A stretch of DNA of 64,000 nucleotides. Source: Polymorphobacter megasporae (lineage in GTDB: Bacteria; Pseudomonadota; Alphaproteobacteria; Sphingomonadales; Sphingomonadaceae). Of this stretch, positions 1-64,000 are shown in pieces. Below the pieces are notes generated by a model. That model ran no database searches. It worked only from the letters and a program-made list of their open reading frames with translations, and was not told where the DNA came from. The stretch spans positions 1,178,001-1,242,000 of the forward strand of contig NZ_CP081848.1 in assembly GCF_018982885.2 (NCBI RefSeq). Direction: 5' to 3'. A program made the position numbers and the translations under genes. How positions within the stretch are numbered: position 1 is the first letter of the stretch; the number at the start of each line of letters is the position of its first letter.

Positions 1-1076
1 GTGCCGGTGTCGGCTTGCTGGCGGTTGTTGGTCACCGCGACCGAGTAGAATTCGCCGACCGAGCCCTCGCCCGACAGGACGCACGACGGGTATTTCCACG
101 TGATCGCGCTGCCGGTTTCGACCTGCGTCCAGCTAACCTTCGACCGCGCACCTTTGCACAACGCGCGCTTGGTGACGAAGTTGTAAATCCCGCCGACGCC
201 GTTGACGTCGCCCGGGTACCAATTCTGGACGGTCGAGTATTTGATCTCGGCATCGTCCATCGCGATCAGCTCGACGACCGCGGCGTGAAGCTGGTTCTCG
301 TCGCGCATCGGCGCGGTGCAGCCTTCGAGATAGCTGACATGGCTGCCCTTGTCGGCGATGATCAGCGTGCGCTCGAACTGGCCGGTGTTGGCGGCGTTGA
401 TCCGGAAATAGGTCGACAATTCCATCGGGCAGCGAACGCCTTCGGGGATGTACACGAAGGTGCCGTCGGAGAAGACCGCACTATTGAGGCAGGCGAAGAA
501 GTTATCACGGACCGGCACGACCGAGCCGAGATATTTGCGGACGAGGTCGGGAAATTCCTTCACCGCCTCGCTGATCGAGCGGAAGATCACCCCGGCGCGC
601 TCGAGTTCGGCGCGGAAGGTCGTCGCGACGCTGACGCTGTCGAACACTGCATCGACCGCGATCCGGCGCGACCCCTCGACACCGGCGAGCATTTCCTGCT
701 CGGCGATCGGGATGCCGAGCTTCTCGTAAGTCTTGCGGATTTCGGGGTCGAGTTCGTCGAGCGAGCCGATCGTCGCCTTCGCCTTCGGCGCGGCGTAATA
801 ATAGGCGTCCTGATAGTCGATCGGCGCGACGTTGAGCTTGGCCCAATCGGGCGCTGTCATCGTCTGCCAATGCCGGAACGCCTTCAGGCGCCAGTCGAGC
901 AGCCACTCGGGCTCGGACTTCTTCGCAGAAATATAGCGGACGGTGTCCTCGGTCAGGCCCTTGGGCGCCATCTCCGATTCGATGTCGGAGACGAAGCCCC
1001 ATTTATACGTCGCAAGGTCGTCGACCGCGTCGTGCGCGGCGTCGTTGCGGAAGGGGGCGGTAAGCTGGTCGGTCAC
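1..1076 (-). CDS. sufB: Fe-S cluster assembly protein SufB (5' part only)
   Basis: SufB is the scaffold subunit of the SufBCD complex, which assembles iron-sulfur clusters in the cytoplasm. Translating the minus strand from the GTG at 1076 gives 358 residues beginning [11 protein letters not shown] and running off the left edge. It contains the typical SufB stretches [38 protein letters not shown] and [20 protein letters not shown]. Family members are about 480-490 residues, so roughly the last quarter is missing. The GTG start overlaps the stop of the upstream Rrf2 regulator (GTGA), which indicates translational coupling and an operon whose remaining suf genes should lie to the left. Confidence 0.95.
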
Positions 1077-1516
1077 GCGACTACCTCGATCTGGGCCATC
1101 GCCACCTGCGCCACCGGACCGGCAAGGTCGGCAAGCGTCACGGCGGCGAGGGCAGCGCGTACCGCGACGTTGATCGGACGCCAATGCGGGCGAACCGCAC
1201 AGCTTCCTTCAAGCGCGCACGCCGATACTTCACCATGCTGGCAGTTGGTCAGGGCGATCGGGCCATCGACCGCCTCGACAATGTCGGCGACGCTGATCGC
1301 CGCCGTTTCCCGCGCCAGCCGAAACCCGCCGGCGACACCGCGCGAACTGGCGAGCAGCCCGGCGCGCTTCAACAATCCCATGACCTTGGCGACCGTCGGC
1401 GCAGGAATGCCGGTCCGCGCCGCCACCGCCGCCGCCGACAGGCAGCAGTCGGGACTGCGCGCTGCCGCAGTCATCACGACCACCGAATAATCGGCGAGGT
1501 TGGTCAGGCGGAGCAT
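1073..1516 (-). CDS. Rrf2 family transcriptional regulator of the suf operon
   Basis: This is a 147-residue IscR/Rrf2-type DNA-binding protein. Residues 1-65 form the winged helix ([15 protein letters not shown], then [15 protein letters not shown]). Three cysteines at about C92, C100 and C106 ([16 protein letters not shown]) match the Fe-S ligand region of IscR. Known relatives sense Fe-S cluster status and control suf genes. Its position directly upstream of sufB, with a 4-base overlap, supports that role. Regulation of its own operon is inferred from this context. Confidence 0.92.
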
Positions 1517-1558
1517 GAAGCGCGCACGGTCCTTAAAAGCGGAGCGAATTGGTGCGGC

Positions 1559-2326
1559 TTATGTGGGGGAGGGCGCCGCCAAGTCAAGCGCTGCGGGCAA
1601 CATCGCCGTCAGCCGCGCGCTCCATTCGTCGATCCCGGCACGGCTGGCGAGCAGATCCTGGCGGATTTCGATCTCGACATACGGCAGTCCCGCCGCGAAG
1701 GCGTGGCGCGGGATCGTGTAGTCGATGTTGTCCATCGCGTACGGATCGTTGTCGCCGACGACGAGCGCGCGGTCAGCGCGGAACACCGTAAGCATCGCCT
1801 TCGCCAAGGCGTCGTTCGCGCCGTTGTGGAGGACGCCGCAATGCCATGGCCGCGCGAACCCGCGCATCTCGGGGGTGAAGCTGTGGAGCGCAACGAGCTG
1901 GGTCGGTTGTCCTCCCGCAATCCGCCGCTCGAGCTCGGCAGCGATGACGGCATGGTACGGCGTATGGATAGCTGCGACCCGCGCGGCGCGCGCAGCCGCG
2001 GTGAGCGCGGCGTTGCCCGGGACGGTCGTGCCGTCGCTCACTGCGGGAATCGCGTCGGCCGCACCCGGATCGCGGTTGCAGTCGATCACCAGCCGCGAAT
2101 AGACCTGCCGGATGAAAACGGCGTCGAGCGCGGCCGCAAGCCGCTGGCCGAGCTCGGCAATCCCGATGTCCCAGCCGATGTGGCGCGACAATTCGGCGTC
2201 GCCCAGCCCGAGGTTGGCGAGCGCATTGGGAACCACGCGCCCGGCGTGATCGCCGATCAACAGGAACGATGACCGGCCCGATGGGTTGACCACCGCCGCT
2301 GCATCGGGTTCGTTCTGGTCGAGCAA
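1559..2326 (-). CDS. N-formylglutamate amidohydrolase family protein
   Basis: The 255-residue product resembles N-formylglutamate amidohydrolases, which release formate and glutamate from N-formylglutamate in histidine degradation. Visible family features are LLIGDHAGRVVPNAL near the N-terminus, HIGWDIGIAELG, YSRLVIDCNRDP, TPYHAVIAAELER and VALHSFTPEMRG. No hut genes are nearby, so a role in histidine catabolism is not shown here and the true substrate is uncertain. The start at 2326 leaves only 14 bases to the divergent gene at 2341. A GTG a few codons in (before VNPSGRSS) is an alternative start. Confidence 0.85.
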   Translation of the reverse strand: MLDQNEPDAAAVVNPSGRSSFLLIGDHAGRVVPNALANLGLGDAELSRHIGWDIGIAELGQRLAAALDAVFIRQVYSRLVIDCNRDPGAADAIPAVSDGTTVPGNAALTAAARAARVAAIHTPYHAVIAAELERRIAGGQPTQLVALHSFTPEMRGFARPWHCGVLHNGANDALAKAMLTVFRADRALVVGDNDPYAMDNIDYTIPRHAFAAGLPYVEIEIRQDLLASRAGIDEWSARLTAMLPAALDLAAPSPT

Positions 2327-2340
2327 GCCTTGGATCCTCC

Positions 2341-3222
2341 ATGCCGATCCTGACCATCGCGCATATCACGACCTACGCCTACCGCCAGCCGGTCGCGTTC
2401 GGCGATCACCGGATCATGGTCCGCCCGCGCGAAAGCTACGACCAGCGGCTGTTGGCTTCGCGGCTCGACATCGACCCGGCGCCGTCCGAGGTCCGCTGGC
2501 TCCAGGACGTGTTCGGCAATTCGGTGGCAATCGCGTGCTTCAATCGCCGCGCGACGAGGTTGCGGATCGCCGGGCACACCCGACTCGATCACCGACCGCA
2601 GGCGATCGAGGCCGTCGCGGTCGAAAGCTATGCGCGGCGCTACCCGTTCACCTATTCGTCCGAGGACATGCCCGACCTGCTGCGCTCGATCGAGCGCCAG
2701 CACCACGACCCAGACCGCATCGTCGACCGCTGGGCGCGGAGTTTCATCGGTGGCGAGGGGCGGATCGAAACGACCGAGCTGCTCGCGACGATGACGGCAA
2801 CGATTCGGCGTGAGTTCGCCTATCTTGCGCGGCACGAAGCGGGAACGCAGACGCCGATCGAAACGCTCCAGCGGCGGCGCGGAACCTGCCGTGACTTCGC
2901 TGTGCTGATGATCGAGGCAGCGCGCGCGCTCGGCCTCGCCGCACGATTCGTGTCGGGCTACGTCTATGACCCGCATTCGAAGAACGATCGGCTCGGCGGC
3001 GGCAACACGCATGCGTGGGTGCGCATCTTTCTCCCCGGCTCGGGCTGGGTCGAATACGACCCGACCAACGGCATCGTCGGCAACGTCGGACTCGTCCGCG
3101 TCGCCATCGCCCGCGACCCGTATCAAGCGGTCCCGCTATCGGGAACGTGGAGCGGCTTCCCTGCAAGTGAACTCGGAATGGACGTGAGCGTTAACGTTAC
3201 CGTCGACGATCCCGAGGAGTAA
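2341..3222 (+). CDS. transglutaminase-like domain protein with intact catalytic triad
   Basis: This 293-residue protein of the COG1305 transglutaminase-like group starts with the N-terminal beta domain common to bacterial members (MPILTIAHITTYAYRQPV). The cysteine-protease-like core follows: Cys in RRGTCRDFA, His in GNTHAWVRI and Asp in VEYDPTNG. Such proteins are thought to be peptidases or amide-cleaving enzymes, and specific substrates are rarely known. It has no signal peptide. It is followed after 5 bases by a second family member (3228-4091), so the two are probably co-transcribed and may act together. Confidence 0.88.
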   Translation: MPILTIAHITTYAYRQPVAFGDHRIMVRPRESYDQRLLASRLDIDPAPSEVRWLQDVFGNSVAIACFNRRATRLRIAGHTRLDHRPQAIEAVAVESYARRYPFTYSSEDMPDLLRSIERQHHDPDRIVDRWARSFIGGEGRIETTELLATMTATIRREFAYLARHEAGTQTPIETLQRRRGTCRDFAVLMIEAARALGLAARFVSGYVYDPHSKNDRLGGGNTHAWVRIFLPGSGWVEYDPTNGIVGNVGLVRVAIARDPYQAVPLSGTWSGFPASELGMDVSVNVTVDDPEE

Positions 3223-3227
3223 GACCG

Positions 3228-4091
3228 ATGTTGATCCGCGCTGGTTATGACATCGCTTTCGCCGCGACCGCGCCGACGCCGATGATGGCGATGCTCAGCA
3301 TCCACCCGTCGCGCAACAAGGATCTCAAGACGCCGCACCGGCTCCTCGCCAGTCCCGACGTCCCGACCTACGACTATGTCGATGCGTTTGGGAACACCTG
3401 CACCCGGCTAACCGTCCCGGCAGGCGGGGTGACGCTGAGCTGCGATTTCATCATCGAGGATAGCGGCATCCCCGACATCCAGTCGCCGCATGCGATCCAG
3501 CATCCGATCGAGGAGCTGCCTGACGACATCCTGATCTATCTGCTCGGCAGCCGCTACTGCGAGACCGACCGGCTGTCGGACACGGCATGGTCGTTGTTCG
3601 GCCACATCCCCGCGGGGTGGCAGCGGGTATTGGCGATCGTCAACTTTGCGCACAACCGGATCAAGTTTGGCTATCAGGATGCGCGTCCGACCCGGACGGC
3701 CTGGGACGCGCATCAGGAGCAGGTTGGCGTCTGCCGCGACTTCGCGCATCTTGCGATTACGCTGTGCCGCTGCATGAATATCCCGGCGCGCTATTGCACC
3801 GGCTATCTCGGCGACATCGGCGTCGAGCCGATCGACGCGGCGATGGATTTCAGCGCGTGGTTCGACGTCTATCTTGGCGGCGAGTGGCACACCTTCGATG
3901 CGCGCCACAACCAACCGCGGATCGGGCGCATCCTGATGGCACGCGGGCGCGACGCGACGGATACCGCGCTGACGACCGCCTTCGGTCCGGCGGTTCTCAG
4001 CCGGTTCGAGGTGCACACCGACGAAGTGCCTGAGGTCAATCCGGCGATGGGCGCGACTGCCGCGACCGGTGCCGCCGAGCAGTATATCTAG
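3228..4091 (+). CDS. transglutaminase-like domain protein, catalytic His position replaced
   Basis: This is a second COG1305-type protein (287 residues) directly behind the first. The catalytic Cys motif is clear (GVCRDFAHLAITLCR). Where the first protein has THAW, this one reads MDFSAWFDVYLGGEWHTFDARHN, so serine sits in the usual histidine position while the Asp-containing segment is kept. From memory this DFSAW form recurs in one subfamily, so it may be a lineage trait and not a local mutation. A perfect 12-bp hairpin follows at 4107-4136. Confidence 0.85.
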   Translation: MLIRAGYDIAFAATAPTPMMAMLSIHPSRNKDLKTPHRLLASPDVPTYDYVDAFGNTCTRLTVPAGGVTLSCDFIIEDSGIPDIQSPHAIQHPIEELPDDILIYLLGSRYCETDRLSDTAWSLFGHIPAGWQRVLAIVNFAHNRIKFGYQDARPTRTAWDAHQEQVGVCRDFAHLAITLCRCMNIPARYCTGYLGDIGVEPIDAAMDFSAWFDVYLGGEWHTFDARHNQPRIGRILMARGRDATDTALTTAFGPAVLSRFEVHTDEVPEVNPAMGATAATGAAEQYI

Positions 4092-4106
4092 GCTGGGACG
4101 CAAAAT

Positions 4107-4136
4107 GGCGGGGCCGCCGTGTCCGGCGGCCCCGCC
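4107..4136 (-). terminator. intrinsic terminator between convergent genes
   Basis: A perfect 12-bp inverted repeat (GGCGGGGCCGCC / GGCGGCCCCGCC) has a 6-base loop. Read on the minus strand it is followed by ATTTTG, so it best terminates the PEP-CTERM gene at 4155-4919. The stem would also form in transcripts coming from the transglutaminase pair. Confidence 0.75.
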
Positions 4137-4154
4137 AATCTGCACGAAGCCAGC

Positions 4155-4919
4155 TTAGGCTGTGACCGACACGCGGCGGCGGCGTGTGGCAAAACCGACG
4201 AGACCGAAACCGGCGATCATCATTGCCCAGCTGCTCGGCTCGGGGATCGTGTTGCCGCTGATGGTGTTGAAGAAGCCGACGGTGTGGTTGTCGGATTCAT
4301 AACCAGCGTTCGCTGTCGTCTCGCGGAAGACGACCTTGTCGAACGTCCCCGAGAGATCGAAGAAGTTGATGAAGACGTACGGCTGGGTGTTGTTGTCGCC
4401 AAGGAACGGCGCATCGGGGTTGCCGAGGTAGGCGGGCTTCGAGATCGTCGCGGCAAGGACGCCGGCGGGGTTCAGCGTGCCGACAAGCGTTTCACCCTTG
4501 TAGAAATCGACGACGTTGCCGGTGTCGAGCGCCGAGAGGTAATAGCCGAAATAGTTGATCCCGTTCGGCACGGTGATCGGATCGGCGGTCAAGGTCAGGC
4601 TGTATGACGGCGTATAATCGAAGGCGACGGCATATTTGCCCGAACCGCCGGCACCGCCGTACTGGTCCGCATTATTGATCTGAAGGCCCGAATAGCTTCC
4701 CGTGATCGCACCGGAGGTGCCGAAATCGGTCGTGAACGACTGGCCGCTGCCGGTGCTGCGCGAGTTGAAATCCTCGACGCCGTCGATGTCGAAGCCGGCG
4801 CTGCTGTGTTCGACGCCCGGGTTTTCGTACGTGATCTTGAATGTGTCGAGAGCGAAGGCCGGAGCCGATACCACGAGGGCCAGGCCAAGGGCCGCAAGGG
4901 TCGATAGCGAACGCATCAT
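4155..4919 (-). CDS. PEPxxWA-CTERM sorting domain protein
   Basis: This is a 254-residue secreted protein. An N-terminal signal peptide (MMRSLSTLAALGLALVVSAPAFA) precedes a beta-rich, Gly/Ser/Asn-rich body. The C-terminus is the PEP-CTERM sorting signal: PEPSSWAMM, a hydrophobic segment GFGLVGFA and a basic tail TRRRR. In known systems exosortase recognises this tail at the membrane, and the proteins are linked to extracellular polysaccharide matrix. No exosortase gene is in the window. GGGAG lies 9 bases before the ATG. A sigma-54-type promoter (4965-4980) lies just upstream, with a distal shared element at 5088-5106. Confidence 0.9.
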   Translation of the reverse strand: MMRSLSTLAALGLALVVSAPAFALDTFKITYENPGVEHSSAGFDIDGVEDFNSRSTGSGQSFTTDFGTSGAITGSYSGLQINNADQYGGAGGSGKYAVAFDYTPSYSLTLTADPITVPNGINYFGYYLSALDTGNVVDFYKGETLVGTLNPAGVLAATISKPAYLGNPDAPFLGDNNTQPYVFINFFDLSGTFDKVVFRETTANAGYESDNHTVGFFNTISGNTIPEPSSWAMMIAGFGLVGFATRRRRVSVTA

Positions 4920-4964
4920 AAAAAATCTCCCGAGCGCGACCTCTCGCCCGCTCGATCGTTACGT

Positions 4965-4980
4965 CGCAATAACCATGCCA
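4965..4980 (-). promoter_or_regulatory. sigma-54 promoter of the PEP-CTERM gene at 4155-4919
   Basis: The minus strand reads TGGCAT-GGTTA-TTGCG, with the invariant GG and GC exactly 10 bases apart as required for sigma-54 (-24/-12) promoters. Only the sixth base of TGGCAC deviates. It lies about 46 bases upstream of the start codon. The two other PEP-CTERM genes in the window have perfect versions. Confidence 0.7.
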
Positions 4981-5087
4981 GTCCTAAATAGTATTAAGGA
5001 TATCATCGGTTTGCATTTCGCCCAAAGGCTTACGCGAACAATCATTGGAATATCGCAATTTCAGTTAATGATTATGCGAGGCAATTG

Positions 5088-5106
5088 TGTCGGATATCTT
5101 TACATT
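5088..5106 (+). promoter_or_regulatory. shared upstream element TGTCGG-N5-TTTACATT, reverse orientation
   Basis: The sequence TGTCGG ATATC TTTACATT matches the element found before the two tandem PEP-CTERM genes in 13 of 14 defined bases. Here it lies 107 bases upstream of the leftward sigma-54 promoter and points the opposite way relative to it. Enhancers for sigma-54 activators often work in either orientation, so an activator site is plausible. Confidence 0.55.
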
Positions 5107-5154
5107 GGCGGTCCGCCGCGGGCTGTCCGACCGCCCCCTCGAAATATCGCAAGA

Positions 5155-6420
5155 CTATTTTGCCGTGCGGCCGTCTTTCACCAACACTCCGCCTTTGATC
5201 ACCACCGGGATCGCCTGCAGCAGCTTTACATCGCCCAGCGGATCGCCCGCGACCGCGATCATGTCACCCCAGTCACCCGGCTCGAGTGCGCCGACATCGG
5301 TCCGCCCGAGCGCGAGCGCCGCGGTCGTCGTCGCCGCGCGGATCGCTTGGAGCGGGGTCATGCCCCACTGGACCATCGTCGCGAACTGGCGCGCATTGGT
5401 GCCGTGCGGATAGACCCCGGCGTCGGTCGCGAAGCCCATCTTCACCCCGGCCCTGACCGCGCGCTGGAAGGTCTGGCGCTGCTTGAGGCCGATCGTCTTT
5501 TCCTTGTCGAGACTCTCCTGCGACGTGCCGTTCGCGGTGCCGGTCGCGAGGATATAATCGTCGTTGTAGATATCCATGTCGAAGAAGCTGCCGTGCGCCT
5601 TGGCGAGCGCGATCGTCGCGTCACTGGCGAGGCTGGCGTGTTCGATCGTGTCGACCCCCGCCATGATCGCGGTGCGGATGCCGTCGTCGCCGTGCGCGTG
5701 CGCCGCAACTTTCATTCCGAGCATGTGCGCCTCGTCGGCGATCGCCTTCATCTCGTCGAAGGTGAGCTGTTGCGCACCGACCGCGTCGCCGGTCGAGAAC
5801 ACGCCGCCGGTCGCGCAGATCTTGATGACCTGCGCGCCGTATTTGTGCAGCCAGCGGACCTTGGCGCGGGCCTCCTCGGGTGAATCGACGATCGACGCGT
5901 CCTTGCGGTCGTACGACGGCGGCAGCGTGGCGTTGTCGCAATGGCCGCCGGTCGCGCCGATCGCATACGCCGCGGTGATGATCCGCGGTCCAGCGATAAG
6001 GCCCGCGTCGATCGCCTGTCGCAGCGCGACGTCGTCGAAGTGGTCCGAGCCGACATTGCGGACCGTGGTGAAGCCCGCGTCGAGCGTCGTCTTCGCATTG
6101 GCGACCCCGACGATCGTCCAGAAGCCATCGGTATAGGCATAGCGCCGATAGCCCCCAATCGCGGCGTCGCCGGTCAGGTGGACGTGAAGGTCGATCAGCC
6201 CGGGAAGGAGGGTCATGCCGGGCAAGTCGATCCGCCGCGCGTCGGCGGGAATAGCGATGCCGCTGCCGCTCGCGACGACATGGCCGTCGGTGACGACGAC
6301 GACGGGGTTGTCGATTGTCTTGCCGGTAGCGGGGTCGAGTAGGTGGGCGGCAGTGACTGCGATGGTTTCTGCGGTCGCGGGCGTGGCGAGGACGGCGGCG
6401 AGTAACAGTGTGCGGATCAT
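5155..6420 (-). CDS. exported metal-dependent amidohydrolase (COG1228 type)
   Basis: The 421-residue product has a signal peptide (MIRTLLLAAVLATPATAET) and a complete amidohydrolase barrel. Metal-binding HxH is in GLIDLHVHL, the bridging lysine in VIKICATGG, and further metal histidines in AAHAHGDDG and IEHASL. The catalytic Asp is in GFATDAGVYPHG. Members with this arrangement include Xaa-Pro dipeptidases and other imidazolonepropionase-like hydrolases that act in the periplasm on dipeptides or small amides. The substrate cannot be read from sequence. It is a single-gene unit between PEP-CTERM regulatory DNA and the toxin-antitoxin pair. Confidence 0.88.
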   Translation of the reverse strand: MIRTLLLAAVLATPATAETIAVTAAHLLDPATGKTIDNPVVVVTDGHVVASGSGIAIPADARRIDLPGMTLLPGLIDLHVHLTGDAAIGGYRRYAYTDGFWTIVGVANAKTTLDAGFTTVRNVGSDHFDDVALRQAIDAGLIAGPRIITAAYAIGATGGHCDNATLPPSYDRKDASIVDSPEEARAKVRWLHKYGAQVIKICATGGVFSTGDAVGAQQLTFDEMKAIADEAHMLGMKVAAHAHGDDGIRTAIMAGVDTIEHASLASDATIALAKAHGSFFDMDIYNDDYILATGTANGTSQESLDKEKTIGLKQRQTFQRAVRAGVKMGFATDAGVYPHGTNARQFATMVQWGMTPLQAIRAATTTAALALGRTDVGALEPGDWGDMIAVAGDPLGDVKLLQAIPVVIKGGVLVKDGRTAK

Positions 6421-6617
6421 GGTGGCCCCTCTAACTCTTCATCTTCCTCGTGGAGAGGCAACTGCCGCCCGCGCGGCGAATGAAAGTGGACCGGTGGCAA
6501 CGACGTGGCAATACCAAGCACCTGGCTTCCGTGTCGCCCATGCGTGAGCGAGCATCTCACCATTGGTAAAACAGCGCAGGAACGCAAACCGCTGTCACAT
6601 CGCCCGGAACATGATAC

Positions 6618-7046
6618 ATGGCAGCCATGCGCATGGTACTCGACACGGACGCAGTCGTCGCGGCGATGCGCTCGCCGACCGGAGGATCAGCGGCGCTGGT
6701 GCGGGCGGCGCGCCGGGGTGAGGTCGTGCTGACGGCGACCGTGCCGCTCGCGATCGAGTATGAGGCGGTGTGTTCGCGGGCCGAGCATGTCGTTGCGGCG
6801 GGGTTCTCGCCGGGTGATCTGATGGTGTTTCTCGATGCGCTGGTAGGCTTGCTCGAACCTGCCGACGTATGGTTCCTGTGGCGACCGCAGCTTCGCGACC
6901 CGGGCGACGAGCTTGTTCTCGAAGCAGCGGTCAACGGGCGGGCGGCGGCGATCGTCGGGTTCAACCGCCGCGACTTTGGCGTTGCTCCGGCGCGCTTCGG
7001 AATTACATTCATGACGCCCGGCGAGGCGTTGAGGAGGCTGATATGA
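6618..7046 (+). CDS. PIN-domain toxin (COG1569 type)
   Basis: This 142-residue PIN-fold ribonuclease is typical of type II toxin-antitoxin systems. Acidic residues expected for metal binding are visible: Asp in VLDTDAVV, Glu in AIEYEAV and Asp in RDPGDELVLEAAV, followed by VGFNRRDFG. The reading frame overlaps the antitoxin gene by ATGA, so the toxin is encoded first. The ATG at 6627 (MRMVLDTD) is an alternative start. RNA cleavage is the known family activity, but its target is unknown. Confidence 0.85.
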   Translation: MAAMRMVLDTDAVVAAMRSPTGGSAALVRAARRGEVVLTATVPLAIEYEAVCSRAEHVVAAGFSPGDLMVFLDALVGLLEPADVWFLWRPQLRDPGDELVLEAAVNGRAAAIVGFNRRDFGVAPARFGITFMTPGEALRRLI

Positions 7047-7336
7047 CCGACCGTCCCGCTCGGACCCCGACCTACCCGCTGCGCCTGCCCGCGTCGATCA
7101 AGCGTGAGGCCGAGCGCCTCGCTGCAACCGACGGCACCAGCTTCAACCAGTTCGTCGCCTCCGCCGTTGCCGAAAAGGTCGGCGCGATGCGGACGGCGGC
7201 GTATTTCACCGACCGGCGAGAGGCTGCGGACTGGGCGGCGTTCGACCGGCTGATGGGGCGAACGGGCGGAGTGCCGCCGCGCGACGGGGACGAGGTACCG
7301 ACCGATCTTGCGACACGCTTCGGTCCGGCAGGCTGA
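7043..7336 (+). CDS. ribbon-helix-helix antitoxin partner
   Basis: This 97-residue protein starts at the ATG overlapping the stop of the PIN gene. It begins with a short RHH/HicB-like DNA-binding segment (YPLRLPASIKREAERLA, then TSFNQFVASAVAEKV), followed by a charged tail likely to bind the toxin. Known antitoxins of this kind neutralise the toxin and repress the operon. The pairing is inferred from the 4-base overlap and the size. Confidence 0.8.
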   Translation: MTDRPARTPTYPLRLPASIKREAERLAATDGTSFNQFVASAVAEKVGAMRTAAYFTDRREAADWAAFDRLMGRTGGVPPRDGDEVPTDLATRFGPAG

Positions 7337-7395
7337 TCGACGCGACCGTCGGCCTGCTGCTGGCCGAGCGTCATCGGCAAGCTCTGGCTCGAGCC

Positions 7396-8524
7396 CTAAT
7401 CGGCGTCGTCGACATCGACCTGCTCGCCCGTAACGCGCTGCGACAGCGCTGCCGCCATGAACGGGTCGAGTGCGCCGTCGAGAACATCCCCCGGCGCGGT
7501 GCTCGTGACCCCGGTCCGCAGATCCTTGACAAGCTGGTACGGCTGGAGGACGTACGATCGAATCTGGTGGCCCCAGCCGATGTCGGTCTTGCCCGCCTCG
7601 ACCTCCGCCGACTCCGCTTCGCGCCGCGCGAGTTCGCGTTCGTACAGCCGGGCCTTGAGCATCTTCATCGCGGTCGCGCGGTTCTTGTGCTGCGAGCGCT
7701 CGTTCTGGCAGGCGACGACGACGCCGCTCGGCAGGTGGGTGATGCGGACCGCGGAGTCGGTGGTGTTGACGTGCTGGCCGCCCGACCCGGAGGCGCGGTA
7801 GGTGTCGATCTTCAAATCCTTGTCGTCGACGACGATGTCGATGTCGTCGTCGACCACCGGATAGACCCAGACGCTGGCGAAGCTGGTGTGCCGCCGCGCC
7901 GCGCTGTCGTACGGGCTGATCCGGACGAGGCGGTGGACGCCGCTTTCGGTCTTGGCCCAGCCGTATGCGCCCGCGCCCTTTAGAAGCAGCGTCGCCGACT
8001 TGATCCCCGCCTGCTCGCCGGCGTGATAGTCCATCAGCTCGACCTTGAAGCCGCGCTTCTCGCCCCAGCGGGTGTACATTCGCTGGAGCATCCCGGCCCA
8101 GTCCTGGCTCTCGGTCCCGCCCGCGCCCGAATTGACCTCGATATAGCTGTCGTTGCCGTCGGCCTCTCCGGCAAGAAGGGCTGCGACCTTGTCGGTCTCG
8201 GCCTTCGCTGCGAGCGCGCCCAGCGCGGCGACGCCGTCGTCGGCCATCGCGGTGTCGCCCTCCGCCTCGGCCATCTCGATCAGTTCGGAGGTGTCGGCCA
8301 GCTCGCTCTCGATCGCGCGCGTCGCCGAAATCGCCTCATCGAGACGACGGCGCTCCTGCATGACGGCCTGCGCGGCCTTGGGGTCGTTCCACAGCGTCGG
8401 GTCTTCAACCCGCGCGTTCAGTTCGTCGAGACGGCGGAGGGCGCGATCCCAGTCAAAGAAACCTCCTCAGCAGGTCGAGCGCCTGCTGAATTTTAACGAC
8501 ATGGGCTTCGCCCTCGGCACGCAT
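7396..8524 (-). CDS. prfB: peptide chain release factor 2, with programmed +1 frameshift
   Basis: RF2 releases completed proteins at UGA and UAA codons. The gene is in two frames. Translation from the ATG at 8524 gives 23 codons ending RRFL, then an in-frame TGA (8455-8453). A +1 shift at CTT continues as DWDRALRRLDELNARVEDP and runs to the stop at 7396, for about 375 residues, the normal RF2 length. The catalytic GGQ motif is in ASGSGGQHVN. The stop-recognition tripeptide reads SPY (VRISPYDSAARRHTS) where E. coli has SPF, which I believe is common in alphaproteobacteria. The shift lets RF2 control its own level. Confidence 0.95.
8452..8467 (-). other. programmed +1 ribosomal frameshift site of prfB
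   Basis: On the minus strand the bases are AGGAGG-TTT-CTT-TGA-C. The internal Shine-Dalgarno-like AGGAGG, the slippery CTT and the UGA-C stop context are the three known determinants of RF2 autoregulation, at the spacing seen in E. coli. Confidence 0.95.
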
Positions 8525-8597
8525 TTTCGGTGGTCCTAAACTTCAATTGTCATCCCGGCGGTGGCCGAGAGTACAGATATAGGTGTGGGCAGCCCGC

Positions 8598-11012
8598 CTA
8601 GTATATCCCGCCGCTCTTGCGCAAGAAATCGGAGTCCGAGCGGACCACGACATGCCCCTTCTCCGCCACGGGGTCGCGCGCGAGGCTTCCGGTGCGGCGC
8701 GGTTCGCTCTCCGGTTTGAACGCCTCCCAAATGATCGACGCCTTGATGTCGGTGTCGTCGGGGGTGCCGCCGTAGACGCGCTTGCCCGAGCGGCGCTCGA
8801 CCTTGACCATGCGGATGCCGGGGGCGACCTGGAACGGGATCTTCGGCATGTCCTTCAATGCGACGTCGGCGAATTCGTGGAACACCGGCACCGCGATCGT
8901 CGACCCCTGCGCGCCGCCGCCGAGCGGGCGCGGCTTGTCGTAGCCGAGGTACAGCCCGCCGACGAGGTCGGGGGTGCCGCCGACGAACCAGACGTTGGTC
9001 GGGCCGTTGGTCGTGCCGGTCTTGCCCGCCATCGGGCGTTCGAAGTCGCGCAGCCGGACGGCTGTGCCGCGGGTGACGACACCCTCCATCAGGTGGACGA
9101 TTTGGTAGGCGGTTCGCGCGTCGATCGCCTGTTTCGGGACACCGCCGGGGCGGGGCATCGGCTCGCCGGCGTAGTCGGGCGTGTTGCAGCCGTCGCATTG
9201 GCGCTCGTCGGCGCGCCAGATGACCTTGCCGTCGCGGTCCTGGACGAAGTCGATCAGTGTCGGCGACATCTTGCGCCCGGCGTTGAACAGCTGTGAGTAG
9301 GCGTTGACCATGCGCCCGACCGTCGTATCGCCCGCGCCGAGCGCGATCGCCAAAACCGCCGGATAGTCGCCGACACCGAGCGCCTTCGCCTGCGCGACAA
9401 CCTTGTCCATGCCGGTGTTGTACGCGACACGCACCGTCATCAGGTTGCGCGACTGTTCGAGCCCCCAGCGCAACGTCTGCGCCCCGGCATAGCCGCCGCC
9501 GAAGTTCTTGAAGCATTTGGTCCCGAGCGATTTGGTCTGGAAGACGCAATATGGCGCGTCGACGACGATCGACGACGGGGTGAAGCCGTTGTCCATCGCG
9601 GTCGCATAGACGATCGGCTTGAAGGTCGACCCCGGCTGGCGCAGCGCTTGCGTCGCGCGGTTGAAGCTCGATGCGCGCGCGTCGAAGCCGCCGACCATCG
9701 CCAGTACCCGCCCGGTGTGCGGGTCTTCGGCGACGAAGCCGCCCGAGATCGCCGGGATCTGCCGCAACGCGTAGCTGCGCCCCGACTTCGCCACGGGGAC
9801 GACGTCGCCGGTCTTGAGCAGCCGCGCCGCCGGGATATTGTTGAGCGTGCTCGTCGCACTCGAGGCAAGCAGCGTGCCCGTCGAGCCGTCGGTGAAGCCG
9901 ATGCGGAAGTCCTCGCCCTCCCGCCCGAGGACGACCGCCGGATACCAGTCGGCATAGCCGACGCCGAGATGCACCGACTGCAAGCGCTCGGGCCAGCCGT
10001 CGCTCGTATCGATATGCGCGGGGGCACCGTGCCAGCCCTTGCCGCGGTCGTAGCGGACGAGGCCGTCGCGCAATGCCTTCTCAGCAGCAGCCTGGAGCTT
10101 CGGATCGAGCGAGGTGCGGATCCACAGCCCGCCGCCGTAAACGCTGTTGCGCCCGTCGCCGGGTTTCTCGCCGAACTTGGCGATCAGCGTCCGGCGGACG
10201 TCCTCGAGGAAATAATCGCCGGTATCGAGCTTCGGCGGGGCGCGGTTCGCCACCGCGTCGATCGGCTCGGCGGTCGCTGCGGCTGCCTCGGCCTTGGTGA
10301 TATAGCCGTTCGCCGCCATCTGGTTGAGCACATACGCCCGCCGCGCGAGCGCGCGTTCGACATGGACGGTTGGCGAATAGGTCGACGGCGCCTTGGGCAG
10401 GATCGCGAGATACGCATCCTGCGCAAGGTCGAGATCGGCGACCGACTTGCCGAAATACGACTGCGCTGCCGCCTCGACGCCGTAGCTGTTCCGCCCGAGG
10501 AATATCTGGTTGAGGTAGAGTTCGAGGATCTGCTGCTTGGTGAACGCCGCCTCGATCCGCCGTGCGAGCACCGCCTCCTTCAGCTTGCGGACGTAGCTGA
10601 CCTCACCGTTGAGCAGCAGGTTCTTCGCCACCTGCTGGGTGATCGTCGAGGCGCCCTTGGGCCGGCCCGACGAGCCGAGGTTGGTCCATGCGGCGCGGGC
10701 GATGCCGAGGAAGTCGATTCCGCCGTGGTGGAAGAAGTCCTTGTCCTCGGCCGAGATATACGCCTGGACCAGCCGCGGCGGCAGTTCGTCGTAGCTCAGG
10801 TACAGGCGACGCTCGCGGCTGAAGCTCGTTAGGATCGTGCCGTCGTTGCCGCGCACGGTCGACGGCAGCGGCGCGGCGTATTCGGCGAGTTTCGACGCAT
10901 CGGGCAGCCCGGTCGTCACCCACGCATACAGTCCGACCGCGGCAGCCGCGCCGAGCAGGACGAGCACGCCGAGAATGATTGCGGCGGTGCGGAGACGGCG
11001 GGCGGTGGTCAC
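8598..11012 (-). CDS. mrcA: class A penicillin-binding protein (PBP1A type)
   Basis: This is an 804-residue bifunctional peptidoglycan synthase. A membrane anchor near residues 10-30 is followed by the glycosyltransferase domain (SAEDKDFFHHGGID, GASTITQQVAKNLLL, IFLGRNSYGVEAAAQ). The transpeptidase domain has the SxxK motif in PGSTFKP, SxN as SRN and KTGTTN. It polymerises and cross-links cell-wall glycan in the periplasm. The length fits PBP1A of alphaproteobacteria. It is monocistronic here, with cobP upstream in the same direction after about 50 bases. Confidence 0.95.
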   Translation of the reverse strand: MTTARRLRTAAIILGVLVLLGAAAAVGLYAWVTTGLPDASKLAEYAAPLPSTVRGNDGTILTSFSRERRLYLSYDELPPRLVQAYISAEDKDFFHHGGIDFLGIARAAWTNLGSSGRPKGASTITQQVAKNLLLNGEVSYVRKLKEAVLARRIEAAFTKQQILELYLNQIFLGRNSYGVEAAAQSYFGKSVADLDLAQDAYLAILPKAPSTYSPTVHVERALARRAYVLNQMAANGYITKAEAAAATAEPIDAVANRAPPKLDTGDYFLEDVRRTLIAKFGEKPGDGRNSVYGGGLWIRTSLDPKLQAAAEKALRDGLVRYDRGKGWHGAPAHIDTSDGWPERLQSVHLGVGYADWYPAVVLGREGEDFRIGFTDGSTGTLLASSATSTLNNIPAARLLKTGDVVPVAKSGRSYALRQIPAISGGFVAEDPHTGRVLAMVGGFDARASSFNRATQALRQPGSTFKPIVYATAMDNGFTPSSIVVDAPYCVFQTKSLGTKCFKNFGGGYAGAQTLRWGLEQSRNLMTVRVAYNTGMDKVVAQAKALGVGDYPAVLAIALGAGDTTVGRMVNAYSQLFNAGRKMSPTLIDFVQDRDGKVIWRADERQCDGCNTPDYAGEPMPRPGGVPKQAIDARTAYQIVHLMEGVVTRGTAVRLRDFERPMAGKTGTTNGPTNVWFVGGTPDLVGGLYLGYDKPRPLGGGAQGSTIAVPVFHEFADVALKDMPKIPFQVAPGIRMVKVERRSGKRVYGGTPDDTDIKASIIWEAFKPESEPRRTGSLARDPVAEKGHVVVRSDSDFLRKSGGIY

Positions 11013-11065
11013 GGGGCGGGGTATAGCATGGCCGCGCGCGGGTGAAAGCGTGGTCTGTCGCGCCG

Positions 11066-11581
11066 CTATTTCAGTCGCATCGCGATCCCGGCGACGACCA
11101 GCCGGACATCGTCGACAGCGGCGGCGACTTGCTGGTTCAGTCGCCCGGCGACGTCGCGGAACTGCCGTGCAAGCGCGTTGTCGGGGACGATTCCCCAGCC
11201 GACTTCGTTGGTGACGAGGACGATGATCCCTGCGGAGGACGCGATTGCCGCGACAAGCTCAGCGCCTGCCGCGTCGGCGTCGACCCCGGCAAGCATGGTG
11301 TTGCTTGCCCACAAGGTCAGGCAATCGACCAGAAGCGTGCGACCGGCACTCGCCTCGCGGACGATTGCCTCGGGGAGGTCGAGCGGGCTTTCGACCGTGC
11401 GCCAGCGGGCATCGCGGTCGCTGCGATGGCGGGCGATGCGGTCGCGCATCTCGTCGTCGAACGCCTGCGCGGTGGCGATGAAGACGAGCTCGCCGCCGGA
11501 GGATTCGGCCGCGCGTTGTGCCAGCCGGCTCTTGCCCGAACGCGCGCCGCCGATGAACAAGGTCGATCGTGTCTCGGTCAA
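11066..11581 (-). CDS. cobP: adenosylcobinamide kinase / adenosylcobinamide-phosphate guanylyltransferase
   Basis: The 171-residue CobP/CobU enzyme phosphorylates adenosylcobinamide and then transfers GMP to give AdoCbi-GDP for cobalamin nucleotide-loop assembly. The P-loop GGARSGKS is at residues 11-18, and DCLTLWASN and VTNEVGWGIVP are hallmarks. The start is taken as TTG 11581 (LTETRSTLFIGG), preceded by a weak GGGGG tract. An open frame continues upstream into the riboswitch region but lacks family similarity. It points away from the riboswitch-led cobalamin operon, so it may have its own promoter. Confidence 0.9.
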   Translation of the reverse strand: MTETRSTLFIGGARSGKSRLAQRAAESSGGELVFIATAQAFDDEMRDRIARHRSDRDARWRTVESPLDLPEAIVREASAGRTLLVDCLTLWASNTMLAGVDADAAGAELVAAIASSAGIIVLVTNEVGWGIVPDNALARQFRDVAGRLNQQVAAAVDDVRLVVAGIAMRLK

Positions 11582-11625
11582 ACTTGCTTGCCCCCGCCGC
11601 CGCGCGCCGATAAGGCGTCGATCGT

Positions 11626-11800
11626 GACAGGTTCCCAGAGATGGGATGAAAAGGGAACCCGGAAGCAGACAGTCGGTCTGTAATCCGGGGCTGTGCCCGC
11701 AACTGTAACCGGCGAGCCTTCGCCCAAGTGCCACTGGAGTTTACGCTCCGGGAAGGCGGGATGAAGGTGCTGACCCGGGAGCCAGGAGACCTGCCTGTCG
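11626..11800 (+). promoter_or_regulatory. cobalamin (B12) riboswitch
   Basis: The DNA contains the conserved cobalamin aptamer blocks in order: GACAGG at the 5' base, GGGAtgAAaAGGGAA, TCCGGGGCTGTGCCCGCAAC with CTGTAA, GGCGAGCC, CCACTGG, CCGGGAAGGC, TGACCCGGGAGCCAGG and AGACCTGCCTGTC, which closes P1. The B12-box core is GCCAGGAGACCTGCC. It lies 165 bases before btuB. Adenosylcobalamin binding is expected to reduce expression of the downstream uptake and assembly genes. Confidence 0.96.
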
Positions 11801-11936
11801 CGGTCGTACCTTCGCGTGGACGGGGTGTTCCAAGCGATCGAGGTGAAATCCTCGCGTGTCGACGTCGTCGGGGTCGTGCGCGCGGGAAAGCTCCCGTGTC
11901 TTCGCGAATGCTGATGCGTGCCACCGGTGCATGCGG

Positions 11937-11958
11937 CCCCTTGTTGTCGATCAAGGGG
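11937..11958 (+). promoter_or_regulatory. Shine-Dalgarno-sequestering hairpin of the B12 riboswitch
   Basis: CCCCTTG (11937-11943) pairs perfectly with CAAGGGG (11952-11958) across an 8-base loop. The right arm contains the AAGGGGA ribosome binding site of btuB, whose ATG is at 11965. No T-run follows. This supports an expression platform acting on translation initiation and not on termination. Confidence 0.75.
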
Positions 11959-11964
11959 ATACCA

Positions 11965-13872
11965 ATGCGCTCATTTCATATTCTACTCGCCTCCACCGGC
12001 CTCGTCCTGACCGCCGCCGCCCGCGCCGACGATGCGCCCGATACGATCGTCGTCACCGCCGACCGCACGCCCGAGCCGCTGTCGCGGGTCGGCCAGTCGA
12101 TCACCGTCATCGACGCCGCCGAGATCGCCCGCCGCCAGGACAACACGGTCGTCGATCTGCTCCGCACCGTTCCGGGGGTCAGCTTTGCCCGCAACGGCGG
12201 CATCGGCACCGCGACGTCGGTGTTCATCCGCGGCGCTGAAAGCGACCAGACCGTCGCGCTGATCGACGGCATCAAGCTCAACGACCCGTCGGCTCCCGGC
12301 GGCGGCTTTAACTTCGGCAACCTTCTCGTCGGCAACATCGCCCGCGTCGAAATCCTGCGCGGCCCGAGTTCGGTGCTGTGGGGCAGCCAGGCGATCGGCG
12401 GCGTCGTCAATTTGATCACCGTCCCGCCGACCGACGATCTCCACATCAACGCGCGCGGCGAATACGGCTACCGCAACACCGGGCAGGGCGTCGCCAACGT
12501 CTCGGACAAGTTCGGTCCGCTGTCGGCGAGCTTCGGCGGCGGCTATTTCCGCACCGACGGCATCTCGGCGTTCGACGAGCGCAAGGGCGGCAAGGAGAAG
12601 GATGGCTATCGCAACTACGGCGCGAACGCCAACTTGAACCTTGCACTGAACGACAACGTGTCGGTCGACCTTCGCGGCTGGTATTCGGATAGCCGCGTTG
12701 GGTTCGATGGCTTTCCGCCGCCGAATTTCAGCCTGGGCGACACCACCGACTATGGCACGACGCGCGAGATCGTCGGCTATACCGGGATCAACGCCGCGCT
12801 GTTCGACGGGCGGCTCCACAACCGGCTCGGCTTCGCGATCACCGACACCCGCCGTCACAATTATGACGGGACGGCCGCCAACGCCGAGACCTTCGCCGGT
12901 AATGGGCGCAACGAGCGCTTCGAATACCAGGGCGTCGCCAACATCGTCACCGGCGTCGATGCGACCTTCGGGGCCGAGCGCGAACGTTCGCACTTCACGA
13001 CGTCGAGCTTCGGCGGACCGGTGACGATCGGGACGCAGACGTTGACCAGCGGCTACGGCCAGGTCGTCGTGACGCCCATCACCGGCCTTACCGCAACCGG
13101 CGGCGCGCGCTACGATAGCCACAGCCGCTTCGGCGGGACGACGACGCTCGCAGGCAGCGGCGTCTACACCCCGAACGACGGCGGCACGACCTTCCGCGCG
13201 AGCTATAGCGAGGGGTTCAAGGTGCCGTCGCTCTACCAGTTGCAGAGTGAATACGGGAACCAGCTGCTCCGCCCCGAACGCTCGCGCGGCTGGGACGCCG
13301 GGGTCACCCAGCGCGGCCTTGAAGGACGGATCGAGGCGAGCGCGACCTACTTCAGCCGCACCAGCAAGGACCTGATCAACTTCATCTCGTGCAACACGCC
13401 GCTGACCGGGATCTGCGTCAACCGCCCGTTCGGGACGTACGACAATGTCGCGCGGGCGGTGAGCAAGGGCGTCGAGCTGACATTGTTGGTCCGACCGATC
13501 GACGCGCTGACGCTCCAGGCAAATTATACCTCGCTCGATGCCGAGAACCGCTCGCCCGGCGACGTCAACTTCGGCAAGCAGTTGCTCCGGCGGCCGAGCC
13601 AGACCGTCAATGTCCTGCTCGACTACCATTGGAGCTTCGGGCTCGACACCGGCGCGACGGTCACCCACGTCGGGCGCAGCTTCGACAATGCGTCGAACAC
13701 GCGGCGGCTGCAGGGTTATGTCGTCGCCGACCTCCGCGCGGCGTATCCGCTGACGAAGCAGATCGCGGTCACCGCGCGCGTCGAGAACCTGTTCGACGAG
13801 AAGTATGAGACGACCTACGGTTATGGGACGACCGGGCGCGCGGCGTACGGCGGTATCCGGCTGAGCTACTAA
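11965..13872 (+). CDS. btuB: TonB-dependent vitamin B12 outer-membrane receptor
   Basis: The 635-residue protein has a signal peptide (MRSFHILLASTGLVLTAAARA), a TonB box (DTIVVTA) and a plug domain with RRQDNTVVDLLRTVPGVSF and VEILRGPSSVLWGSQAIGGVVNL. A 22-stranded barrel ends in the aromatic outer-membrane signature YGGIRLSY. It brings cobalamin or cobinamide across the outer membrane using TonB energy. The assignment to B12 rests on similarity to BtuB and on the riboswitch and cobalamin genes around it. The ATG at 11965 is chosen because the signal peptide and ribosome binding site start there. The open frame upstream lies in the riboswitch. Confidence 0.93.
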   Translation: MRSFHILLASTGLVLTAAARADDAPDTIVVTADRTPEPLSRVGQSITVIDAAEIARRQDNTVVDLLRTVPGVSFARNGGIGTATSVFIRGAESDQTVALIDGIKLNDPSAPGGGFNFGNLLVGNIARVEILRGPSSVLWGSQAIGGVVNLITVPPTDDLHINARGEYGYRNTGQGVANVSDKFGPLSASFGGGYFRTDGISAFDERKGGKEKDGYRNYGANANLNLALNDNVSVDLRGWYSDSRVGFDGFPPPNFSLGDTTDYGTTREIVGYTGINAALFDGRLHNRLGFAITDTRRHNYDGTAANAETFAGNGRNERFEYQGVANIVTGVDATFGAERERSHFTTSSFGGPVTIGTQTLTSGYGQVVVTPITGLTATGGARYDSHSRFGGTTTLAGSGVYTPNDGGTTFRASYSEGFKVPSLYQLQSEYGNQLLRPERSRGWDAGVTQRGLEGRIEASATYFSRTSKDLINFISCNTPLTGICVNRPFGTYDNVARAVSKGVELTLLVRPIDALTLQANYTSLDAENRSPGDVNFGKQLLRRPSQTVNVLLDYHWSFGLDTGATVTHVGRSFDNASNTRRLQGYVVADLRAAYPLTKQIAVTARVENLFDEKYETTYGYGTTGRAAYGGIRLSY

Positions 13873-13880
13873 AGCGATGA

Positions 13881-13924
13881 CCGGACTCGCCGATCATGCT
13901 CTGAGTGCAGGTCGGCGGGTCCGG
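13881..13924 (+). other. long hairpin between btuB and cobO
   Basis: CCGGACTCGCCGA (13881-13893) pairs with TCGGCGGGTCCGG (13912-13924), a 13-bp stem with one G-T pair and an 18-base loop. There is no T-run. It may stabilise the btuB message or weaken read-through into cobO. Intrinsic termination seems less likely. Confidence 0.5.
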
Positions 13925-13962
13925 TGGCGTGACGTTGCAATTACCTTGCAGGAGAAGCCGTC

Positions 13963-14574
13963 GTGACCGAGACGCCCGAGGATCATGCCCGCCACAATGC
14001 GCGGATGGCGCGGGTCCAGGCGGCCCGCGCGCGGATGCAGGAGCGGCGGACGCTCGAACGCGGCCTGCTCATCGTCCACACCGGCAACGGCAAGGGAAAG
14101 TCGTCGTCGGCGTTCGGTATGGCGATCCGCAGCCTCGGCTGGGGGATGAAGGTCGGCATCGTCCAATATGTGAAGGGCGGCTGGGAGACCGGCGAAAAGA
14201 CCTTTTTCCACGCCTATCCCGACCTGCTGACCTTCGAAGTGATGGGCGAGGGCTTCACCTGGGACACGCAGGACCGCGCCCGCGACATCGCCGCCGCGCG
14301 CGCGGCGTGGGAGCGGTCGAAGGAGCTGATCCTCGATCCGTCGTACGAGTTCGTCATTCTCGACGAGCTCAATATCGTCCTGCGCCACGACACGCTGCCG
14401 ATCGCCGAGATCGTCGATTTCTTGCGCGACCGCCCGCTGACCAAGCATATCTGCATCACCGGGCGAAATGCGAAGCCCGAGCTGATCGAGCTCGCCGACC
14501 TCGTCACCGAGTTCGAGGAGGTCAAGCATCCGTTCAAGGCAGGCTTCAAGGCGCAGAAGGGCGTCGAATATTGA
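13963..14574 (+). CDS. cobO: corrinoid adenosyltransferase
   Basis: This 203-residue CobO/BtuR-type enzyme transfers the adenosyl group of ATP to cob(I)yrinic acid diamide, cobinamide or cobalamin. The P-loop GNGKGKSS lies at residues 41-48. VQYVKGGWETGE, TWDTQDRARD and ILDELNIVLRH are family hallmarks. The start is GTG 13963 with AGGAG 9 bases upstream. Its stop overlaps the TTG start of the periplasmic binding protein (TTGA). Confidence 0.95.
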   Translation: MTETPEDHARHNARMARVQAARARMQERRTLERGLLIVHTGNGKGKSSSAFGMAIRSLGWGMKVGIVQYVKGGWETGEKTFFHAYPDLLTFEVMGEGFTWDTQDRARDIAAARAAWERSKELILDPSYEFVILDELNIVLRHDTLPIAEIVDFLRDRPLTKHICITGRNAKPELIELADLVTEFEEVKHPFKAGFKAQKGVEY

Positions 14575-15368
14575 TCGGCGTGCTCGCCCTCGCGCTCGCC
14601 GCAGCGACCTCCGGTCCCCGGATCGTCTCGCTCAACCCGTGCGTCGACGCGGTGCTGATGCAGGTCGCCGACCCCGTGCAGATCGCGGGGATCAGCCATT
14701 ATTCGCAGGACCCCGAGGCGACTTCGATCCCGCTCGCCCTCGCCCGCCGCTTCAAGGCGACGTCGGGGACCGCCGAGGAGGTCGTCGCGCTCGCCCCCGA
14801 CCTCGTCATCACCGGGTCGCATGTCGCGCCGTCGACGATCAATGCGCTGCGGCGGATGCACGTGCGGATGCTCAAGCTGCCGGTGCCCGAGACGATCGCC
14901 GAGAGCGACGCACAGATCCGTACCATCGCCGCCGCGATCGGCCATGACGCGGCGGGCGCGGCGCTGGTCGCGCGGATCGACGCCGCCGTCGCCGCCGCCG
15001 TACCTTCCCACGGGCCGCCGGTCGACGCGCTGATCTGGCAGGGCGGCGGGCTGGTCCCGGGGTCGGGAACGCTCGCCGACGAACTGCTCCGGCGGACCGG
15101 GTTCCGCAACCTCAGCGCGAGCTACGGCCTTAAGAAATGGGACGTGCTGCCGGTCGAATATCTCGTCGACCGGCCCCCCGCGGTGCTGCTGTCGGTGACC
15201 AAGTCGCGCGGCCAGCCCGACCGGATGCTGTCGCACCCGGCGGTCGCGGCGCTGGCGAGCCACATCGCGGTGCGCCCGTACCCGTTCCGCCTGCTGCAAT
15301 GCGCCGGGCCGACGATCATCACCGCCGTCGCGCAGCTGGCGGCGATCCGCGCCTCGGTGGCGCGATGA
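14571..15368 (+). CDS. btuF: periplasmic cobalamin-binding protein (BtuF-like)
   Basis: This 265-residue class III substrate-binding protein of an ABC importer has a short N-terminal hydrophobic leader (IGVLALALAAATSG), then RIVSLNPCVDAVLMQVADP, the usual opening of BtuF/FhuD domains. IAGISHYSQDP and LAPDLVITGSHVAP follow. Placement between cobO and btuCD assigns cobalamin as ligand. The start is TTG 14571 overlapping the cobO stop. GTG 14580 is an alternative but would shorten an already short signal. Confidence 0.88.
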   Translation: MIGVLALALAAATSGPRIVSLNPCVDAVLMQVADPVQIAGISHYSQDPEATSIPLALARRFKATSGTAEEVVALAPDLVITGSHVAPSTINALRRMHVRMLKLPVPETIAESDAQIRTIAAAIGHDAAGAALVARIDAAVAAAVPSHGPPVDALIWQGGGLVPGSGTLADELLRRTGFRNLSASYGLKKWDVLPVEYLVDRPPAVLLSVTKSRGQPDRMLSHPAVAALASHIAVRPYPFRLLQCAGPTIITAVAQLAAIRASVAR

Positions 15369-16333
15369 GCGTTGCGCGTTTCTCGCTGCTGCTCGTGCTG
15401 GCGATCGTCGCAGCGGCGGCGCTGTCGTTGATCGCAGGCAAGGTTTGGGTGCCGTTCGACGCGTGGCGCGCGACCGATCCACGCTGGCTGATCATCGCCG
15501 AACTAAGGCTGCCGCGCACCGTCCTCGCGATCGTCATCGGCGCGGCGCTCGGCCTGTCGGGCGCGGCGATGCAGGGCTATCTGCGCAACCCGCTTGCCGA
15601 TCCCGGACTGTTCGGCGTGTCGGCGGGGGCGGCGCTCGGTGCGGTGCTGTCGCTGTATTTCGGCTTTGCGGTGTCGGCGCTCGTCCTGCCGGCGTTCGCA
15701 CTCGCCGGCGCGGCAGGAACGATGCTGATCCTCGCGCTCCTCGCCGGACGCTCGGGCAGCCTGATCGTCTTCGCGCTCGCGGGCGTGATCGTGTCGAGCG
15801 TCGCCGGGTCGCTGACCGCGCTCGCGATCAGTGTCGCGCCGACGCCGTTCGCGGTGACCGAGATCGTCACGTGGTTGATGGGGGCGCTGACCGACCGCAG
15901 CTGGGACGACGTCAGGATCGCGCTGCCGCTGGTCGCGTTCGGCGCGGTGATGATCGCCGCGACCGCGCGTTCGCTCGACGCGCTGACACTCGGCGAGGCG
16001 GCGGCGCGGTCGATGGGGGTCGACCTCGCGCGGCTGCAATGGCTGATCGTTGGCGGCGTGGGGTTGTGCATCGGTGCCTCGGTCGCCGCCGCCGGGATCA
16101 TCGGCTTCGTCGGGCTGATGGTGCCGCACATGGTCCGCCGCGTCGTCGGCGGGCGGCCTTCGGCGACACTGCTGCCATCGGCGCTCGGCGGCGCGTTGCT
16201 CCTGCTCCTCGCCGACATCGCGTGCCGTGCGATCCCGACGGTCAGCGAGCTTCGCCTCGGGATCGCGATGGCGCTGCTCGGCGGCCCCTTCTTCCTCTGG
16301 TTGCTCGCCTCGATGCGGCGGTCGCTGGCATGA
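15365..16333 (+). CDS. btuC: cobalamin ABC transporter permease
   Basis: The 322-residue FecCD-family permease has about ten membrane segments. Family marks are LRLPRTVLAIVIGAALGLSGAAMQ, RNPLADPGLFGVSAGAALG and the cytoplasmic coupling helix region GFVGLMVPHMVRRVVG. It forms the membrane channel of the B12 importer with BtuD and receives cargo from BtuF. ATGA overlaps at both ends link it to btuF and btuD. Confidence 0.93.
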   Translation: MSVARFSLLLVLAIVAAAALSLIAGKVWVPFDAWRATDPRWLIIAELRLPRTVLAIVIGAALGLSGAAMQGYLRNPLADPGLFGVSAGAALGAVLSLYFGFAVSALVLPAFALAGAAGTMLILALLAGRSGSLIVFALAGVIVSSVAGSLTALAISVAPTPFAVTEIVTWLMGALTDRSWDDVRIALPLVAFGAVMIAATARSLDALTLGEAAARSMGVDLARLQWLIVGGVGLCIGASVAAAGIIGFVGLMVPHMVRRVVGGRPSATLLPSALGGALLLLLADIACRAIPTVSELRLGIAMALLGGPFFLWLLASMRRSLA

Positions 16334-17106
16334 CCGGGCTTGCCACCACCGGGCTCACCGTCCGCTTCGGCGGTCGCGCCGTTCTCGACCGCGTCGACAT
16401 CGCCTGCGCCCCCGGCAAAGTCACCGCGCTGCTCGGTCCGAATGGAGCAGGCAAGAGTACATTACTCGCCTGTCTCGCCGGACTGCGTGAGCCTGACGAA
16501 GGTATCGCGACGCTCGACGGCACCGGCGTCCTCGCGCTCGACCGCCGCGAGCGCGGGCGGCGGATCGGGCTGTTGCCGCAGACCCCTGATGTCCATTGGG
16601 ACGTCGACGTCGCGACCCTCGTCGAGCTCGGCCGCTTTCCGCACCGCGCCGGCTGGGGTCGCAGCCCCGCCGACATCTCCGCCGTCGAGCACGCTATCGC
16701 CGCGACCGACATCGCCGCGCTGCGGGACAGGGTGGTCAACACGCTGTCGGGCGGCGAGCGCAGTCGCGTCCTGCTCGCGCGCGTCCTCGCCGGGGAGCCC
16801 GCGTGGCTGCTCGCCGACGAGCCGCTTGCCAGCCTCGACCCGGCGCACCAGCTCGACGTCCTCGCCGTACTCAAGTCAGCAGCGTCGGCGGGCGCGGGGG
16901 TCGTCGTCGTCCTCCACGACCTCAACCACGCGCTCCACGTCGCCGACGACGTCGTCCTCCTCCGCGACGGGCGCGTCGTCGCCGCCGGAGCGGTCGACGC
17001 GGTGCTAACCGAGGCGCGGATCGCCGAGACCTACGGCGTCGCCACCGAGATCGGCACCGCGCGCGACGGCAGCCGCTTCGTCGTCACGCTCGGCCGCATC
17101 GGGTGA
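16330..17106 (+). CDS. btuD: cobalamin ABC transporter ATP-binding protein
   Basis: This is a 258-residue ABC ATPase: Walker A LGPNGAGKST, Q-loop LLPQTPD, signature LSGGERSRVLLARVLA, Walker B WLLADEPLASLDP and switch histidine VVVLHDLNHAL. It energises the BtuCF importer at the inner membrane face. It starts inside the btuC stop (ATGA) and is followed after 16 bases by bluB. Confidence 0.93.
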   Translation: MTGLATTGLTVRFGGRAVLDRVDIACAPGKVTALLGPNGAGKSTLLACLAGLREPDEGIATLDGTGVLALDRRERGRRIGLLPQTPDVHWDVDVATLVELGRFPHRAGWGRSPADISAVEHAIAATDIAALRDRVVNTLSGGERSRVLLARVLAGEPAWLLADEPLASLDPAHQLDVLAVLKSAASAGAGVVVVLHDLNHALHVADDVVLLRDGRVVAAGAVDAVLTEARIAETYGVATEIGTARDGSRFVVTLGRIG

Positions 17107-17122
17107 TGCGCGAGCGGCAGCG

Positions 17123-17755
17123 ATGATGTTCGACCCCGCTTTTCGCGCCGATCTCGACCGCTTGCTCGCGTGGCGGCGCGACGTCAGGCACTTTACGACC
17201 GAGCCGCTACCGCCCGGCCTGATCGACACTTTGCTCGACCAGGCGGTGTGCGCGCCATCGGTCGGCAACGCCCAGCCGTGGCGCTTCGTCCGCGTGATGA
17301 CACCCGCGCTGCGGTCGGCGGTGATCGCGGCGGCCGACGCGGCGAACGCACAAGCCGCTGAGATATATGACGATGAGACCGAGCGCGCCGCCTACCGCGC
17401 GCTCAAGCTCCACGGCCTGCGTGAGGCGCCCGAGCATATCGCGGTGTTCTGCGACGAGGCGACTGCGGACGGGCACGGGCTTGGGCGGCAGACGATGCCC
17501 GAGACGCTGCGCTATTCGGTGGTGCTCGCGATCCATACATTATGGCTGGCGGCCCGGGCACACGGAGTCGGGCTTGGCTGGGTGTCGATCGTCGATCCGG
17601 CGGCGGTGACGCGGCTGCTCGAGGTGCCGCCGGCGTGGCATCTGGTCGGCTACCTGTGCCTCGGCACCCCGGTGGAGGATGCGATGACGCCCGAACTCGA
17701 CCGCAAGGGCTGGCAGGCGCGGCTGGGTCCCGCCGCAACGCGGTTCGTCCGATGA
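17123..17755 (+). CDS. bluB: 5,6-dimethylbenzimidazole synthase
   Basis: BluB (210 residues) uses oxygen to break down reduced FMN and form 5,6-dimethylbenzimidazole, the lower ligand of vitamin B12. Nitroreductase-fold motifs are RRDVRHFTTEPLP, CAPSVGNAQPWRFVRV and LGWVSIVDPAAVTRLL. Presence beside cobT and cobS points to lower-ligand synthesis and not to a generic nitroreductase. The oxygen requirement fits an aerobic host. The stop overlaps the cobT start. Confidence 0.92.
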   Translation: MMFDPAFRADLDRLLAWRRDVRHFTTEPLPPGLIDTLLDQAVCAPSVGNAQPWRFVRVMTPALRSAVIAAADAANAQAAEIYDDETERAAYRALKLHGLREAPEHIAVFCDEATADGHGLGRQTMPETLRYSVVLAIHTLWLAARAHGVGLGWVSIVDPAAVTRLLEVPPAWHLVGYLCLGTPVEDAMTPELDRKGWQARLGPAATRFVR

Positions 17756-18765
17756 CGCGCGCACCGCAGGCGCACCTCGATGCACTCGCCAAGCCCCAGC
17801 GCAGCCTGGGAACGCTCGAAACGCTGGCGGTGCGGCTGATGACGATCCAGCGTCGGCTCGACCCGGTGACGCGACCGCGCGCCTTGGTCGTCTTTGCCGG
17901 CGACCACGGCGTCGTCGCGCAGGGTGTTTCGGCGTGGCCGTCGGCGGTGACGGGGATGATGGTCGCGACGATTGCGGCGGGCAAGGCAACGTCGAGCGCA
18001 CTCGCGGCGGCGCATGGCTGCGATCTCCGCCTCGTCGACGCAGGCACGCTCGGACCGCCGCTCGCCGCACCGCCGCAATTCTACCGCGACGCTGGGGTTG
18101 CGCGCGGTACCGCCGACCTGTCGCAGGGCCCGGCGATGTCGGGCGCGCAATTCGCCGCCGCGTGGGCGATCGGTACCGGCGAAGCGGGCGAGGCCCTCGA
18201 CCGCGGCGCGGTCGTCCTGATCGCGGGCGAGATGGGGATCGGCAATACGACGCCAGCGGCGTGCCTGACGATGCTGCTCGCGGGAGCGCCGCTCGCCGAC
18301 GCGGTCGGGCGCGGCGCCGGAGCCGATGACGCGGTCCTGATCCGCAAGCGCGACGTCGTGCGCGACGCGGTCGAGCGGGCGCTGCCGCGACTCGCTGCCG
18401 ACCCGGTCGCGGCGATCGCGGCGGTCGCGGGGTTCGAGATTGTTGCGATGGCGGGGTTTTTTGCGGAAGGCGCGCGGCGCGGGGCGACGTTGCTGCTCGA
18501 CGGCTATGTCGCAACTGCGGCGGCGCTGATCGCCGAGCGGCTTTCCCCCGGGACCGCCGCGATGATGATTGCCGGGCATCGTTCGGCCGAGCCAGGGCAC
18601 GGCGCGGCGCTCGCGCATCTCGGGCTCGCGCCGCTGCTCGACTGGGGGATGCGGCTCGGCGAGGGCAGCGGCGCGCTCGTGGCATTGCCGTTGCTCGACA
18701 GCGCGGCGGCGCTGGCGTGCGATGTCGCTCTGCTCGCCGACATCGGGGCGGCGCGTGCCGACTGA
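17752..18765 (+). CDS. cobT: nicotinate-nucleotide--dimethylbenzimidazole phosphoribosyltransferase
   Basis: This 337-residue CobT makes alpha-ribazole phosphate from dimethylbenzimidazole and nicotinate mononucleotide. Typical segments are KPQRSLGTLETLA, VVFAGDHGVVAQGVSAWP, AGEMGIGNTTPAACL and, near the C-terminus, GMRLGEGSGA, which holds the catalytic glutamate. It lies between bluB, which makes its substrate, and cobS, which uses its product. Its 3' end overlaps the chosen cobS start by 11 bases. Confidence 0.95.
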   Translation: MTRAPQAHLDALAKPQRSLGTLETLAVRLMTIQRRLDPVTRPRALVVFAGDHGVVAQGVSAWPSAVTGMMVATIAAGKATSSALAAAHGCDLRLVDAGTLGPPLAAPPQFYRDAGVARGTADLSQGPAMSGAQFAAAWAIGTGEAGEALDRGAVVLIAGEMGIGNTTPAACLTMLLAGAPLADAVGRGAGADDAVLIRKRDVVRDAVERALPRLAADPVAAIAAVAGFEIVAMAGFFAEGARRGATLLLDGYVATAAALIAERLSPGTAAMMIAGHRSAEPGHGAALAHLGLAPLLDWGMRLGEGSGALVALPLLDSAAALACDVALLADIGAARAD

Positions 18766-19546
18766 CTGCCCGCGCGCGCTCCGGTGCCCGGGCTGGGCCC
18801 CGCCGCTGCTCGCGGTCCAATTCCTGACGCGGCTGCCGGTGCCGGGGCTCGCGGCGTTGAGCGCCGAGCAGGTCGCGGTCGGGCTCGGCCGCGCCGTCGC
18901 GTGGTTTCCGCTCGTCGGGACACTTATCGGCGTAGTGACGGCGGCGGTCTTCGCCGGAGCTGGGGCGATCTGGCCGCGCGCGATCGCGGTGGTCATTGCG
19001 CTGATCGTCGAGGCGCGGCTGACGGGTGCGTTCCACGAGGACGCCGTCGCCGACTTCTGTGACGGGTTCGGCGGCGGGCGCGATGCCGGTCACGTTCGCG
19101 ACATCATGAAGGACAGCCGGATCGGCACGTACGGCGCGCTCGGGCTCCTCCTCGCGGTCGGGCTGCGCGCGGCGGCGATCGTCGGCCTCGATCCGGTAAT
19201 CGCGACCGCCGCGATTGTCGCATCGGCGACCTTCGGGCGGCTGCTCGTCGTTGTCACGATGGCAGTCATCCCTCCGGCGGCGGCGGGGACCGGTCTCGCC
19301 AAGGATATCGGCGCGGCGATCGGCGGGCGCGATGTCGCCGTCGCGGTCCTGCTCGCGCTGCCCGGGCTGGCGTGGTTCGCGGTGGAGCGCCCGCTGGCGT
19401 TGGTCGCCGCGACCGCCGCCGCCGCGCTGTTCCTGATTTGGTTCAGGGCGCTGCTCCTGCGGCGGATAGGTGGCAGCACCGGGGACTGCCTCGGCTTCGC
19501 GGCGTACGCCGGTCAGCTCATGCTCCTCCTCGCGTCCGCCGCATGA
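18755..19546 (+). CDS. cobS: adenosylcobinamide-GDP ribazoletransferase (cobalamin synthase)
   Basis: The 263-residue integral membrane enzyme joins AdoCbi-GDP and alpha-ribazole(-phosphate), the last assembly step of B12. It shows VQFLTRLPVPG, RAVAWFPLVGTLIG, FHEDAVADFCDGFGGG and MKDSRIGTYGALGL, all CobS signatures, and several hydrophobic helices. No ATG lies near the N-terminus. GTG 18755, inside the end of cobT, gives a length close to the family average of about 250. Confidence 0.92.
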   Translation: MPTDCPRALRCPGWAPPLLAVQFLTRLPVPGLAALSAEQVAVGLGRAVAWFPLVGTLIGVVTAAVFAGAGAIWPRAIAVVIALIVEARLTGAFHEDAVADFCDGFGGGRDAGHVRDIMKDSRIGTYGALGLLLAVGLRAAAIVGLDPVIATAAIVASATFGRLLVVVTMAVIPPAAAGTGLAKDIGAAIGGRDVAVAVLLALPGLAWFAVERPLALVAATAAAALFLIWFRALLLRRIGGSTGDCLGFAAYAGQLMLLLASAA

Positions 19547-20112
19547 GAGTGCGCCGCGTCGTGCTGGTTCGCCATACCGAGGTCGCGCGGGCGTGGCGCG
19601 GGCGCTGTTACGGGCGCAGCGACGTCGGGCTCAGCCGGGCCGGAACCCGCGCCGCGCGTGACCTTGTCGACCAATGGACGGGCCCGGTCGACGCAATCGT
19701 CCATTCGGGATCGCGGCGCGCAGCGATCCTCGCGGGCTGGCTCGGCGCGCGCCTCGGCATCGCCCCGGTCATCGATTTCGACTGGCGCGAGCGCGACTTC
19801 GGCGCGTGGGAAGGGCTGAGCTGGACCGCGATCTGGCGCGCGACCGGACCGGCGATGGATGGGATGCTGACCGCGCCGGACACTTTTCGCCCCGGCGGCG
19901 GCGAGACGACGCGCAACCTCGTCGACCGGGCAGCGCGGGCTTGGGTACGACTCCCCGACGGCGACCGTGTCGTCGTCGTCGCGCACGGCGGCCCGATCGC
20001 CGCGGTTCGCCTGATCCAGGAGCGCGCCGCAATCGGCGAGATTGCCGCCTTTATCCCCGCGCCCGGGTCGATCACCGACCTGTGCCGCGACACCAGAGCG
20101 GTCGTCGACTGA
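19543..20112 (+). CDS. cobC: histidine phosphatase, probable alpha-ribazole phosphatase
   Basis: The 189-residue phosphoglycerate-mutase-fold enzyme carries the catalytic motif LVRHTEV, GRSDVGLSRAGTRAA, WRERDFGAWEG and the second histidine in VVVAHGGPIAAVR. In cobalamin clusters such proteins remove the phosphate of alpha-ribazole phosphate or of cobalamin phosphate. The family alone does not fix the substrate; placement as the last gene of the cobalamin operon, overlapping cobS by ATGA, does. Confidence 0.85.
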   Translation: MRVRRVVLVRHTEVARAWRGRCYGRSDVGLSRAGTRAARDLVDQWTGPVDAIVHSGSRRAAILAGWLGARLGIAPVIDFDWRERDFGAWEGLSWTAIWRATGPAMDGMLTAPDTFRPGGGETTRNLVDRAARAWVRLPDGDRVVVVAHGGPIAAVRLIQERAAIGEIAAFIPAPGSITDLCRDTRAVVD

Positions 20113-20210
20113 CGCGGAAAATCGGCATCGATCGAGTCTTGCCCATCAAAAGTTCATTCCTCCATCCGGTACGATATTGTACACAAATTGGGGGCGCGGA
20201 GTCGAAACGA

Positions 20211-21455
20211 ATGCCTGCTGAACTTGCCACGACGATCGCCGGCCTCATCAAGGCAGAACCACGGGGGGATGTCGTCGCGCGCGCGCTCGATTCGATCCGC
20301 ACGCATCTCGGCATGGACGTAGCTTTTGTATCCGAAATCGTCGGCGACCGGGTCGTGTTTCGGACGGTCGACGCTCCAGGCCTCGGCGAATTTATCAAAC
20401 CCGGCGATTCACACGCGCTCGACGACGTCTTTTGCGGCCACATCCTCGCCGGGCGCTTACCCGAACTGATGCCCGACACCGCCGCCGAGCCGCTTGCCGC
20501 GGCAATGCCGGGGGCGTTGGCGATCCCGATCGGCAGGCATATGAGCGTCCCGCTGCGCCGCGCCGACGGCAGTACCTACGGCATGTTCTGTTGTCTCGGG
20601 CAGGTGGCCGACCCGACGCTGTCCGGGCGCGACCTCGCCATGATGCGCGTGTTCGCCGACCTCGCCGAGTTCGAGATCAACCGCGAGCATGCCGCACGGG
20701 CGATCGTCGACGACCGCCGCAACCGAATCACCAGCGTGATGTCCGACGACGCGATGACGATCGTCTACCAGCCGATCTGGAACCTCGTGACCATGGCACC
20801 CGTCGGCTGCGAATGCTTGAGCCGCTTCGCGTCGTGGCCGAGCTACGGCCCCGATCACTGGTTTGCCGAGGCGGCCGCCGCCGGGCTCGGCACCGCACTC
20901 GAAATTGCCGCGATCCACCGCGGCCTTGCCGGCCTCGCCGCGTTTCCGGACATGGCGTATCTCTCGGTCAACGCATCGCCTGCCACCGTGCTCAGCGGCG
21001 AGCTCGACAGCGCGTTCGCAGGGATCCCGGTCGACCGCATCGTCCTCGAGATCACCGAACACGACCTGATCGTCGACTATCCGGCGATGACGCAGGCGCT
21101 CCGCCCGCTGCGCCGCGCCGGTCTGCGGCTCGCGGTCGACGACGCCGGTGCCGGCTATGCCAGCCTCCATCATATCCTCGACCTGCGCCCCGACCTGATC
21201 AAGCTCGACATGCACCTGACGCGCGGAATCGACGAGGACCGGGCGCGACAGGCGCTGACCGGGGCGATCGCCGGATTTGCTCGCGACATCGGCAGCCTGT
21301 TGATCGCCGAGGGGGTCGAGACGTCGGCCGAACTCGCGACGTTGCGCGCGCTCGGGATCGAGCTGGCGCAGGGCTATCATCTCGGCCGCCCAATGCCGCT
21401 CGACCACGCTGCTGCGCTGTTCGAAAATGGGCGGCCGGCGCTCGCTGCAGCCTGA
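20211..21455 (+). CDS. GAF-EAL protein, probable c-di-GMP phosphodiesterase
   Basis: The 414-residue cytoplasmic protein has a GAF-like sensor domain (residues about 10-160) and a C-terminal EAL domain. The EAL motif reads ECL (VGCECLSRF) and keeps the metal-binding glutamate. Other catalytic elements are present: YLSVNASP, LEITEHD, VDDAGAGYASL, DLIKLDM and LIAEGVET. Hydrolysis of cyclic di-GMP is therefore likely, controlled by an unknown ligand of the GAF domain. It stands alone between the cobalamin operon and the Crp-type regulator. The start at ATG 20211 matches the beginning of the GAF domain. Confidence 0.85.
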   Translation: MPAELATTIAGLIKAEPRGDVVARALDSIRTHLGMDVAFVSEIVGDRVVFRTVDAPGLGEFIKPGDSHALDDVFCGHILAGRLPELMPDTAAEPLAAAMPGALAIPIGRHMSVPLRRADGSTYGMFCCLGQVADPTLSGRDLAMMRVFADLAEFEINREHAARAIVDDRRNRITSVMSDDAMTIVYQPIWNLVTMAPVGCECLSRFASWPSYGPDHWFAEAAAAGLGTALEIAAIHRGLAGLAAFPDMAYLSVNASPATVLSGELDSAFAGIPVDRIVLEITEHDLIVDYPAMTQALRPLRRAGLRLAVDDAGAGYASLHHILDLRPDLIKLDMHLTRGIDEDRARQALTGAIAGFARDIGSLLIAEGVETSAELATLRALGIELAQGYHLGRPMPLDHAAALFENGRPALAAA

Positions 21456-21541
21456 CCGCCCACACCCCCCGACTCTTCAGACTCCCTCACCCCGGATGCG
21501 TGGTGCCGCCGCCGATCGCCCAGCTCGCCCCTGCCGTGACG

Positions 21542-22306
21542 TCAGTCGCCGGTGATCGAAACCACGGTTCGGGCGTCGAAATGCCCGGTCCGCTCCAGCG
21601 GCTCGCCGATCAGTCGCTCATATTCGCTTTCGGCGAGGCCATAGCCGTCGCCCGCGAGCAGCTTGAGCCCGGCACGGTCGCGGATGGCGATCACCGACCG
21701 GCTCGTCGCGATCATTCCGGCGGCGGTCAGCGTCTGCAGCGCGATGGTGACGCCGCCGCGGCGGACGCCGAGCATCATCGACAGGAATTCGTGGGTCAGC
21801 CCGATGTTATCGGCCGGAGCGCGGTCGTGCGCCATCAGCAGCCAGCGCGCGAGGCGCTGCGGGATCGTCAGCCCCGCCGCCGCGATCGAACTCGACAGCT
21901 GGATCATCATCGCTTGGCAATAGCGCAGTAAATGCCGCCGCAACGTCGGGCTCGCGTCGAACGCCTCGGTCAGCGACTCGACCGGCAGGCTAAGCGCCGA
22001 CACCCCGCCGACCTGGACGTACGCCTCGTACGGCGCATTGTCGGTTCCGAGCACCGTCGCGGTTTCCGACATGCCTTCGCGGCCGAACACGCCGACCTCG
22101 CACTGCTTGCCGGCGGGCGTCACCGCGACAATCGAAACGAGGCCGTCTTCGGGAAAATAGACCCGGGTAATCGCCCGGTGCGCCTCGTGGAGGCGCAATC
22201 CGACCGGCAGCGGAATGCGAACGATATCGTTTTCGATCAGCGCATAGTCATCGGGGAGCATATTCCGCAGGAGCAGATTGCTCGCCGACGATTGAGTTAT
22301 CTTCAT
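21542..22306 (-). CDS. Crp/Fnr family transcriptional regulator
   Basis: This 254-residue regulator has a cyclic-nucleotide-binding-like beta barrel (VYFPEDGLVSIVAVTPAGKQCEVGVFGREG) and a C-terminal winged helix (LTHEFLSMMLGVRRGGVTIALQTLTAAGMI). The N-terminus lacks the four-cysteine pattern of Fnr, so direct oxygen sensing by an Fe-S cluster is unlikely. Start ATG 22306 (MKITQSSAS) is preferred because GAGG precedes it. An in-frame ATG at 22369 has none. The ligand and targets are unknown. Confidence 0.85.
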   Translation of the reverse strand: MKITQSSASNLLLRNMLPDDYALIENDIVRIPLPVGLRLHEAHRAITRVYFPEDGLVSIVAVTPAGKQCEVGVFGREGMSETATVLGTDNAPYEAYVQVGGVSALSLPVESLTEAFDASPTLRRHLLRYCQAMMIQLSSSIAAAGLTIPQRLARWLLMAHDRAPADNIGLTHEFLSMMLGVRRGGVTIALQTLTAAGMIATSRSVIAIRDRAGLKLLAGDGYGLAESEYERLIGEPLERTGHFDARTVVSITGD

Positions 22307-22602
22307 CGGGTGGCACCTCTGCGCATCACTGTGCGCGTTCGTACTCCCATAAGATAGGGTAATCGCCACATGGGGCGATTTGCGCGGGCATACTGTCGCC
22401 CGATTGACCCGCGTCAGCGCGCTTACGACGCGACGAGGGGCGAGTTCGGATTTGTTCGGTACCGTACTGCGGTTTTTACACTGTGCCTGTCATATGCCGA
22501 TTGATGCCGAAACGAACTTTTCCACATTCTGTCGTCGGTCGAGCAACTTAACCGCCATGCGACGCCTTCGAATGCTGGTCTCGTGCGCCGACAACGACCG
22601 CT
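22307..22602. other. intergenic region upstream of the Crp-type gene
   Basis: This 296-base stretch lies between the divergently read 5' end of the Crp/Fnr gene and the 3' end of gcvPB. It contains moderately AT-rich DNA and an isolated TTTACACT (22475-22482) without the TGTCGG half seen before PEP-CTERM genes. No ORF with a ribosome binding site or family resemblance and no RNA structure is evident. Confidence 0.5.
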
Positions 22603-24165
22603 TTACTCCGCCGCGATCGATGCTGCGGGCTCGCGCCATGTCAGCACCGGCTTGCGCGCGGCGGCGGTTTCGTCGAGGCGCCGACGCGGAGCGAGGTGCG
22701 GCGATTCCTTGAAGGTCGCGGCGGGTTCGCTGAGCATCCGCGTCGCGATCGACCGCATCGCGCCGATCAATTGATCGAGACTCGCCTTGCTCTCGGTCTC
22801 GGTCGGCTCGACGAGCATCGCGCCGTGGACGACGAGAGGGAAGTACATCGTCATCGGGTGGAAGCCCTCGTCGATCATCGCCTTGGCGAGGTCGAGCGTC
22901 GTCAGCCCCGTCCCCTCGAGGAAGTCGTCGCTGAACAGCGCCTCGTGCATGCACGGCCCGGCATCGGCGAACGGCGCGGTGTAGACGTCCTGAAGGCTGC
23001 GCAGGATGTAGTTGGCGTTGAGGACGGCGTCCTCGGCCACCTGGCGCAGCCCGTCGGCGCCGTGGCTGAGGATGTAGCTCAGCGCGCGGACGAACATGCC
23101 CATCTGGCCGTGAAACGCGACCATCCGTCCGAAGCTGTGATCGTGGTCGGCGGACGCGAGCGCCTGCGCTTCCTCGACGAGCTCGTATTTGTCGCGGACC
23201 TTGCGGACGAATGGCAGCGGCGCGAACGGGGCAAGCGCCGCCGAGAACACCACCGGCCCGGAGCCCGGGCCACCGCCGCCATGCGGGGTCGAAAACGTCT
23301 TGTGGAGGTTGATGTGCATCGCATCGATGCCGAGGTCACCGGGGCGGACGCGCCCGACGATCGCGTTGAAGTTCGCCCCGTCGCAATAGACGTACGCCCC
23401 CGCCGCGTGGACCGCGTCGCAGATCGCGATCATGTCGGGTTCGAACAGCCCGCAGGTGTTGGGGTTGGTGATCATCACTGCGGCGATGTCGGGACCGAGC
23501 CGGGCGGTCAGCGCGGCGAGGTCGACGCGGCCGGCGGCGTTTGCCGGGATGTTTTCGACCGCATAGCCGCAGAAGGCCGCCGTCGCCGGGTTGGTGCCGT
23601 GGGCGCTCTCGGGGACCAGCACGGTTCGGCGTGGGGTGCGGGCCTGTGCGGCACTATGTGCGCCCGTAGCGGCAGCGAGATCGGCGGCATCGTGGGCGGC
23701 GCGGATGGCGAGCATCCCGCACAATTCGCCATGCGCTCCGGCCTTCGGCGACATCGCGACCTCGGGCATATTCGTGAGCTTTTTCAGCCATGTCGCCAGT
23801 TCGTCGATGAGCTGCAGCGCGCCCTGGACGGTGTCGACCGGCTGGAGCGGATGGATGTCGGCGAACCCGGGAAGCCGCGCCATCTTCTCGTTCAACCGCG
23901 GGTTATGCTTCATCGTGCACGAACCAAGTGGGAATATTCCCATATCGATCGCATAGTTCTGGCGGCTTAGCCGGGTGAAATGGCGAACGGTGTCGGGTTC
24001 GCTGAGGCCAGGCAGGCCGATCTCGCGGTGGCGTTCGAGCCCGCCGAGGCGCGTCGCGACGACGGGGACATCGGGCAGGTCGACCCCGCAGCGATCGACC
24101 GCGCCTTTCTCGAAAAGCAAGGGTTCTTCGAGGGTTAGCGCGCGGTTACCGGTGAAAGTAGTCAT
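22603..24165 (-). CDS. gcvPB: glycine dehydrogenase (decarboxylating) subunit 2
   Basis: The 520-residue PLP-dependent P-protein subunit catalyses glycine decarboxylation and transfers the aminomethyl group to lipoylated GcvH. The PLP lysine lies in [33 protein letters not shown] and [15 protein letters not shown] are family signatures. It is the last gene of the gcv operon and its start overlaps the gcvPA stop by 4 bases. The split two-subunit P-protein is standard for many alphaproteobacteria. Confidence 0.96.
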
Positions 24166-25520
24166 GCCAGCACCTCGTCGAGAGCGTCTTCGAAAGCATC
24201 CATGTCGGCGTCGGTCGCGGTCTCGGTGACCGCGACGACGAGCCCGCGTTCGAGGTCGTGGACCCCCGGGAACAGGCGTCCGAGCGACACCCCGGCGAGG
24301 ATGCCCTTGTCGGCGAGCTTGCGCACCACGGGCCGCGCCTCGACCGGGAGCCGGAGCGTGAACTCATTGAAAAAGTTGGTCGTTACGACTTCGACGCCGG
24401 GAATGCGGCCAAGCCGCTCGGCGAGCTGGACCGCCCGCGCATGGTTGAGCGCCGCCAGCTTGCGCAGTCCGCTTTCACCAAGCAGGCTCATATGCACGGT
24501 GAACGCCAGCGCGCAGAGCCCCGAGTTGGTGCAGATGTTCGACGTCGCCTTCTCACGCCGGATGTGCTGCTCCCGGGTACTCAGCGTCAGGACGAACCCC
24601 CGCCGCCCATCGGCATCGACCGTCTCCCCGCATAACCGCCCCGGCATCGCCCGGACATGCTTCTCCCGGCACGCGAACAATCCGAGGTAAGGCCCTCCAA
24701 AGTTTAGCCCATTCCCGATCGACTGCCCCTCGGCAACGACGATATCCGCCCCCATTTCACCCGGCGAACGGATCAGCCCGAGCGAAATAACTTCGGTAAC
24801 GACGACGATCAGCAGCGCCCCGGCGGCATGGCAGGCGGCCGCCAATGGCGACAGGTCGGCGACATGCCCGAAGATGTTCGGGTTCTGGACGACGACGCAG
24901 CTCGTCTCGCCGTCGACTGCAGCGGCGAGCGCGGCAAGGTCGTCGTCGGGGGTGAAGTCGGGGGTGCGGGTGACCAGCTCATCGTCGGTGAAGCGGGTCA
25001 AGGTCTTCAGAACGCCGGTGTAATGCGGATGGACCCCGCTCGACACGCGCGCGACTTTCCGGCGCGTGACCCGCCGCGCCATGAACACCGCCTCGGTCAT
25101 CGCGGTCGAGCCGTCGTACATCGAGGCGTTGGCGACCTCCATGCCCGTTAGCCGCGCGACCTGCGTCTGGAATTCGAACAGGACCTGGAGCGTCCCCTGC
25201 GCGATCTCGGGCTGGTACGGCGTGTAGCTCGTCAGGAACTCGCCGCGCTGGATGATGTGGTCGACGCTGGCGGGAACATGGTGCTTGTACGCGCCGCAGC
25301 CGAGGAAGAACGGCCCGCCGCTGGCGGTCATGTTCTTCGCCGCCATCGCGCCGAGATGCCGTTCGACCTGCATCTCGGGCATGTGCAGCGACAGCCCGGC
25401 GATCGGGGCGTCGAGCCGCGCCGCGGCGGGGACATCGGCGAACAGCGCGTCGACATCGGGCGCGCCGATGACGCGGAGCATGTCGCGCCGGTCGGCTTCG
25501 GTGTGGGGGAGGTAGCGCAT
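24162..25520 (-). CDS. gcvPA: glycine dehydrogenase (decarboxylating) subunit 1
   Basis: This 452-residue partner of GcvPB forms the alpha half of the P-protein heterotetramer. Typical sequences are [60 protein letters not shown] and [15 protein letters not shown]. Together with GcvT, GcvH and lipoamide dehydrogenase it oxidises glycine to CO2, ammonia and methylene-tetrahydrofolate. It follows the methyltransferase gene by 9 bases. Confidence 0.96.
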
Positions 25521-25529
25521 CAGTTCACC

Positions 25530-26300
25530 TCAGGCTGGCTTGGACGCGTGGAATCGCAGGCGGATGTAGTCGCCGACCCAATTGCCGGCGTGGTCGCACA
25601 GCATTGGGCGGAGGAAGTCCTCGACCTCCTCGGCAAAGCCATCCTGATGCGCTCGGTCGATGCCGAAATTATCGAGGAAGCCCGACCGGAAGGTCTTGAG
25701 CCAGCCGGTGATGCCGGTGGCGAGCGGGGTCGGTCGCGGGATGATCTCGGCGTGGACAGCGGTGAAACCGGCGGCTTCGAGGACAGCGGTATATTCAGCT
25801 GCGGTTTGGTAGACCTGCGCCTCGACCGGCGGCACGGCGTGGCCGTGAACGAGCATCATCGCGCGGATGCCGGCTCGGATCGCAGCGATGTTACCGAAGC
25901 CGCCGCACTCGCCGACAAAGCGGCCGCCCGGCTTCAACGCCTTGAAGACGCCCGCTGCGACTGCCGCCTGGTCGGGCATCCAGTGGAGCGCAGCGTTGGT
26001 AAAGACGGCGTCGAACTCAGCCGCGTAATCCAGCGCCTGCCCGTCGACTTGTTCGACATCGAGCCCGCGCGCCCGTGCTGCGTCGAGCATGTCCGCGTCG
26101 GCATCGACCCCGAGGACCGAGGCACCGGCTGCAACCAGTTTCTCGGTCAGCACGCCGTCGCCGCAGCCAAGATCGAGGATGCGCTCACCCGGTTGCGGGT
26201 TGAGCAGCGCAACAACCGGCGCGCCCAGTGCCGGGACGAAATGCGCGTTGGTCGCGTAGTCGGCGGCGCTCCACGGCTGCGCGGTGTCGGTTGCGATCAC
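25530..26300 (-). CDS. SAM-dependent methyltransferase embedded in the gcv operon
   Basis: The 256-residue class I methyltransferase has the SAM-binding motif [15 protein letters not shown], the acidic motif II residue in [11 protein letters not shown] and [15 protein letters not shown]. It resembles trans-aconitate methyltransferase-like and other small-molecule enzymes; the substrate is unknown. It is locked between gcvH (ATGA overlap) and gcvPA (9-base gap), so it is transcribed under the glycine riboswitch. A link to one-carbon metabolism is inference only. Confidence 0.85.
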
Positions 26301-26668
26301 AGGCTGGCGACGAATGTCTTGTAAGCGGATTCGTCCATCAGCGCGTCGAGCTCGGATGGGTCGGACAGGGTCAGCTTGAAGAACCAGCCGTCGGTCTCCG
26401 GAGCGGTGTTGACCAGCGCAGGATCCTCGGTCAGCGCGGCATTCGCCTCGGTTACCGTGCCCGACACCGGGGTGAAGACGTCCGACGCGGCCTTGACCGA
26501 CTCGACGACCGCCGCAGCGGTACCCTTGGTCACCGTCGTCCCTGCTGCCGGGATTTCGACGAAAACGACATCGCCGAGCTGGCCCTGCGCGTAATCGGTG
26601 ACTCCGACGGTGCCGCTGTCGCCCTCAACCGATACCCATTCGTGGTCGGTGGTGAAGTACAGGGTCAT
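26297..26668 (-). CDS. gcvH: glycine cleavage system H protein
   Basis: This 123-residue lipoyl carrier starts [16 protein letters not shown]. The lipoylated lysine is K59 in [10 protein letters not shown], and [13 protein letters not shown] precedes it. It shuttles the aminomethyl intermediate between the P-, T- and L-proteins. Overlaps of 4 bases with gcvT upstream and with the methyltransferase downstream show tight operon structure. Confidence 0.97.
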
Positions 26669-27777
26669 TGCGCGGCTCCAGCTTTGGCAAGGGGTTGGCG
26701 GACGTAGGATTTGGGGAAGAAGGGCATCGGCACGACGGTCGCGGCGAGCAGGCGTCCGCGGACATCGACGTGGAGCGCGGTGCCGTCGGCGGCGAGCGCG
26801 GCGGGGACGTACGCCATCGCGATCGGCGCGCCCAGTGCCGGACCAAAGCCGCCGCTGGTGACTTGTCCGACCTTGATACCATCGACGACGACGCCCGCGC
26901 CCTCGCGAACCGGCTGGCGGCCTTCGATCCGGAGGCCGACGCGCTTCCGGGCGGCACTGTTGAACAATTGGTCGAGGACGATCGCCGCGCCGGGGAAGCC
27001 GCCCTCGGTCTTGCGGCGCTTCGAGATGGCGAAGGCGAGGTTCGCCTCGACCGGCGTGATGTCGGGGGTCAGGTCATGCCCATACAGCGGCAGCCCCGCT
27101 TCGAGCCTGAGCGAATCGCGCGCGCCGAGGCCAACCGGCTTAACCTCGGGCTCGGCCAGCAGCGCCCGGGCGAGCACTTCGACTGCGGCCGCGGGGACCG
27201 ATATCTCGAAGCCGTCTTCGCCAGTATAGCCCGACCGGCTGATCCACAGCGGCACATCCGACCAAGTGAAGCCGCCGGCGCGCATGAAGCTAAGCTCGGA
27301 AACGCCCGGCACCAGCCGCTCGAGCGCGTCGACCGCCTTCGGTCCTTGCAGTGCGAGCAACGCGAGGTCTTCGCGGTGGCTGACGGTGAGGCCGCTCATC
27401 GCTAGATGCGTGATGTCGGCGGTCTTCGTTGCGCCGTTAACGACGAGGTAAATGTCGCCGCTGCGCCGCGTCACCATCAGATCGTCGAGGATGCCGCCGC
27501 GCGGGCTGAGCAGCATCGAATAGCGCAGGCAGCCCTCGCGCAGCCCGGTGATGTCACCAGGGAGCACCGTCTCGAGCGCGACGTCGGCGCCGAGCGGGAG
27601 CGTCAGCTGCCCCATGTGGCTGACGTCGAACAGCCCGGCCGCGGTCCGCGTCCAGTTATGTTCGGCGATGATCCCGTCGTACTGGATCGGCATCGCATAG
27701 CCCGCGAACGCCACCATCCGTCCGCCGAGTTCGCGGTGGAGGGCATCGAGGGGCAAAAGGGCGACGGCTTCGTCCAT
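26665..27777 (-). CDS. gcvT: glycine cleavage system aminomethyltransferase (T protein)
   Basis: GcvT (370 residues) transfers the methylene group from the H-protein to tetrahydrofolate and releases ammonia. It shows [53 protein letters not shown] and [18 protein letters not shown]. The ATG at 27777 ([14 protein letters not shown]) is chosen. The open frame extends 22 codons upstream, but those codons fall in the riboswitch expression region. It is the first gene of the operon. Confidence 0.95.
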
Positions 27778-27822
27778 GCAGCGGCTCGCGACAGAGTCCA
27801 GCCGGCGAAAACCGCCAGCCGT

Positions 27823-28010
27823 GCCCCCGTCTGTCACTTGCACCTGAGAGCTTTGACCGGGTCGGACCCGGCTTACCCCTTCGGTGGAACGCGCCCAAAG
27901 ACACGTCCGCTTTCCAGATCGTCGCTAACGCACCCGCGCGGTCCGGGGGCCTGAGAGATTCCGGGGGCGGTTGCTCCTTCGGCGGTGGCCTGCGCCACAC
28001 TCTCCCGCGC
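27823..28010 (-). promoter_or_regulatory. tandem glycine riboswitch
   Basis: Two aptamers lie head to tail on the minus strand. Aptamer 1 (28010 to about 27909) has GGGAGAG, ACCGCCGAAGGAGCAA, AATCTCTCAGG, GGACCG and CTGGAAAGC. Aptamer 2 (about 27908-27823) has CCACCGAAGGGGTAAGC, AGCTCTCAGG and GACAGACGGGGG. These are the conserved glycine aptamer blocks. A GC-rich hairpin with TTTT in its loop (GCTGGCG, CGCCGGC, about 27818-27797) lies between the switch and the gcvT start. Glycine binding is expected to turn the operon on. Confidence 0.95.
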
Positions 28011-28073
28011 GTGTGCCGGGCCGAAACCCGACGACGCGCTAGATGTGCCGCAACGTGCTGCGGCGCACAACTG

Positions 28074-28721
28074 TTATTTGGCGGCGTTATACGCCAGCGC
28101 GTCGTCGCTCAGCTGGAAGCCGACGAGCACTTCGAAGGTCGTCGCGCGCACCGCCGCCTTGACCTCGGGATCGGCGAGCGGATCGGTCGCGGCATCGAGA
28201 TCGCCGGGTTTACGGACGCGATTGATCTTCTTCTGCATCGCATCGTTCATCGTCGCAGCGGCGCGCGAGACGTCGGCGTGTGCTGCCGCCGACGTCTGGG
28301 CGCGAATCTGCCCATCGGCGAAGTTGATCGTGACCGCGCCGACCTGCTTCGAGACGATAAGGTTGCCGCCCTGGACGAAGCTGACGAAGAACGGCAGCGA
28401 CACCGATCGCGCGCCAACCGGCGAACTGCGCCGGGCGAGGACGTCGAAGGTGACTGCAGTGCCGAGCCGGTCGGCGGCCTCGTCGCAGACACCGCGAACG
28501 TTGGTAATCGCCGCGACGACGTCGATATCGCTCGCCGCGGTACCGCCGTTGGCGAACATCGTGATGTCGCCGGTATAGTTCGGGACCGCGACCGCCGGGC
28601 AGATCGAACGCTTCACGAGGAGCTGGTTCTTCTGGCACCCTGCGAGCAGGACAAATGCGACAACGCCGGCAACACGCAGTTTGGACAAATGGAAACCCTT
28701 CGCGACGATTGGCCGTATCAT
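28074..28721 (-). CDS. hypothetical lipoprotein
   Basis: The 215-residue product has an N-terminal hydrophobic segment and lipobox (VVAFVLLAGC, modified Cys followed by QKNQ), so it should be anchored to a membrane. Downstream it is mostly beta-rich, with a C-terminal helical, charged region (AAATMNDAMQKKINRVRKPGD). I do not recognise a domain. The start at 28721 (MIRPIVAKG) is preferred over 28745 because GGGGA precedes it at good spacing. It is divergent from ispH with a 66-base promoter gap. Confidence 0.75.
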   Translation of the reverse strand: MIRPIVAKGFHLSKLRVAGVVAFVLLAGCQKNQLLVKRSICPAVAVPNYTGDITMFANGGTAASDIDVVAAITNVRGVCDEAADRLGTAVTFDVLARRSSPVGARSVSLPFFVSFVQGGNLIVSKQVGAVTINFADGQIRAQTSAAAHADVSRAAATMNDAMQKKINRVRKPGDLDAATDPLADPEVKAAVRATTFEVLVGFQLSDDALAYNAAK

Positions 28722-28787
28722 AGAATTCGTCCCCTGCGTGTACAAGTTATGGTGCCGGGTCGGGCGATGGCGTAAAGGGCTTCCCCA

Positions 28788-29750
28788 ATGAATATCGCGC
28801 CTTCGTTCCGGCGGCTGCCGCCTTTACGCGTCATTATCGCCGCTCCGCGCGGCTTTTGCGCCGGGGTCGACCGCGCCGTCACCATCGTCGAACGGGCGAT
28901 CGCCCGCTTCGGCGCCCCGGTCTATGTCCGCCACGAGATCGTCCACAACGCCCATGTCGTCGACGCATTGAAGCGGCAGGGCGCGATCTTCGTCGAGGAG
29001 CTGAGCGAGGTTCCCGACGGCGTGCCCGTCGTGTTCTCGGCGCATGGCGTGCCCAAGGCGGTCCCCGCCGAGGCGGCGGCGCGCGGGCTCAACTATCTCG
29101 ATGCGACGTGCCCGCTCGTCTCGAAGGTCCATCGCCAGGCCGAGCGACTCGTCGAGGCGGGACGGCATATCCTGTTTATCGGTCACTGCGGCCATCCCGA
29201 GGTGATCGGCACCTTCGGCCAGGTTCCCACGGGGACGATGACGCTGATCGAGACCCTCGACGCCGCCGCGACCGTCACCGTCGCCGATCCCGACAGCGTT
29301 GGCTTTCTCACGCAGACGACATTGTCGGTCGACGATACCGCGGCGATCGTTGCCGAGCTCCAGCGGCGTTTTCCGGCGATCGTCGGGCCGAAGGGCGAGG
29401 ATATCTGCTACGCAACGTCGAATCGGCAGGCGGCGGTCAAGGTGATCGCGCCGGATTGCGACCTCGTCCTCGTCATCGGCGCGGTCAACTCGTCGAACTC
29501 GCAGCGGCTGCGCGAAGTCGCCGAACGGTCGGGGGCGCGGGCATTCCTGATCCCGAGCGCCGCCGAACTCGACTGGACATGGTTCCAAGATGTTGCGACG
29601 GTTGGCGTAACGGCGGGGGCGTCGGCCCCCGAAGTGTTGGTTCAGGAGTTGATGACGTTGCTTGCAACCCGTTTTGAAACCTCGATCGAAGAGGTCACCA
29701 GCGCGGTCGAGGACGTCGTGTTCAAGCTGCCGCGAGCGCTGAATGCCTGA
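28788..29750 (+). CDS. ispH: 4-hydroxy-3-methylbut-2-enyl diphosphate reductase
   Basis: IspH (320 residues) makes isopentenyl and dimethylallyl diphosphate in the last step of the MEP pathway. Three cysteines for the iron-sulfur cluster are visible: C24 in [11 protein letters not shown], one in [12 protein letters not shown] and one in [18 protein letters not shown] and VFSAHGVPK carry the conserved histidines. It is first in a run with thrB and rnhA. Confidence 0.97.
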
Positions 29751-29777
29751 CGCCGCCCCGGCGTCGGGGCACGGGTA

Positions 29778-30743
29778 ATGGCAGTTTTCACTCCGGTTTC
29801 CGCCGAGGCGTTGGCCGGTTTCCTCGACCGCTACGACGTCGGCACCGCGACGAGTTTCAAGGGCATCGCCGAGGGCGTCCAGAATTCGAACTTCCTCCTC
29901 GATACCGACCGGGGCACCCGTTATTTCCTGACGCTGTACGAGGACCGGATCGACGCCGCCGACCTGCCTTACTTCCTCGCGCTGACGACTCACCTCGCCG
30001 ACAAGGAGCTGCCGGTGCCGCGGCCGATCCCCGACCGCGGCGAGCGCATCTTGCAGATGCTGTGCGGCCGCCCGGCGTGCCTGATCGAATATGTCCCTGG
30101 CGTGTCGGTGACGATGCCGTCGCCGGTCGATGCCTTTGCCACCGCCGCGGCGATGGGGGCGATGCACCGGGCGCTGACCGACTTCACGCTGGTCCGCGAC
30201 AACGAACACGGCCCGTCGGGCTGGCGGCGGCTCACCGCCGCGATCGGCGACCGCTTCGGCGCGGTGTCGCCGGGCTTGTCGACGATCGTCGAGGAGGAGC
30301 TAGGCGCACTCGCGGCGCGCTGGCCCGACTCGCTCGACCGCTCGACGGTCCACGCCGACCTGTTCGCCGACAACGTCCTGCTGCTCGGCGGCAAGGTCAG
30401 CGGGTTGATCGACTTCTACTTCGCCTGCACCGACATCCGCGCGTACGACCTCGCCGTGATGCACGCGGCGTGGTGTTTCTCCGCCGATGGCCGCCGCTAT
30501 CATCCGGCGATCGCGGCGGCGTTGTTCGCCGGCTACCGCAGCGAGCACCCGCTGACCCCGGCCGAGGTCGCTGCCTTCGCCACCTTGTGCCGCGGGGCGG
30601 CGCTGCGCTTCACGCTGAGCCGCGCTTACGACTGGATCACGACCCCCGCCGACGCGCTGGTCACCAAGAAGGACCCGATGGCGTTCGCCCGGCGGCTGAC
30701 ATGGTATCGCAGCGCGACCCACACCGAGCTGTTCGGGGCCTGA
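29778..30743 (+). CDS. thrB: homoserine kinase (ThrB2 / choline-kinase-like type)
   Basis: This 321-residue aminoglycoside-phosphotransferase-fold kinase phosphorylates homoserine in threonine synthesis. It contains [24 protein letters not shown], the catalytic loop [12 protein letters not shown] and [19 protein letters not shown]. This is the non-GHMP form usual in alphaproteobacteria. It sits 27 bases after ispH and 2 bases before rnhA, so the three genes are probably co-transcribed. Confidence 0.93.
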
Positions 30744-30745
30744 GC

Positions 30746-31231
30746 GTGGCGATTGGTGCAGGAACCAGCGACGCGCCCAGCGTCGTCATCGCCACCGATG
30801 GCGCGTGCAAGGGCAATCCTGGACGCGGCGGCTGGGGCGCGATTTTGCGGATGGGAACCGTGGAACGCGAGCTGATGGGGGCGGAGACGCTGACCACCAA
30901 CAACCGGATGGAGCTGACCGCGGCGATCCGCGCGCTCGAGGCGCTGACCAAGCCGTGCCGCGTGATCCTCACCACCGACTCGGCCTATGTCCGCGACGGC
31001 ATCATGAAATGGGTCCACGGCTGGCAGAAGCGCGGCTGGCGGACCGCCGACGGCAGTGCGGTCAAGAACGTCGACCTGTGGCAGGCGCTGCTCGCCGCCG
31101 CCAAGCCGCACCAGGTCGATTGGCGCTGGGTCAAGGGCCACTCGGGCGACCCTGACAACGAGCGCGCCGACGCACTGGCGAATACTGCGATTGCGGCGGC
31201 GGCACGGTCGAAGGCGGCGGCTGCCCTCTAG
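30746..31231 (+). CDS. rnhA: ribonuclease HI
   Basis: The 161-residue enzyme cuts RNA in RNA-DNA hybrids. Catalytic residues are in place: Asp in [11 protein letters not shown], Glu in NNRMELTAA, Asp in TTDSAYV and the C-terminal Asp in [20 protein letters not shown] supplies the conserved histidine loop. The start is GTG 30746, 2 bases after thrB; no ATG fits the family N-terminus. Confidence 0.94.
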
Positions 31232-31281
31232 CGCTTGCGGCACAGCGCGCCATATGAGCGCAGCCAGCCGGGAGACGACCG

Positions 31282-32115
31282 ATGCCGAAACGACCCAGGG
31301 TTCTGCTCCAGACGACGATCACGACGCCGACCGACGATTGGGGGATTGTCCGCTTCAGCAAGCTCGCCGAGCTCCTCCGCAGCGAGGGCTTCGACGTCGT
31401 CGCGCGCGACCGTGATCCGCTACCCGCACCCGACTCGGTCCTGTCGACCCTCGATACCAGCGACTTCGACGCCGCATGGCTGTTCGCGGTCGACACCGGC
31501 GACGGGCTGACCACGGACGACTGTGCCGCGATCAGCCGCTTCCGCCGCAAAGGGCGCGGGTTGTTCGTGACCCGCGACCACATGGATCTCGGCTCGTCGG
31601 TGTGCGACCTCGGCGGGGTCGGCAAGGCGCATTATTTCCACTCGAAGAACCTCGACCCCGACGCCGCGCGGCATGCCGTCGACGACGCGGTGACGACCGA
31701 TATCCTGTGGCCGAACTATCATTCGGGGGCGAACGGCGACTGGCAGCAGATCGCGGTCGAGGGGCCGCGCCACCCGGTCCTCGACGGCGTCGACCGCCTG
31801 CCCGCGCATCCGCACGAAGGCGGGGTCGGGGCCCCCGCCGACGAGCCGTCCGCCCGCGTCATCGCGACGGGCACCAGCCTGTCGACCGGCCGGCGCTTCA
31901 ATCTCGCGGTCGCGTTCGAGGCCGGCGACAGCGGCGGCCCGGCGATCGCGGCGAGCACCTTCCACCATTTCGCCGACTATAATTGGGACCCCGCCACGGG
32001 CAGTCCGAGCTTCGTCACCGAGGCCCCGGGCGACGGGCTGGCCACCGACCCGGCGGCGCTCGCGTCGGCGCATCGCTACGCGGTCAACATTGCGAATTGG
32101 CTCGTGAGTCGGTGA
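31282..32115 (+). CDS. conserved hypothetical protein, possible ThuA/glutamine-amidotransferase-like fold
   Basis: The 277-residue protein has no signal peptide. The N-terminal half (VLLQTTITTPTDDWGIVRFSKLAELLRSEGFDV, then FDAAWLFAVDTGDGLTTDDCAAISRFRRKGRGLFVTRDH) reads like a class I amidotransferase-like or ThuA-type Rossmann domain, with a sheet-helix rhythm and a conserved polar segment. HYFHSKN and HHFADYNWDP may form a metal or substrate site. I cannot name a reaction. It may be the last gene after rnhA (50-base gap) or separate. Confidence 0.65.
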   Translation: MPKRPRVLLQTTITTPTDDWGIVRFSKLAELLRSEGFDVVARDRDPLPAPDSVLSTLDTSDFDAAWLFAVDTGDGLTTDDCAAISRFRRKGRGLFVTRDHMDLGSSVCDLGGVGKAHYFHSKNLDPDAARHAVDDAVTTDILWPNYHSGANGDWQQIAVEGPRHPVLDGVDRLPAHPHEGGVGAPADEPSARVIATGTSLSTGRRFNLAVAFEAGDSGGPAIAASTFHHFADYNWDPATGSPSFVTEAPGDGLATDPAALASAHRYAVNIANWLVSR

Positions 32116-32264
32116 ATGAATCGAGGGGCTTGACCCCAGGGGCCTTGTTTACGCGGGTTGAAAGGTCACACGAAGTTCACGGTGTTTAAGATTGATTTTT
32201 ACCGGCAGGGGCACGCGTCAAACGGCATGTGCACGCCGAGGCATGTGCGTTCGATCGGCTGACG

Positions 32265-32341
32265 ATGAGAAAGAGCGAACGCCGCTCGGTGGCGACTCGA
32301 GCCGCCGACGCCACGTGCGCGGCGGGGGTGTAGGACAGCGA
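32265..32341 (+). repeat. 77-base dispersed element, copy A (possible micro-ORF)
   Basis: It matches 60584-60660 base for base without gaps at 52 of 77 positions. The strongest blocks are ATGAGAAAGA at one end and TGTAGGACAGCGA at the other, plus GCGACTCGA in the middle. Read from its ATG, this copy encodes 22 residues (MRKSERRSVATRAADATC and four more) and ends at the TAG in the conserved 3' block. No clear ribosome binding site precedes it. It may be an RNA, a tiny gene or a small repeat. Confidence 0.55.
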
Positions 32342-32386
32342 ATTCGACGCATTGCCGCCAAGGCGCGATGATACTTCTTTCGTTAT

Positions 32387-32450
32387 CCCCGCGAAGGCGG
32401 GGACCCATCACCCCAACCTTTCGTGGTGATGGGTCCCCGCCTTCGCGGGG
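32387..32450. repeat. perfect 26-bp inverted repeat, dispersed-palindrome type
   Basis: The left arm (32387-32412, beginning CCCCGCGAAGGCGGGG) and right arm (32425-32450, ending CCCCGCCTTCGCGGGG) are perfect reverse complements around a 12-base loop. Each arm also contains an inner palindrome. Flanks resemble CGTTAT and ACGACG. Similar CCCCGCGAAGGCGGGGACCCATC sequences are, as I recall, common in sphingomonad intergenic DNA. It can act as a bidirectional terminator for the flanking convergent genes. Confidence 0.8.
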
Positions 32451-32524
32451 ACGACGGCTATATGAATGATGGCGGCTCTGCTGTGGATCATGGTCGATTG
32501 CTGGATCGCCAGACGCCTCCCCCG

Positions 32525-33796
32525 CTACCTCAACCGCCCGGGGGCATATGCTGCCGCGTCGACCGGCCCGGGCGGCAGGCCGAGCAGCGCCCGCGCGGCG
32601 AGGTCGCCCGCCGCTGGGGCGGTCTGGATGCCGAAGCCGCCCTGCCCGACGCACCAGAAGAAACCGGGGACGTCGCTGTCGAAGCCATAGACCGGGTTAC
32701 GGTCGGGCGAGAAGGTCCGCAGCCCGGCCCAGCTTCGCTCGACCCGGCGAACACGGGCGGTCGTTGCACGCTCGAAGCGGTCGATCGCGACGGCGATGTC
32801 GAGTTCCTCGGGCGCGGCGTCGCGGGCGACATCGGCGATCTCGTCGTGCGGCGACAGCCACAGGCGCCCGCCATCGGGCTTGAAGTAGAAGCTCCCCGCG
32901 GCGTCGAAGACGACCGGCAGGTCGGCGGGCGGGGCGGGGTCGACATCAAGGACGACCATCGTCCGCCGCAGTGGCATCAGGCCGAGCGGCGCGACTCCGG
33001 CGAGAGCGGCGAGATGGTCACCCCATGCACCCGCAGCGTCAACAAGGGCGGTCGCGGTGAAGTCGCCCGCGGTTGTGGCGAGATGCCAGAGATATTCGCT
33101 TCCCCTCCCCTTCAGGGGAGGGGCGAGAGACGGCGCGCTTGCGCCGGCCCGGGGGTGGGGAGCTTCGGTGTTGGCATACCGCGACTCCCCCACCCCCGGC
33201 CCCTCCCCTGAAGGGGAGGGGAGGCCCTCGTGGGGGGTGTCCGCTTCATCTGCGGCGCGGCGTTCCGCTCTCTCGACCCGCGCGTTGCACACCAGCACCG
33301 CCCCGGCGCGCTTCGCCCCGGCGAGAAACCCCGCGTGCAGCGCCGCGACATCGATGTCGTGGCAATCGGGTTCGAGGAGACCAGCCCGCTCCCAGCCGCC
33401 GCCGACGATCGGGTAGCGCGCCGCCATCGCCGCCGCATCGACGACCCGCGTCTCGACGCCGAAGCCGTCGAAGTCGGCGGCGATTGCAGCGAGCGCGCCA
33501 TCTTCTCCCGGCGCGGAAATGTGGAGCGCGCCCCGCGGGGACAGCAGCGGGTGCACCGCGAACCCCGGCGGAGGCGTGTCGAAGAAGGGGCGGCTCGCCG
33601 CCGACAGCGGGACGACCCCCGCGCCGCCGTAGGTCGGCTCCCAGAATGCCGCCGAGCGCCCGGTCGTGTGATAGCCCGGCGTGTCCTCGGCTTCGAGCAG
33701 GACGATCGACCCCGCGCCATGTCTCCCAAGAAAATAGGCGAGGCTCGCCCCGGCGATGCCCGCGCCGACGATGGCGATGTCGTAATGCTTGGTCAT
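32525..33796 (-). CDS. FAD-dependent oxidoreductase (DAO family) with an inserted palindromic element
   Basis: The 423-residue D-amino-acid-oxidase-like flavoenzyme has the FAD-binding motif IVGAGIAGASLAYFLG at residues 9-24 and the C-terminal family segment WAGLRTFSPDRNPVYGFD with GQGGFGIQTAPAAGDLAA. The substrate is probably an amine or amino acid. About 50 residues (near 184-233, Pro/Gly/Ser-rich, containing GLPSPSGEGPGVGE and LAPPLKGRGSE) interrupt the normal domain between NARVERAERR and LWHLATTAGDF. They are encoded by an inverted-repeat element inserted in frame. Activity may persist if the insert sits in a surface loop. The gene overlaps the upstream hydrolase by 4 bases. Confidence 0.85.
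   Translation of the reverse strand: MTKHYDIAIVGAGIAGASLAYFLGRHGAGSIVLLEAEDTPGYHTTGRSAAFWEPTYGGAGVVPLSAASRPFFDTPPPGFAVHPLLSPRGALHISAPGEDGALAAIAADFDGFGVETRVVDAAAMAARYPIVGGGWERAGLLEPDCHDIDVAALHAGFLAGAKRAGAVLVCNARVERAERRAADEADTPHEGLPSPSGEGPGVGESRYANTEAPHPRAGASAPSLAPPLKGRGSEYLWHLATTAGDFTATALVDAAGAWGDHLAALAGVAPLGLMPLRRTMVVLDVDPAPPADLPVVFDAAGSFYFKPDGGRLWLSPHDEIADVARDAAPEELDIAVAIDRFERATTARVRRVERSWAGLRTFSPDRNPVYGFDSDVPGFFWCVGQGGFGIQTAPAAGDLAARALLGLPPGPVDAAAYAPGRLR
33102..33221. repeat. palindromic repetitive element inside the DAO gene
   Basis: CCCCTCCCCTTCAGGGGAGGGG (33102-33123 in two 9-bp arms) and its reverse complement (33200-33221) flank an inner pair, CCGGGGGTGGGGAG and CTCCCCCACCCCCGG. The whole block can fold into nested hairpins. 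It keeps the oxidoreductase frame open on the minus strand. The architecture parallels the intergenic element at 59018-59139. Confidence 0.8.
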
Positions 33797-34716
33797 GCGA
33801 GAAACCCATCGATGCGGGCGAGGACCGGGTCGCGGATCGCGTCAGCCTCCCGGAGCAGTTCGTGCGCGGCCCCGGCGATCGGTTCGACCTGCGCGTGCGG
33901 CAACCGCTTCGCCAGCCGCGCCGCCGCCGCGCTGTCGACGAGCCGGTCGTTCGCCGCGGTCAGGATCAGCAGCGGGGTCGTCACGGCTTCGAAGATGCCG
34001 GGTGCGGTCAGCGCATCGAGCGAGGCGAAGGCGGCGGCGATCCAGCCGTTGGTGACGCCGCCGATTCGCAACCCCGGGTCATGCTCGACCCAATACGTCT
34101 CGTCGGCGATGCGCTCGGGGTCGCTGCTTAGCCGCCGAGCGCGGATCGCATTATTTGCCTGCGCCGCGCCCGCGCCCGGGGCATAGTCGCCCGCCTTGCC
34201 CCGCGCGACTTGGACCGTCGCGATGATGCGCGCGAGCCACGGGCCGACCGGCGTAGCAACGAGCCCAAGCAACGGCGACAGCAGCACCGCGCGGTCGATC
34301 GAGCCGGGCTGCGCGCTCAGGTGGCGGAGCAGCAGATGCCCGCCCATCGAATGCGCGACAGCGAAGTGCGGCGACGGCAGGGCATCGCGAAACCATGCGA
34401 CCTGCTCGCCGAGATCGGCCACGAGCGCGTCGAAGCCGGTCGAGTGCCCCTTGTCCTGCGTGTCGCCGAGCCGCCCCGACAGCCCCTGCCCGCGCCAGTC
34501 GAACGCGGCGAGGCCGAACCCGCGGTCGTGCCAGTGCCAATAGCTTTCGGCGTATTTCTCGATGAAGTCGCCGCGCCCGCCGATGAACAGGATCGAGCCC
34601 CGCGTCGGTGACGCCGCCGCCCAGATCATCGACCGCAGCCGCCAGCCGTCGCGCATCGGCCGCAGTTCGGTCGCGGCACCGGGGGGAAGTGCGCGACGCC
34701 GCGCGAGGTCACTCAT
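33793..34716 (-). CDS. alpha/beta hydrolase (lysophospholipase-like)
   Basis: This 307-residue hydrolase resembles PldB/monoacylglycerol lipases. It has FIGGRGDFIEKYAE, FDWRGQGLSGR, the nucleophile elbow AVAHSMGGHLLLRHL, the acid region LLILTAANDRLVDS and the histidine in AGAAHELLREAD. Ester hydrolysis of lysophospholipids or acylglycerols is the known family role; the natural substrate is unknown. Stops and starts overlap on both sides (with DAO and MFS), indicating a three-gene operon. Confidence 0.88.
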   Translation of the reverse strand: MSDLARRRALPPGAATELRPMRDGWRLRSMIWAAASPTRGSILFIGGRGDFIEKYAESYWHWHDRGFGLAAFDWRGQGLSGRLGDTQDKGHSTGFDALVADLGEQVAWFRDALPSPHFAVAHSMGGHLLLRHLSAQPGSIDRAVLLSPLLGLVATPVGPWLARIIATVQVARGKAGDYAPGAGAAQANNAIRARRLSSDPERIADETYWVEHDPGLRIGGVTNGWIAAAFASLDALTAPGIFEAVTTPLLILTAANDRLVDSAAAARLAKRLPHAQVEPIAGAAHELLREADAIRDPVLARIDGFLA

Positions 34717-36410
34717 TCGGCGGGAGCACCGGCTTCGATCGCGACCATCTCGCCCTCATCCTCGCGCCCGCGCAGCCGCCGTCCCGGAACCGCGAGGGTG
34801 ACGATGAACGCACCGAGGAACAGGATCGCGCTGATCGGGAACAGCCCGAGGATCGCCGCCGAGAAGCTCGCGCGGATGCCGTCGCCGGTCCGGGCGACGC
34901 GGTCGGGATCGGTCACTCCGCTTGCCGCAAGCGTGGTCCGCAGCGCGGCGGGGTCCATCGCCAGCGCCTGCGCGTGGCTCATGTCGACCCCGGTCTTACC
35001 GGCAGCCGCATCGGCGCGGACGAGGTCGGGGGCGCGGCGCGGGAGCTCGGCGGTCAGCGTGTTGGTCAGGATCGCGCCGAACAACGCGACACCGATCGTC
35101 GAGCCGATCTGGCGGAAGAACTGCGCCGATGCAGTGGCGACGCCGACCCGCCGCGGCTCGACCGCGCTCTGGATCGCCAGCGTGAACATGCCCATCGCCG
35201 GGCCGAGCCCGAGGCCAAGGACTGCCAGGCGCAGCATCAGCGCATTGCGCGACGTCTCCGGCCCGACCTGCAGCATGAGTCCGACGCCGAGGAGGCTCAG
35301 GATTCCACCCACCACGAGAACCGGCTTGTATTGCCTGGTCTTGCTCGCCGTCCGTCCGGAGACGACGCTGCCGACGAGCACGCCCCCCATCAACGGCAGG
35401 AGGGCAAACCCGCTCGCGGTCGCGGTGACGCCCCGCGCGACCTGCAAATAGAGCGGCAGGAACATGACGATGCCCATGAAGGCGACGTTGATGATGAACA
35501 GCGCGAGGTTGCCGCGCGCGAACACCGGGTTGGCGAACAGCCCGATCGGAACGACGGCGTGGTCCTTGTTCCGCGAATAGAGCAACAGCACGGCCAGCCC
35601 GGCGACCGCGCCGCCGAGCATCGCCACGATCACCGGCGATTCCCAGGCATAAGCGTGGCCACCCCACGTCAGCGCGAGCAACAACGGCACGAAGGTCAGC
35701 AGGATCAGTGCGCTGCCGATCCAGTCGACCCGCCGCTCGCCGCCGACCTGCCCGCCGGTGTTCGGCAGCCGGTTGAGCAGGATCCATAACGCTACTGCGC
35801 CGAGCGGGAGATTGACGTAGAAGACGAAGCGCCAGCCGCTGATGACATGGCCGAACAGCGCGGTCGTCGCGTGTTCGGTCAACGCGCCGCCGATCACCGG
35901 CCCGGCGACGCTGGCGAAGCCGAACATCGCGCCGAACAACCCAGTGTATTTACCGCGCTCGGCAGGCGGCACGATGTCGGCGATCGTGGCGAACGCGCCG
36001 GTCGTCAGCGCGCCCGCACCGATCCCCTGGAGCGCGCGGCAGACGATCAGCTGGTTCATGCCGTCGCCGACGACCGGCAGCGTGCCGAACTCGCCCGCGA
36101 GCCCGCAGAGCATCGAGCCGATAAGGAAGACGACGACGCCGAAGACGAGGATCGGCCGCCGCCCGTACAGGTCGCCGAGCTTGCCGTAGATCGGCACGAC
36201 GACGGTCGACGCGAGCAGGTACGACGTCCCGACCCAGGCGATGCGTTCGAGCCCGTGGAGCTCGGCGATGATCCGCGGCATCGCCGTCGACACGATCGTC
36301 TGGTCGAGCGCCGACAACAGCAGCACGATCAGCACCGCGCCGATCGCGAGGCGGCGTTCACCGGTTTCGAGACGATATTCGGGAGCCGGTGCAGCGACGG
36401 TCATCATCAT
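34713..36410 (-). CDS. MFS drug efflux transporter, DHA2 (14-TM) family
   Basis: The 565-residue transporter resembles EmrB/QacA. Family motifs are LDQTIVSTAMPRIIAEL (motif D1 region), YGKLGDLYGRRPIL (motif A), RALQGIGAGAL and GPVIGGALTEH (motif C, antiporter signature). About 14 hydrophobic segments are present, with a large periplasmic loop near the C-terminus. Export of toxic organic compounds by proton exchange is expected. It is the first gene of an operon with the hydrolase and the oxidoreductase. Two related palindromes lie in its upstream region. Confidence 0.9.
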   Translation of the reverse strand: MMMTVAAPAPEYRLETGERRLAIGAVLIVLLLSALDQTIVSTAMPRIIAELHGLERIAWVGTSYLLASTVVVPIYGKLGDLYGRRPILVFGVVVFLIGSMLCGLAGEFGTLPVVGDGMNQLIVCRALQGIGAGALTTGAFATIADIVPPAERGKYTGLFGAMFGFASVAGPVIGGALTEHATTALFGHVISGWRFVFYVNLPLGAVALWILLNRLPNTGGQVGGERRVDWIGSALILLTFVPLLLALTWGGHAYAWESPVIVAMLGGAVAGLAVLLLYSRNKDHAVVPIGLFANPVFARGNLALFIINVAFMGIVMFLPLYLQVARGVTATASGFALLPLMGGVLVGSVVSGRTASKTRQYKPVLVVGGILSLLGVGLMLQVGPETSRNALMLRLAVLGLGLGPAMGMFTLAIQSAVEPRRVGVATASAQFFRQIGSTIGVALFGAILTNTLTAELPRRAPDLVRADAAAGKTGVDMSHAQALAMDPAALRTTLAASGVTDPDRVARTGDGIRASFSAAILGLFPISAILFLGAFIVTLAVPGRRLRGREDEGEMVAIEAGAPAE

Positions 36411-36445
36411 CGATTAGCAGCCGGGGACTTGTCGAACCACCCCGT

Positions 36446-36495
36446 TCGCCGCATGTGCGGCGAGACGTGACACACTCTTGCCGCGCGTGCGGCGA
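36446..36495. promoter_or_regulatory. pair of similar 18-base palindromes in a divergent promoter region
   Basis: TCGCCGCATGTGCGGCGA (36446-36463) is a perfect palindrome. TTGCCGCGCGTGCGGCGA (36478-36495) matches it at 15 of 18 positions. Their starts are 32 bases apart, about three helical turns, so a dimeric regulator could bind both from one face. They lie between the divergent MFS and HhH genes. High GC content makes chance hairpins possible. Confidence 0.4.
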
Positions 36496-36518
36496 GGCGC
36501 GACTGCGGAGCGAAGCCG

Positions 36519-37133
36519 ATGGCCACAACGTATGAATTCAGCCTTGCCTATGCGCTGTGGGCGCTCGGGGGACTTGTCCTCGGCTTGCTCCTCGGACGAA
36601 TTTTCCGGCGGACGGTGCGCGTTGCCGCGGTCGCCGATACGGCGGGGCTTGCCGCGGCGCGGACCGAGGCGGCGCAGGCGCAGCGCGAGCTCGCAGCGAG
36701 CCGCGAGGCGATGCGCCCGCTCGCCGACGAGGTCGACCGGCTCAAGCGTGAAAACGCCAAGCTGCGGCGGACCGCGCAGGAGCCGCTGCCGCTGACGACG
36801 CCGCTGGCAACTCCGGCGCTGGGTGCTTCAGTGCTTGGGGCCGAGCCGCTCGTTTCCGAGCCGCTCGCCGGGACCGGGCCGATCGTCGCGGCGGTCCCCG
36901 ACATTCGCGCGCTCAAGGGAGTCGGCGACAAATTCGCCGCCGCGCTCGAAGCGATCGGCCTCGACTCGGTCGACAAAATCGCGCGGTTGAACGCCGACGA
37001 GGCGCTCGACGCCGACGCCCAGCTCGGCGCGTTCAACGGGCGGATCGCGCGCGACCGGCTGGTCGAACAGGCGACGTTGCTCGACGAGGGGCGGACGACC
37101 GAATACGCCGCGCGCTTCGGCACTCCGGGCTAA
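36519..37133 (+). CDS. membrane-anchored coiled-coil protein with C-terminal helix-hairpin-helix
   Basis: The 204-residue protein has one N-terminal membrane helix (YALWALGGLVLGLLLGRIF), then a coiled coil (about residues 40-90, REAMRPLADEVDRLKRENAKLRR) and a linker. The C-terminal helix-hairpin-helix domain (DIRALKGVGDKFAAALEAIG) is of the type found in nucleic-acid-binding proteins and in ribosomal L21-like fusions. The cytoplasmic HhH could bind DNA near the membrane, but this is inference. It converges with the phosphatase gene, overlapping by 4 bases. Confidence 0.7.
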   Translation: MATTYEFSLAYALWALGGLVLGLLLGRIFRRTVRVAAVADTAGLAAARTEAAQAQRELAASREAMRPLADEVDRLKRENAKLRRTAQEPLPLTTPLATPALGASVLGAEPLVSEPLAGTGPIVAAVPDIRALKGVGDKFAAALEAIGLDSVDKIARLNADEALDADAQLGAFNGRIARDRLVEQATLLDEGRTTEYAARFGTPG

Positions 37134-37888
37134 GCGGCGAGCGTCGCCAGCACTTCGGCGAGCAGCGCGGGATCGCCCGCCGCGACGACGCGGCCGTCGC
37201 TGCCGCGACGCAGCGGCGCGCCGGCCCAGTCGGTCATTACCCCGCCGGCACCGGTGACGACGGGAACGAGCGCCGCCCAGTCGTAGACCTTGAGTCCCGA
37301 TTCGACGACGAGGTCGAGGCAGCCGGTCGCGACCAACCCGTAATTGTGATTGTCGCCGCCGTAGAGGACGTCGCGTGCGCCGGTCCGGATGCGCTGAAAC
37401 GCGGCGGGGTCGTCGAACATATACGGTGAGGTCGTCCCGACATGCGCCCCCGCCAATGCCGGGCAGGCTCGCACCCGCACCGTCGCGCCATTGAGCGTCG
37501 TTCCCGTGGCGTTCCCGATCCAGCGGTCGCGGGCGATGCACTGATCGATCACGCCGAGTACCGGGATGCCGTCCTCGAGCAAGGCGATCAGCGTCCCGAA
37601 CAGCGGCCGCCCGGCGATGAAGGCGCGGGTCCCGTCGATCGGGTCGATCACCCAGACCCGCGCCGCGTCGGGGCGGTCCTCGCCGTATTCCTCGCCGATG
37701 ATGCCGTCGCCGGGGCTTTCTGCAGACAGGATTTCGCGAATCGCGGCTTCGGCAGCGCGGTCGGCGACGGTTACCGGCGACGCGTCGTCCTTGGTTTCGA
37801 CCGCAGCGAGGTTGCGGAAATGCGGGCGGATCACCTCTCCGGCAGCGTCGGCGAGGCGGTGGATCAGGGCGATGTCGGCGTCGTTCAT
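37130..37888 (-). CDS. inositol-monophosphatase-family phosphatase, likely histidinol-phosphatase
   Basis: The 252-residue metal-dependent phosphatase has motif A IGEEYGED, motif B WVIDPIDGTRAF and motif C DWAALVPVVTGAGG, the complete Li-sensitive phosphatase set. The sequence resembles HisN-type histidinol-phosphatases used by many alphaproteobacteria. An inositol- or PAP-phosphatase role is not excluded. The ATG at 37888 overlaps the stop of the CoA-transferase gene. The longer upstream frame lies within that gene and is not used. Confidence 0.85.
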   Translation of the reverse strand: MNDADIALIHRLADAAGEVIRPHFRNLAAVETKDDASPVTVADRAAEAAIREILSAESPGDGIIGEEYGEDRPDAARVWVIDPIDGTRAFIAGRPLFGTLIALLEDGIPVLGVIDQCIARDRWIGNATGTTLNGATVRVRACPALAGAHVGTTSPYMFDDPAAFQRIRTGARDVLYGGDNHNYGLVATGCLDLVVESGLKVYDWAALVPVVTGAGGVMTDWAGAPLRRGSDGRVVAAGDPALLAEVLATLAA

Positions 37889-39063
37889 AAACCTAGGTCC
37901 GCCAATATCATTGCGCGATGCTCGTCGAGCGCCGGGGCCTTCCCCCGCACCACAGGGTCGGCATAGCCCGACAGCTTGACGGGATTGCCTGCCGCGAGCA
38001 GCGGCGAGCCGTCGGGGAAGCCCGTCGTGATCGCCATGTTCCGCGCCTGCACCTGCCGGTGGCCGAGCGCCTGCGCGACGTCGTGGAGGGGACCGCACGG
38101 CACCCCCGCCGCCTCGATCACGCCGAGCCAGTGCGCCGCATCGCCTTCCGCCAGCCGCGCTTCGAAGATCGTCGCGAGCGCGTCGGCATGGTCGGTCCGG
38201 CTGGCGTTGGTCGCGAAACGCGGATCGCTGAGCAGACCGGGGAGGTCGAGCGCGGCGGCAAGCGTCGTGAACAGTGAATTATTCCCCGCCGCGACGACGA
38301 TATGCCCGCCCCGGCAGGCATAGGCCGCGAACGGCGTGATCGACGGATGCCGCGCGCCGAGCGGCCCGGGCGCAATGCCGGTGACGGCAAAGCGCGCGAC
38401 GGCGTTCTCGAGGATCGCGATCTGCCCGTCGAGCATCGCGACGTCGACGAACAGCCCCTCGCCGGTCCGCTCGCGGTGATGGAGCGCGGCGAGGATGCCG
38501 GTGACGGTGAACAGCCCGGCGGTGATGTCGCCGATCGACGTGCCCACCCGCGTCGGCTTGCCGCCGGGCCAGCCGGTGACCGACATGATCCCGCCCATCG
38601 CCTGGACGATCATGTCGTACGCGGGCTTGTCGCGGTCGGGGCCGGTGTGGCCGAAGCCCGACGCGGCGGCATAGATCAGCCGCGGGTGCTTGGCGTGGAG
38701 CGCGTCCCAGCCGAGCCCGAGCCGCTCCATGACACCGGGGCGGAAGTTCTCGACGAGGACGTCGGCGCGCGCGACCAGTGCGTCGAACACGACGCGGTCG
38801 CCGGGGTCGGCGAGGTCGAGCGCGATCGATTCCTTGCCGCGGTTGATGCTCGCGAAATATGCCGACTGGCTGGGGTCGCCCGCCTTGAACGGTCCGATGT
38901 GGCGGCTGTCGTCGCCACCGGGGTTGCCCGCGGTTGCGGGCCGCTCGACCTTGACCACCCGCGCGCCGAGATCGCCGAGGACCATCGTCGCATACGGCCC
39001 GGCGAGGACGCGCGACAGGTCGACGATCAACAGGTCGTCGAGCGGGCCGGAGGTGGAGGGCAT
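37885..39063 (-). CDS. CaiB/BaiF family CoA transferase
   Basis: This 392-residue class III CoA transferase contains LSRVLAGPYATMVLGDLGARVVKVE at the start, DVLVENFRPGVMERLG, and the catalytic aspartate in TSIGDITAGLFTVTG. Such enzymes move CoA between carboxylic acids such as formyl-, carnitine- or bile-acid-CoA. The donor and acceptor are unknown here. It is co-directional and overlapping with the phosphatase downstream, although no shared pathway is obvious. Confidence 0.9.
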   Translation of the reverse strand: MPSTSGPLDDLLIVDLSRVLAGPYATMVLGDLGARVVKVERPATAGNPGGDDSRHIGPFKAGDPSQSAYFASINRGKESIALDLADPGDRVVFDALVARADVLVENFRPGVMERLGLGWDALHAKHPRLIYAAASGFGHTGPDRDKPAYDMIVQAMGGIMSVTGWPGGKPTRVGTSIGDITAGLFTVTGILAALHHRERTGEGLFVDVAMLDGQIAILENAVARFAVTGIAPGPLGARHPSITPFAAYACRGGHIVVAAGNNSLFTTLAAALDLPGLLSDPRFATNASRTDHADALATIFEARLAEGDAAHWLGVIEAAGVPCGPLHDVAQALGHRQVQARNMAITTGFPDGSPLLAAGNPVKLSGYADPVVRGKAPALDEHRAMILADLGL

Positions 39064-39461
39064 GGCGGCGTCGTAGCCGGTCAGCCCGGCGGACGGAAGC
39101 GAAGGTTACGCCGCCGTCTCACGGTGCGGCGTTAACCAATTGCGTTCTACCGTATCCGATTTGCCGTCCGTGCCATCCGCCGATGCAATTCTGGAGTTAG
39201 CCAGTTGGCTACTGCTTTATTTGCCGCGTGCCGGGTGAACCTGGTGCCCTGCCGGGAACCCAGCTTAGGACGTGCAAATACTGTTGCCCTGCCACGTCCA
39301 AGGCGGAAGAGCTGCTACGATCAATAGTATCGGATATCGGCAAATATTGATCTTGTAGATCGCGCGCGGCGCACTCTGACATTGTATTCTATTGCGGAAA
39401 CGCAACGAACTTCGCCAAAAAATATCTTTAGGCCGCGGAACGAAATCCAGCATCGTCAACA

Positions 39462-39480
39462 TGTCGGTCATCTTTACACT
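39462..39480 (+). promoter_or_regulatory. shared upstream element TGTCGG-N5-TTTACACT, copy 1
   Basis: The sequence TGTCGG TCATC TTTACACT is followed by exactly 61 bases before the TGGCAC of the sigma-54 promoter. The copy before the second gene (40657-40675) has the same 14 defined bases and the same 61-base spacing. The fixed position relative to a -24 element fits a binding site for a sigma-54 activator. Confidence 0.75.
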
Positions 39481-39541
39481 GACCTAGTAACCATTGAATT
39501 TGGGATGAGCGTAATCAATGGCTTATCCGGCTCTCAAGTTT

Positions 39542-39557
39542 TGGCACAACGTTTGCA
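39542..39557 (+). promoter_or_regulatory. sigma-54 promoter of PEP-CTERM gene 1
   Basis: TGGCAC-AACGT-TTGCA is a perfect match to the -24/-12 consensus, with GG and GC 10 bases apart. The start codon is 65 bases downstream, leaving a 5' leader of about 50 bases. Confidence 0.85.
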
Positions 39558-39621
39558 TGGTTAACGGCGCTGGTGTTGGGGGATCGGCGTATCTCGAACG
39601 CTTTCCGTGGAGCAGATTAAC

Positions 39622-40167
39622 ATGATCAAGATTCTTTCAATCGCCGCAGTTGCCCTGATGGCAACCCAGGCTTCGGCGCTGACGAAGATCGTTCCGCTGG
39701 GCTTGATCGTCGTTCCGCCGACGCAGACGTCTTCGCTCGGCACGACGTTCTTCACCAACGGCGACAATAGCGCGTATTACGAGTTCACGGTGTCGCAGCC
39801 GAACACGGCTGGCGTGAGCAGCTTTACGAACAGCGCGGTCGGCAAGACGGGCTTCTTCAACTTCTCGTCGATCGGCCTGTACGAGGGTCTCGGGACCAGC
39901 GGCACGCTGCTCCAGACCGGGACGATCGTCCCGCGCAATGACGGCGGCACGACGCAGGCGTACCTCGATGAGTACACCTTCACTGCAGGCAAGAGCTACA
40001 CGATCGCCTACTCGGGCAAGGTCGTCGGCGAGCCCGCATCGGTCGGCAGCAGCATCACCTTCGCGCTTGCAGCGGTTCCCGAGCCGGCCTCGTGGGCGCT
40101 GATGATCGTCGGCTTCGGCATGGTCGGTTACTCGGCCCGCCGCCGCACTGCGGTCGTCACCGCTTAA
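39622..40167 (+). CDS. small PEPxxWA-CTERM protein, tandem copy 1
   Basis: The 181-residue secreted protein has signal peptide MIKILSIAAVALMATQASA, a beta-rich body (EFTVSQPNTAGVSSFTNSAVG, YTIAYSGKVVG) and the sorting tail VPEPASWALMIVGFGMVGY followed by SARRR. It is similar along its whole length to the protein at 40822-41361 and clearly arose by duplication. The ATG at 39622 is chosen because GGAG precedes it by 9 bases and the signal starts there. A role in the surface matrix is inferred from the PEP-CTERM system. Confidence 0.92.
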   Translation: MIKILSIAAVALMATQASALTKIVPLGLIVVPPTQTSSLGTTFFTNGDNSAYYEFTVSQPNTAGVSSFTNSAVGKTGFFNFSSIGLYEGLGTSGTLLQTGTIVPRNDGGTTQAYLDEYTFTAGKSYTIAYSGKVVGEPASVGSSITFALAAVPEPASWALMIVGFGMVGYSARRRTAVVTA

Positions 40168-40188
40168 GCGGATATCTACGGATCTTAA

Positions 40189-40222
40189 GGGGGGCGCGCT
40201 TCACGGCGCGCCCCCCTTTTTT
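40189..40222 (+). terminator. intrinsic terminator of PEP-CTERM gene 1
   Basis: GGGGGGCGCGC pairs with GCGCGCCCCCC across a 6-base loop and is followed directly by six T residues. This is a strong rho-independent terminator 21 bases after the stop codon. Confidence 0.95.
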
Positions 40223-40302
40223 CGTCCCGGTTGGTTCGCACCTGGTTAATGAAGGGTTTGCGAAATGGCCGCCTCGGGCAAAGACGCCTGTGGAGGGGCG
40301 TG

Positions 40303-40491
40303 ATGTCCGAAACCGTGCTGGATTATGTCGTCAAATCCCGGAACGGCACCTGGAGCGTTTTCAAGCGCACTCAGGATAGCCGACGGGGCTGGCTCAAGAC
40401 GTACGAGCTGTCCTGCCATGCGACCCGCGAAACCGCGGTTGCCGAAATGCGCGCGCGCAACCTTGCCCATGTCGCGAGCCAACCCGAATAG
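40303..40491 (+). CDS. small hypothetical protein between the tandem PEP-CTERM genes
   Basis: A 62-residue reading frame starts at ATG 40303 with a strong TGGAGGGG ribosome binding site 4 bases before it. The product (MSETVLDYVVKSRNGTWSVF, later ATRETAVAEMRARNLAHV) has no signal peptide and reads as a short soluble beta-beta-alpha unit, faintly like DUF2188-type small proteins. It lies after the terminator of gene 1, so it needs its own promoter. The function is unknown. I favour it as real because of the ribosome binding site and the well-behaved sequence. Confidence 0.65.
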   Translation: MSETVLDYVVKSRNGTWSVFKRTQDSRRGWLKTYELSCHATRETAVAEMRARNLAHVASQPE

Positions 40492-40656
40492 ACACATTTG
40501 CTTGATGGCCGACGCGATGTCCGCCCGTCTGCCGTCGTCGGTGCAGTCGCCAATCGGTCGGCTCTTAATCGAGATAGAAATGCGCCGACGGCTTGCCGCG
40601 TTAAGCACGTTCCGACCGTCAACCCATTTCGTTGTGTAAACGAAACGAAATTAAAG

Positions 40657-40675
40657 TGTCGGGTTAGTTTACACT
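40657..40675 (+). promoter_or_regulatory. shared upstream element TGTCGG-N5-TTTACACT, copy 2
   Basis: The sequence TGTCGG GTTAG TTTACACT ends exactly 61 bases before TGGCAC of the promoter at 40737, the same spacing as copy 1, although the DNA between differs. An additional inverted half (GTGTAAA) lies 27 bases upstream of the TTTACAC. Confidence 0.75.
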
Positions 40676-40736
40676 TATGAAGGCGGCGATATTTCTCGCT
40701 TGAACGATATCAAGATGTTCGCCTTTCGGACGGGTT

Positions 40737-40752
40737 TGGCACGATGCTTGCG
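40737..40752 (+). promoter_or_regulatory. sigma-54 promoter of PEP-CTERM gene 2
   Basis: TGGCAC-GATGC-TTGCG matches the -24/-12 consensus with the required 10 bases between GG and GC. The start codon lies 70 bases downstream. Confidence 0.85.
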
Positions 40753-40821
40753 TAAGGGATTATGCCGGGCCTGGGGGGGCTGGCGCAGGCCCACGATTTT
40801 CGTCTCGAATGAGGACAATAT

Positions 40822-41361
40822 ATGATCAAGGTTATCTCAATCGCCGCATTCGCCCTGATGGCGGCCAAGGCGTCTGCAGTTACCATGCTCGTTTCGCTCG
40901 GCGCGATCGTTGTCCCGCCGACGCAGTCGTCGTCGTTCGGCATCACTTTCCAGAAGAATGGTGCGAACACCGGTCTGTACGAGTTCACGATCTCGCAGGC
41001 GAATACGGTTGGTGTCAGCAGCTTCACCAACAGCGCCGTCGGTAACATCGGTGTGTTTAATTTCGCGTCGCTCGATCTCTACAAGGGTACCGGCACGGCC
41101 GGATCGCTGCTCGCGACCGGCACGATCGTTCCGCGCGCCGGCGGCACAACGCAGGCCTATCTCGGTTCCTACACCTTCGATGTCGGCAGCTACACGATCG
41201 CCTACACCGGCACCGTCCGGGGCCGTCCGGCGAGCGTCGGCAGCAGCATCACCTTCGCGATGGCGGCGGTTCCCGAGCCCGCTTCGTGGGTCATGATGAT
41301 CGCTGGTTTCGGCATGGTGGGCTTTGCGGCCCGCCGTCGCAACTCGGCCGTCACCGCCTAA
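40822..41361 (+). CDS. small PEPxxWA-CTERM protein, tandem copy 2
   Basis: The 179-residue paralogue of the 39622-40167 product has signal peptide MIKVISIAAFALMAAKASA, matching body segments (SLGAIVVPPTQSSSFG, GVSSFTNSAVGN, GGTTQAYLGSYTF) and the tail VPEPASWVMMIAGFGMVGF followed by AARRR. Exosortase cleavage and surface retention are expected from the family. GAGGAC precedes the ATG by 7 bases. It has its own sigma-54 promoter and terminator, so the two copies are separate transcription units under the same control. Confidence 0.92.
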   Translation: MIKVISIAAFALMAAKASAVTMLVSLGAIVVPPTQSSSFGITFQKNGANTGLYEFTISQANTVGVSSFTNSAVGNIGVFNFASLDLYKGTGTAGSLLATGTIVPRAGGTTQAYLGSYTFDVGSYTIAYTGTVRGRPASVGSSITFAMAAVPEPASWVMMIAGFGMVGFAARRRNSAVTA

Positions 41362-41383
41362 ACTTCGTTCAAGTCCGACACGA

Positions 41384-41412
41384 GGGGCGCGCCGCAAGGC
41401 GCGCCCCTTTTT
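41384..41412 (+). terminator. intrinsic terminator of PEP-CTERM gene 2
   Basis: GGGGCGCGCC and GGCGCGCCCC form a perfect 10-bp stem around GCAA, followed by five T residues. Confidence 0.95.
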
Positions 41413-41500
41413 CGTTGTGACTGCGTGCTGCCCGGAGCGGGGGATGACGCCCCCTGCAGACCGGCTATAAGAACGCAGCTATCCTGGGGTCCGACCGATT

Positions 41501-43414
41501 ATGCTGCTTGCGCTTGCCGCCGTTCTCGCCGCCGCCACGCCCGACGCCGGGCTCCACCGCTTCCGCGAGGTCGCCTTGTCTCCGGCCGGCGAAGTCGCCG
41601 CGGTCGAGAGCGTCGTGCCGATCGATACCGGCGCGCCCGATCCGCACACCGCGATCGTCGTCCGGTCGGCAACCGGCAGCATTCTTCGCCGGATCGACCC
41701 GTGCCCGACGTGCGGCTACGGCGCGCCTGCCTGGTCTCCCGACGGCGCGTCGATCGCCTTTGTCGTCACCGACCGCGCGACGAGCACCGCGACGCTGACG
41801 GTTGCGAGCGGGGGCAAGCTGCGCTCGCTCGCCTCGGTTCGCGGCGTTGCCCAGACCCCGCGCTGGTCGCCCGACGGCAAGACGATCGCGCTGCTCGCGA
41901 CCGAGGGTGCGACCAAGGCGACCGGTGCGGTCGAGGCCGGCGCGGCGCAGGTCGGCGAGATCGGCGCGGCCGACGACGAGCAGCGGATCGCGGTCGTCCC
42001 CGCCGCCGGCGGATCGCTGCGGATGGTCTCGCCGTCCGACACCTTCGTCTACGAATACGACTGGACCCCCGACGGGCGCGGTTTCGTCGCGACGGCATCG
42101 AAGGGCAACGGCGACGATAATTGGTGGGTCGCGAAGCTGATCGCGGTCGATGCCGGCGGCGGCGCAGCGCGGGTGATCGCCTCGCCCAAGACCCAGCTCA
42201 ATCTGCCGCGCGTGTCGCCCGACGGCAAGACGGTCGTCTATATCGGCGGGCTGATGAGCGACTTCGGCCCGGTCGGCGGCGACCTGTATGCGGTCCCGTT
42301 CGCGGGCGGCACCCCGGTCAACCTGACCCCGGGAATGAAGGCGACGGTCCGCTCGCTGGCATGGAAGGGGGCCGACCCGGTCGCGGTCCGGCTCGTCGGC
42401 GATCAGAACGAGATCGACCGCGTCGCGCTGACCGCGACCTCGGCGACCTTCACGCCGCTGTGGTCGTCGTCGGCGACCCCCGACGCTGCCGACGGCGACG
42501 TCGCGATCAGCCGTGATGGCACGCATTTCGCCGCCTCGATCGAGGATTTCGAACACGCGCCGGAGATCGCGACGGGGAGCCTGGCGGGCAGCACGCTCGC
42601 GCTGACGCCGATCACTCGTGAGAATGCGGGGCTCGGGTCGAACGCGGTTGCCAAGAGCATCAAGTGGAAGAATGAAGGCTTCAACGTCCAGGGCTGGCTG
42701 CTCGCACCGAAAACGCTCGTGCCCGGGCGCAAATATCCGATGATCACGATCATTCACGGCGGCCCGTCGTCGGCGACGACCCCGTCGTATCTGTGGAACG
42801 GGACCGTCCGCCAGCTGATCGAGCGCGGCTATTATGTCTTCCAGCCGAACCCGCGCGGCAGCTATGGGCAGGGTGAGGCCTTTACCCGCGCCAACGTCCG
42901 CGACTTCGGCGGCGGCGACCTGCGCGACATCCTCGCCGGGGTCACCGCGGTCGAAAAGGCCGCCCCGGTCGACGACAAGCGGCTCGGTGTCTACGGCCAC
43001 AGCTATGGCGGGTTCATGACGATGTGGACCGTGACGCACTCGACCCGCTTCAAGGCGGGCGTCGCGGGCGCGGGCATCGCCAATTGGATCAGCTATTACG
43101 GCCAGAACGGCATCGACAAGTGGATGATCCCGTTCTTCGGCGCGAGCGCATACGATGACCCGGCGATCTATACCAAGCTGTCGCCGCTGACGACGATCAA
43201 GGCTGCGAAGACCCCGACGCTGATCTATGTCGGCGAGCGCGACGTCGAATGCCCGCCCGCGCAGTCGGTCGAGTTCTGGCACGCGCTCAAGGAGGTCGGG
43301 GTTCCAACAAGCCTGATCATCTATGCGGGCGAGGGTCACCGCATTCGCAAGCCCGAGAATATCCACGACCGCGAGACGCGGACGATCGGCTGGTTCGACA
43401 AGTACCTCAAGTAA
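41501..43414 (+). CDS. S9 family peptidase (prolyl oligopeptidase / dipeptidyl aminopeptidase-like)
   Basis: The 637-residue serine peptidase has a short hydrophobic N-terminus that may act as a signal (MLLALAAVLAAATPDAG). A beta-propeller with repeated WSPDG and VSPDGKTVVY units follows, then a C-terminal alpha/beta-hydrolase domain. The catalytic triad is Ser501 in YGHSYGGFMT, Asp581 in GERDVECPP and His613 in GEGHRI. Family members cut short peptides, often after proline. The gene is followed after 1 base by a glycosyltransferase. Confidence 0.9.
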   Translation: MLLALAAVLAAATPDAGLHRFREVALSPAGEVAAVESVVPIDTGAPDPHTAIVVRSATGSILRRIDPCPTCGYGAPAWSPDGASIAFVVTDRATSTATLTVASGGKLRSLASVRGVAQTPRWSPDGKTIALLATEGATKATGAVEAGAAQVGEIGAADDEQRIAVVPAAGGSLRMVSPSDTFVYEYDWTPDGRGFVATASKGNGDDNWWVAKLIAVDAGGGAARVIASPKTQLNLPRVSPDGKTVVYIGGLMSDFGPVGGDLYAVPFAGGTPVNLTPGMKATVRSLAWKGADPVAVRLVGDQNEIDRVALTATSATFTPLWSSSATPDAADGDVAISRDGTHFAASIEDFEHAPEIATGSLAGSTLALTPITRENAGLGSNAVAKSIKWKNEGFNVQGWLLAPKTLVPGRKYPMITIIHGGPSSATTPSYLWNGTVRQLIERGYYVFQPNPRGSYGQGEAFTRANVRDFGGGDLRDILAGVTAVEKAAPVDDKRLGVYGHSYGGFMTMWTVTHSTRFKAGVAGAGIANWISYYGQNGIDKWMIPFFGASAYDDPAIYTKLSPLTTIKAAKTPTLIYVGERDVECPPAQSVEFWHALKEVGVPTSLIIYAGEGHRIRKPENIHDRETRTIGWFDKYLK

Positions 43415-43415
43415 C

Positions 43416-44264
43416 ATGCCCGCGGTCAGCGTCATCATCCCGCACTTCGAGGATCTCGCAAACCTCGGCCTGTGCCTCGATGCGCTCGCCGCACAGACGT
43501 TTCGTGATTTCGAGACGATCGTCGCCGACAATGCCTCGCCCGCCGGAACCGCTGCAGTCGAGGCGGTGATCGCGGGGCGGGCGACGCTCGTCATCGCGCA
43601 CGAGCGCGGTGCGGGGGCGGCGCGCAATGCCGGGGTTGCGGCGGCAGGAGCAGGCATCCTCGCCTTCACCGACGCCGATTGCGTCCCCGCGCCGGGCTGG
43701 CTCGCTGCGGGGGTTACCGCGCTCACTCAGGCCGATCTCGTCGGCGGGGCGATGCGCGTCTCGTTCGCCGACGAAGCCGCGCCGACTGCGGTCGAGGCGT
43801 TCGAGCGCGTCTTCGCCTTCGACAATCGCGCCTACGTCGAGGGCAAGGGCTTCAGCGTCACCGCCAATTTGTTCACCCGCCGCGACGTCTTCGACACGGT
43901 CGGCGGCTTCCGCGCGCATGTCTCGGAGGACGCCGACTGGTGCCTGCGCGCGCGCGATGCCGGCTACCGGATCGCTTACGCGGCCGACGCCATCGTCGCC
44001 CACCCGGCGCGGCGGACGTGGGAGCAGCTGACGCGGAAATGGGAGCGGCTGGTCCGCGAGAGCGCGGCGCTGCATACGGCGCGCGGCGGGGGTTCGGCGG
44101 GGTGGCAGGTGCGAACGTTGCTGCTGCCGGTGTCGGCGATTGCGCATCTGCCGAAGGTGCTCGGATCGGCGAAGCTGCCCCGCATCGCCGACCGCATCGC
44201 CGCCGCCGGGGTCCTGTTCAAGCTGCGGCTGTGGCGCTTCACCGCCGCGCGCCGCCTCGCCTGA
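43416..44264 (+). CDS. family 2 glycosyltransferase
   Basis: The 282-residue GT-A enzyme starts MPAVSVIIPHFEDLANLGLC. It contains ETIVADNASPAGT, the nucleotide-sugar DxD-like FTDADCVPAPGWL and SEDADWCLRARDAGYRIAYA near the acceptor site. It probably adds a sugar to a lipid or polysaccharide precursor at the inner membrane face. The sugar and acceptor are unknown. It begins 1 base after the peptidase stop, so it is co-transcribed with it. A link to the nearby PEP-CTERM genes is possible but unproven. Confidence 0.87.
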   Translation: MPAVSVIIPHFEDLANLGLCLDALAAQTFRDFETIVADNASPAGTAAVEAVIAGRATLVIAHERGAGAARNAGVAAAGAGILAFTDADCVPAPGWLAAGVTALTQADLVGGAMRVSFADEAAPTAVEAFERVFAFDNRAYVEGKGFSVTANLFTRRDVFDTVGGFRAHVSEDADWCLRARDAGYRIAYAADAIVAHPARRTWEQLTRKWERLVRESAALHTARGGGSAGWQVRTLLLPVSAIAHLPKVLGSAKLPRIADRIAAAGVLFKLRLWRFTAARRLA

Positions 44265-44315
44265 AACGTGTAGAGCGTCCCGAACTTAATCCGTTCCCAG
44301 CCTTGAGGATTCACG

Positions 44316-45323
44316 ATGCGCGCGATCGAACTTCAGGCGCCGATATCACTCGAGCGGTTGACTCTCGTCGACCGGCCCGACCCCGGCCAGCCAGGGCCCG
44401 GCGAGATCCGCGTCGCGCTCCACGGCAGCACCTTGAACTTCCACGATCTGGGCGTCGCGACCGGCCGGATGGGTGCCGCCGCTAGCCGCATCCCGCTCGC
44501 CGATGGCGCGGGCACAGTCGAGGCGGTCGGCCACGGCGTCACCGAATTCGCTGTCGGCGACATGGTCGTGTCGTGCTTCTTCCCCGACTGGCAGGATGGC
44601 ACCGCCACCGTCGGCGACTTCAGCCGGACGCCGGGCGACGGCATCGACGGCTTCGCGCGCGACTTCGTCGTCCTCCCTGCAACAGAATTCACGCTCGCGC
44701 CGAAGGGTTACGACGCGGTCGAGGCAGCGGCGATCACCACCGCGGGGCTGACTGCGTGGCGTGCGCTCGTCGGCGACGGCGGCCTCAAGGCGGGCGACAG
44801 CGTGCTGCTCCTCGGCACCGGCGGCGTCTCGATCTGGGCGTTGCAGATCGCCAAGGCGATGGGTGCAAAGGTCGCGATCACCTCGTCGTCGGGCGACAAG
44901 CTCGACCGCGCCCGGTCGATGGGAGCCGACTTCACGGTCAATTACCGCGAGCAGGCCAACTGGGGCGCGGTCGTCAGCGACTGGACCGGCGGGCGCGGTG
45001 TCGACCATGTCGTCGAGGTCGGTGGTCCGGGGACGCTTGCCCAGTCGATCGATGCGGTCCGCGTCGGCGGGCATATCTCGCTGATCGGCGTGCTGACCGG
45101 GATCAGCGGCGAGGTTCCGACCGCCGCGCTGATGGGCAAGCAGGCGCGGCTCCAGGGGCTCATCGTCGGCAGCCGGCGGCAGCAGCAAGACTTCGTTCGC
45201 GCGCTCGATAGCAGGGGGATCAAGCCAGTGATCGACCGCCGCTTCCCGCTCGAACAGCTCGCCGACGCGTTTCGCCACGAGATGAGCGGCAGTCACTTCG
45301 GCAAGATCGGCGTCGAATGGTAG
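44316..45323 (+). CDS. zinc-independent MDR-family NAD(P)-dependent alcohol dehydrogenase/quinone reductase
   Basis: The 335-residue medium-chain dehydrogenase has an N-terminal GroES-like domain (GEIRVALHGSTLNFHDLGVATG, ADGAGTVEAVG) and a nucleotide-binding domain with LLLGTGGVSIWALQIAKAMGAKV. The structural-zinc cysteine cluster is absent. Oxidation or reduction of an alcohol or quinone is likely, with substrate unknown. It is a single gene. Confidence 0.88.
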   Translation: MRAIELQAPISLERLTLVDRPDPGQPGPGEIRVALHGSTLNFHDLGVATGRMGAAASRIPLADGAGTVEAVGHGVTEFAVGDMVVSCFFPDWQDGTATVGDFSRTPGDGIDGFARDFVVLPATEFTLAPKGYDAVEAAAITTAGLTAWRALVGDGGLKAGDSVLLLGTGGVSIWALQIAKAMGAKVAITSSSGDKLDRARSMGADFTVNYREQANWGAVVSDWTGGRGVDHVVEVGGPGTLAQSIDAVRVGGHISLIGVLTGISGEVPTAALMGKQARLQGLIVGSRRQQQDFVRALDSRGIKPVIDRRFPLEQLADAFRHEMSGSHFGKIGVEW

Positions 45324-45451
45324 GCACGGGGATCGAGTCGCAGGCGAAAGGCACCGCCTGATCGCCCCGTATTCGCGTCGTTAAATTTTGCCTTCCGTAC
45401 CAACTACCCGTCGTGCATGATCGCGGGTAGACCTTCGTGCGGAGAGAGACC

Positions 45452-47089
45452 TTGCTGAGACGTGACTTCCTCACCGCATCCGGCTTCGGGCTCGGCGGTT
45501 TCGTACTCCCCGCGACGTTCGGCAAGCTCATCGCCGCCGAGGCACTGATCGACGGGGCGATCGCGCTCTCGGTCAAGAAGACCCTCGCCGACGCCGCGCT
45601 CCAGGCGGCAACCGCCGCTGGGGCGAGCTACTGCGACGTCCGCGTCGGGCGCTATCTCCGCCAGTTCGTCATTACCCGCGACGCGCACGTCGAGAACGTC
45701 GTCAACACCGAATCGATCGGGGTCGGCATCCGCGTCATCGCCGGCGGGGCATGGGGCTTTGCCGCGACCAACGACATGACCACCGACGGCGTCGCCACCG
45801 CCGCGCGGCAGGCGGCGGCGATCGCCAAGGCCAATGCGCGCAACCAGACCGCCCCGGTCCAGCTCGCCCCGACCCCGGGCGTCGGCGAGGTGTCGTGGCG
45901 CGCGCCGATCCGCACCAGCGCGATGTCGGTGCCGGTCAAGGAAAAGGCCGCGTTGCTGCTCGACGTCAATGCTGCGGCGCTCGCGAACGGTGCCGACTTC
46001 ATCAACTCGGTCCTGTTCTCGGTCAACGAGCAGAAGTATTTCGCGTCGACCGACGGCTCGTACATCGATCAGGACGTCCACCGCATCTGGCCGCTGATGC
46101 GCGTCACCGCGGTCGACAAGGCAACCGGCAAGTTCCGCACCCGCTCCGAACTGTCGGCGCCGATGGGGCTCGGCTACGAATATCTCGACGGCAACAAGGC
46201 CGACCAGACCGTCCTGCCCAACGGCGTCGTCGTCTTCTGCAAGTCGTACGACATGAAGGGCGACGCGATCGCGGCGGCGAAGCAGGCGCGCCAGAAGCTC
46301 AAGGCGCCGTCGGTCAAGCCGGGCAAGTACGATCTCGTCCTCGACCCGTCGCACACCTGGCTGACGATCCACGAATCGGTCGGCCACCCGACCGAACTCG
46401 ACCGCGTCCTCGGGTACGAAGCCAATTACGCCGGGACGAGCTTCGCCACGCTCGACAAGCGCGCGAACCACTTCAAGTACGGCAGCGACCACGTCACGAT
46501 CGTCGCCGACAAGATCCAGCCGGGCAGCCTCGGTGCGGTCGGCTACGACGACGAAGGCGTCAAGACCAAGCGCTGGGACCTGATCAAGGACGGTGTCCTC
46601 GTCGATTACCAGGTCATTCGTGACCAGGCGCACATCATCGGCAAGACCGCGTCGGACGGCTGCTGCTACGCCGACTCGTGGTCGAGCGTGCAGTTCCAGC
46701 GGATGGCGAACGTCTCGCTGCTGCCGGGCAAGGCCAACCTCAGCGTCCCCGACATGATCAAGGACGTCGAAAACGGCATCTACATCATCGGTGATGGCTC
46801 GTTCTCGATCGACCAGCAGCGCTACAACGCCCAGTTCGGCGGCCAGCTGTTCTACGAGATCAAGAACGGCAAGGTCGGCGAGATGATCGAGGACGTCGCC
46901 TACCAGATCCGCACGCCGGAGTTCTGGAACGCGTGTGTCGGGGTCTGCGACGACCGCGACTACCGCCTCGGCGGGTCGTTCTTCGACGGCAAGGGCCAGC
47001 CGGCGCAGGTGTCGGCGGTCAGCCACGGGTCGTCGACCGCGCGCTTCAACGGCATCAACGTCATCAGCACCGCCCGCTCGCTCGGTTGA
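45452..47089 (+). CDS. Tat-exported TldD-like metalloprotease
   Basis: The 545-residue protein of the TldD/PmbA family begins with a Tat signal (LRRDFLTASGFGLGGFVLP). The zinc protease motif HESVGHPTE has H307, E308 and H312. The cysteine-bearing CGKEGQ segment of E. coli TldD is replaced by FFDGKGQ, so the usual cysteine ligand appears missing. TldD works with TldE/PmbA to cleave unfolded peptides; this version should act in the periplasm. The start TTG 45452 has GGAGAG 5 bases upstream. GTG 45437 is an alternative adding five residues. The TldE-like partner follows after 25 bases. Confidence 0.85.
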   Translation: MLRRDFLTASGFGLGGFVLPATFGKLIAAEALIDGAIALSVKKTLADAALQAATAAGASYCDVRVGRYLRQFVITRDAHVENVVNTESIGVGIRVIAGGAWGFAATNDMTTDGVATAARQAAAIAKANARNQTAPVQLAPTPGVGEVSWRAPIRTSAMSVPVKEKAALLLDVNAAALANGADFINSVLFSVNEQKYFASTDGSYIDQDVHRIWPLMRVTAVDKATGKFRTRSELSAPMGLGYEYLDGNKADQTVLPNGVVVFCKSYDMKGDAIAAAKQARQKLKAPSVKPGKYDLVLDPSHTWLTIHESVGHPTELDRVLGYEANYAGTSFATLDKRANHFKYGSDHVTIVADKIQPGSLGAVGYDDEGVKTKRWDLIKDGVLVDYQVIRDQAHIIGKTASDGCCYADSWSSVQFQRMANVSLLPGKANLSVPDMIKDVENGIYIIGDGSFSIDQQRYNAQFGGQLFYEIKNGKVGEMIEDVAYQIRTPEFWNACVGVCDDRDYRLGGSFFDGKGQPAQVSAVSHGSSTARFNGINVISTARSLG

Positions 47090-47114
47090 TCCGCGCTCCA
47101 GGAGACATATTCAG

Positions 47115-48449
47115 ATGAGTATCTTCACCGAGGCGCAGGCCAAGGCGATTCTCGACAAGGTCATCGCGCTGTCGAAGGCCGACCAGTGCACCGCCCAGCT
47201 CAGGGGCTCGATCGACGGCAACGTCCGCTTCGCGCTCAACAACGTCTCGACGAGCGGGATCGTCAGCAACGTCGACCTGTCGGTCGAGGTCGCGTACGGC
47301 AAGCGCGTCGGCATCGCGACGATCAACGAGTTCGACGACGCCGCGCTCGAACGCGTCGTCCGCCGCGCCGAGGACCTCGCCAAGCTCGCGCCGGAAAACC
47401 CCGAATTTGTTCCGGCGGTCGAGAAGCAGACGTACAAGCCGACCGCGACGTTCAGCCCGGCGACCGCGGCGATCACACCCGACTATCGCGCGCAGGTCGC
47501 CGCCGACTCGATCCAGCCGTGCAAGGCCGAAAAGCTCGTCGCCGCGGGTTTTCTCCAGGACGGCCAGAGCTTCGTCGCCTTCGCCAACAGCAAGGGCAAC
47601 TTCGGCTACCAGCAGGCGACCAACATCGATTACACCTGCACCGTCCGGACCGACGACGGTCGCGGCTCGGGCTGGGTCGGGCGCAACGTCCAGGACGCCA
47701 AGGCCTTTAGCGCCGGGTCCGACATCCGCACCGCGATGCGCAAGGCGAGTGCATCGGCCGATGCCAAGGCGATCGAGCCGGGCAAATACACCGTCATCCT
47801 CGAACCCGCTGCGGCCGCCGGGCTGCTCGCCTTCATGTTCCGCGCGTTCGACGCGCGTCAGGCCGACGAGGGGCGCAGCTTCCTGTCGAAGAAGGGCGGC
47901 GGCAACAAGATCGGCGAGCAGGTGTTCGACCGCCAGGTCAACTTCACCGCCGACCCGTCGCACCCCGAGGCGCTGATCCTGCCGTGGGACGACGACGGCC
48001 AGCCGCGCGAACGGCTGCCGCTCGTCACCGACGGCAAGGTCAGCAACCTGCAATATTCGCGCTATTGGGCGCAGAAGCAGGGCAAGAAGGCCAATGCCGA
48101 CATCGGCAACCTCGTCATGGCGGGCGGCACCAAGTCGACCGCCGAGCTGATCAAGACCACCGCCAAGGGCATCCTCGTCACCCGCACCTGGTATATCCGC
48201 ATGGTCGATCCGCAGACCGTGCTGCTGACCGGGCTGACGCGCGACGGGACGTTCTACATCGAGAACGGGCAGATCAAGTATCCGCTCAAGAACTTCCGCT
48301 TCAACGAGTCGCCGGTGATCATGCTCAACAACATCGAGGAGCTGGGCAAGCCGGTCCGCGTCAAGGGTGACGAGTCCGACCTGATCATGGTCCTGCCGCC
48401 GATGAAGCTGCGCGACTTCACCTTCACCTCGCTGTCGGACGCGGTCTGA
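47115..48449 (+). CDS. TldE/PmbA-like partner protein, no signal peptide
   Basis: This 444-residue PmbA/TldE-type protein contains LEPAAAAGLLAFMFRAFDARQADEGRSFL and GGTKSTAELIKTT, which are family landmarks. It lacks the HExxxH motif, as TldE subunits do. CAGGAG precedes the ATG. It has no export signal although its expected partner does, so it may cross the membrane bound to TldD through the Tat pore. That is inference from known TldD-TldE dimers and Tat hitchhiking. Confidence 0.85.
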   Translation: MSIFTEAQAKAILDKVIALSKADQCTAQLRGSIDGNVRFALNNVSTSGIVSNVDLSVEVAYGKRVGIATINEFDDAALERVVRRAEDLAKLAPENPEFVPAVEKQTYKPTATFSPATAAITPDYRAQVAADSIQPCKAEKLVAAGFLQDGQSFVAFANSKGNFGYQQATNIDYTCTVRTDDGRGSGWVGRNVQDAKAFSAGSDIRTAMRKASASADAKAIEPGKYTVILEPAAAAGLLAFMFRAFDARQADEGRSFLSKKGGGNKIGEQVFDRQVNFTADPSHPEALILPWDDDGQPRERLPLVTDGKVSNLQYSRYWAQKQGKKANADIGNLVMAGGTKSTAELIKTTAKGILVTRTWYIRMVDPQTVLLTGLTRDGTFYIENGQIKYPLKNFRFNESPVIMLNNIEELGKPVRVKGDESDLIMVLPPMKLRDFTFTSLSDAV

Positions 48450-48454
48450 GCCGA

Positions 48455-49168
48455 ATGCCGGGGCTGACCCGGGGGGATTTTCTGCGCTTGCTCGCTGGCG
48501 GCCTTGCCGGGGCTTTGGTCGAGGCACCCCTGCGCGCCGTTGGAGCCGCGAAGGGTTACGATTTCTGGTTCACCCGGCTCAAGTATGAGTCCGGCGACTG
48601 GGATCTCGACCAGCGAATGCCGTCGAACCTGATCACCTCGCTGATCGACTACACCAGCCTGCGTGTCGACCCGAAGGAGCGGATCGTCGCGCTCGCCGAC
48701 CCGGCGATGCTCGCCGCGCCGTTCTGCTACATGACCGGGCACAAGCTGGTCGAGTTCAACGCCGCCGAGCGCCGCAACTTCGAGCGCTATGTCCGCAACG
48801 GCGGCTTCGTCCTCGTCGACGACTGCAACCACGACATCGATGGCCTGTTCGCCAAGTCGTTCGAGCGGCAGATGGCGGCGATCTTCGGTCCCGCCGCATT
48901 GAAGCGCCTCGCGCCGAATCACCCGGTCTTCCGCAGCTTCTTCAAGGTCGACGGCCCGCCGAACACCGCGTTCGAATTGAACGGCTGGGGCGACGACCTC
49001 ATCCACGATTACCTGCGCGGGATCACGATCGATGGCCGCCTCGGCCTGCTCTACAGCAACAAGGATTACGGCTGCGAGTGGGACTACGACTGGCACAACA
49101 AGCGTTTCCTCGCCGAGGACAACACCAAATTCGGGGTCAACATCGTGATGTACGCCCTCACCTCGTGA
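48455..49168 (+). CDS. DUF4159 domain protein
   Basis: The 237-residue DUF4159 protein starts with a hydrophobic leader resembling a signal (TRGDFLRLLAGGLAGALVEAP, with RG in place of a Tat RR). It then shows YDFWFTRLKYESGDWDLD and GGFVLVDDCNHDIDGLFAKSFER, typical of the family. DUF4159 genes are frequently found beside MoxR-DUF58-BatA genes, as here. The molecular role is unknown; the fold is probably class-I-amidotransferase-like. Confidence 0.83.
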   Translation: MPGLTRGDFLRLLAGGLAGALVEAPLRAVGAAKGYDFWFTRLKYESGDWDLDQRMPSNLITSLIDYTSLRVDPKERIVALADPAMLAAPFCYMTGHKLVEFNAAERRNFERYVRNGGFVLVDDCNHDIDGLFAKSFERQMAAIFGPAALKRLAPNHPVFRSFFKVDGPPNTAFELNGWGDDLIHDYLRGITIDGRLGLLYSNKDYGCEWDYDWHNKRFLAEDNTKFGVNIVMYALTS

Positions 49169-49190
49169 CCCTTCAGTTCGCGGAGCCGCA

Positions 49191-50180
49191 ATGACGATTT
49201 CCGAAGCCGACGTCGAAGCGCGGCTGGCGCGGCTCGGCGACCTCAAACGCGCGATCGCGACCGCGATCGTCGGGCAGGACGAGGTTGTCGAGCAATTGCT
49301 GATCGGCCTCCTCGCGGGCGGGCATTGCCTGCTCGAAGGCGTCCCCGGGCTCGGCAAGACGCTGCTCGTCCGCACGCTCGGAGCGGCGCTCGACCTCCAG
49401 TTCCGCCGCGTCCAGTTCACCCCCGACCTGATGCCGAGCGACATCCTCGGCACCGAACTGCTCGAGGAGGACCACGGCACCGGGCACCGCAGCTTCCGTT
49501 TCCAGCCGGGGCCGATCTTCACCAACCTGCTCCTCGCCGACGAGCTCAACCGGACCCCGCCGAAAACGCAGGCGGCGCTGCTCGAGGCGATGCAGGAGAA
49601 AACCGTCAGCTACGCCGGGGTGACCCACGTCCTGCCCGACCCGTTCTTCGTTCTCGCGACACAAAACCCGATCGAGCAGGCGGGCACCTATCCGCTCCCC
49701 GAGGCGCAGCTTGATCGCTTCCTGCTCAACATCCGCGTCGATTATCCGAGCGAGGCCGAGGAGCGCGACATCCTCGTCGCGACGACCGGCGGCGCGGGCG
49801 CGAAGGTGCCGAAGGTGATGGACGCCGCCGCCGTAGTCGAGCTCCAGGCATTGGTCCGCGACGTCCATGTCGGCCCCGACCTGCTGTTGTGGGTGACGCG
49901 CATCGTCCGCGCCACCCGGCCCGCTGCCGGAGCGTCGGCCGAGGTCCGCAAATACATCCGCTGGGGCGCGGGGCCGCGCGCGGGCCAGTCGCTGATCCTC
50001 GCGGCGAAGGCGCGCGCGCTGCTGCGCGGGCGGCTGGCGGCGACGCGCGAGGATGTGACCGCGCTCGCCGCGCCGGTGATGCGCCACCGCCTGCTGCTGT
50101 CGTTCGCCGCCGAGGCCGACGGGCGCAGCGCGGATGATGCGATCATCGACGTGCTGCGCGGCGTGCCGTGGCCGGCGTAA
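49191..50180 (+). CDS. MoxR family AAA+ ATPase
   Basis: The 329-residue ATPase has Walker A EGVPGLGKTLL, Walker B LLLADELNRTPPKTQAALLEAMQEK and sensor sequence FFVLATQNPIEQAGTYPLPEAQLDRF. MoxR proteins act as chaperones that mature or activate VWA-containing complexes. The DUF58 and BatA-like genes follow at once, the standard partner set. Confidence 0.94.
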   Translation: MTISEADVEARLARLGDLKRAIATAIVGQDEVVEQLLIGLLAGGHCLLEGVPGLGKTLLVRTLGAALDLQFRRVQFTPDLMPSDILGTELLEEDHGTGHRSFRFQPGPIFTNLLLADELNRTPPKTQAALLEAMQEKTVSYAGVTHVLPDPFFVLATQNPIEQAGTYPLPEAQLDRFLLNIRVDYPSEAEERDILVATTGGAGAKVPKVMDAAAVVELQALVRDVHVGPDLLLWVTRIVRATRPAAGASAEVRKYIRWGAGPRAGQSLILAAKARALLRGRLAATREDVTALAAPVMRHRLLLSFAAEADGRSADDAIIDVLRGVPWPA

Positions 50181-50190
50181 CAGGGCCGGC

Positions 50191-51093
50191 GTGGTCGACC
50201 TGATCCCGCCCGAGGTCCGCAGCCGGTTGCGGGGCTTGCGCCTGTCGTCGCGCCGCGCCGCCGGGCAAAGCGGGATCGGCGCGCACGCCAGCCGCAGCCG
50301 CGGGTCCGGGCTCGAATTCGCCCAGTACCGCGCCTACGAACCCGGCGACGAGCTCCGCCAGATCGACTGGAAGCTCTATGCGCGCTCCGACCGCTTCTTC
50401 GTCCGCGAGGCCGAGCGCGAGAGCCCGCTCGCATTGTGGATACTGATCGACGCGAGCGCCTCGATGGCCCAAGTCGACGGTGCGCGCGACGGGGGGCGCC
50501 CCGGCTGGTCGCGCCTCGACGCCGCGAAGTCGCTCGCCGCGTGCCTCGCCGAACTGGCGTTGCGCGAGGGCGACCGCTTCGGCTGGATCGTCCTGCGCGA
50601 CGACGGCGTCCGTCTTGCCATCCCCGGAAACGGCCTGCGCCAGCGCGACCGGCTCCTCGTCGAGCTGTCGGCGCTGACCGCTGGCGGCGGCTTTCCCGCC
50701 GCCGACCGGCTCGCGCCGTTGTGGGAGCGGATCGGCGCCCGCGACCTCGTCGTCGTCCTCAGCGACCTGTTCGACGATGCTTGCGTCGGGCTGATCGAGC
50801 GGCTCGCGGCGGCGCGGCGCGAAGTGCTCGCGGTCCAGCTGCTGACCGTCGAGGAGCGCGACTTCCCCTTCGCCGGGGGCCACCGCTTCGTCGATCCCGA
50901 GACCGGGGTCGAACTGCTCGGCGACGGCCCGGCGATGCGCGCCGACTTCGTCGCGCGGTTCGCTGCGGCGCGGGCCGCACTCGCGGCACGACTGGCAGCG
51001 AGCGGCATCGGCTTCGCAGCCCATGTCCTCGACGAGGCGATCGACGCGCCGCTGCGGATCCTGTTCGGCGCGCGCGAGGCGGCGGCGCGATGA
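50191..51093 (+). CDS. DUF58 / VWA-like protein
   Basis: The 300-residue DUF58 protein has the family core EPGDELRQIDWKLYARSDRF and the metal-ion-dependent adhesion motif DASASM. It is expected to bind the MoxR ATPase and act as an adaptor. The start GTG 50191 is 10 bases after the moxR stop; an upstream ATG at 50134 lies inside moxR and gives unrelated residues. The stop overlaps the next start by ATGA. Confidence 0.88.
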   Translation: MVDLIPPEVRSRLRGLRLSSRRAAGQSGIGAHASRSRGSGLEFAQYRAYEPGDELRQIDWKLYARSDRFFVREAERESPLALWILIDASASMAQVDGARDGGRPGWSRLDAAKSLAACLAELALREGDRFGWIVLRDDGVRLAIPGNGLRQRDRLLVELSALTAGGGFPAADRLAPLWERIGARDLVVVLSDLFDDACVGLIERLAAARREVLAVQLLTVEERDFPFAGGHRFVDPETGVELLGDGPAMRADFVARFAAARAALAARLAASGIGFAAHVLDEAIDAPLRILFGAREAAAR

Positions 51094-52232
51094 CCCCGGT
51101 GCTGCTGTTCCCGCTCGGGCTGGCGGCGCTCGCCGCGCTCGCGGTGCCGCTGGCGATCCACCTCGCGCGGCGCAGCGAACTCGCGCGGATCGACTTCGCC
51201 GCGCTGCGCTGGCTTGCGGCGAAACCGCGCCCGCGCACCCGGCTGCGCTTCGACGAATGGCCGCTGCTGATCGCGCGCCTGCTCCTGTTCGCGCTCGTCG
51301 CACTGTGGCTGGCGCGCCCGGCGGTCTTCGGGAGCAGCACGGGCGGGCAGTGGGTGGCGGTGGTTCCCGGAGCCGACCTTGCAGCGGTCCCGCACGACGC
51401 CAGTGCGCAGCGGCGCTGGCTCGCCCCCGGCTTTCCCGCGCTCGATAACAAGCGCCCCGACGGCGCGATCGCGGTCGCGAGCCTGCTCCGCCAGCTCGAC
51501 GCCGAACTCCCGCCGGGGGCAAGCCTCCGCGTCGTCGTCCCCTCTCAAATCGCCGGCACCGACGCCGAGCGACCGCGCCTGTCACGCCCCGTTGCTTGGC
51601 AGATCACATCTGGAGCGATGACCGCCGCCCCCGCCCCCGCAGGCACACTGCCGCCCCTCTTAAGCGTGCGCTATCCGCCCGAGCGCCGCGACGCGCTCCG
51701 CTATCTCCGCGCCGCAGTGATCGGCTGGACCGCGCCGGGGAGAGCCCCGGCGTTCGATGCTGAGCCGCCGTCCGCGCCGTTGCCGTCATACCCCGCGAAC
51801 CTCGTCTGGCTTGCGCCCGGAGACCTTCCGGCGGCGGTGCGCGACTGGGTCGCCGGTGGCGGGACTGCGTTGCTCGCAGCCGACGCCGGTCCGGTCGCGG
51901 CGCACGTCGTCTGGCGCGACGCGGTCGGCGCAGCGCTCGCAACCGCCGAGCCGCTGGGCCGGGGCCGCATCATCCGCCTGACCCGCCCGCTCGATCCGGC
52001 GGCGATGCCGCAACTCCTCGAACCCGACTTCCCCGAGCGATTGCGCGCATTGTTCGATGCCCCCCGTCCGGCCCCGGCGCGCGTCGCGGCGATCGACTAT
52101 GCCCCGCTGACCGGCGGCGCGATCTACCCGCCGCCCGCGCGCGACCTCCAGCCGTGGCTGGCGCTGGTCATCGCAGCGATGTTCGTCATCGAGCGCTGGC
52201 TGGCGACCGGGCGGCGGCGGGGGACCGCGTGA
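51090..52232 (+). CDS. BatA-like aerotolerance domain membrane protein
   Basis: The 380-residue protein has two N-terminal membrane segments typical of the BatA N-domain (LLFPLGLAALAALAVPLAIHLARR and LLIARLLLFALVALWLARP), a large soluble region and a C-terminal helix (PWLALVIAAMFVIERWLA). Its soluble part lacks a clear VWA motif. It is likely a membrane anchor of the MoxR-linked system. Overlaps of 4 bases with both neighbours show one operon. Confidence 0.82.
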   Translation: MTPVLLFPLGLAALAALAVPLAIHLARRSELARIDFAALRWLAAKPRPRTRLRFDEWPLLIARLLLFALVALWLARPAVFGSSTGGQWVAVVPGADLAAVPHDASAQRRWLAPGFPALDNKRPDGAIAVASLLRQLDAELPPGASLRVVVPSQIAGTDAERPRLSRPVAWQITSGAMTAAPAPAGTLPPLLSVRYPPERRDALRYLRAAVIGWTAPGRAPAFDAEPPSAPLPSYPANLVWLAPGDLPAAVRDWVAGGGTALLAADAGPVAAHVVWRDAVGAALATAEPLGRGRIIRLTRPLDPAAMPQLLEPDFPERLRALFDAPRPAPARVAAIDYAPLTGGAIYPPPARDLQPWLALVIAAMFVIERWLATGRRRGTA

Positions 52233-54352
52233 CCGCTGCATTCCGCCCCGTCGATTTCGTTCGCCCGGCGCAACGGCGGCACATCACCGACGATGTGCTC
52301 GTCGGCGCTCCCGCCGCCGCGGTGGCAGCTGCGATCGCGTGGCGCGCCGTCGGACCGCTCGCGGCAGTCGCCGTCGCGGTCGTCGCGCTTGCGGTCGTCG
52401 TGGCGGTCGCGGTGCAGCGGGCGCAGCGGCTCGATCGCGGCTGGCTGATCGGACGGCTCGATGCGGCGCGGCCCGACCTCGACGACAGCGCCGACCTGTT
52501 GTTCGCCGACGACGGCGGGCTGACCCCGCTGGCGCGACTCCAGCGGAGCCGCATCGAACGCCGCATCGCCGCCGCGATGCCCGACCTCCGTCCGTCGTGG
52601 TCGGCGCGACGGATCGGCCTCACATGGCTTTTGGCGCTTGTTGCGATCGCAGCGATCGTCCTTATCCCTGATCGTCGATCGTCGACTATCCTCGCGCCGA
52701 GCAGCGAGGATGTACCGGTGATCCCCGGAGTCCCCCGCCTCGTCGGCCAGCGGCTGCGCATCATCCCGCCCGCTTACACCGGCCTCCCGCCACGCGATGC
52801 GGCGACCCTCGATATCGCCGCGCCACAAGGATCGCGTCTCGACTGGACGCTGACCTTCGCGCCGGAGCCGCCCGCCGCCGATCTCGTTCTCGCCGACGGC
52901 AGCCGGACCGCGCTGACCCGCAACGGGGCGGTCTGGACCGCGCGCCGCACCCTCGACCGGTCGCTGCTGTATCGCGTCGTGCCGCGCGCGGCGGGGGCGG
53001 CGGTGCCGCGTCTTCACCGGCTCGACGCGGTCGTCGACGCGCCGCCGCAGGTCAAGGTCGTCGCGCCCGACCGCAGCCTCAGCCTCGTCACCCCGGGGCA
53101 GCACAGTTGGCCGCTGGTATTCGCCGCAACCGACGATTACGGCGTCGCCGCATCGGCGCAACTCCACCTGACGATCGCCGAGGGTGACGGCGAGAACGTC
53201 AAGTTCCGCGAGCAGGTCGTCACGGTCCACGGCAGTGGCAGCGCGACCGCCAAGCGCTTCGCCGTCGCGGTCGACCTGCCCGCGCTCAAGTTCGTTGCAG
53301 GAAGCGACCTCGTCGCGCAGCTCGTCGTCACCGACAACCGGACCCCGGGGCCGCAGACCGCGCGCAGCTCCAGCCTCATCCTGCGCTGGCCCGCGAGCGA
53401 GGGCGAGGCGATGGGGATGGAGGGCGTCGTCACCCGCGCGCTCCCCGCCTATTTCCGCAGCGAGCGCCAGATCATCATCGATGCCGAGGCGCTGCTCGCC
53501 ACGCGTCCGCGCCCCGCGCCGCCGCGTTTCCTCGCCAAGTCGGACATTATCGGTGCCGATCAGCGGCTGCTGCGGCTGCGCTATGGCCAATTTCTCGGCG
53601 AGGAGCAGGAGGGGAAGACCCCGCCGCCAACCGCCGATGCGGCTGCCCCAACCGCCGACGCGCCGACCACACCGAATCCCCCGACCGCCGAGGGCGATGG
53701 CAAGGTCACGCCGCCGCGCTTCGGCAGCGAGGCCGATACGCTCGCCGACTACGGCCATGTCCACGACGAGTCGGAGGCGGCAACGTTGCTCGATCCGGGG
53801 ACGCGCAAATCGCTGAAAGGCGCGCTCGACGCGATGTGGCAGGCCGAACTCCATCTGCGGCAAGGTGATCCGGCGGCGGCGCTGCCGTTCGCTCACACTG
53901 CGCTCGGGCTGATCAAGCAGGTCCAGCAGGCGACGCGGCTGTTCGTCGCCAAGGTCGGGCCCGAGCTTCCCGCGATCGACGAGACGCGGCGGCTGACCGG
54001 CAAGCGCGACGGCCTCGCGCATCGCGACCTGCCGCCGGTGGCGGCGACTGCAGCCGATCCGGCGCCTGCAGTGATCTGGCGCGCGCTCGCCGCGACGGGC
54101 AGCGTCGATCCCACCCAACTGGCAGCGCTCGAAGCATGGTTGCGGACCGATCCGGCGGGGGTCGACGACCGGCTCGCCTTCGCCGCGGCGATCGACGCCG
54201 TCCGCCGCGAGCCCGGCTGCAGTGACTGCCGCGAAGCGCTGCGCGGGCTGTTGTGGCGCGCGCAAGTCCGCCCCGCCGCCGCCGCCGCACCGCGCGCCGC
54301 CGCGACCGCCGAAGGCCGCCGCTACCTCGACGCGCTGCGAATCACCCCGTGA
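52229..54352 (+). CDS. large membrane-anchored protein, possible DUF4175 relative
   Basis: The 707-residue protein starts at GTG 52229 overlapping the BatA-like stop. It has membrane segments near residues 20-60 (GPLAAVAVAVVALAVVVAVAV) and 120-145 (IGLTWLLALVAIAAIVLIP). A beta-sandwich-rich, probably periplasmic region follows, then a proline-rich linker (about 470-510) and helical repeats. Similarity to DUF4175 (alphaproteobacterial MoxR-cluster proteins) is suggested by layout, but I cannot confirm it. No catalytic motif is recognised. Confidence 0.75.
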   Translation: MTAAFRPVDFVRPAQRRHITDDVLVGAPAAAVAAAIAWRAVGPLAAVAVAVVALAVVVAVAVQRAQRLDRGWLIGRLDAARPDLDDSADLLFADDGGLTPLARLQRSRIERRIAAAMPDLRPSWSARRIGLTWLLALVAIAAIVLIPDRRSSTILAPSSEDVPVIPGVPRLVGQRLRIIPPAYTGLPPRDAATLDIAAPQGSRLDWTLTFAPEPPAADLVLADGSRTALTRNGAVWTARRTLDRSLLYRVVPRAAGAAVPRLHRLDAVVDAPPQVKVVAPDRSLSLVTPGQHSWPLVFAATDDYGVAASAQLHLTIAEGDGENVKFREQVVTVHGSGSATAKRFAVAVDLPALKFVAGSDLVAQLVVTDNRTPGPQTARSSSLILRWPASEGEAMGMEGVVTRALPAYFRSERQIIIDAEALLATRPRPAPPRFLAKSDIIGADQRLLRLRYGQFLGEEQEGKTPPPTADAAAPTADAPTTPNPPTAEGDGKVTPPRFGSEADTLADYGHVHDESEAATLLDPGTRKSLKGALDAMWQAELHLRQGDPAAALPFAHTALGLIKQVQQATRLFVAKVGPELPAIDETRRLTGKRDGLAHRDLPPVAATAADPAPAVIWRALAATGSVDPTQLAALEAWLRTDPAGVDDRLAFAAAIDAVRREPGCSDCREALRGLLWRAQVRPAAAAAPRAAATAEGRRYLDALRITP

Positions 54353-56196
54353 CGATTGTGCTCGCATGGATCCTCATTGTGGCCACTGTGTGCGGTGCTG
54401 TGCGGACCGGCGTGCGCGTGCGGAAAACACCGGTAGGAGAACGGGATAGGCCGTGGCGGACGGTAATCCTGCTTGCCGCCCAGCCAATCTGTGCGGCGCT
54501 GCTCTACCTGACCCTGCAGCCCTCGACCGCGCTGCCGGGCGGTACATTGACCGTCCTCACCCGCCACGGCGGGACGATCCTCGGCGGCAAAAACCTCGTC
54601 GCGCTCCCCGAAGCACCGGCGACCGCTGGAGCCGACCGCGTCCCCGACCTCGCCACCGCCCTGCGCCGCTTCGCACCCGCCCGCCTCAAGATCATCGGCG
54701 ACGGCCTCGAACCCCGCGATATCGCGGCGGCAGCAGGCATTCCGGTCGATTTTTCTCCGCAAACCGCCACATTGGGGCTCGTCCGCGTCGATTTCCCGGC
54801 TTCGGTCGCCCCCGGAGCAAGTTTCGAAGTCGGCGGCCAGGTCAGCGGCATCACCCAGCCCGCAGTCGATCTCGTCGATCCCGCGGGCAGCCGCGTCGAC
54901 ACCGCAGTCCCCGATGCCGCCGGAAACTTCGTCGTCTCGGGCACCGCGCGCGCGCCCGGACCCGCTCGCTTCACCCTGCGGCTTCGCACCGGATCGCGCC
55001 TCGTCGAGGAGACCGCGGTTCCGGAATCGACTGTCGCCGTGCCCGCGATGCGCCTCCTCCTCCTCGCCGGCGCCCCAGGACCCGAGGTCAAATACATCCG
55101 CCGCTGGGCGACCGAAGCTGGATTGGCCGTTCACGCCCAGATCGCGACCGGCGGCGGCCTCGCGCTCGGCGACGCGCCGCTGGCGATCACGCCCGCGACG
55201 TTGGCGCGGTTCGACATCGCGGTGCTCGACGAGCGGAGCTGGTCCGGACTGACCCCCGGCGAGCGCAGCGCGATGCTCGCGGCGGTGCGCGCCGGGCTCG
55301 GGCTGCTCGTCCGCATCGACGGACCGCTGTCCGCGCCGGATCGTAATGCGCTGCAATCGCTTGGCTTTGCCGTTGCGGCGGGTGAGGGGAGCACCCCGGT
55401 CGCGCTCGCGGCACCAACGGCCGACGAGGCTGCCCGCCTTGCCCGCGATGGACCGGGGAGCAGCGACGCCCCGGCACGCATAAACCGCGACGCCGCCGTG
55501 CCGGCGCTGACGCGGTGGGCGGTCAGGATCGGTGCCCCCACGGCGAGCCCGCTGGTTCGCGACGCGCGCGGCGCGACGATCGCGGCGTGGCGGGCCGACG
55601 GCGAGGGACGCATCGCTCTGTGGCCGCTCGACGACAGCTTCCGGCTCGTGCTGGCGGGGTACGACGCGCGCTATGGCGAGTTGTGGCGTGCCGCATTCGC
55701 CACACTCGGCCGCGGTGCAGGGCGCGCGGTGACGAGGATCGAGCAGCCGACATGGGTCGGACAACGCATCGCGCTCTGCGGGCTGACCGGCACCGCGACC
55801 GTTACTGCACCCGATGGCGGCGTCGCGACGCTCGTCGATGATCCCGCCGCTGGATGTGCCGCCTACTGGCCGCGGGTCGCGGGCTGGCACCAGCTTCGCC
55901 AGCGCGGCCAGTCCGTGCCGACCTCATTCGCGGTGGTCGCGGCTGCGGCGCTGCCGAACGTCCGCGCGGAGGCGACCCGCGACGCGACGCTGCGGCTCGC
56001 TTCGGGGCAGGGCGTTCTCTCTCCCGCGATGTCCCCGGGATCGATCGGGCCATGGCCGTGGGCCGTCGCGTGGCTCGCAGTTTGCGCTGCGCTGTGGTGG
56101 TTCGAACGGTCGAAATCGGGGTCGCGCGGCGGACTGTCCCCGCGCAGCAGTAACCCGGTCGTAGCCGGACGCGGCGATTTCGAGCCGTTGCCGTGA
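54349..56196 (+). CDS. membrane protein of unknown function, last gene of the MoxR cluster
   Basis: The 615-residue protein starts at GTG 54349 (TIVLAWILIVATVCG), overlapping the upstream stop. It has two N-terminal membrane helices, a large extracytoplasmic part and one C-terminal helix (PWPWAVAWLAVCAALWWFERS). The middle shows a glutamine-amidotransferase-like pattern (MRLLLLAGAPGPEVKYIRRW, FDIAVLDERSW) that also occurs in other MoxR-cluster membrane proteins. The function is unknown; it is expected to work with the MoxR, DUF58 and BatA-like proteins. Confidence 0.75.
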   Translation: MTIVLAWILIVATVCGAVRTGVRVRKTPVGERDRPWRTVILLAAQPICAALLYLTLQPSTALPGGTLTVLTRHGGTILGGKNLVALPEAPATAGADRVPDLATALRRFAPARLKIIGDGLEPRDIAAAAGIPVDFSPQTATLGLVRVDFPASVAPGASFEVGGQVSGITQPAVDLVDPAGSRVDTAVPDAAGNFVVSGTARAPGPARFTLRLRTGSRLVEETAVPESTVAVPAMRLLLLAGAPGPEVKYIRRWATEAGLAVHAQIATGGGLALGDAPLAITPATLARFDIAVLDERSWSGLTPGERSAMLAAVRAGLGLLVRIDGPLSAPDRNALQSLGFAVAAGEGSTPVALAAPTADEAARLARDGPGSSDAPARINRDAAVPALTRWAVRIGAPTASPLVRDARGATIAAWRADGEGRIALWPLDDSFRLVLAGYDARYGELWRAAFATLGRGAGRAVTRIEQPTWVGQRIALCGLTGTATVTAPDGGVATLVDDPAAGCAAYWPRVAGWHQLRQRGQSVPTSFAVVAAAALPNVRAEATRDATLRLASGQGVLSPAMSPGSIGPWPWAVAWLAVCAALWWFERSKSGSRGGLSPRSSNPVVAGRGDFEPLP

Positions 56197-56230
56197 CTTG
56201 GCGCGCCCGACCGGCTAATGAGCCGCGGCC

Positions 56231-57583
56231 ATGCACGCCGTCACCCTCGACCAGAAAGACCATGTCCCGATCCGCCTCCGCGATCTCCTGACCCTTGCCG
56301 GGCCGGTCGTTGCGTCGCGGCTCGGGATCATGGCGATGGGGTTGGTCGATACGCTCGTCGTCGGGCGCTATTCGGCGACCGAGCTCGGCTTCCTCGCGCT
56401 CGCCTGGGCGCCGACGTCGATCGTCCTGACCACCGGCATCGGGCTGTTGTCGGGGGTGCAGGTCCTGACCAGCCAGGCGATCGGGGCAGGGCGCGACGCC
56501 GAGACCGGGGCGATCCTGCGGCGCGGGCTGGTCTATGCCTTCTGGCTCGGGATCGCCGCGATCGTCGTCCTCGCCGGTCCGGGAGCGCTCCTCCTCCGCC
56601 ACATCGGCCTCGACCCGGCGCTTTCGGCGGGGGCGGTCCCGGCGCTGCGGATGCTCGCATTGTCGCTGCTGCCGATCCTGATCGTCGATTCAGGTATCTT
56701 CTGGCTCGAGGCGCACGGCCATCCGCTCCCCGGCACCGCGGCGATGTGGGCGGCGAACGCCGTCAACCTCGCGCTCAACCTATGGCTGGTCCCGGGGCAT
56801 TCGGGGCTGCCGGTCGCGGGCGCGGTCGCCAGCGGTTGCGCGACGCTCGCCTCGCGGACCGCGCTGCTCGGCTTCGTCGCCGCCTACATCCTGTGGTGGA
56901 AGCGGTCGCCCGGCCTTGGCGTCTTCACCGCCCCAGGGCCCGACCGCGCCGCCGCCGGAGCGCTGCGCCGGGTCGGCTATGCCGCGTCGCTCAGCTATGC
57001 TGTCGAAAGCGGGGCGTTCGCCTCGATGACCATCGTCGCGGGCTGGCTCGGCGCGACCGCGGTGGCGAGCTGGGCGATCGTCATCAATCTCGCCGCGATC
57101 ATCTTCATGGTTCCGCTCGGGCTCGCGACGGCGACGGCGGTGCTGGTCGGCCGAGCGTATGGCGCGGGCGACCTCGCCGGGGTCCGCCGCGCCGGCCTGC
57201 TCGGCTTCGGTACGGCGATTGCGGCGACGGCGCTGATCTGCGCCGCCGTCGGCATCGGTGCCCCTGCGATCGCGGGGTCGTACACCCACGACCCCGCCGT
57301 CGTCGCGATCACCGTCGGGGCGCTGTGGCTGTCGTGCCTGTTCTACGTCAGCGACGGGCTCCAGGTCGTTGGGGCGCAGGCGCTCCGGGCGCGGGGCGAC
57401 ATCTGGACACCGACCGCGACCCACTTCCTCAGCTACATCGGGGTGCTGATCCCGGTCGGCTATGTCGCTGCAATCCCGCTCGGCCTCGGCGTCCCTGGCA
57501 TCGTCTGGGGGACGATCGCCGCGAGCGCGATGGCGGCGGCGTTGCTGGTCGGGCGCTTCTTCTGGCTCGGGCGGTCAGCCTAG
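56231..57583 (+). CDS. MATE family efflux transporter
   Basis: The 450-residue transporter has about 12 membrane segments in two halves. It starts near LRDLLTLAGPVVASRLGIMAMGLVDTLVVGRYSATELGFLAL, the classical MATE/NorM opening, and contains GLLSGVQVLTSQAIGAG and GLATATAVLVGRAYGAGD in repeat positions. Export of cationic compounds by Na+ or H+ exchange is expected. The gene converges with the ABM-domain gene, overlapping it by 9 bases. Confidence 0.92.
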   Translation: MHAVTLDQKDHVPIRLRDLLTLAGPVVASRLGIMAMGLVDTLVVGRYSATELGFLALAWAPTSIVLTTGIGLLSGVQVLTSQAIGAGRDAETGAILRRGLVYAFWLGIAAIVVLAGPGALLLRHIGLDPALSAGAVPALRMLALSLLPILIVDSGIFWLEAHGHPLPGTAAMWAANAVNLALNLWLVPGHSGLPVAGAVASGCATLASRTALLGFVAAYILWWKRSPGLGVFTAPGPDRAAAGALRRVGYAASLSYAVESGAFASMTIVAGWLGATAVASWAIVINLAAIIFMVPLGLATATAVLVGRAYGAGDLAGVRRAGLLGFGTAIAATALICAAVGIGAPAIAGSYTHDPAVVAITVGALWLSCLFYVSDGLQVVGAQALRARGDIWTPTATHFLSYIGVLIPVGYVAAIPLGLGVPGIVWGTIAASAMAAALLVGRFFWLGRSA

Positions 57584-57868
57584 CGCGGGTCCATAATGCT
57601 CGACCACCGGCATCGGGTCGTAGAAATGATGGAGCAAAGCTTGCCACTCGGCATAGCGCGCCGACCCTCGGAAGCCGATTTCGTGGTCCGCGACACTGTC
57701 CCAGCCGACGAGCAGGAGATAGCAACCGGGGGTCTCGATGCCGCGCCGGACCTCGATCGAGCGGAAGCCGGGGCTGGCGGCGATCAGCAGGCGCGCCCTG
57801 GTCATTGCCGCCTCGAACGCCGCCGTCTCGCCCGGCCTGACCGACAGGACGGCGGCCTCGAGGATCAA
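57575..57868 (-). CDS. antibiotic biosynthesis monooxygenase (ABM) domain protein
   Basis: The 97-residue ferredoxin-like ABM-fold protein begins MILEAAVLSVRPGETAAFEAAM and contains IEVRRGIETPGCYLLLVGWDSV and HHFYDPMPVVEHY. Such proteins are small dimeric oxygenases or stress-related enzymes of mostly unknown substrate. It overlaps the end of the acyl-CoA dehydrogenase small-subunit gene by 4 bases and is probably co-transcribed with it. Confidence 0.85.
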   Translation of the reverse strand: MILEAAVLSVRPGETAAFEAAMTRARLLIAASPGFRSIEVRRGIETPGCYLLLVGWDSVADHEIGFRGSARYAEWQALLHHFYDPMPVVEHYGPALG

Positions 57869-58992
57869 TCCATCAGGCTTTCGTAGCGGCGGAGGTGGTA
57901 GTCGGCGTCGCCGAACTGGCTCTCGATCATGCTGGCGCGCTTAAAATAATGGCCGATCGCGAGCTCGTTCGAGATGCCGATGCCGCCGTGGATCTGAACC
58001 GCGTTCTGGCCCACGAACCTTGCCCCGCGGGAGATCTTGTTCTTGGCCGACGAGACATGCTTGGCCCGGTCGCGCTCGTCGAGCCGGAGGGTCGCCATGA
58101 GGGTCATCGACACCGCCTGCTCGACCTCCATAAACATGTCGACCATGCGATGCTGAAGAACCTGGAACTCGCCGATCGCTTTGCCGAACTGCTTGCGCTG
58201 GCGGCTGTAGTCGAGCGTCCCTTCGTGGAGCTTGCGGACGACCCCTGAGCCTTCGGCGCAGACCGCGGCGGTTGCCTCGTCGACGACCTGCTCGACCAGT
58301 GGCAGGCCCTCGCCTTCGGCTCCGATCAGAGTATCGGCCCCGATGGCGACGTTTTCGAAGTAGACTTCCGAGGCGCGCGCGCCGTCGACGGTCGGATAGT
58401 CGCGGCGGGTGATGCCGGCGGCGTTCGCCGGGATCAGGAACACCGACACGCCCGACCGTTCACGAACCGAACCGCCGGTCCGCGCGGTGACGATGAAGTG
58501 GGTCGCCCACGGCGCTGCATAGACCACCGCCTTGTGGCCGTTGAGGACGTATCCCGCGCCGTCCTTCTTCGCGGTCGTCCGCAGGTCGGCGAGGTTGTAG
58601 CGCCCCTGCGGCTCGGCATAGGCGAAGGCGATGACCGCCGAGCCGTCGATGATCTGGGGGATGACCGCGTCGGCGAGCGCGCCGCCCGCCGCCTTGAGGA
58701 AGCCGCCGCCGATGACGACGGTCTGGAGGTACGGCTCGATGACCAGCGCCTTGCCGATTTCCTCCATGACGATCATGTTCTCGATCGCCCCGCCGCCGAG
58801 CCCGCCATGAGCTTCGGCGAAGGGCGCGCCGAGGATGCCGAGCTCCTCGGCGAAGGCCTTCCACACGCCCGGGTTCCAGCCGCTGTCGCCGTTCACCGCC
58901 GTCATGCGGGCGTCGAACGTGTAGGTGTCCGACAAATACCGCCCGACCGAGTCGCGCAGCATCGTCTGTTCGTCGGTGAAGTTAAAATCCAT
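57865..58992 (-). CDS. acyl-CoA dehydrogenase, small subunit (pimeloyl-CoA dehydrogenase PimD-like)
   Basis: The 375-residue acyl-CoA dehydrogenase starts MDFNFTDEQTMLRDSVGRYLSDTYTF and includes GAPFAEAHGGLGGG and VQIHGGIGISNELAIGHYFKR. The start 58992 has GGGGA before it; the frame upstream runs into a repeat and is not coding. With the 406-residue subunit upstream it should form a heterotetramer like PimC-PimD or steroid-chain dehydrogenases. The exact acyl-CoA substrate is not known. Confidence 0.87.
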   Translation of the reverse strand: MDFNFTDEQTMLRDSVGRYLSDTYTFDARMTAVNGDSGWNPGVWKAFAEELGILGAPFAEAHGGLGGGAIENMIVMEEIGKALVIEPYLQTVVIGGGFLKAAGGALADAVIPQIIDGSAVIAFAYAEPQGRYNLADLRTTAKKDGAGYVLNGHKAVVYAAPWATHFIVTARTGGSVRERSGVSVFLIPANAAGITRRDYPTVDGARASEVYFENVAIGADTLIGAEGEGLPLVEQVVDEATAAVCAEGSGVVRKLHEGTLDYSRQRKQFGKAIGEFQVLQHRMVDMFMEVEQAVSMTLMATLRLDERDRAKHVSSAKNKISRGARFVGQNAVQIHGGIGISNELAIGHYFKRASMIESQFGDADYHLRRYESLMD

Positions 58993-59017
58993 GGTCCGTC
59001 CCCGATCAGGTTCTTCG

Positions 59018-59139
59018 CTCTCCCCCTTGAGGGAGAGAGACAGCCGCTCTTCAGCGGCAGGGTGAGGGTGAGGGCGGCGTACCCTCACCCTGGTCGCCAA
59101 GGGGCGACCTCTCCCTCTCCCTCAAGGGGAGAGGGAGAG
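59018..59139. repeat. intergenic palindromic element between the dehydrogenase genes
   Basis: The block holds an outer palindromic pair (CTCTCCC...GGGAGAG on the left, a longer CTCTCCCTCTCCC...GGGGAGAGGGAGAG on the right) and an inner pair (AGGGTGAGGG and CCCTCACCCT). A small hairpin GCCGCTCTTCAGCGGC sits between. The design matches the element inside the DAO gene. It lies 4 bases from the stop of the large subunit and 25 bases before the small-subunit start, and may set their relative expression. Confidence 0.8.
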
Positions 59140-59143
59140 CGTG

Positions 59144-60364
59144 CTAGAGCCCCAGCACCATCTTCGCGATGATGTTGCGCTGGATCTCGTTCGATCCGCC
59201 GTAGATGCTCGTCTTGCGCATGTTGAAGTAGGTCGGGGCGGCGCGGTGGGCGTAGTCGGGGCCGATCGGGTGCTCGTTGTCGCCCTCGCCGAAGCCGCGG
59301 AAGTACGGTGCGCCGTAATGGCCGACCGCCTCCAACGCCAGTTCGGTGATCCGCTGCTGGATCTCGGTGCCCTTGATCTTGAGCAGGCTCGACTCCGGCC
59401 CCGGACCCTTACCCGATGACTCACCGGCAAGCGTCCGCAGCTCGGTGAACTCCAACGCCGTCAGGTCGATCTCGAGCTCGGCGACCTTGCGCTTGAAGAA
59501 CGGGTTGGCGAGCAGCGGCTGGGCGTCGTCGCCGAAGCTGTCGATCTCGGTCCGCGCGATCGTCTTGATCCGCTCGACCCCGCGCTTCGACGCGGCGACC
59601 CCGGCGATGCCGGTCCGCTCATGAGCGAGGAGGAACTTGGCGCAGGTCCAGCCCTTGTTCTCGTGGAAGACGCGGTTCTCGACGGGGACGATGACGTCCT
59701 CGAGCCAGACCTCGTTGACCTCGTGCTCGCCGCCGAGCGTGATGATCGGGCGGACGGTGATGCCCGGGGTCTTCATGTCGATCAGGAGGAAGCTGATGCC
59801 TTCCTGCGGCTTGACCGTCGGATCGGTGCGGACGAGGCAGAAAATCCAGTCGGCGTGCTGGGCCAGCGTCGTCCACGTCTTCTGGCCGTTGACGCGGTAA
59901 TATTCCTTGCCGTCGTCACCGGTGAAGCGCTCGGCCTTGGTCCGCAAATTGGCGAGGTCGGACCCGGCGCCCGGCTCGCTATAGCCCTGGCACCACCAGT
60001 CGGCGCCCGACAGGATGCGCGGCAGGAACTTCGCTTTCTGCTCGGGGGTGCCGAAGGTGTAGATCACCGGCCCGACCATGTTGAGGCCGAAGGGGAGGAG
60101 CCGCATCGCGTCGCCGCGCGCGCTTTCCTCGGCGAAGATGTAGCGCTGGACGCTGGTCCAGCCGGTCCCGCCATATTCGACCGGCCATGCAATCCCGGCC
60201 CAGCCCTTCGCGGCGAGGACCTTGTGCCAGCTGAGGAAGTCCTCCTTCGACAGCTCCTCGCCTTCCTCCGACTTGGCCCGCAGCCCGGCGGGGTAATTGT
60301 CGGCGATGAAGGTCCGAACTTCGTCACGAAACGCGATGTCTTCAGCCGAGAAGTTGAGGTCCAT
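59144..60364 (-). CDS. acyl-CoA dehydrogenase, large subunit (pimeloyl-CoA dehydrogenase PimC-like)
   Basis: The 406-residue subunit starts MDLNFSAEDIAFRDEVRTFI and shows EYGGTGWTSVQRYIFAEE, WWCQGYSEPGAGSDLANL (FAD and substrate region) and LAHERTGIAG. At the usual MCAD catalytic glutamate position it reads IYGGSNEIQRN, with glycine in place of glutamate. The first step of beta-oxidation of a dicarboxylic or ring-containing acyl-CoA is likely. Confidence 0.88.
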   Translation of the reverse strand: MDLNFSAEDIAFRDEVRTFIADNYPAGLRAKSEEGEELSKEDFLSWHKVLAAKGWAGIAWPVEYGGTGWTSVQRYIFAEESARGDAMRLLPFGLNMVGPVIYTFGTPEQKAKFLPRILSGADWWCQGYSEPGAGSDLANLRTKAERFTGDDGKEYYRVNGQKTWTTLAQHADWIFCLVRTDPTVKPQEGISFLLIDMKTPGITVRPIITLGGEHEVNEVWLEDVIVPVENRVFHENKGWTCAKFLLAHERTGIAGVAASKRGVERIKTIARTEIDSFGDDAQPLLANPFFKRKVAELEIDLTALEFTELRTLAGESSGKGPGPESSLLKIKGTEIQQRITELALEAVGHYGAPYFRGFGEGDNEHPIGPDYAHRAAPTYFNMRKTSIYGGSNEIQRNIIAKMVLGL

Positions 60365-60685
60365 GGTCGCTCTCCCAAGGGTTGCCGTCGCTGGGCGTGG
60401 TTGACGTAAGCGTTAACACACCCGCCGCGCGCCGGGCAAGCGGGGCGGTCACCCCCGACATTGCGTCGCGGACGACCGGGCAGGATTTCGTGCGAAGTTT
60501 TCGGTGGAAGGTCACGATTTGCCCGCGACCATGAGCTTTGGCGCGACGCTTCGGCGCAGCCGCGACGTTTCGACGATCCGACAATGAGAAAGAACCGTCG
60601 CCGGTAGAAAGCGACTCGACGTCGTTACGCTACCGCATCGCCGTGGCTGTAGGACAGCGATAACCTCGACCGGATCTCGCCAACG
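60365..60685. other. intergenic region upstream of the dehydrogenase operon
   Basis: This 321-base stretch includes the probable leftward promoter of the acyl-CoA dehydrogenase operon, which I cannot place precisely, and copy B of the 77-base element (60584-60660). The rest shows no supported gene. Confidence 0.5.
60584..60660 (+). repeat. 77-base dispersed element, copy B
   Basis: It aligns without gaps to 32265-32341 and shares the ATGAGAAAGA and TGTAGGACAGCGA ends. In the same reading frame it gives MRKNRRR, then TAG, then KATRRRYATASPWL before the conserved final TAG. The early stop at codon 8 corresponds to TCG in copy A. A short stem (GGTAG with CTACC) matches GTGG with CCAC in copy A, with a changed but still paired base. 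Confidence 0.55.
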
Positions 60686-61057
60686 TCAGCCGTGGCCCTT
60701 CGCGGCGATCTGCGCGGCGAAGCAGCGCGCGGTCGCGTCGGGCTTGCCGTCGGGCAGCCTCGCCTCGGCATAGCGCGCGGTCGGCTGCCCTGCGGCGGGG
60801 TCGGGGTAGTAATAGACGTCGAGGATGCACCCGGCGGCGGCGAACTGGAGGCTGCGTCCCGGACCGTCGTGGCGGTCGAGGCCGGGCACGCCGAGCAATC
60901 CCGTCGCGGTCGTCGCGGGCTTGCCGATGATCCGCTCGAGACCGGGCACCGGCTTGAACGCGACCGGCGGCGCCGCGATCGGTTTCGGCGGCGGCGTCTC
61001 GCCGCAGCCGGCGACGGCGAGCAGGGCGGCGGCGGTTATCGGAGGTATCAGGCGCAT
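60686..61057 (-). CDS. small hypothetical lipoprotein
   Basis: The 123-residue product begins MRLIPPITAAALLAVAGC with a clear lipobox; Cys18 is the expected lipid attachment site. The mature part is proline-rich and then folds as a small domain (ILDVYYYPDPAAGQP, TARCFAAQIAAKGHG) with two further cysteines. I do not recognise a family. The ATG at 61057 is chosen because TGGAG precedes it; the frame open to 61141 would place the signal internally. It is divergent from the kinase gene. Confidence 0.78.
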   Translation of the reverse strand: MRLIPPITAAALLAVAGCGETPPPKPIAAPPVAFKPVPGLERIIGKPATTATGLLGVPGLDRHDGPGRSLQFAAAGCILDVYYYPDPAAGQPTARYAEARLPDGKPDATARCFAAQIAAKGHG

Positions 61058-61149
61058 CGGTTGGCTCCAGCGGCTTGCCCCGTGCGCTATAGCCGGGCTA
61101 GGCCAGCCGCGACCAGCGACCAAGCTAGCCGCCAGCGCCAAGGAACCCC

Positions 61150-62142
61150 ATGACCAACTCGACCTACGACGTCCTCGCCGTCGGCAATGCCCTCGTCGAC
61201 GTCATCACCACCGCCGAGGCCAGCTTCCTCGAGAGCCATGCGATCCCGAAGGGCACGATGCGGCTGATCGCGGCCGACGAGGCCGAGCGGCTGTACGGCA
61301 TCATGGGTGCGGGCAAGGAAGTCTCGGGCGGGTCGGCCGCCAACACCGTCGCCGGAATCGCGGCGATGGGCGGGCGTCCGGCGTTCGTCGGTCGCGTCGC
61401 CGCCGACCAGCTTGGCGAGGTCTTCGCCCACGACATCCGCGCCGCCGGGGTCGCCTTCAGCACGCCCGCGATGGTCGACGGGCCGCCGACCGGGCGCTGC
61501 TTGATCGTCGTCACTCCCGACGGCGACCGGACGATGAGCACCTACCTCGGCGCGTGCCAGGAGCTGAGCGAGGCTGACATCGACCCCGAGGTCGTCCGCG
61601 CCAGCCAGATCCTCTATCTCGAAGGCTATCTGTGGGATCCGATCATCCCCCGCGCCGCGATGCGCAAGGCGATCGAGATCGCCCGTGCCGCTGGCCGGAA
61701 AGTCGCCTTCACCTTGTCCGACGTGTTCTGCGTCGAGGGCCACCGCGACGACTTCCTCGGCCTGCTTGGCGGCCACGTCGACGTCATGTTCGGCAACGAG
61801 AACGAGGTCCGCGCGCTGTACCGGACCGACGACCTCGACACCGCGATGACCGAACTTGCCCGCCATGCAACGATCGCCGTCGTCACCCGGTCGGACAAGG
61901 GCGCGGTCGTCATCGCCGGAGGGGAGCGCCATGCCGTCCCCGCCGAGCCGGTTGCCCGCGTCGTCGACACCACCGGGGCGGGCGACCTGTTCGCCGCTGG
62001 CTTCCTCAGCGCGCTCGCCGCCGGGCGCGCGCTGCCCGACTGCGCCCGGGCGGGCGGGGTCGCAGCGGCGGAGATCATCAGCCACTACGGCGCGCGGTCG
62101 GAGGGCGACCTCAAGGCGCTCGTGGCGGCGCGGCTTGGCTGA
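61150..62142 (+). CDS. PfkB-family kinase, probable adenosine kinase
   Basis: The 330-residue ribokinase-fold enzyme has VLAVGNALVDVI, the glycine pair in VSGGSAANTVAGIAAMGG and the ATP-site signature VVDTTGAGDLFAAGFL with the catalytic Asp. The sequence resembles sphingomonad adenosine kinases and bacterial sugar kinases of the same family. Phosphorylation of adenosine is the likeliest role but not proven by sequence. It overlaps the next gene by 8 bases. Confidence 0.88.
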   Translation: MTNSTYDVLAVGNALVDVITTAEASFLESHAIPKGTMRLIAADEAERLYGIMGAGKEVSGGSAANTVAGIAAMGGRPAFVGRVAADQLGEVFAHDIRAAGVAFSTPAMVDGPPTGRCLIVVTPDGDRTMSTYLGACQELSEADIDPEVVRASQILYLEGYLWDPIIPRAAMRKAIEIARAAGRKVAFTLSDVFCVEGHRDDFLGLLGGHVDVMFGNENEVRALYRTDDLDTAMTELARHATIAVVTRSDKGAVVIAGGERHAVPAEPVARVVDTTGAGDLFAAGFLSALAAGRALPDCARAGGVAAAEIISHYGARSEGDLKALVAARLG

Positions 62143-62728
62143 CGAACCGCCCTATCGCGCGCCGACGGCTGCCCCGCCGCGCCCGCCACGGGTGCCGCCG
62201 GGCAAGCCATCATCTGAGGAACACGGGCTGTCGGCGGCGCTAGCGCGGAACATCGAGGCGGTTGCCCGGCGCCGGGCCGAGGACGCCGCCAATCTGAGCT
62301 TCGATGTCCGGCTCGCCACCGGCATCGGCCGCCGGATCGGCCGGATGAGCTTCGTCTATCTCCACATCCTGTTCTACGGGACGTGGACCCTGCTCCAATA
62401 CGGGGTCGTCGGGCACGTCACGGGCTTCGACCCGGCGCTGGCGCTGATGGGGTCGATCGCGTCGGCGGAGGCGATCTTCCTGTCGCTGTTCATCCTGATC
62501 GCGCAGAACATCTTGACCGCTGCCGACAACCGCCGCGACGACCTCGCCCTCCAGGTCAGCCTGCTCGCCGAGCACGAGGTGACCCAGCTGATCAAGCTGA
62601 CCCGGGCGGTGGCCGAAAAGCTCGGCATCGACACCACCGCCGACCACGGCGAGATTGCCGACCTGCAGGACGACGTCGCCCCCGAACGCGTCCTCGACCA
62701 GATCGCGGGAACCGAGAACGCCCCCTAA
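62135..62728 (+). CDS. DUF1003 domain membrane protein
   Basis: The 197-residue protein carries the DUF1003 domain: two membrane helices (FVYLHILFYGTWTLLQYG and AIFLSLFILIAQNILTAAD), followed by a helical tail rich in charged residues. The function is unknown. The start is uncertain: TTG 62135 overlaps the kinase stop and is chosen, while GTG 62192 is possible. The proline-rich N-terminus would be absent with the later start. Confidence 0.8.
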   Translation: MADEPPYRAPTAAPPRPPRVPPGKPSSEEHGLSAALARNIEAVARRRAEDAANLSFDVRLATGIGRRIGRMSFVYLHILFYGTWTLLQYGVVGHVTGFDPALALMGSIASAEAIFLSLFILIAQNILTAADNRRDDLALQVSLLAEHEVTQLIKLTRAVAEKLGIDTTADHGEIADLQDDVAPERVLDQIAGTENAP

Positions 62729-62755
62729 GTCCTATTCGGGAACGTTCTCAGCGGG

Positions 62756-64000
62756 TTAGTGCTTAAGGCTTGCGGCTTCGGCGGAGTCGAGATCCTCGTC
62801 GTGACCGATAATCCCGCGCGCGACGTTCGACCGGGTGCGGCCGTAGAGGACGTAGAAGATCAGCCCGATGATGGCCCAGCCGACGAACAATTCCTTCGTC
62901 AGCGTCGACAGCGAGAAGAACAGGAAGCCACAGCCCGCCGCCGCGAGCGGAGCGGTGACCCACACCACCGGGGCGCGGAACGGACGGCGGCGCTGCGGAT
63001 CGCGGACGCGGAGGACGAGGACGCCGATCGCCACCGCGACGAAGGCGAGCAAAGTCCCGGCGTTCGAGACGTCGGCGAGCAGGTCGATCGGGAAGAAGGC
63101 GGAGAAGACCGCGACGAAGACGCCCGTCGCGATGGTGATGACGTACGGCGTGTGGAAGCGCGAATGAATCCGCGACAGGACCGGCGGCAGCAGCCCGTCG
63201 CGTGCCATGACGAAGAAGATGCGCGTCTGGCCGAACATCAGCGCGAGGATGACCGACGGCAGTGCGACAACTGCGGCGATCGACAACAGGTTTCCCGCCC
63301 ATGGGAAGCCAATCGTGTGGAGAACGTAGGCGAGCGCCTCGCTCGACTTGGCGAGCTCGCTGTCGGGCTGCGCGCCGACCGACCCGGTCGCGGCGATGCC
63401 GACGAGCATGTACAAGATGGTCGAGATGCCGAGCGCGCCGATCAGGCCGATCGGGATGTTGCGGTTGGGGTTGACCGTCTCCTCGGCGGCGGTCGAGACC
63501 GCGTCGAAGCCGACGAAGGCGAAGAAGATCGTCGCCGCTGCTGCCGAGACGCCGACCGACGCCATGATCCCGGGTTTGAACGGGTCGGGAATCTCGTGCG
63601 CGAAGAAGCCGAGCGGCATGAACGGGTGGAAGTTCGCGGTGTGGATCAGCGGCAACGCCAGCGCGAGAAACATGCACAAGGTCAGGATCTTGATCATCAC
63701 GAGAACCGAGTTGAAGCGCGCGCTCTCCTTGGTGCCGACGACGAGCAAGGTCGTCACCGCGAGCGCGATGAACATCGCCGGCAGGTTGATCAGCCCGGGG
63801 TCCTTGTCGAACGGTCCATGGACCCACGTGCTGGGGATGGTGATGTTGAAGAAGCGGTTTGCCAGCCCGACCATATAGCCCGACCAACCGACCGCGACCG
63901 CGCTACTGGCGATCGCATATTCGAGGACCAGCGCCCAGCCGACGACCCACGCGGCGACCTCGCCGAAGGTCGCGTAGCTGAAGGTATACGCCGACCCCGA
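62756..64000 (-). CDS. APC-superfamily amino acid permease (5' end cut by window edge)
   Basis: The frame is open from the right edge (first visible residues SGSAYTFSYATFGEVAAWVVG) to the stop at 62756, giving 414 residues. It has about ten membrane segments and CAT-type signatures: GWALVLEYAIASSAVAVGWSGY, FFAFVGFDAVSTAAEE and PNRNIPIGLIGALG. The N-terminal part lies outside. It should import a cationic or neutral amino acid. An internal methionine at 63874 is not the start, because the family sequence continues upstream. Confidence 0.93.
   Translation of the reverse strand, partial: SGSAYTFSYATFGEVAAWVVGWALVLEYAIASSAVAVGWSGYMVGLANRFFNITIPSTWVHGPFDKDPGLINLPAMFIALAVTTLLVVGTKESARFNSVLVMIKILTLCMFLALALPLIHTANFHPFMPLGFFAHEIPDPFKPGIMASVGVSAAAATIFFAFVGFDAVSTAAEETVNPNRNIPIGLIGALGISTILYMLVGIAATGSVGAQPDSELAKSSEALAYVLHTIGFPWAGNLLSIAAVVALPSVILALMFGQTRIFFVMARDGLLPPVLSRIHSRFHTPYVITIATGVFVAVFSAFFPIDLLADVSNAGTLLAFVAVAIGVLVLRVRDPQRRRPFRAPVVWVTAPLAAAGCGFLFFSLSTLTKELFVGWAIIGLIFYVLYGRTRSNVARGIIGHDEDLDSAEAASLKH

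Follow-up and report, generated by a model that had tools for sequence, protein, structure and literature searches.

The conserved element upstream of two PEP-CTERM genes in the DNA analyzed here is, with a probability of about 0.8, a PrsR box: the upstream activating site of the NtrC-type regulator PrsR, placed in helical phase with a sigma-54 promoter that drives PEP-CTERM genes in this genome and a hairpin RNA elsewhere. The box, its phase, its gene targets, the conservation of the RNA and the co-occurrence with prsR were each established by computation, and the evidence for them is set out below.

The window is a 64-kb stretch of DNA, corresponding to C1:1178001-1242000 of a 4.89-Mb genome in 3 contigs, and its relevant features are collected in Table 1. 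Exact copies of TGTCGG-N5-TTTACACT occur at 39462-39480 and 40657-40675 and nowhere else in the window, and the only exact matches to TGGCAC-N5-TTGC are promoters 1 and 2 of Table 1, with GG/GC at -24/-12 as in sigma-54 promoters. The sequence-only reading had placed each 19-mer 61 nt before the consensus sigma-54 promoter of a PEP-CTERM gene. This is confirmed, and the gap to TGGCAC is exactly 61 nt at both sites, or 63 nt if measured from TTTACA. An ungapped comparison of the two spacers finds 25 identical bases out of 61, so the pair is not a simple leftover of duplication, as had also been proposed. Two further details of that reading needed extending. Both window sites stand, but a third box, inverted relative to its gene, lies elsewhere in the window. 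Both copies of the 19-base element likewise stand, but alignment of 87 sites places the core in a 17-mer, TGTCGG-N5-TTTACA, with weaker flanks (AAA before, TT after). The aligned sites have an outer dyad and an asymmetric inner half (CGG versus TTT), and the box reads as an imperfect dyad, AAA-x-TGTCGG-N5-TTTACA-x-TT. To loop to the sigma-54 holoenzyme, NtrC-type activators need to bind a dyad as a dimer, from one face of the helix. No second conserved box of the kind that Haft and colleagues saw as repeats was seen upstream of the first in the 87 aligned sites. If the sigma-54 element is taken as -24/-12, the window boxes would be centered near -98. Genes 1 and 2 each look like a single-gene unit because a terminator-like hairpin lies behind each of them. 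Within the window alone, allowing up to 3 mismatches to the 19-mer gives 4 matches against a shuffle mean of 1.42, and 8 of 100 shuffles reach 4. The window-only count is near chance, and the proof comes from the whole genome.

Table 1. Predicted boxes, promoters, genes and hairpins in the window (window coordinates)
Feature	Position	Strand	Basis
Putative PrsR box 1, 17-nt core TGTCGGTCATCTTTACA	39462..39478	+	Pattern match; length, 3' end and spacer as Haft motif 1
Predicted sigma-54 promoter 1 (TGGCACAACGTTTGC), 63 nt past box core	39542..39556	+	Consensus match
PEPxxWA-CTERM protein gene 1, ATG at 39622	39622..40167	+	FxDxF family model
Terminator-like hairpin 3' of gene 1	40187..40218	+	Consensus scan only
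Putative PrsR box 2 (TGTCGGGTTAGTTTACA)	40657..40673	+	Pattern match
Predicted sigma-54 promoter 2 (TGGCACGATGCTTGC), 63 nt past box core	40737..40751	+	Consensus match
PEPxxWA-CTERM protein gene 2, paralogue of gene 1	40822..41361	+	Family model
Terminator-like hairpin 3' of gene 2	41382..41409	+	Consensus scan only
Third putative PrsR box, inverted relative to its gene, 107 nt from sigma-54 site	5088..5104	+	1 mismatch to 18-mer
Predicted sigma-54 promoter 3 (TGGCATGGTTATTGC)	4966..4980	-	Consensus match
Third PEPxxWA-CTERM protein gene, 254 aa	4155..4919	-	Family model

Across the whole genome, TGTCGG-N5-TTTACAC with at most one mismatch is found 25 times (13 exact), against 0 for a control read backwards. 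A sigma-54 partner is present at 21 of the 25 boxes. Sixteen have a same-strand sigma-54 site (0-2 mismatches) 49-51, 60-61 or 71 nt after the 19-mer, and five further boxes, two of them exact, are inverted with a sigma-54 site at 105, 105, 107, 115 and 117 nt. Each of the 13 exact boxes is paired with a promoter. The four boxes that have no sigma-54 partner carry one mismatch each (L020, L021, L026 at C2:585037, and L028) and were rejected as real sites and taken as chance. A map of PEPxxWA-CTERM proteins has 94 matches in this genome, 86 over the cut-off, and promoters were paired with genes by hand. PEP-CTERM genes lie behind 20 of the 21 sigma-54-linked boxes (15/16 forward, 5/5 inverted), which is the enrichment that the sequence-only reading had predicted; the exception, L014 (C1:3794688), precedes a short membrane ORF. 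The strict box lies upstream of only 20 of the 86 PEPxxWA-CTERM genes over the cut-off.

The distances between box and promoter follow the turn of the DNA helix. We scanned 296 genomes of the order with the exact pattern, counting spacers from TTTACA. With spacers of 45-75 nt there are 89 sites in 42 of the 296 genomes, and these spacers fall solely at 51-55, 61-66 and 72-75, leaving 45-50, 56-60 and 67-71 empty. In the same 42 genomes, the range 14-44 adds 7 sites, at 41-43, and the range 76-106 adds 8, at 76, 84 (three), 85, 86 (two) and 92. The best period is 10.8 nt (R 0.81), and an R this high arose in 0 of 2000 uniform simulations; the test set comprised 72 PEP-type spacers and 15 from the two outer ranges, the genes of the latter being unchecked. 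A lattice at 10.6 nt runs through 42.1, 52.7, 63.3, 73.9, 84.5, 95.1, 105.7 and 116.3. The spacers sit on this lattice near 42, 53, 63, 74 and 85, and the 92-nt spacer is off it. The fixed 61-base distance claimed earlier therefore describes the window pair correctly but gives way, as a rule, to several distances at a fixed helical phase.

Orientation appears to change with distance. At 41-92 nt, the boxes found have TGTCGG away from the promoter, and each of the five inverted boxes of the window's own genome (105-117 nt) deviates by no more than 1.3 nt from 105.7 or 116.3. No inverted motif turns up at 45-75 nt in the 42 genomes, all of which were chosen for a forward 45-75 site, and inverted boxes at 66-95 nt number 0 in 249 loci, mostly collected for forward sites. 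The rule for inverted boxes comes from 5 sites of one genome, two of which are alike. The helical lattice, together with the pattern of near and far orientation, is new content: no phasing of such boxes besides the work of Haft and colleagues appeared among the matches listed in a literature search that covered papers outside subscription.

The targets of the 89 exact sites are mostly PEP-CTERM genes. A classical PEP-tail gene follows 50 sites by regular expression (at L041 its start is 794 nt from the promoter), and 22 more precede a short or variant PEP-CTERM protein as judged by eye; 16 sites have no PEP-CTERM gene and one runs off its contig. Initially, 37 of 90 rows had no PEP tail that the regular expression could recognize, and reading the proteins by eye moved 20 of these to PEP-CTERM, comprising two short VPEP proteins and others with SEP, VEP, NEP, AEP, PQP, PAP, PVP, PLP or PIP tails. 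Two rows for which the regular expression had taken the wrong frame or gene (the first site of L073, and L076) were also reassigned by eye. Six of the non-PEP sites (L105-L110) have a hairpin and a convergent grxD, two (L078 and L084) have hairpins, one (L085) has an NYN-like ORF by eye, and seven (L014, L094, L095, L100, L101, L114 and L115) precede short single-pass membrane ORFs. These membrane ORFs encode about 34-56 aa by eye and are convergent with an alkaline phosphatase gene at L095, an exosortase-A-associated decarboxylase gene (TIGR03099) at L114 and a 2OG-Fe(II) oxygenase gene at L014. At L084 (G287:C1:54456), the box and sigma-54 site are followed by a strong terminator-like hairpin, and the convergent ORF is phage-type-terminase-like by eye.

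A relaxed pattern, which matches in 162 of the 296 genomes with 9 backwards matches in all, brings a second class of target into view. Within the window's own family (f1, the Sphingomonadaceae), genomes with a relaxed site mostly have one each, and we examined 60 such sites spread over genera. At 54 of the 60, the promoter precedes a predicted hairpin RNA of 60-90 nt. In 46 cases the hairpin lies between the promoter and a convergent grxD frame (CGFS motif, monothiol glutaredoxin), an identity confirmed by Pfam or NCBIfam in the three copies tested (L110, L116 and L195), and in 8 cases a hairpin is seen by eye with no grxD nearby. The remaining 6 sites are PEP-CTERM genes by eye. The 5' part of the RNA has (G)UACCCC or GUCCC at the predicted start, then (U)GGUCUUCGA and a GC-rich stem; the 3' part has CUGGUCUCC in an apical loop, then the returning strand of the stem and CUCCCCGA, and some genera deviate from this plan. 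At L146 (genome G182), a GGUCUUCGAUAA unit at the 5' end is present in several repeats.

Conservation and covariation point to a structured RNA. We aligned 24 copies that were picked by box, sigma-54 site and clean alignment and not by loop. The loop is conserved, and double changes affect 8 of the 10 stem pairs; fold z-scores of eight copies range from -2.1 to -6.2. A scan of one genome per species over 84,980 species, with TTTACA, TGGCAC-N6-TGC and CTGGTCTCC at set distances, returned 74 loci, in Sphingomonadales taxa (including Sphingobium sp. SYK-6, L195) or in alphaproteobacterial, proteobacterial or pseudomonadotal MAGs. TGTCGG stands exactly five bases before TTTACA at 68 of the 74, though it was outside the scan pattern. 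An RNA model, R1, built from the 24 copies recovers 72 of the 74 loci, a set that overlaps in part with its training copies, and misses L195 and L237. R1 also matches 81 of the 296 genomes, one copy each and all in the window's family; the window's own genome is without a match at E 0.01. In 70 distinct rows 96.5% of cells pair, and 48 double-change cells compare with 11.9 in shuffled alignments (0/500 reach this) and at most 18 in slid controls; further pair types on these rows are not above chance (13 versus 11.7, 83/500 shuffles). The predicted product has the character of a small RNA, being a conserved short structured RNA just after a promoter, and no consistent small ORFs were found in the grxD-side RNA of L105-L110. 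Rfam 15 at the gathering score has no family for the RNA in 15 loci, where it matches only a tRNA, and in 13 loci searched at E up to 1 nothing reaches the gathering score. The match nearest to its threshold, SNORA76 (36.2 versus gathering 37), lies beside the L129 RNA on the other strand and was taken as chance. A weak match at one locus (L154) to ar14 (RF02344), which like the hairpin RNA is an alphaproteobacterial small RNA, was also rejected, its 29.3 bits being far below the gathering score of 58.8.

It is unlikely, though worth weighing, that the hairpin is a bidirectional terminator of grxD or a remnant, and that no functional RNA is made. Its position beyond the 3' end of the convergent gene at 46 of 60 sites would suit a terminator, as would the T-run that comes straight after the hairpin at L106 and L109. 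Many copies, however, have by eye a second, separate hairpin nearer grxD, and the loop is conserved while its stem pairs covary. The distance from box to promoter tells the same way, as the spacer is 63-65 in 74 of 74 loci although 56-70 was permitted. Finally, grxD is not always present: 50 of the 74 loci have it in convergent orientation, whereas in 7 its place is taken by a large downstream gene on the same strand, with an ARLFGPI start, and the three of these that were tested (L177, L198 and L222) all encode CHASE4-GGDEF-EAL proteins. The remaining loci comprise 9 with flanks too short to tell and 8 of other kinds. The RNA lies upstream of a large same-strand gene at L177, L198, L222 and L240, and a link to c-di-GMP is possible where that gene encodes CHASE4-GGDEF-EAL. 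The same 7 loci lend something to a more doubtful alternative, in which the hairpin is the 5' leader, or attenuator, of the gene that follows and not a free small RNA; in the four measured, the frame starts 104-159 nt after the loop. At the 50 loci where the neighboring grxD is convergent, there is nothing for such a leader to lead. We retain a free, sigma-54-driven small RNA as the preferred reading of the hairpin.

The distribution of these promoters follows that of PrsR. In the window's own genome, PrsR matches TIGR02915 with 662 bits (cut-off 502.6), and the adjoining PrsK matches TIGR02916 with 607 bits (cut-off 300). PrsR is over the cut-off in 228 of the 296 genomes. Relaxed sites occur in 129 of 194 PrsR-positive and 1 of 19 PrsR-negative genomes of the window's family, and in 24 of 34 and 8 of 49, respectively, in other families; the species are related, and Fisher p-values are descriptive. 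Of the 8 PrsR-negative genomes in other families, five are 64-93% complete and three (G058, G076 and G099) have chance-looking sites. The single exception within the family, G273, has two abutting half-PrsR matches (model positions 1-233 and 229-444) at G273:C1:2285367-2286699, which is a split prsR or an assembly error. G273 retains the RNA promoter, and its relative G171 has prsR whole. Among the 81 genomes with an R1 match, 80 are PrsR-positive and the other, G210, has a weak partial match. The association is not complete in either direction, since a relaxed site is missing from 65 of the 194 PrsR-positive members of the family and from 17 of the 81 genomes with the RNA, which means that a visible box does not accompany the RNA in every case. 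The co-occurrence with prsR suggested by the sequence-only reading is thus upheld for relaxed promoters, but the exact pattern alone shows a weak association (37/228 versus 5/68, p 0.075); of the five PrsR-negative genomes with the exact pattern, four are 67-93% complete and the fifth is G273 with its split prsR. That the box is bound instead by another Fis-type NtrC-family regulator of the same genome is very improbable: the window's own genome does hold 8 strong TIGR02915 matches, of which 7 fall short of the cut-off and represent other sigma-54 activators, and most PrsR-positive genomes lack the exact site (present in 37 of 228), but 18 of the 19 family genomes that have no PrsR equivalog have no relaxed site despite 2-7 other TIGR02915 matches each at E<=1e-70 (the exception being the one with prsR in two pieces), PrsR was singled out by the profile match of Haft and colleagues (PMC1569441), and a sigma-54 response regulator enriched its five predicted PEP-CTERM targets by DAP-chip in the relevant passages of PMC3333781.

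A mechanism can be proposed from these patterns in which PrsK would phosphorylate PrsR and phosphorylated PrsR would bind the box. Bound PrsR, through DNA looping, would then drive a sigma-54 promoter some 41-117 nt away into the open complex. The box would act on one face of the helix, with the promoter distance quantized in steps of about 10.6 nt. The targets in the window's own genome would be single-gene PEP-CTERM units, and in many other Sphingomonadaceae the same promoter type would drive a short hairpin RNA whose loop carries a conserved GGUCUCC. Since the same type of promoter precedes the hairpin RNA, PrsR there would control a candidate regulatory RNA, 60-90 nt in length, encoded next to grxD or ahead of a c-di-GMP gene. 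Pairing with GGAGACC-like mRNA sites may occur through its GGUCUCC and GGUCUUC motifs; these are complementary to GRAGACC, and pairing would cover a Shine-Dalgarno-like sequence. Somewhat less firmly than the PrsR box itself, we favor the view that the most widely shared part of the PrsK/PrsR regulon in Sphingomonadaceae is a sigma-54-driven small RNA and not a PEP-CTERM gene, and that the phased box is direct when near and inverted when far (beyond about 100 nt).

These results turn a prediction of 2006 into a sharp, testable rule of helical phase and orientation. They suggest a role for PrsR in sphingomonads in which the only box promoter found precedes no PEP-CTERM gene. A small RNA under a PEP-CTERM regulator, if true, would connect the sorting of proteins with post-transcriptional regulation of the envelope or biofilm. 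A 60-90 nt transcript from one promoter, in strains such as Sphingobium sp. SYK-6, offers handles on the signal and targets of PrsK/PrsR.

The reading of the element as a PrsR box is supported but already known. Ahead of proteobacterial PEP-CTERM genes, Haft et al. described a motif 1 of 17 nt with TTTACA at its end, followed after a spacer (mean 62.8, SD 10.6, range 32-92) by a sigma-54 motif 2, and named PrsR, of a PrsK/PrsR/PrsT system, as the matching activator by phylogenetic profile (PMC1569441). The candidate PrsR site of the sequence-only reading, which its PEP-CTERM targets and the co-occurrence of prsR support, was thus predicted there. The present box is alike in its 17 nt, TTTACA end, spacer of about 63 nt, sigma-54 site and single-gene PEP-CTERM units, the 5' half being outside the comparison, and here too PEP-CTERM genes lie downstream (20 of 21 boxes) and both PrsR and PrsK are encoded. 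The window sites (63 nt) and the exact sites (41-92) fall within the earlier spacer range, whereas the five inverted boxes (105-117) fall outside it. Section 7 of that paper gives the spacer's mean, SD, minimum and maximum alone, and helical phasing, orientation and an RNA target are absent from that section (PMC1569441) and come from this analysis. DVUA0057 of Desulfovibrio vulgaris is the sigma-54 response regulator that enriched its five predicted PEP-CTERM targets by DAP-chip; it belongs to a distant organism and, in the passages that describe it, has no validated binding motif (PMC3333781). In another bacterium, Aquincola tertiaricarbonis, the relevant passages describe a PEP-CTERM gene, pepA, that needs rpoN1 and has a mapped -24/-12 promoter and a predicted upstream enhancer, and they leave PrsR dependence open (PMC9850573).

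The RNA arm above all is new content and was not found described: no sphingomonad small RNA under PrsR or RpoN was among the matches listed, by titles and abstract starts, in the same search. LuxO-Qrr, CbrB-CrcZ and NtrC-NrsZ are parallels for a small RNA driven by an activator. By analogy, the closest parallel would be QseE/QseF-sigma-54-GlmY of Escherichia coli, in which, from the passages that concern it, an NtrC-type two-component system drives a small RNA from a sigma-54 promoter, with an envelope theme (PMC6075780). The same passages give three upstream sites of the form TGT-N12-ACA for GlmY (PMC6075780), against one seen here of the form TGT-N11-ACA, and the likeness drawn here is one of regulatory design. 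As QseF does with GlmY, PrsR may switch the cell surface in two ways, through transcription of PEP-CTERM genes and through an RNA.
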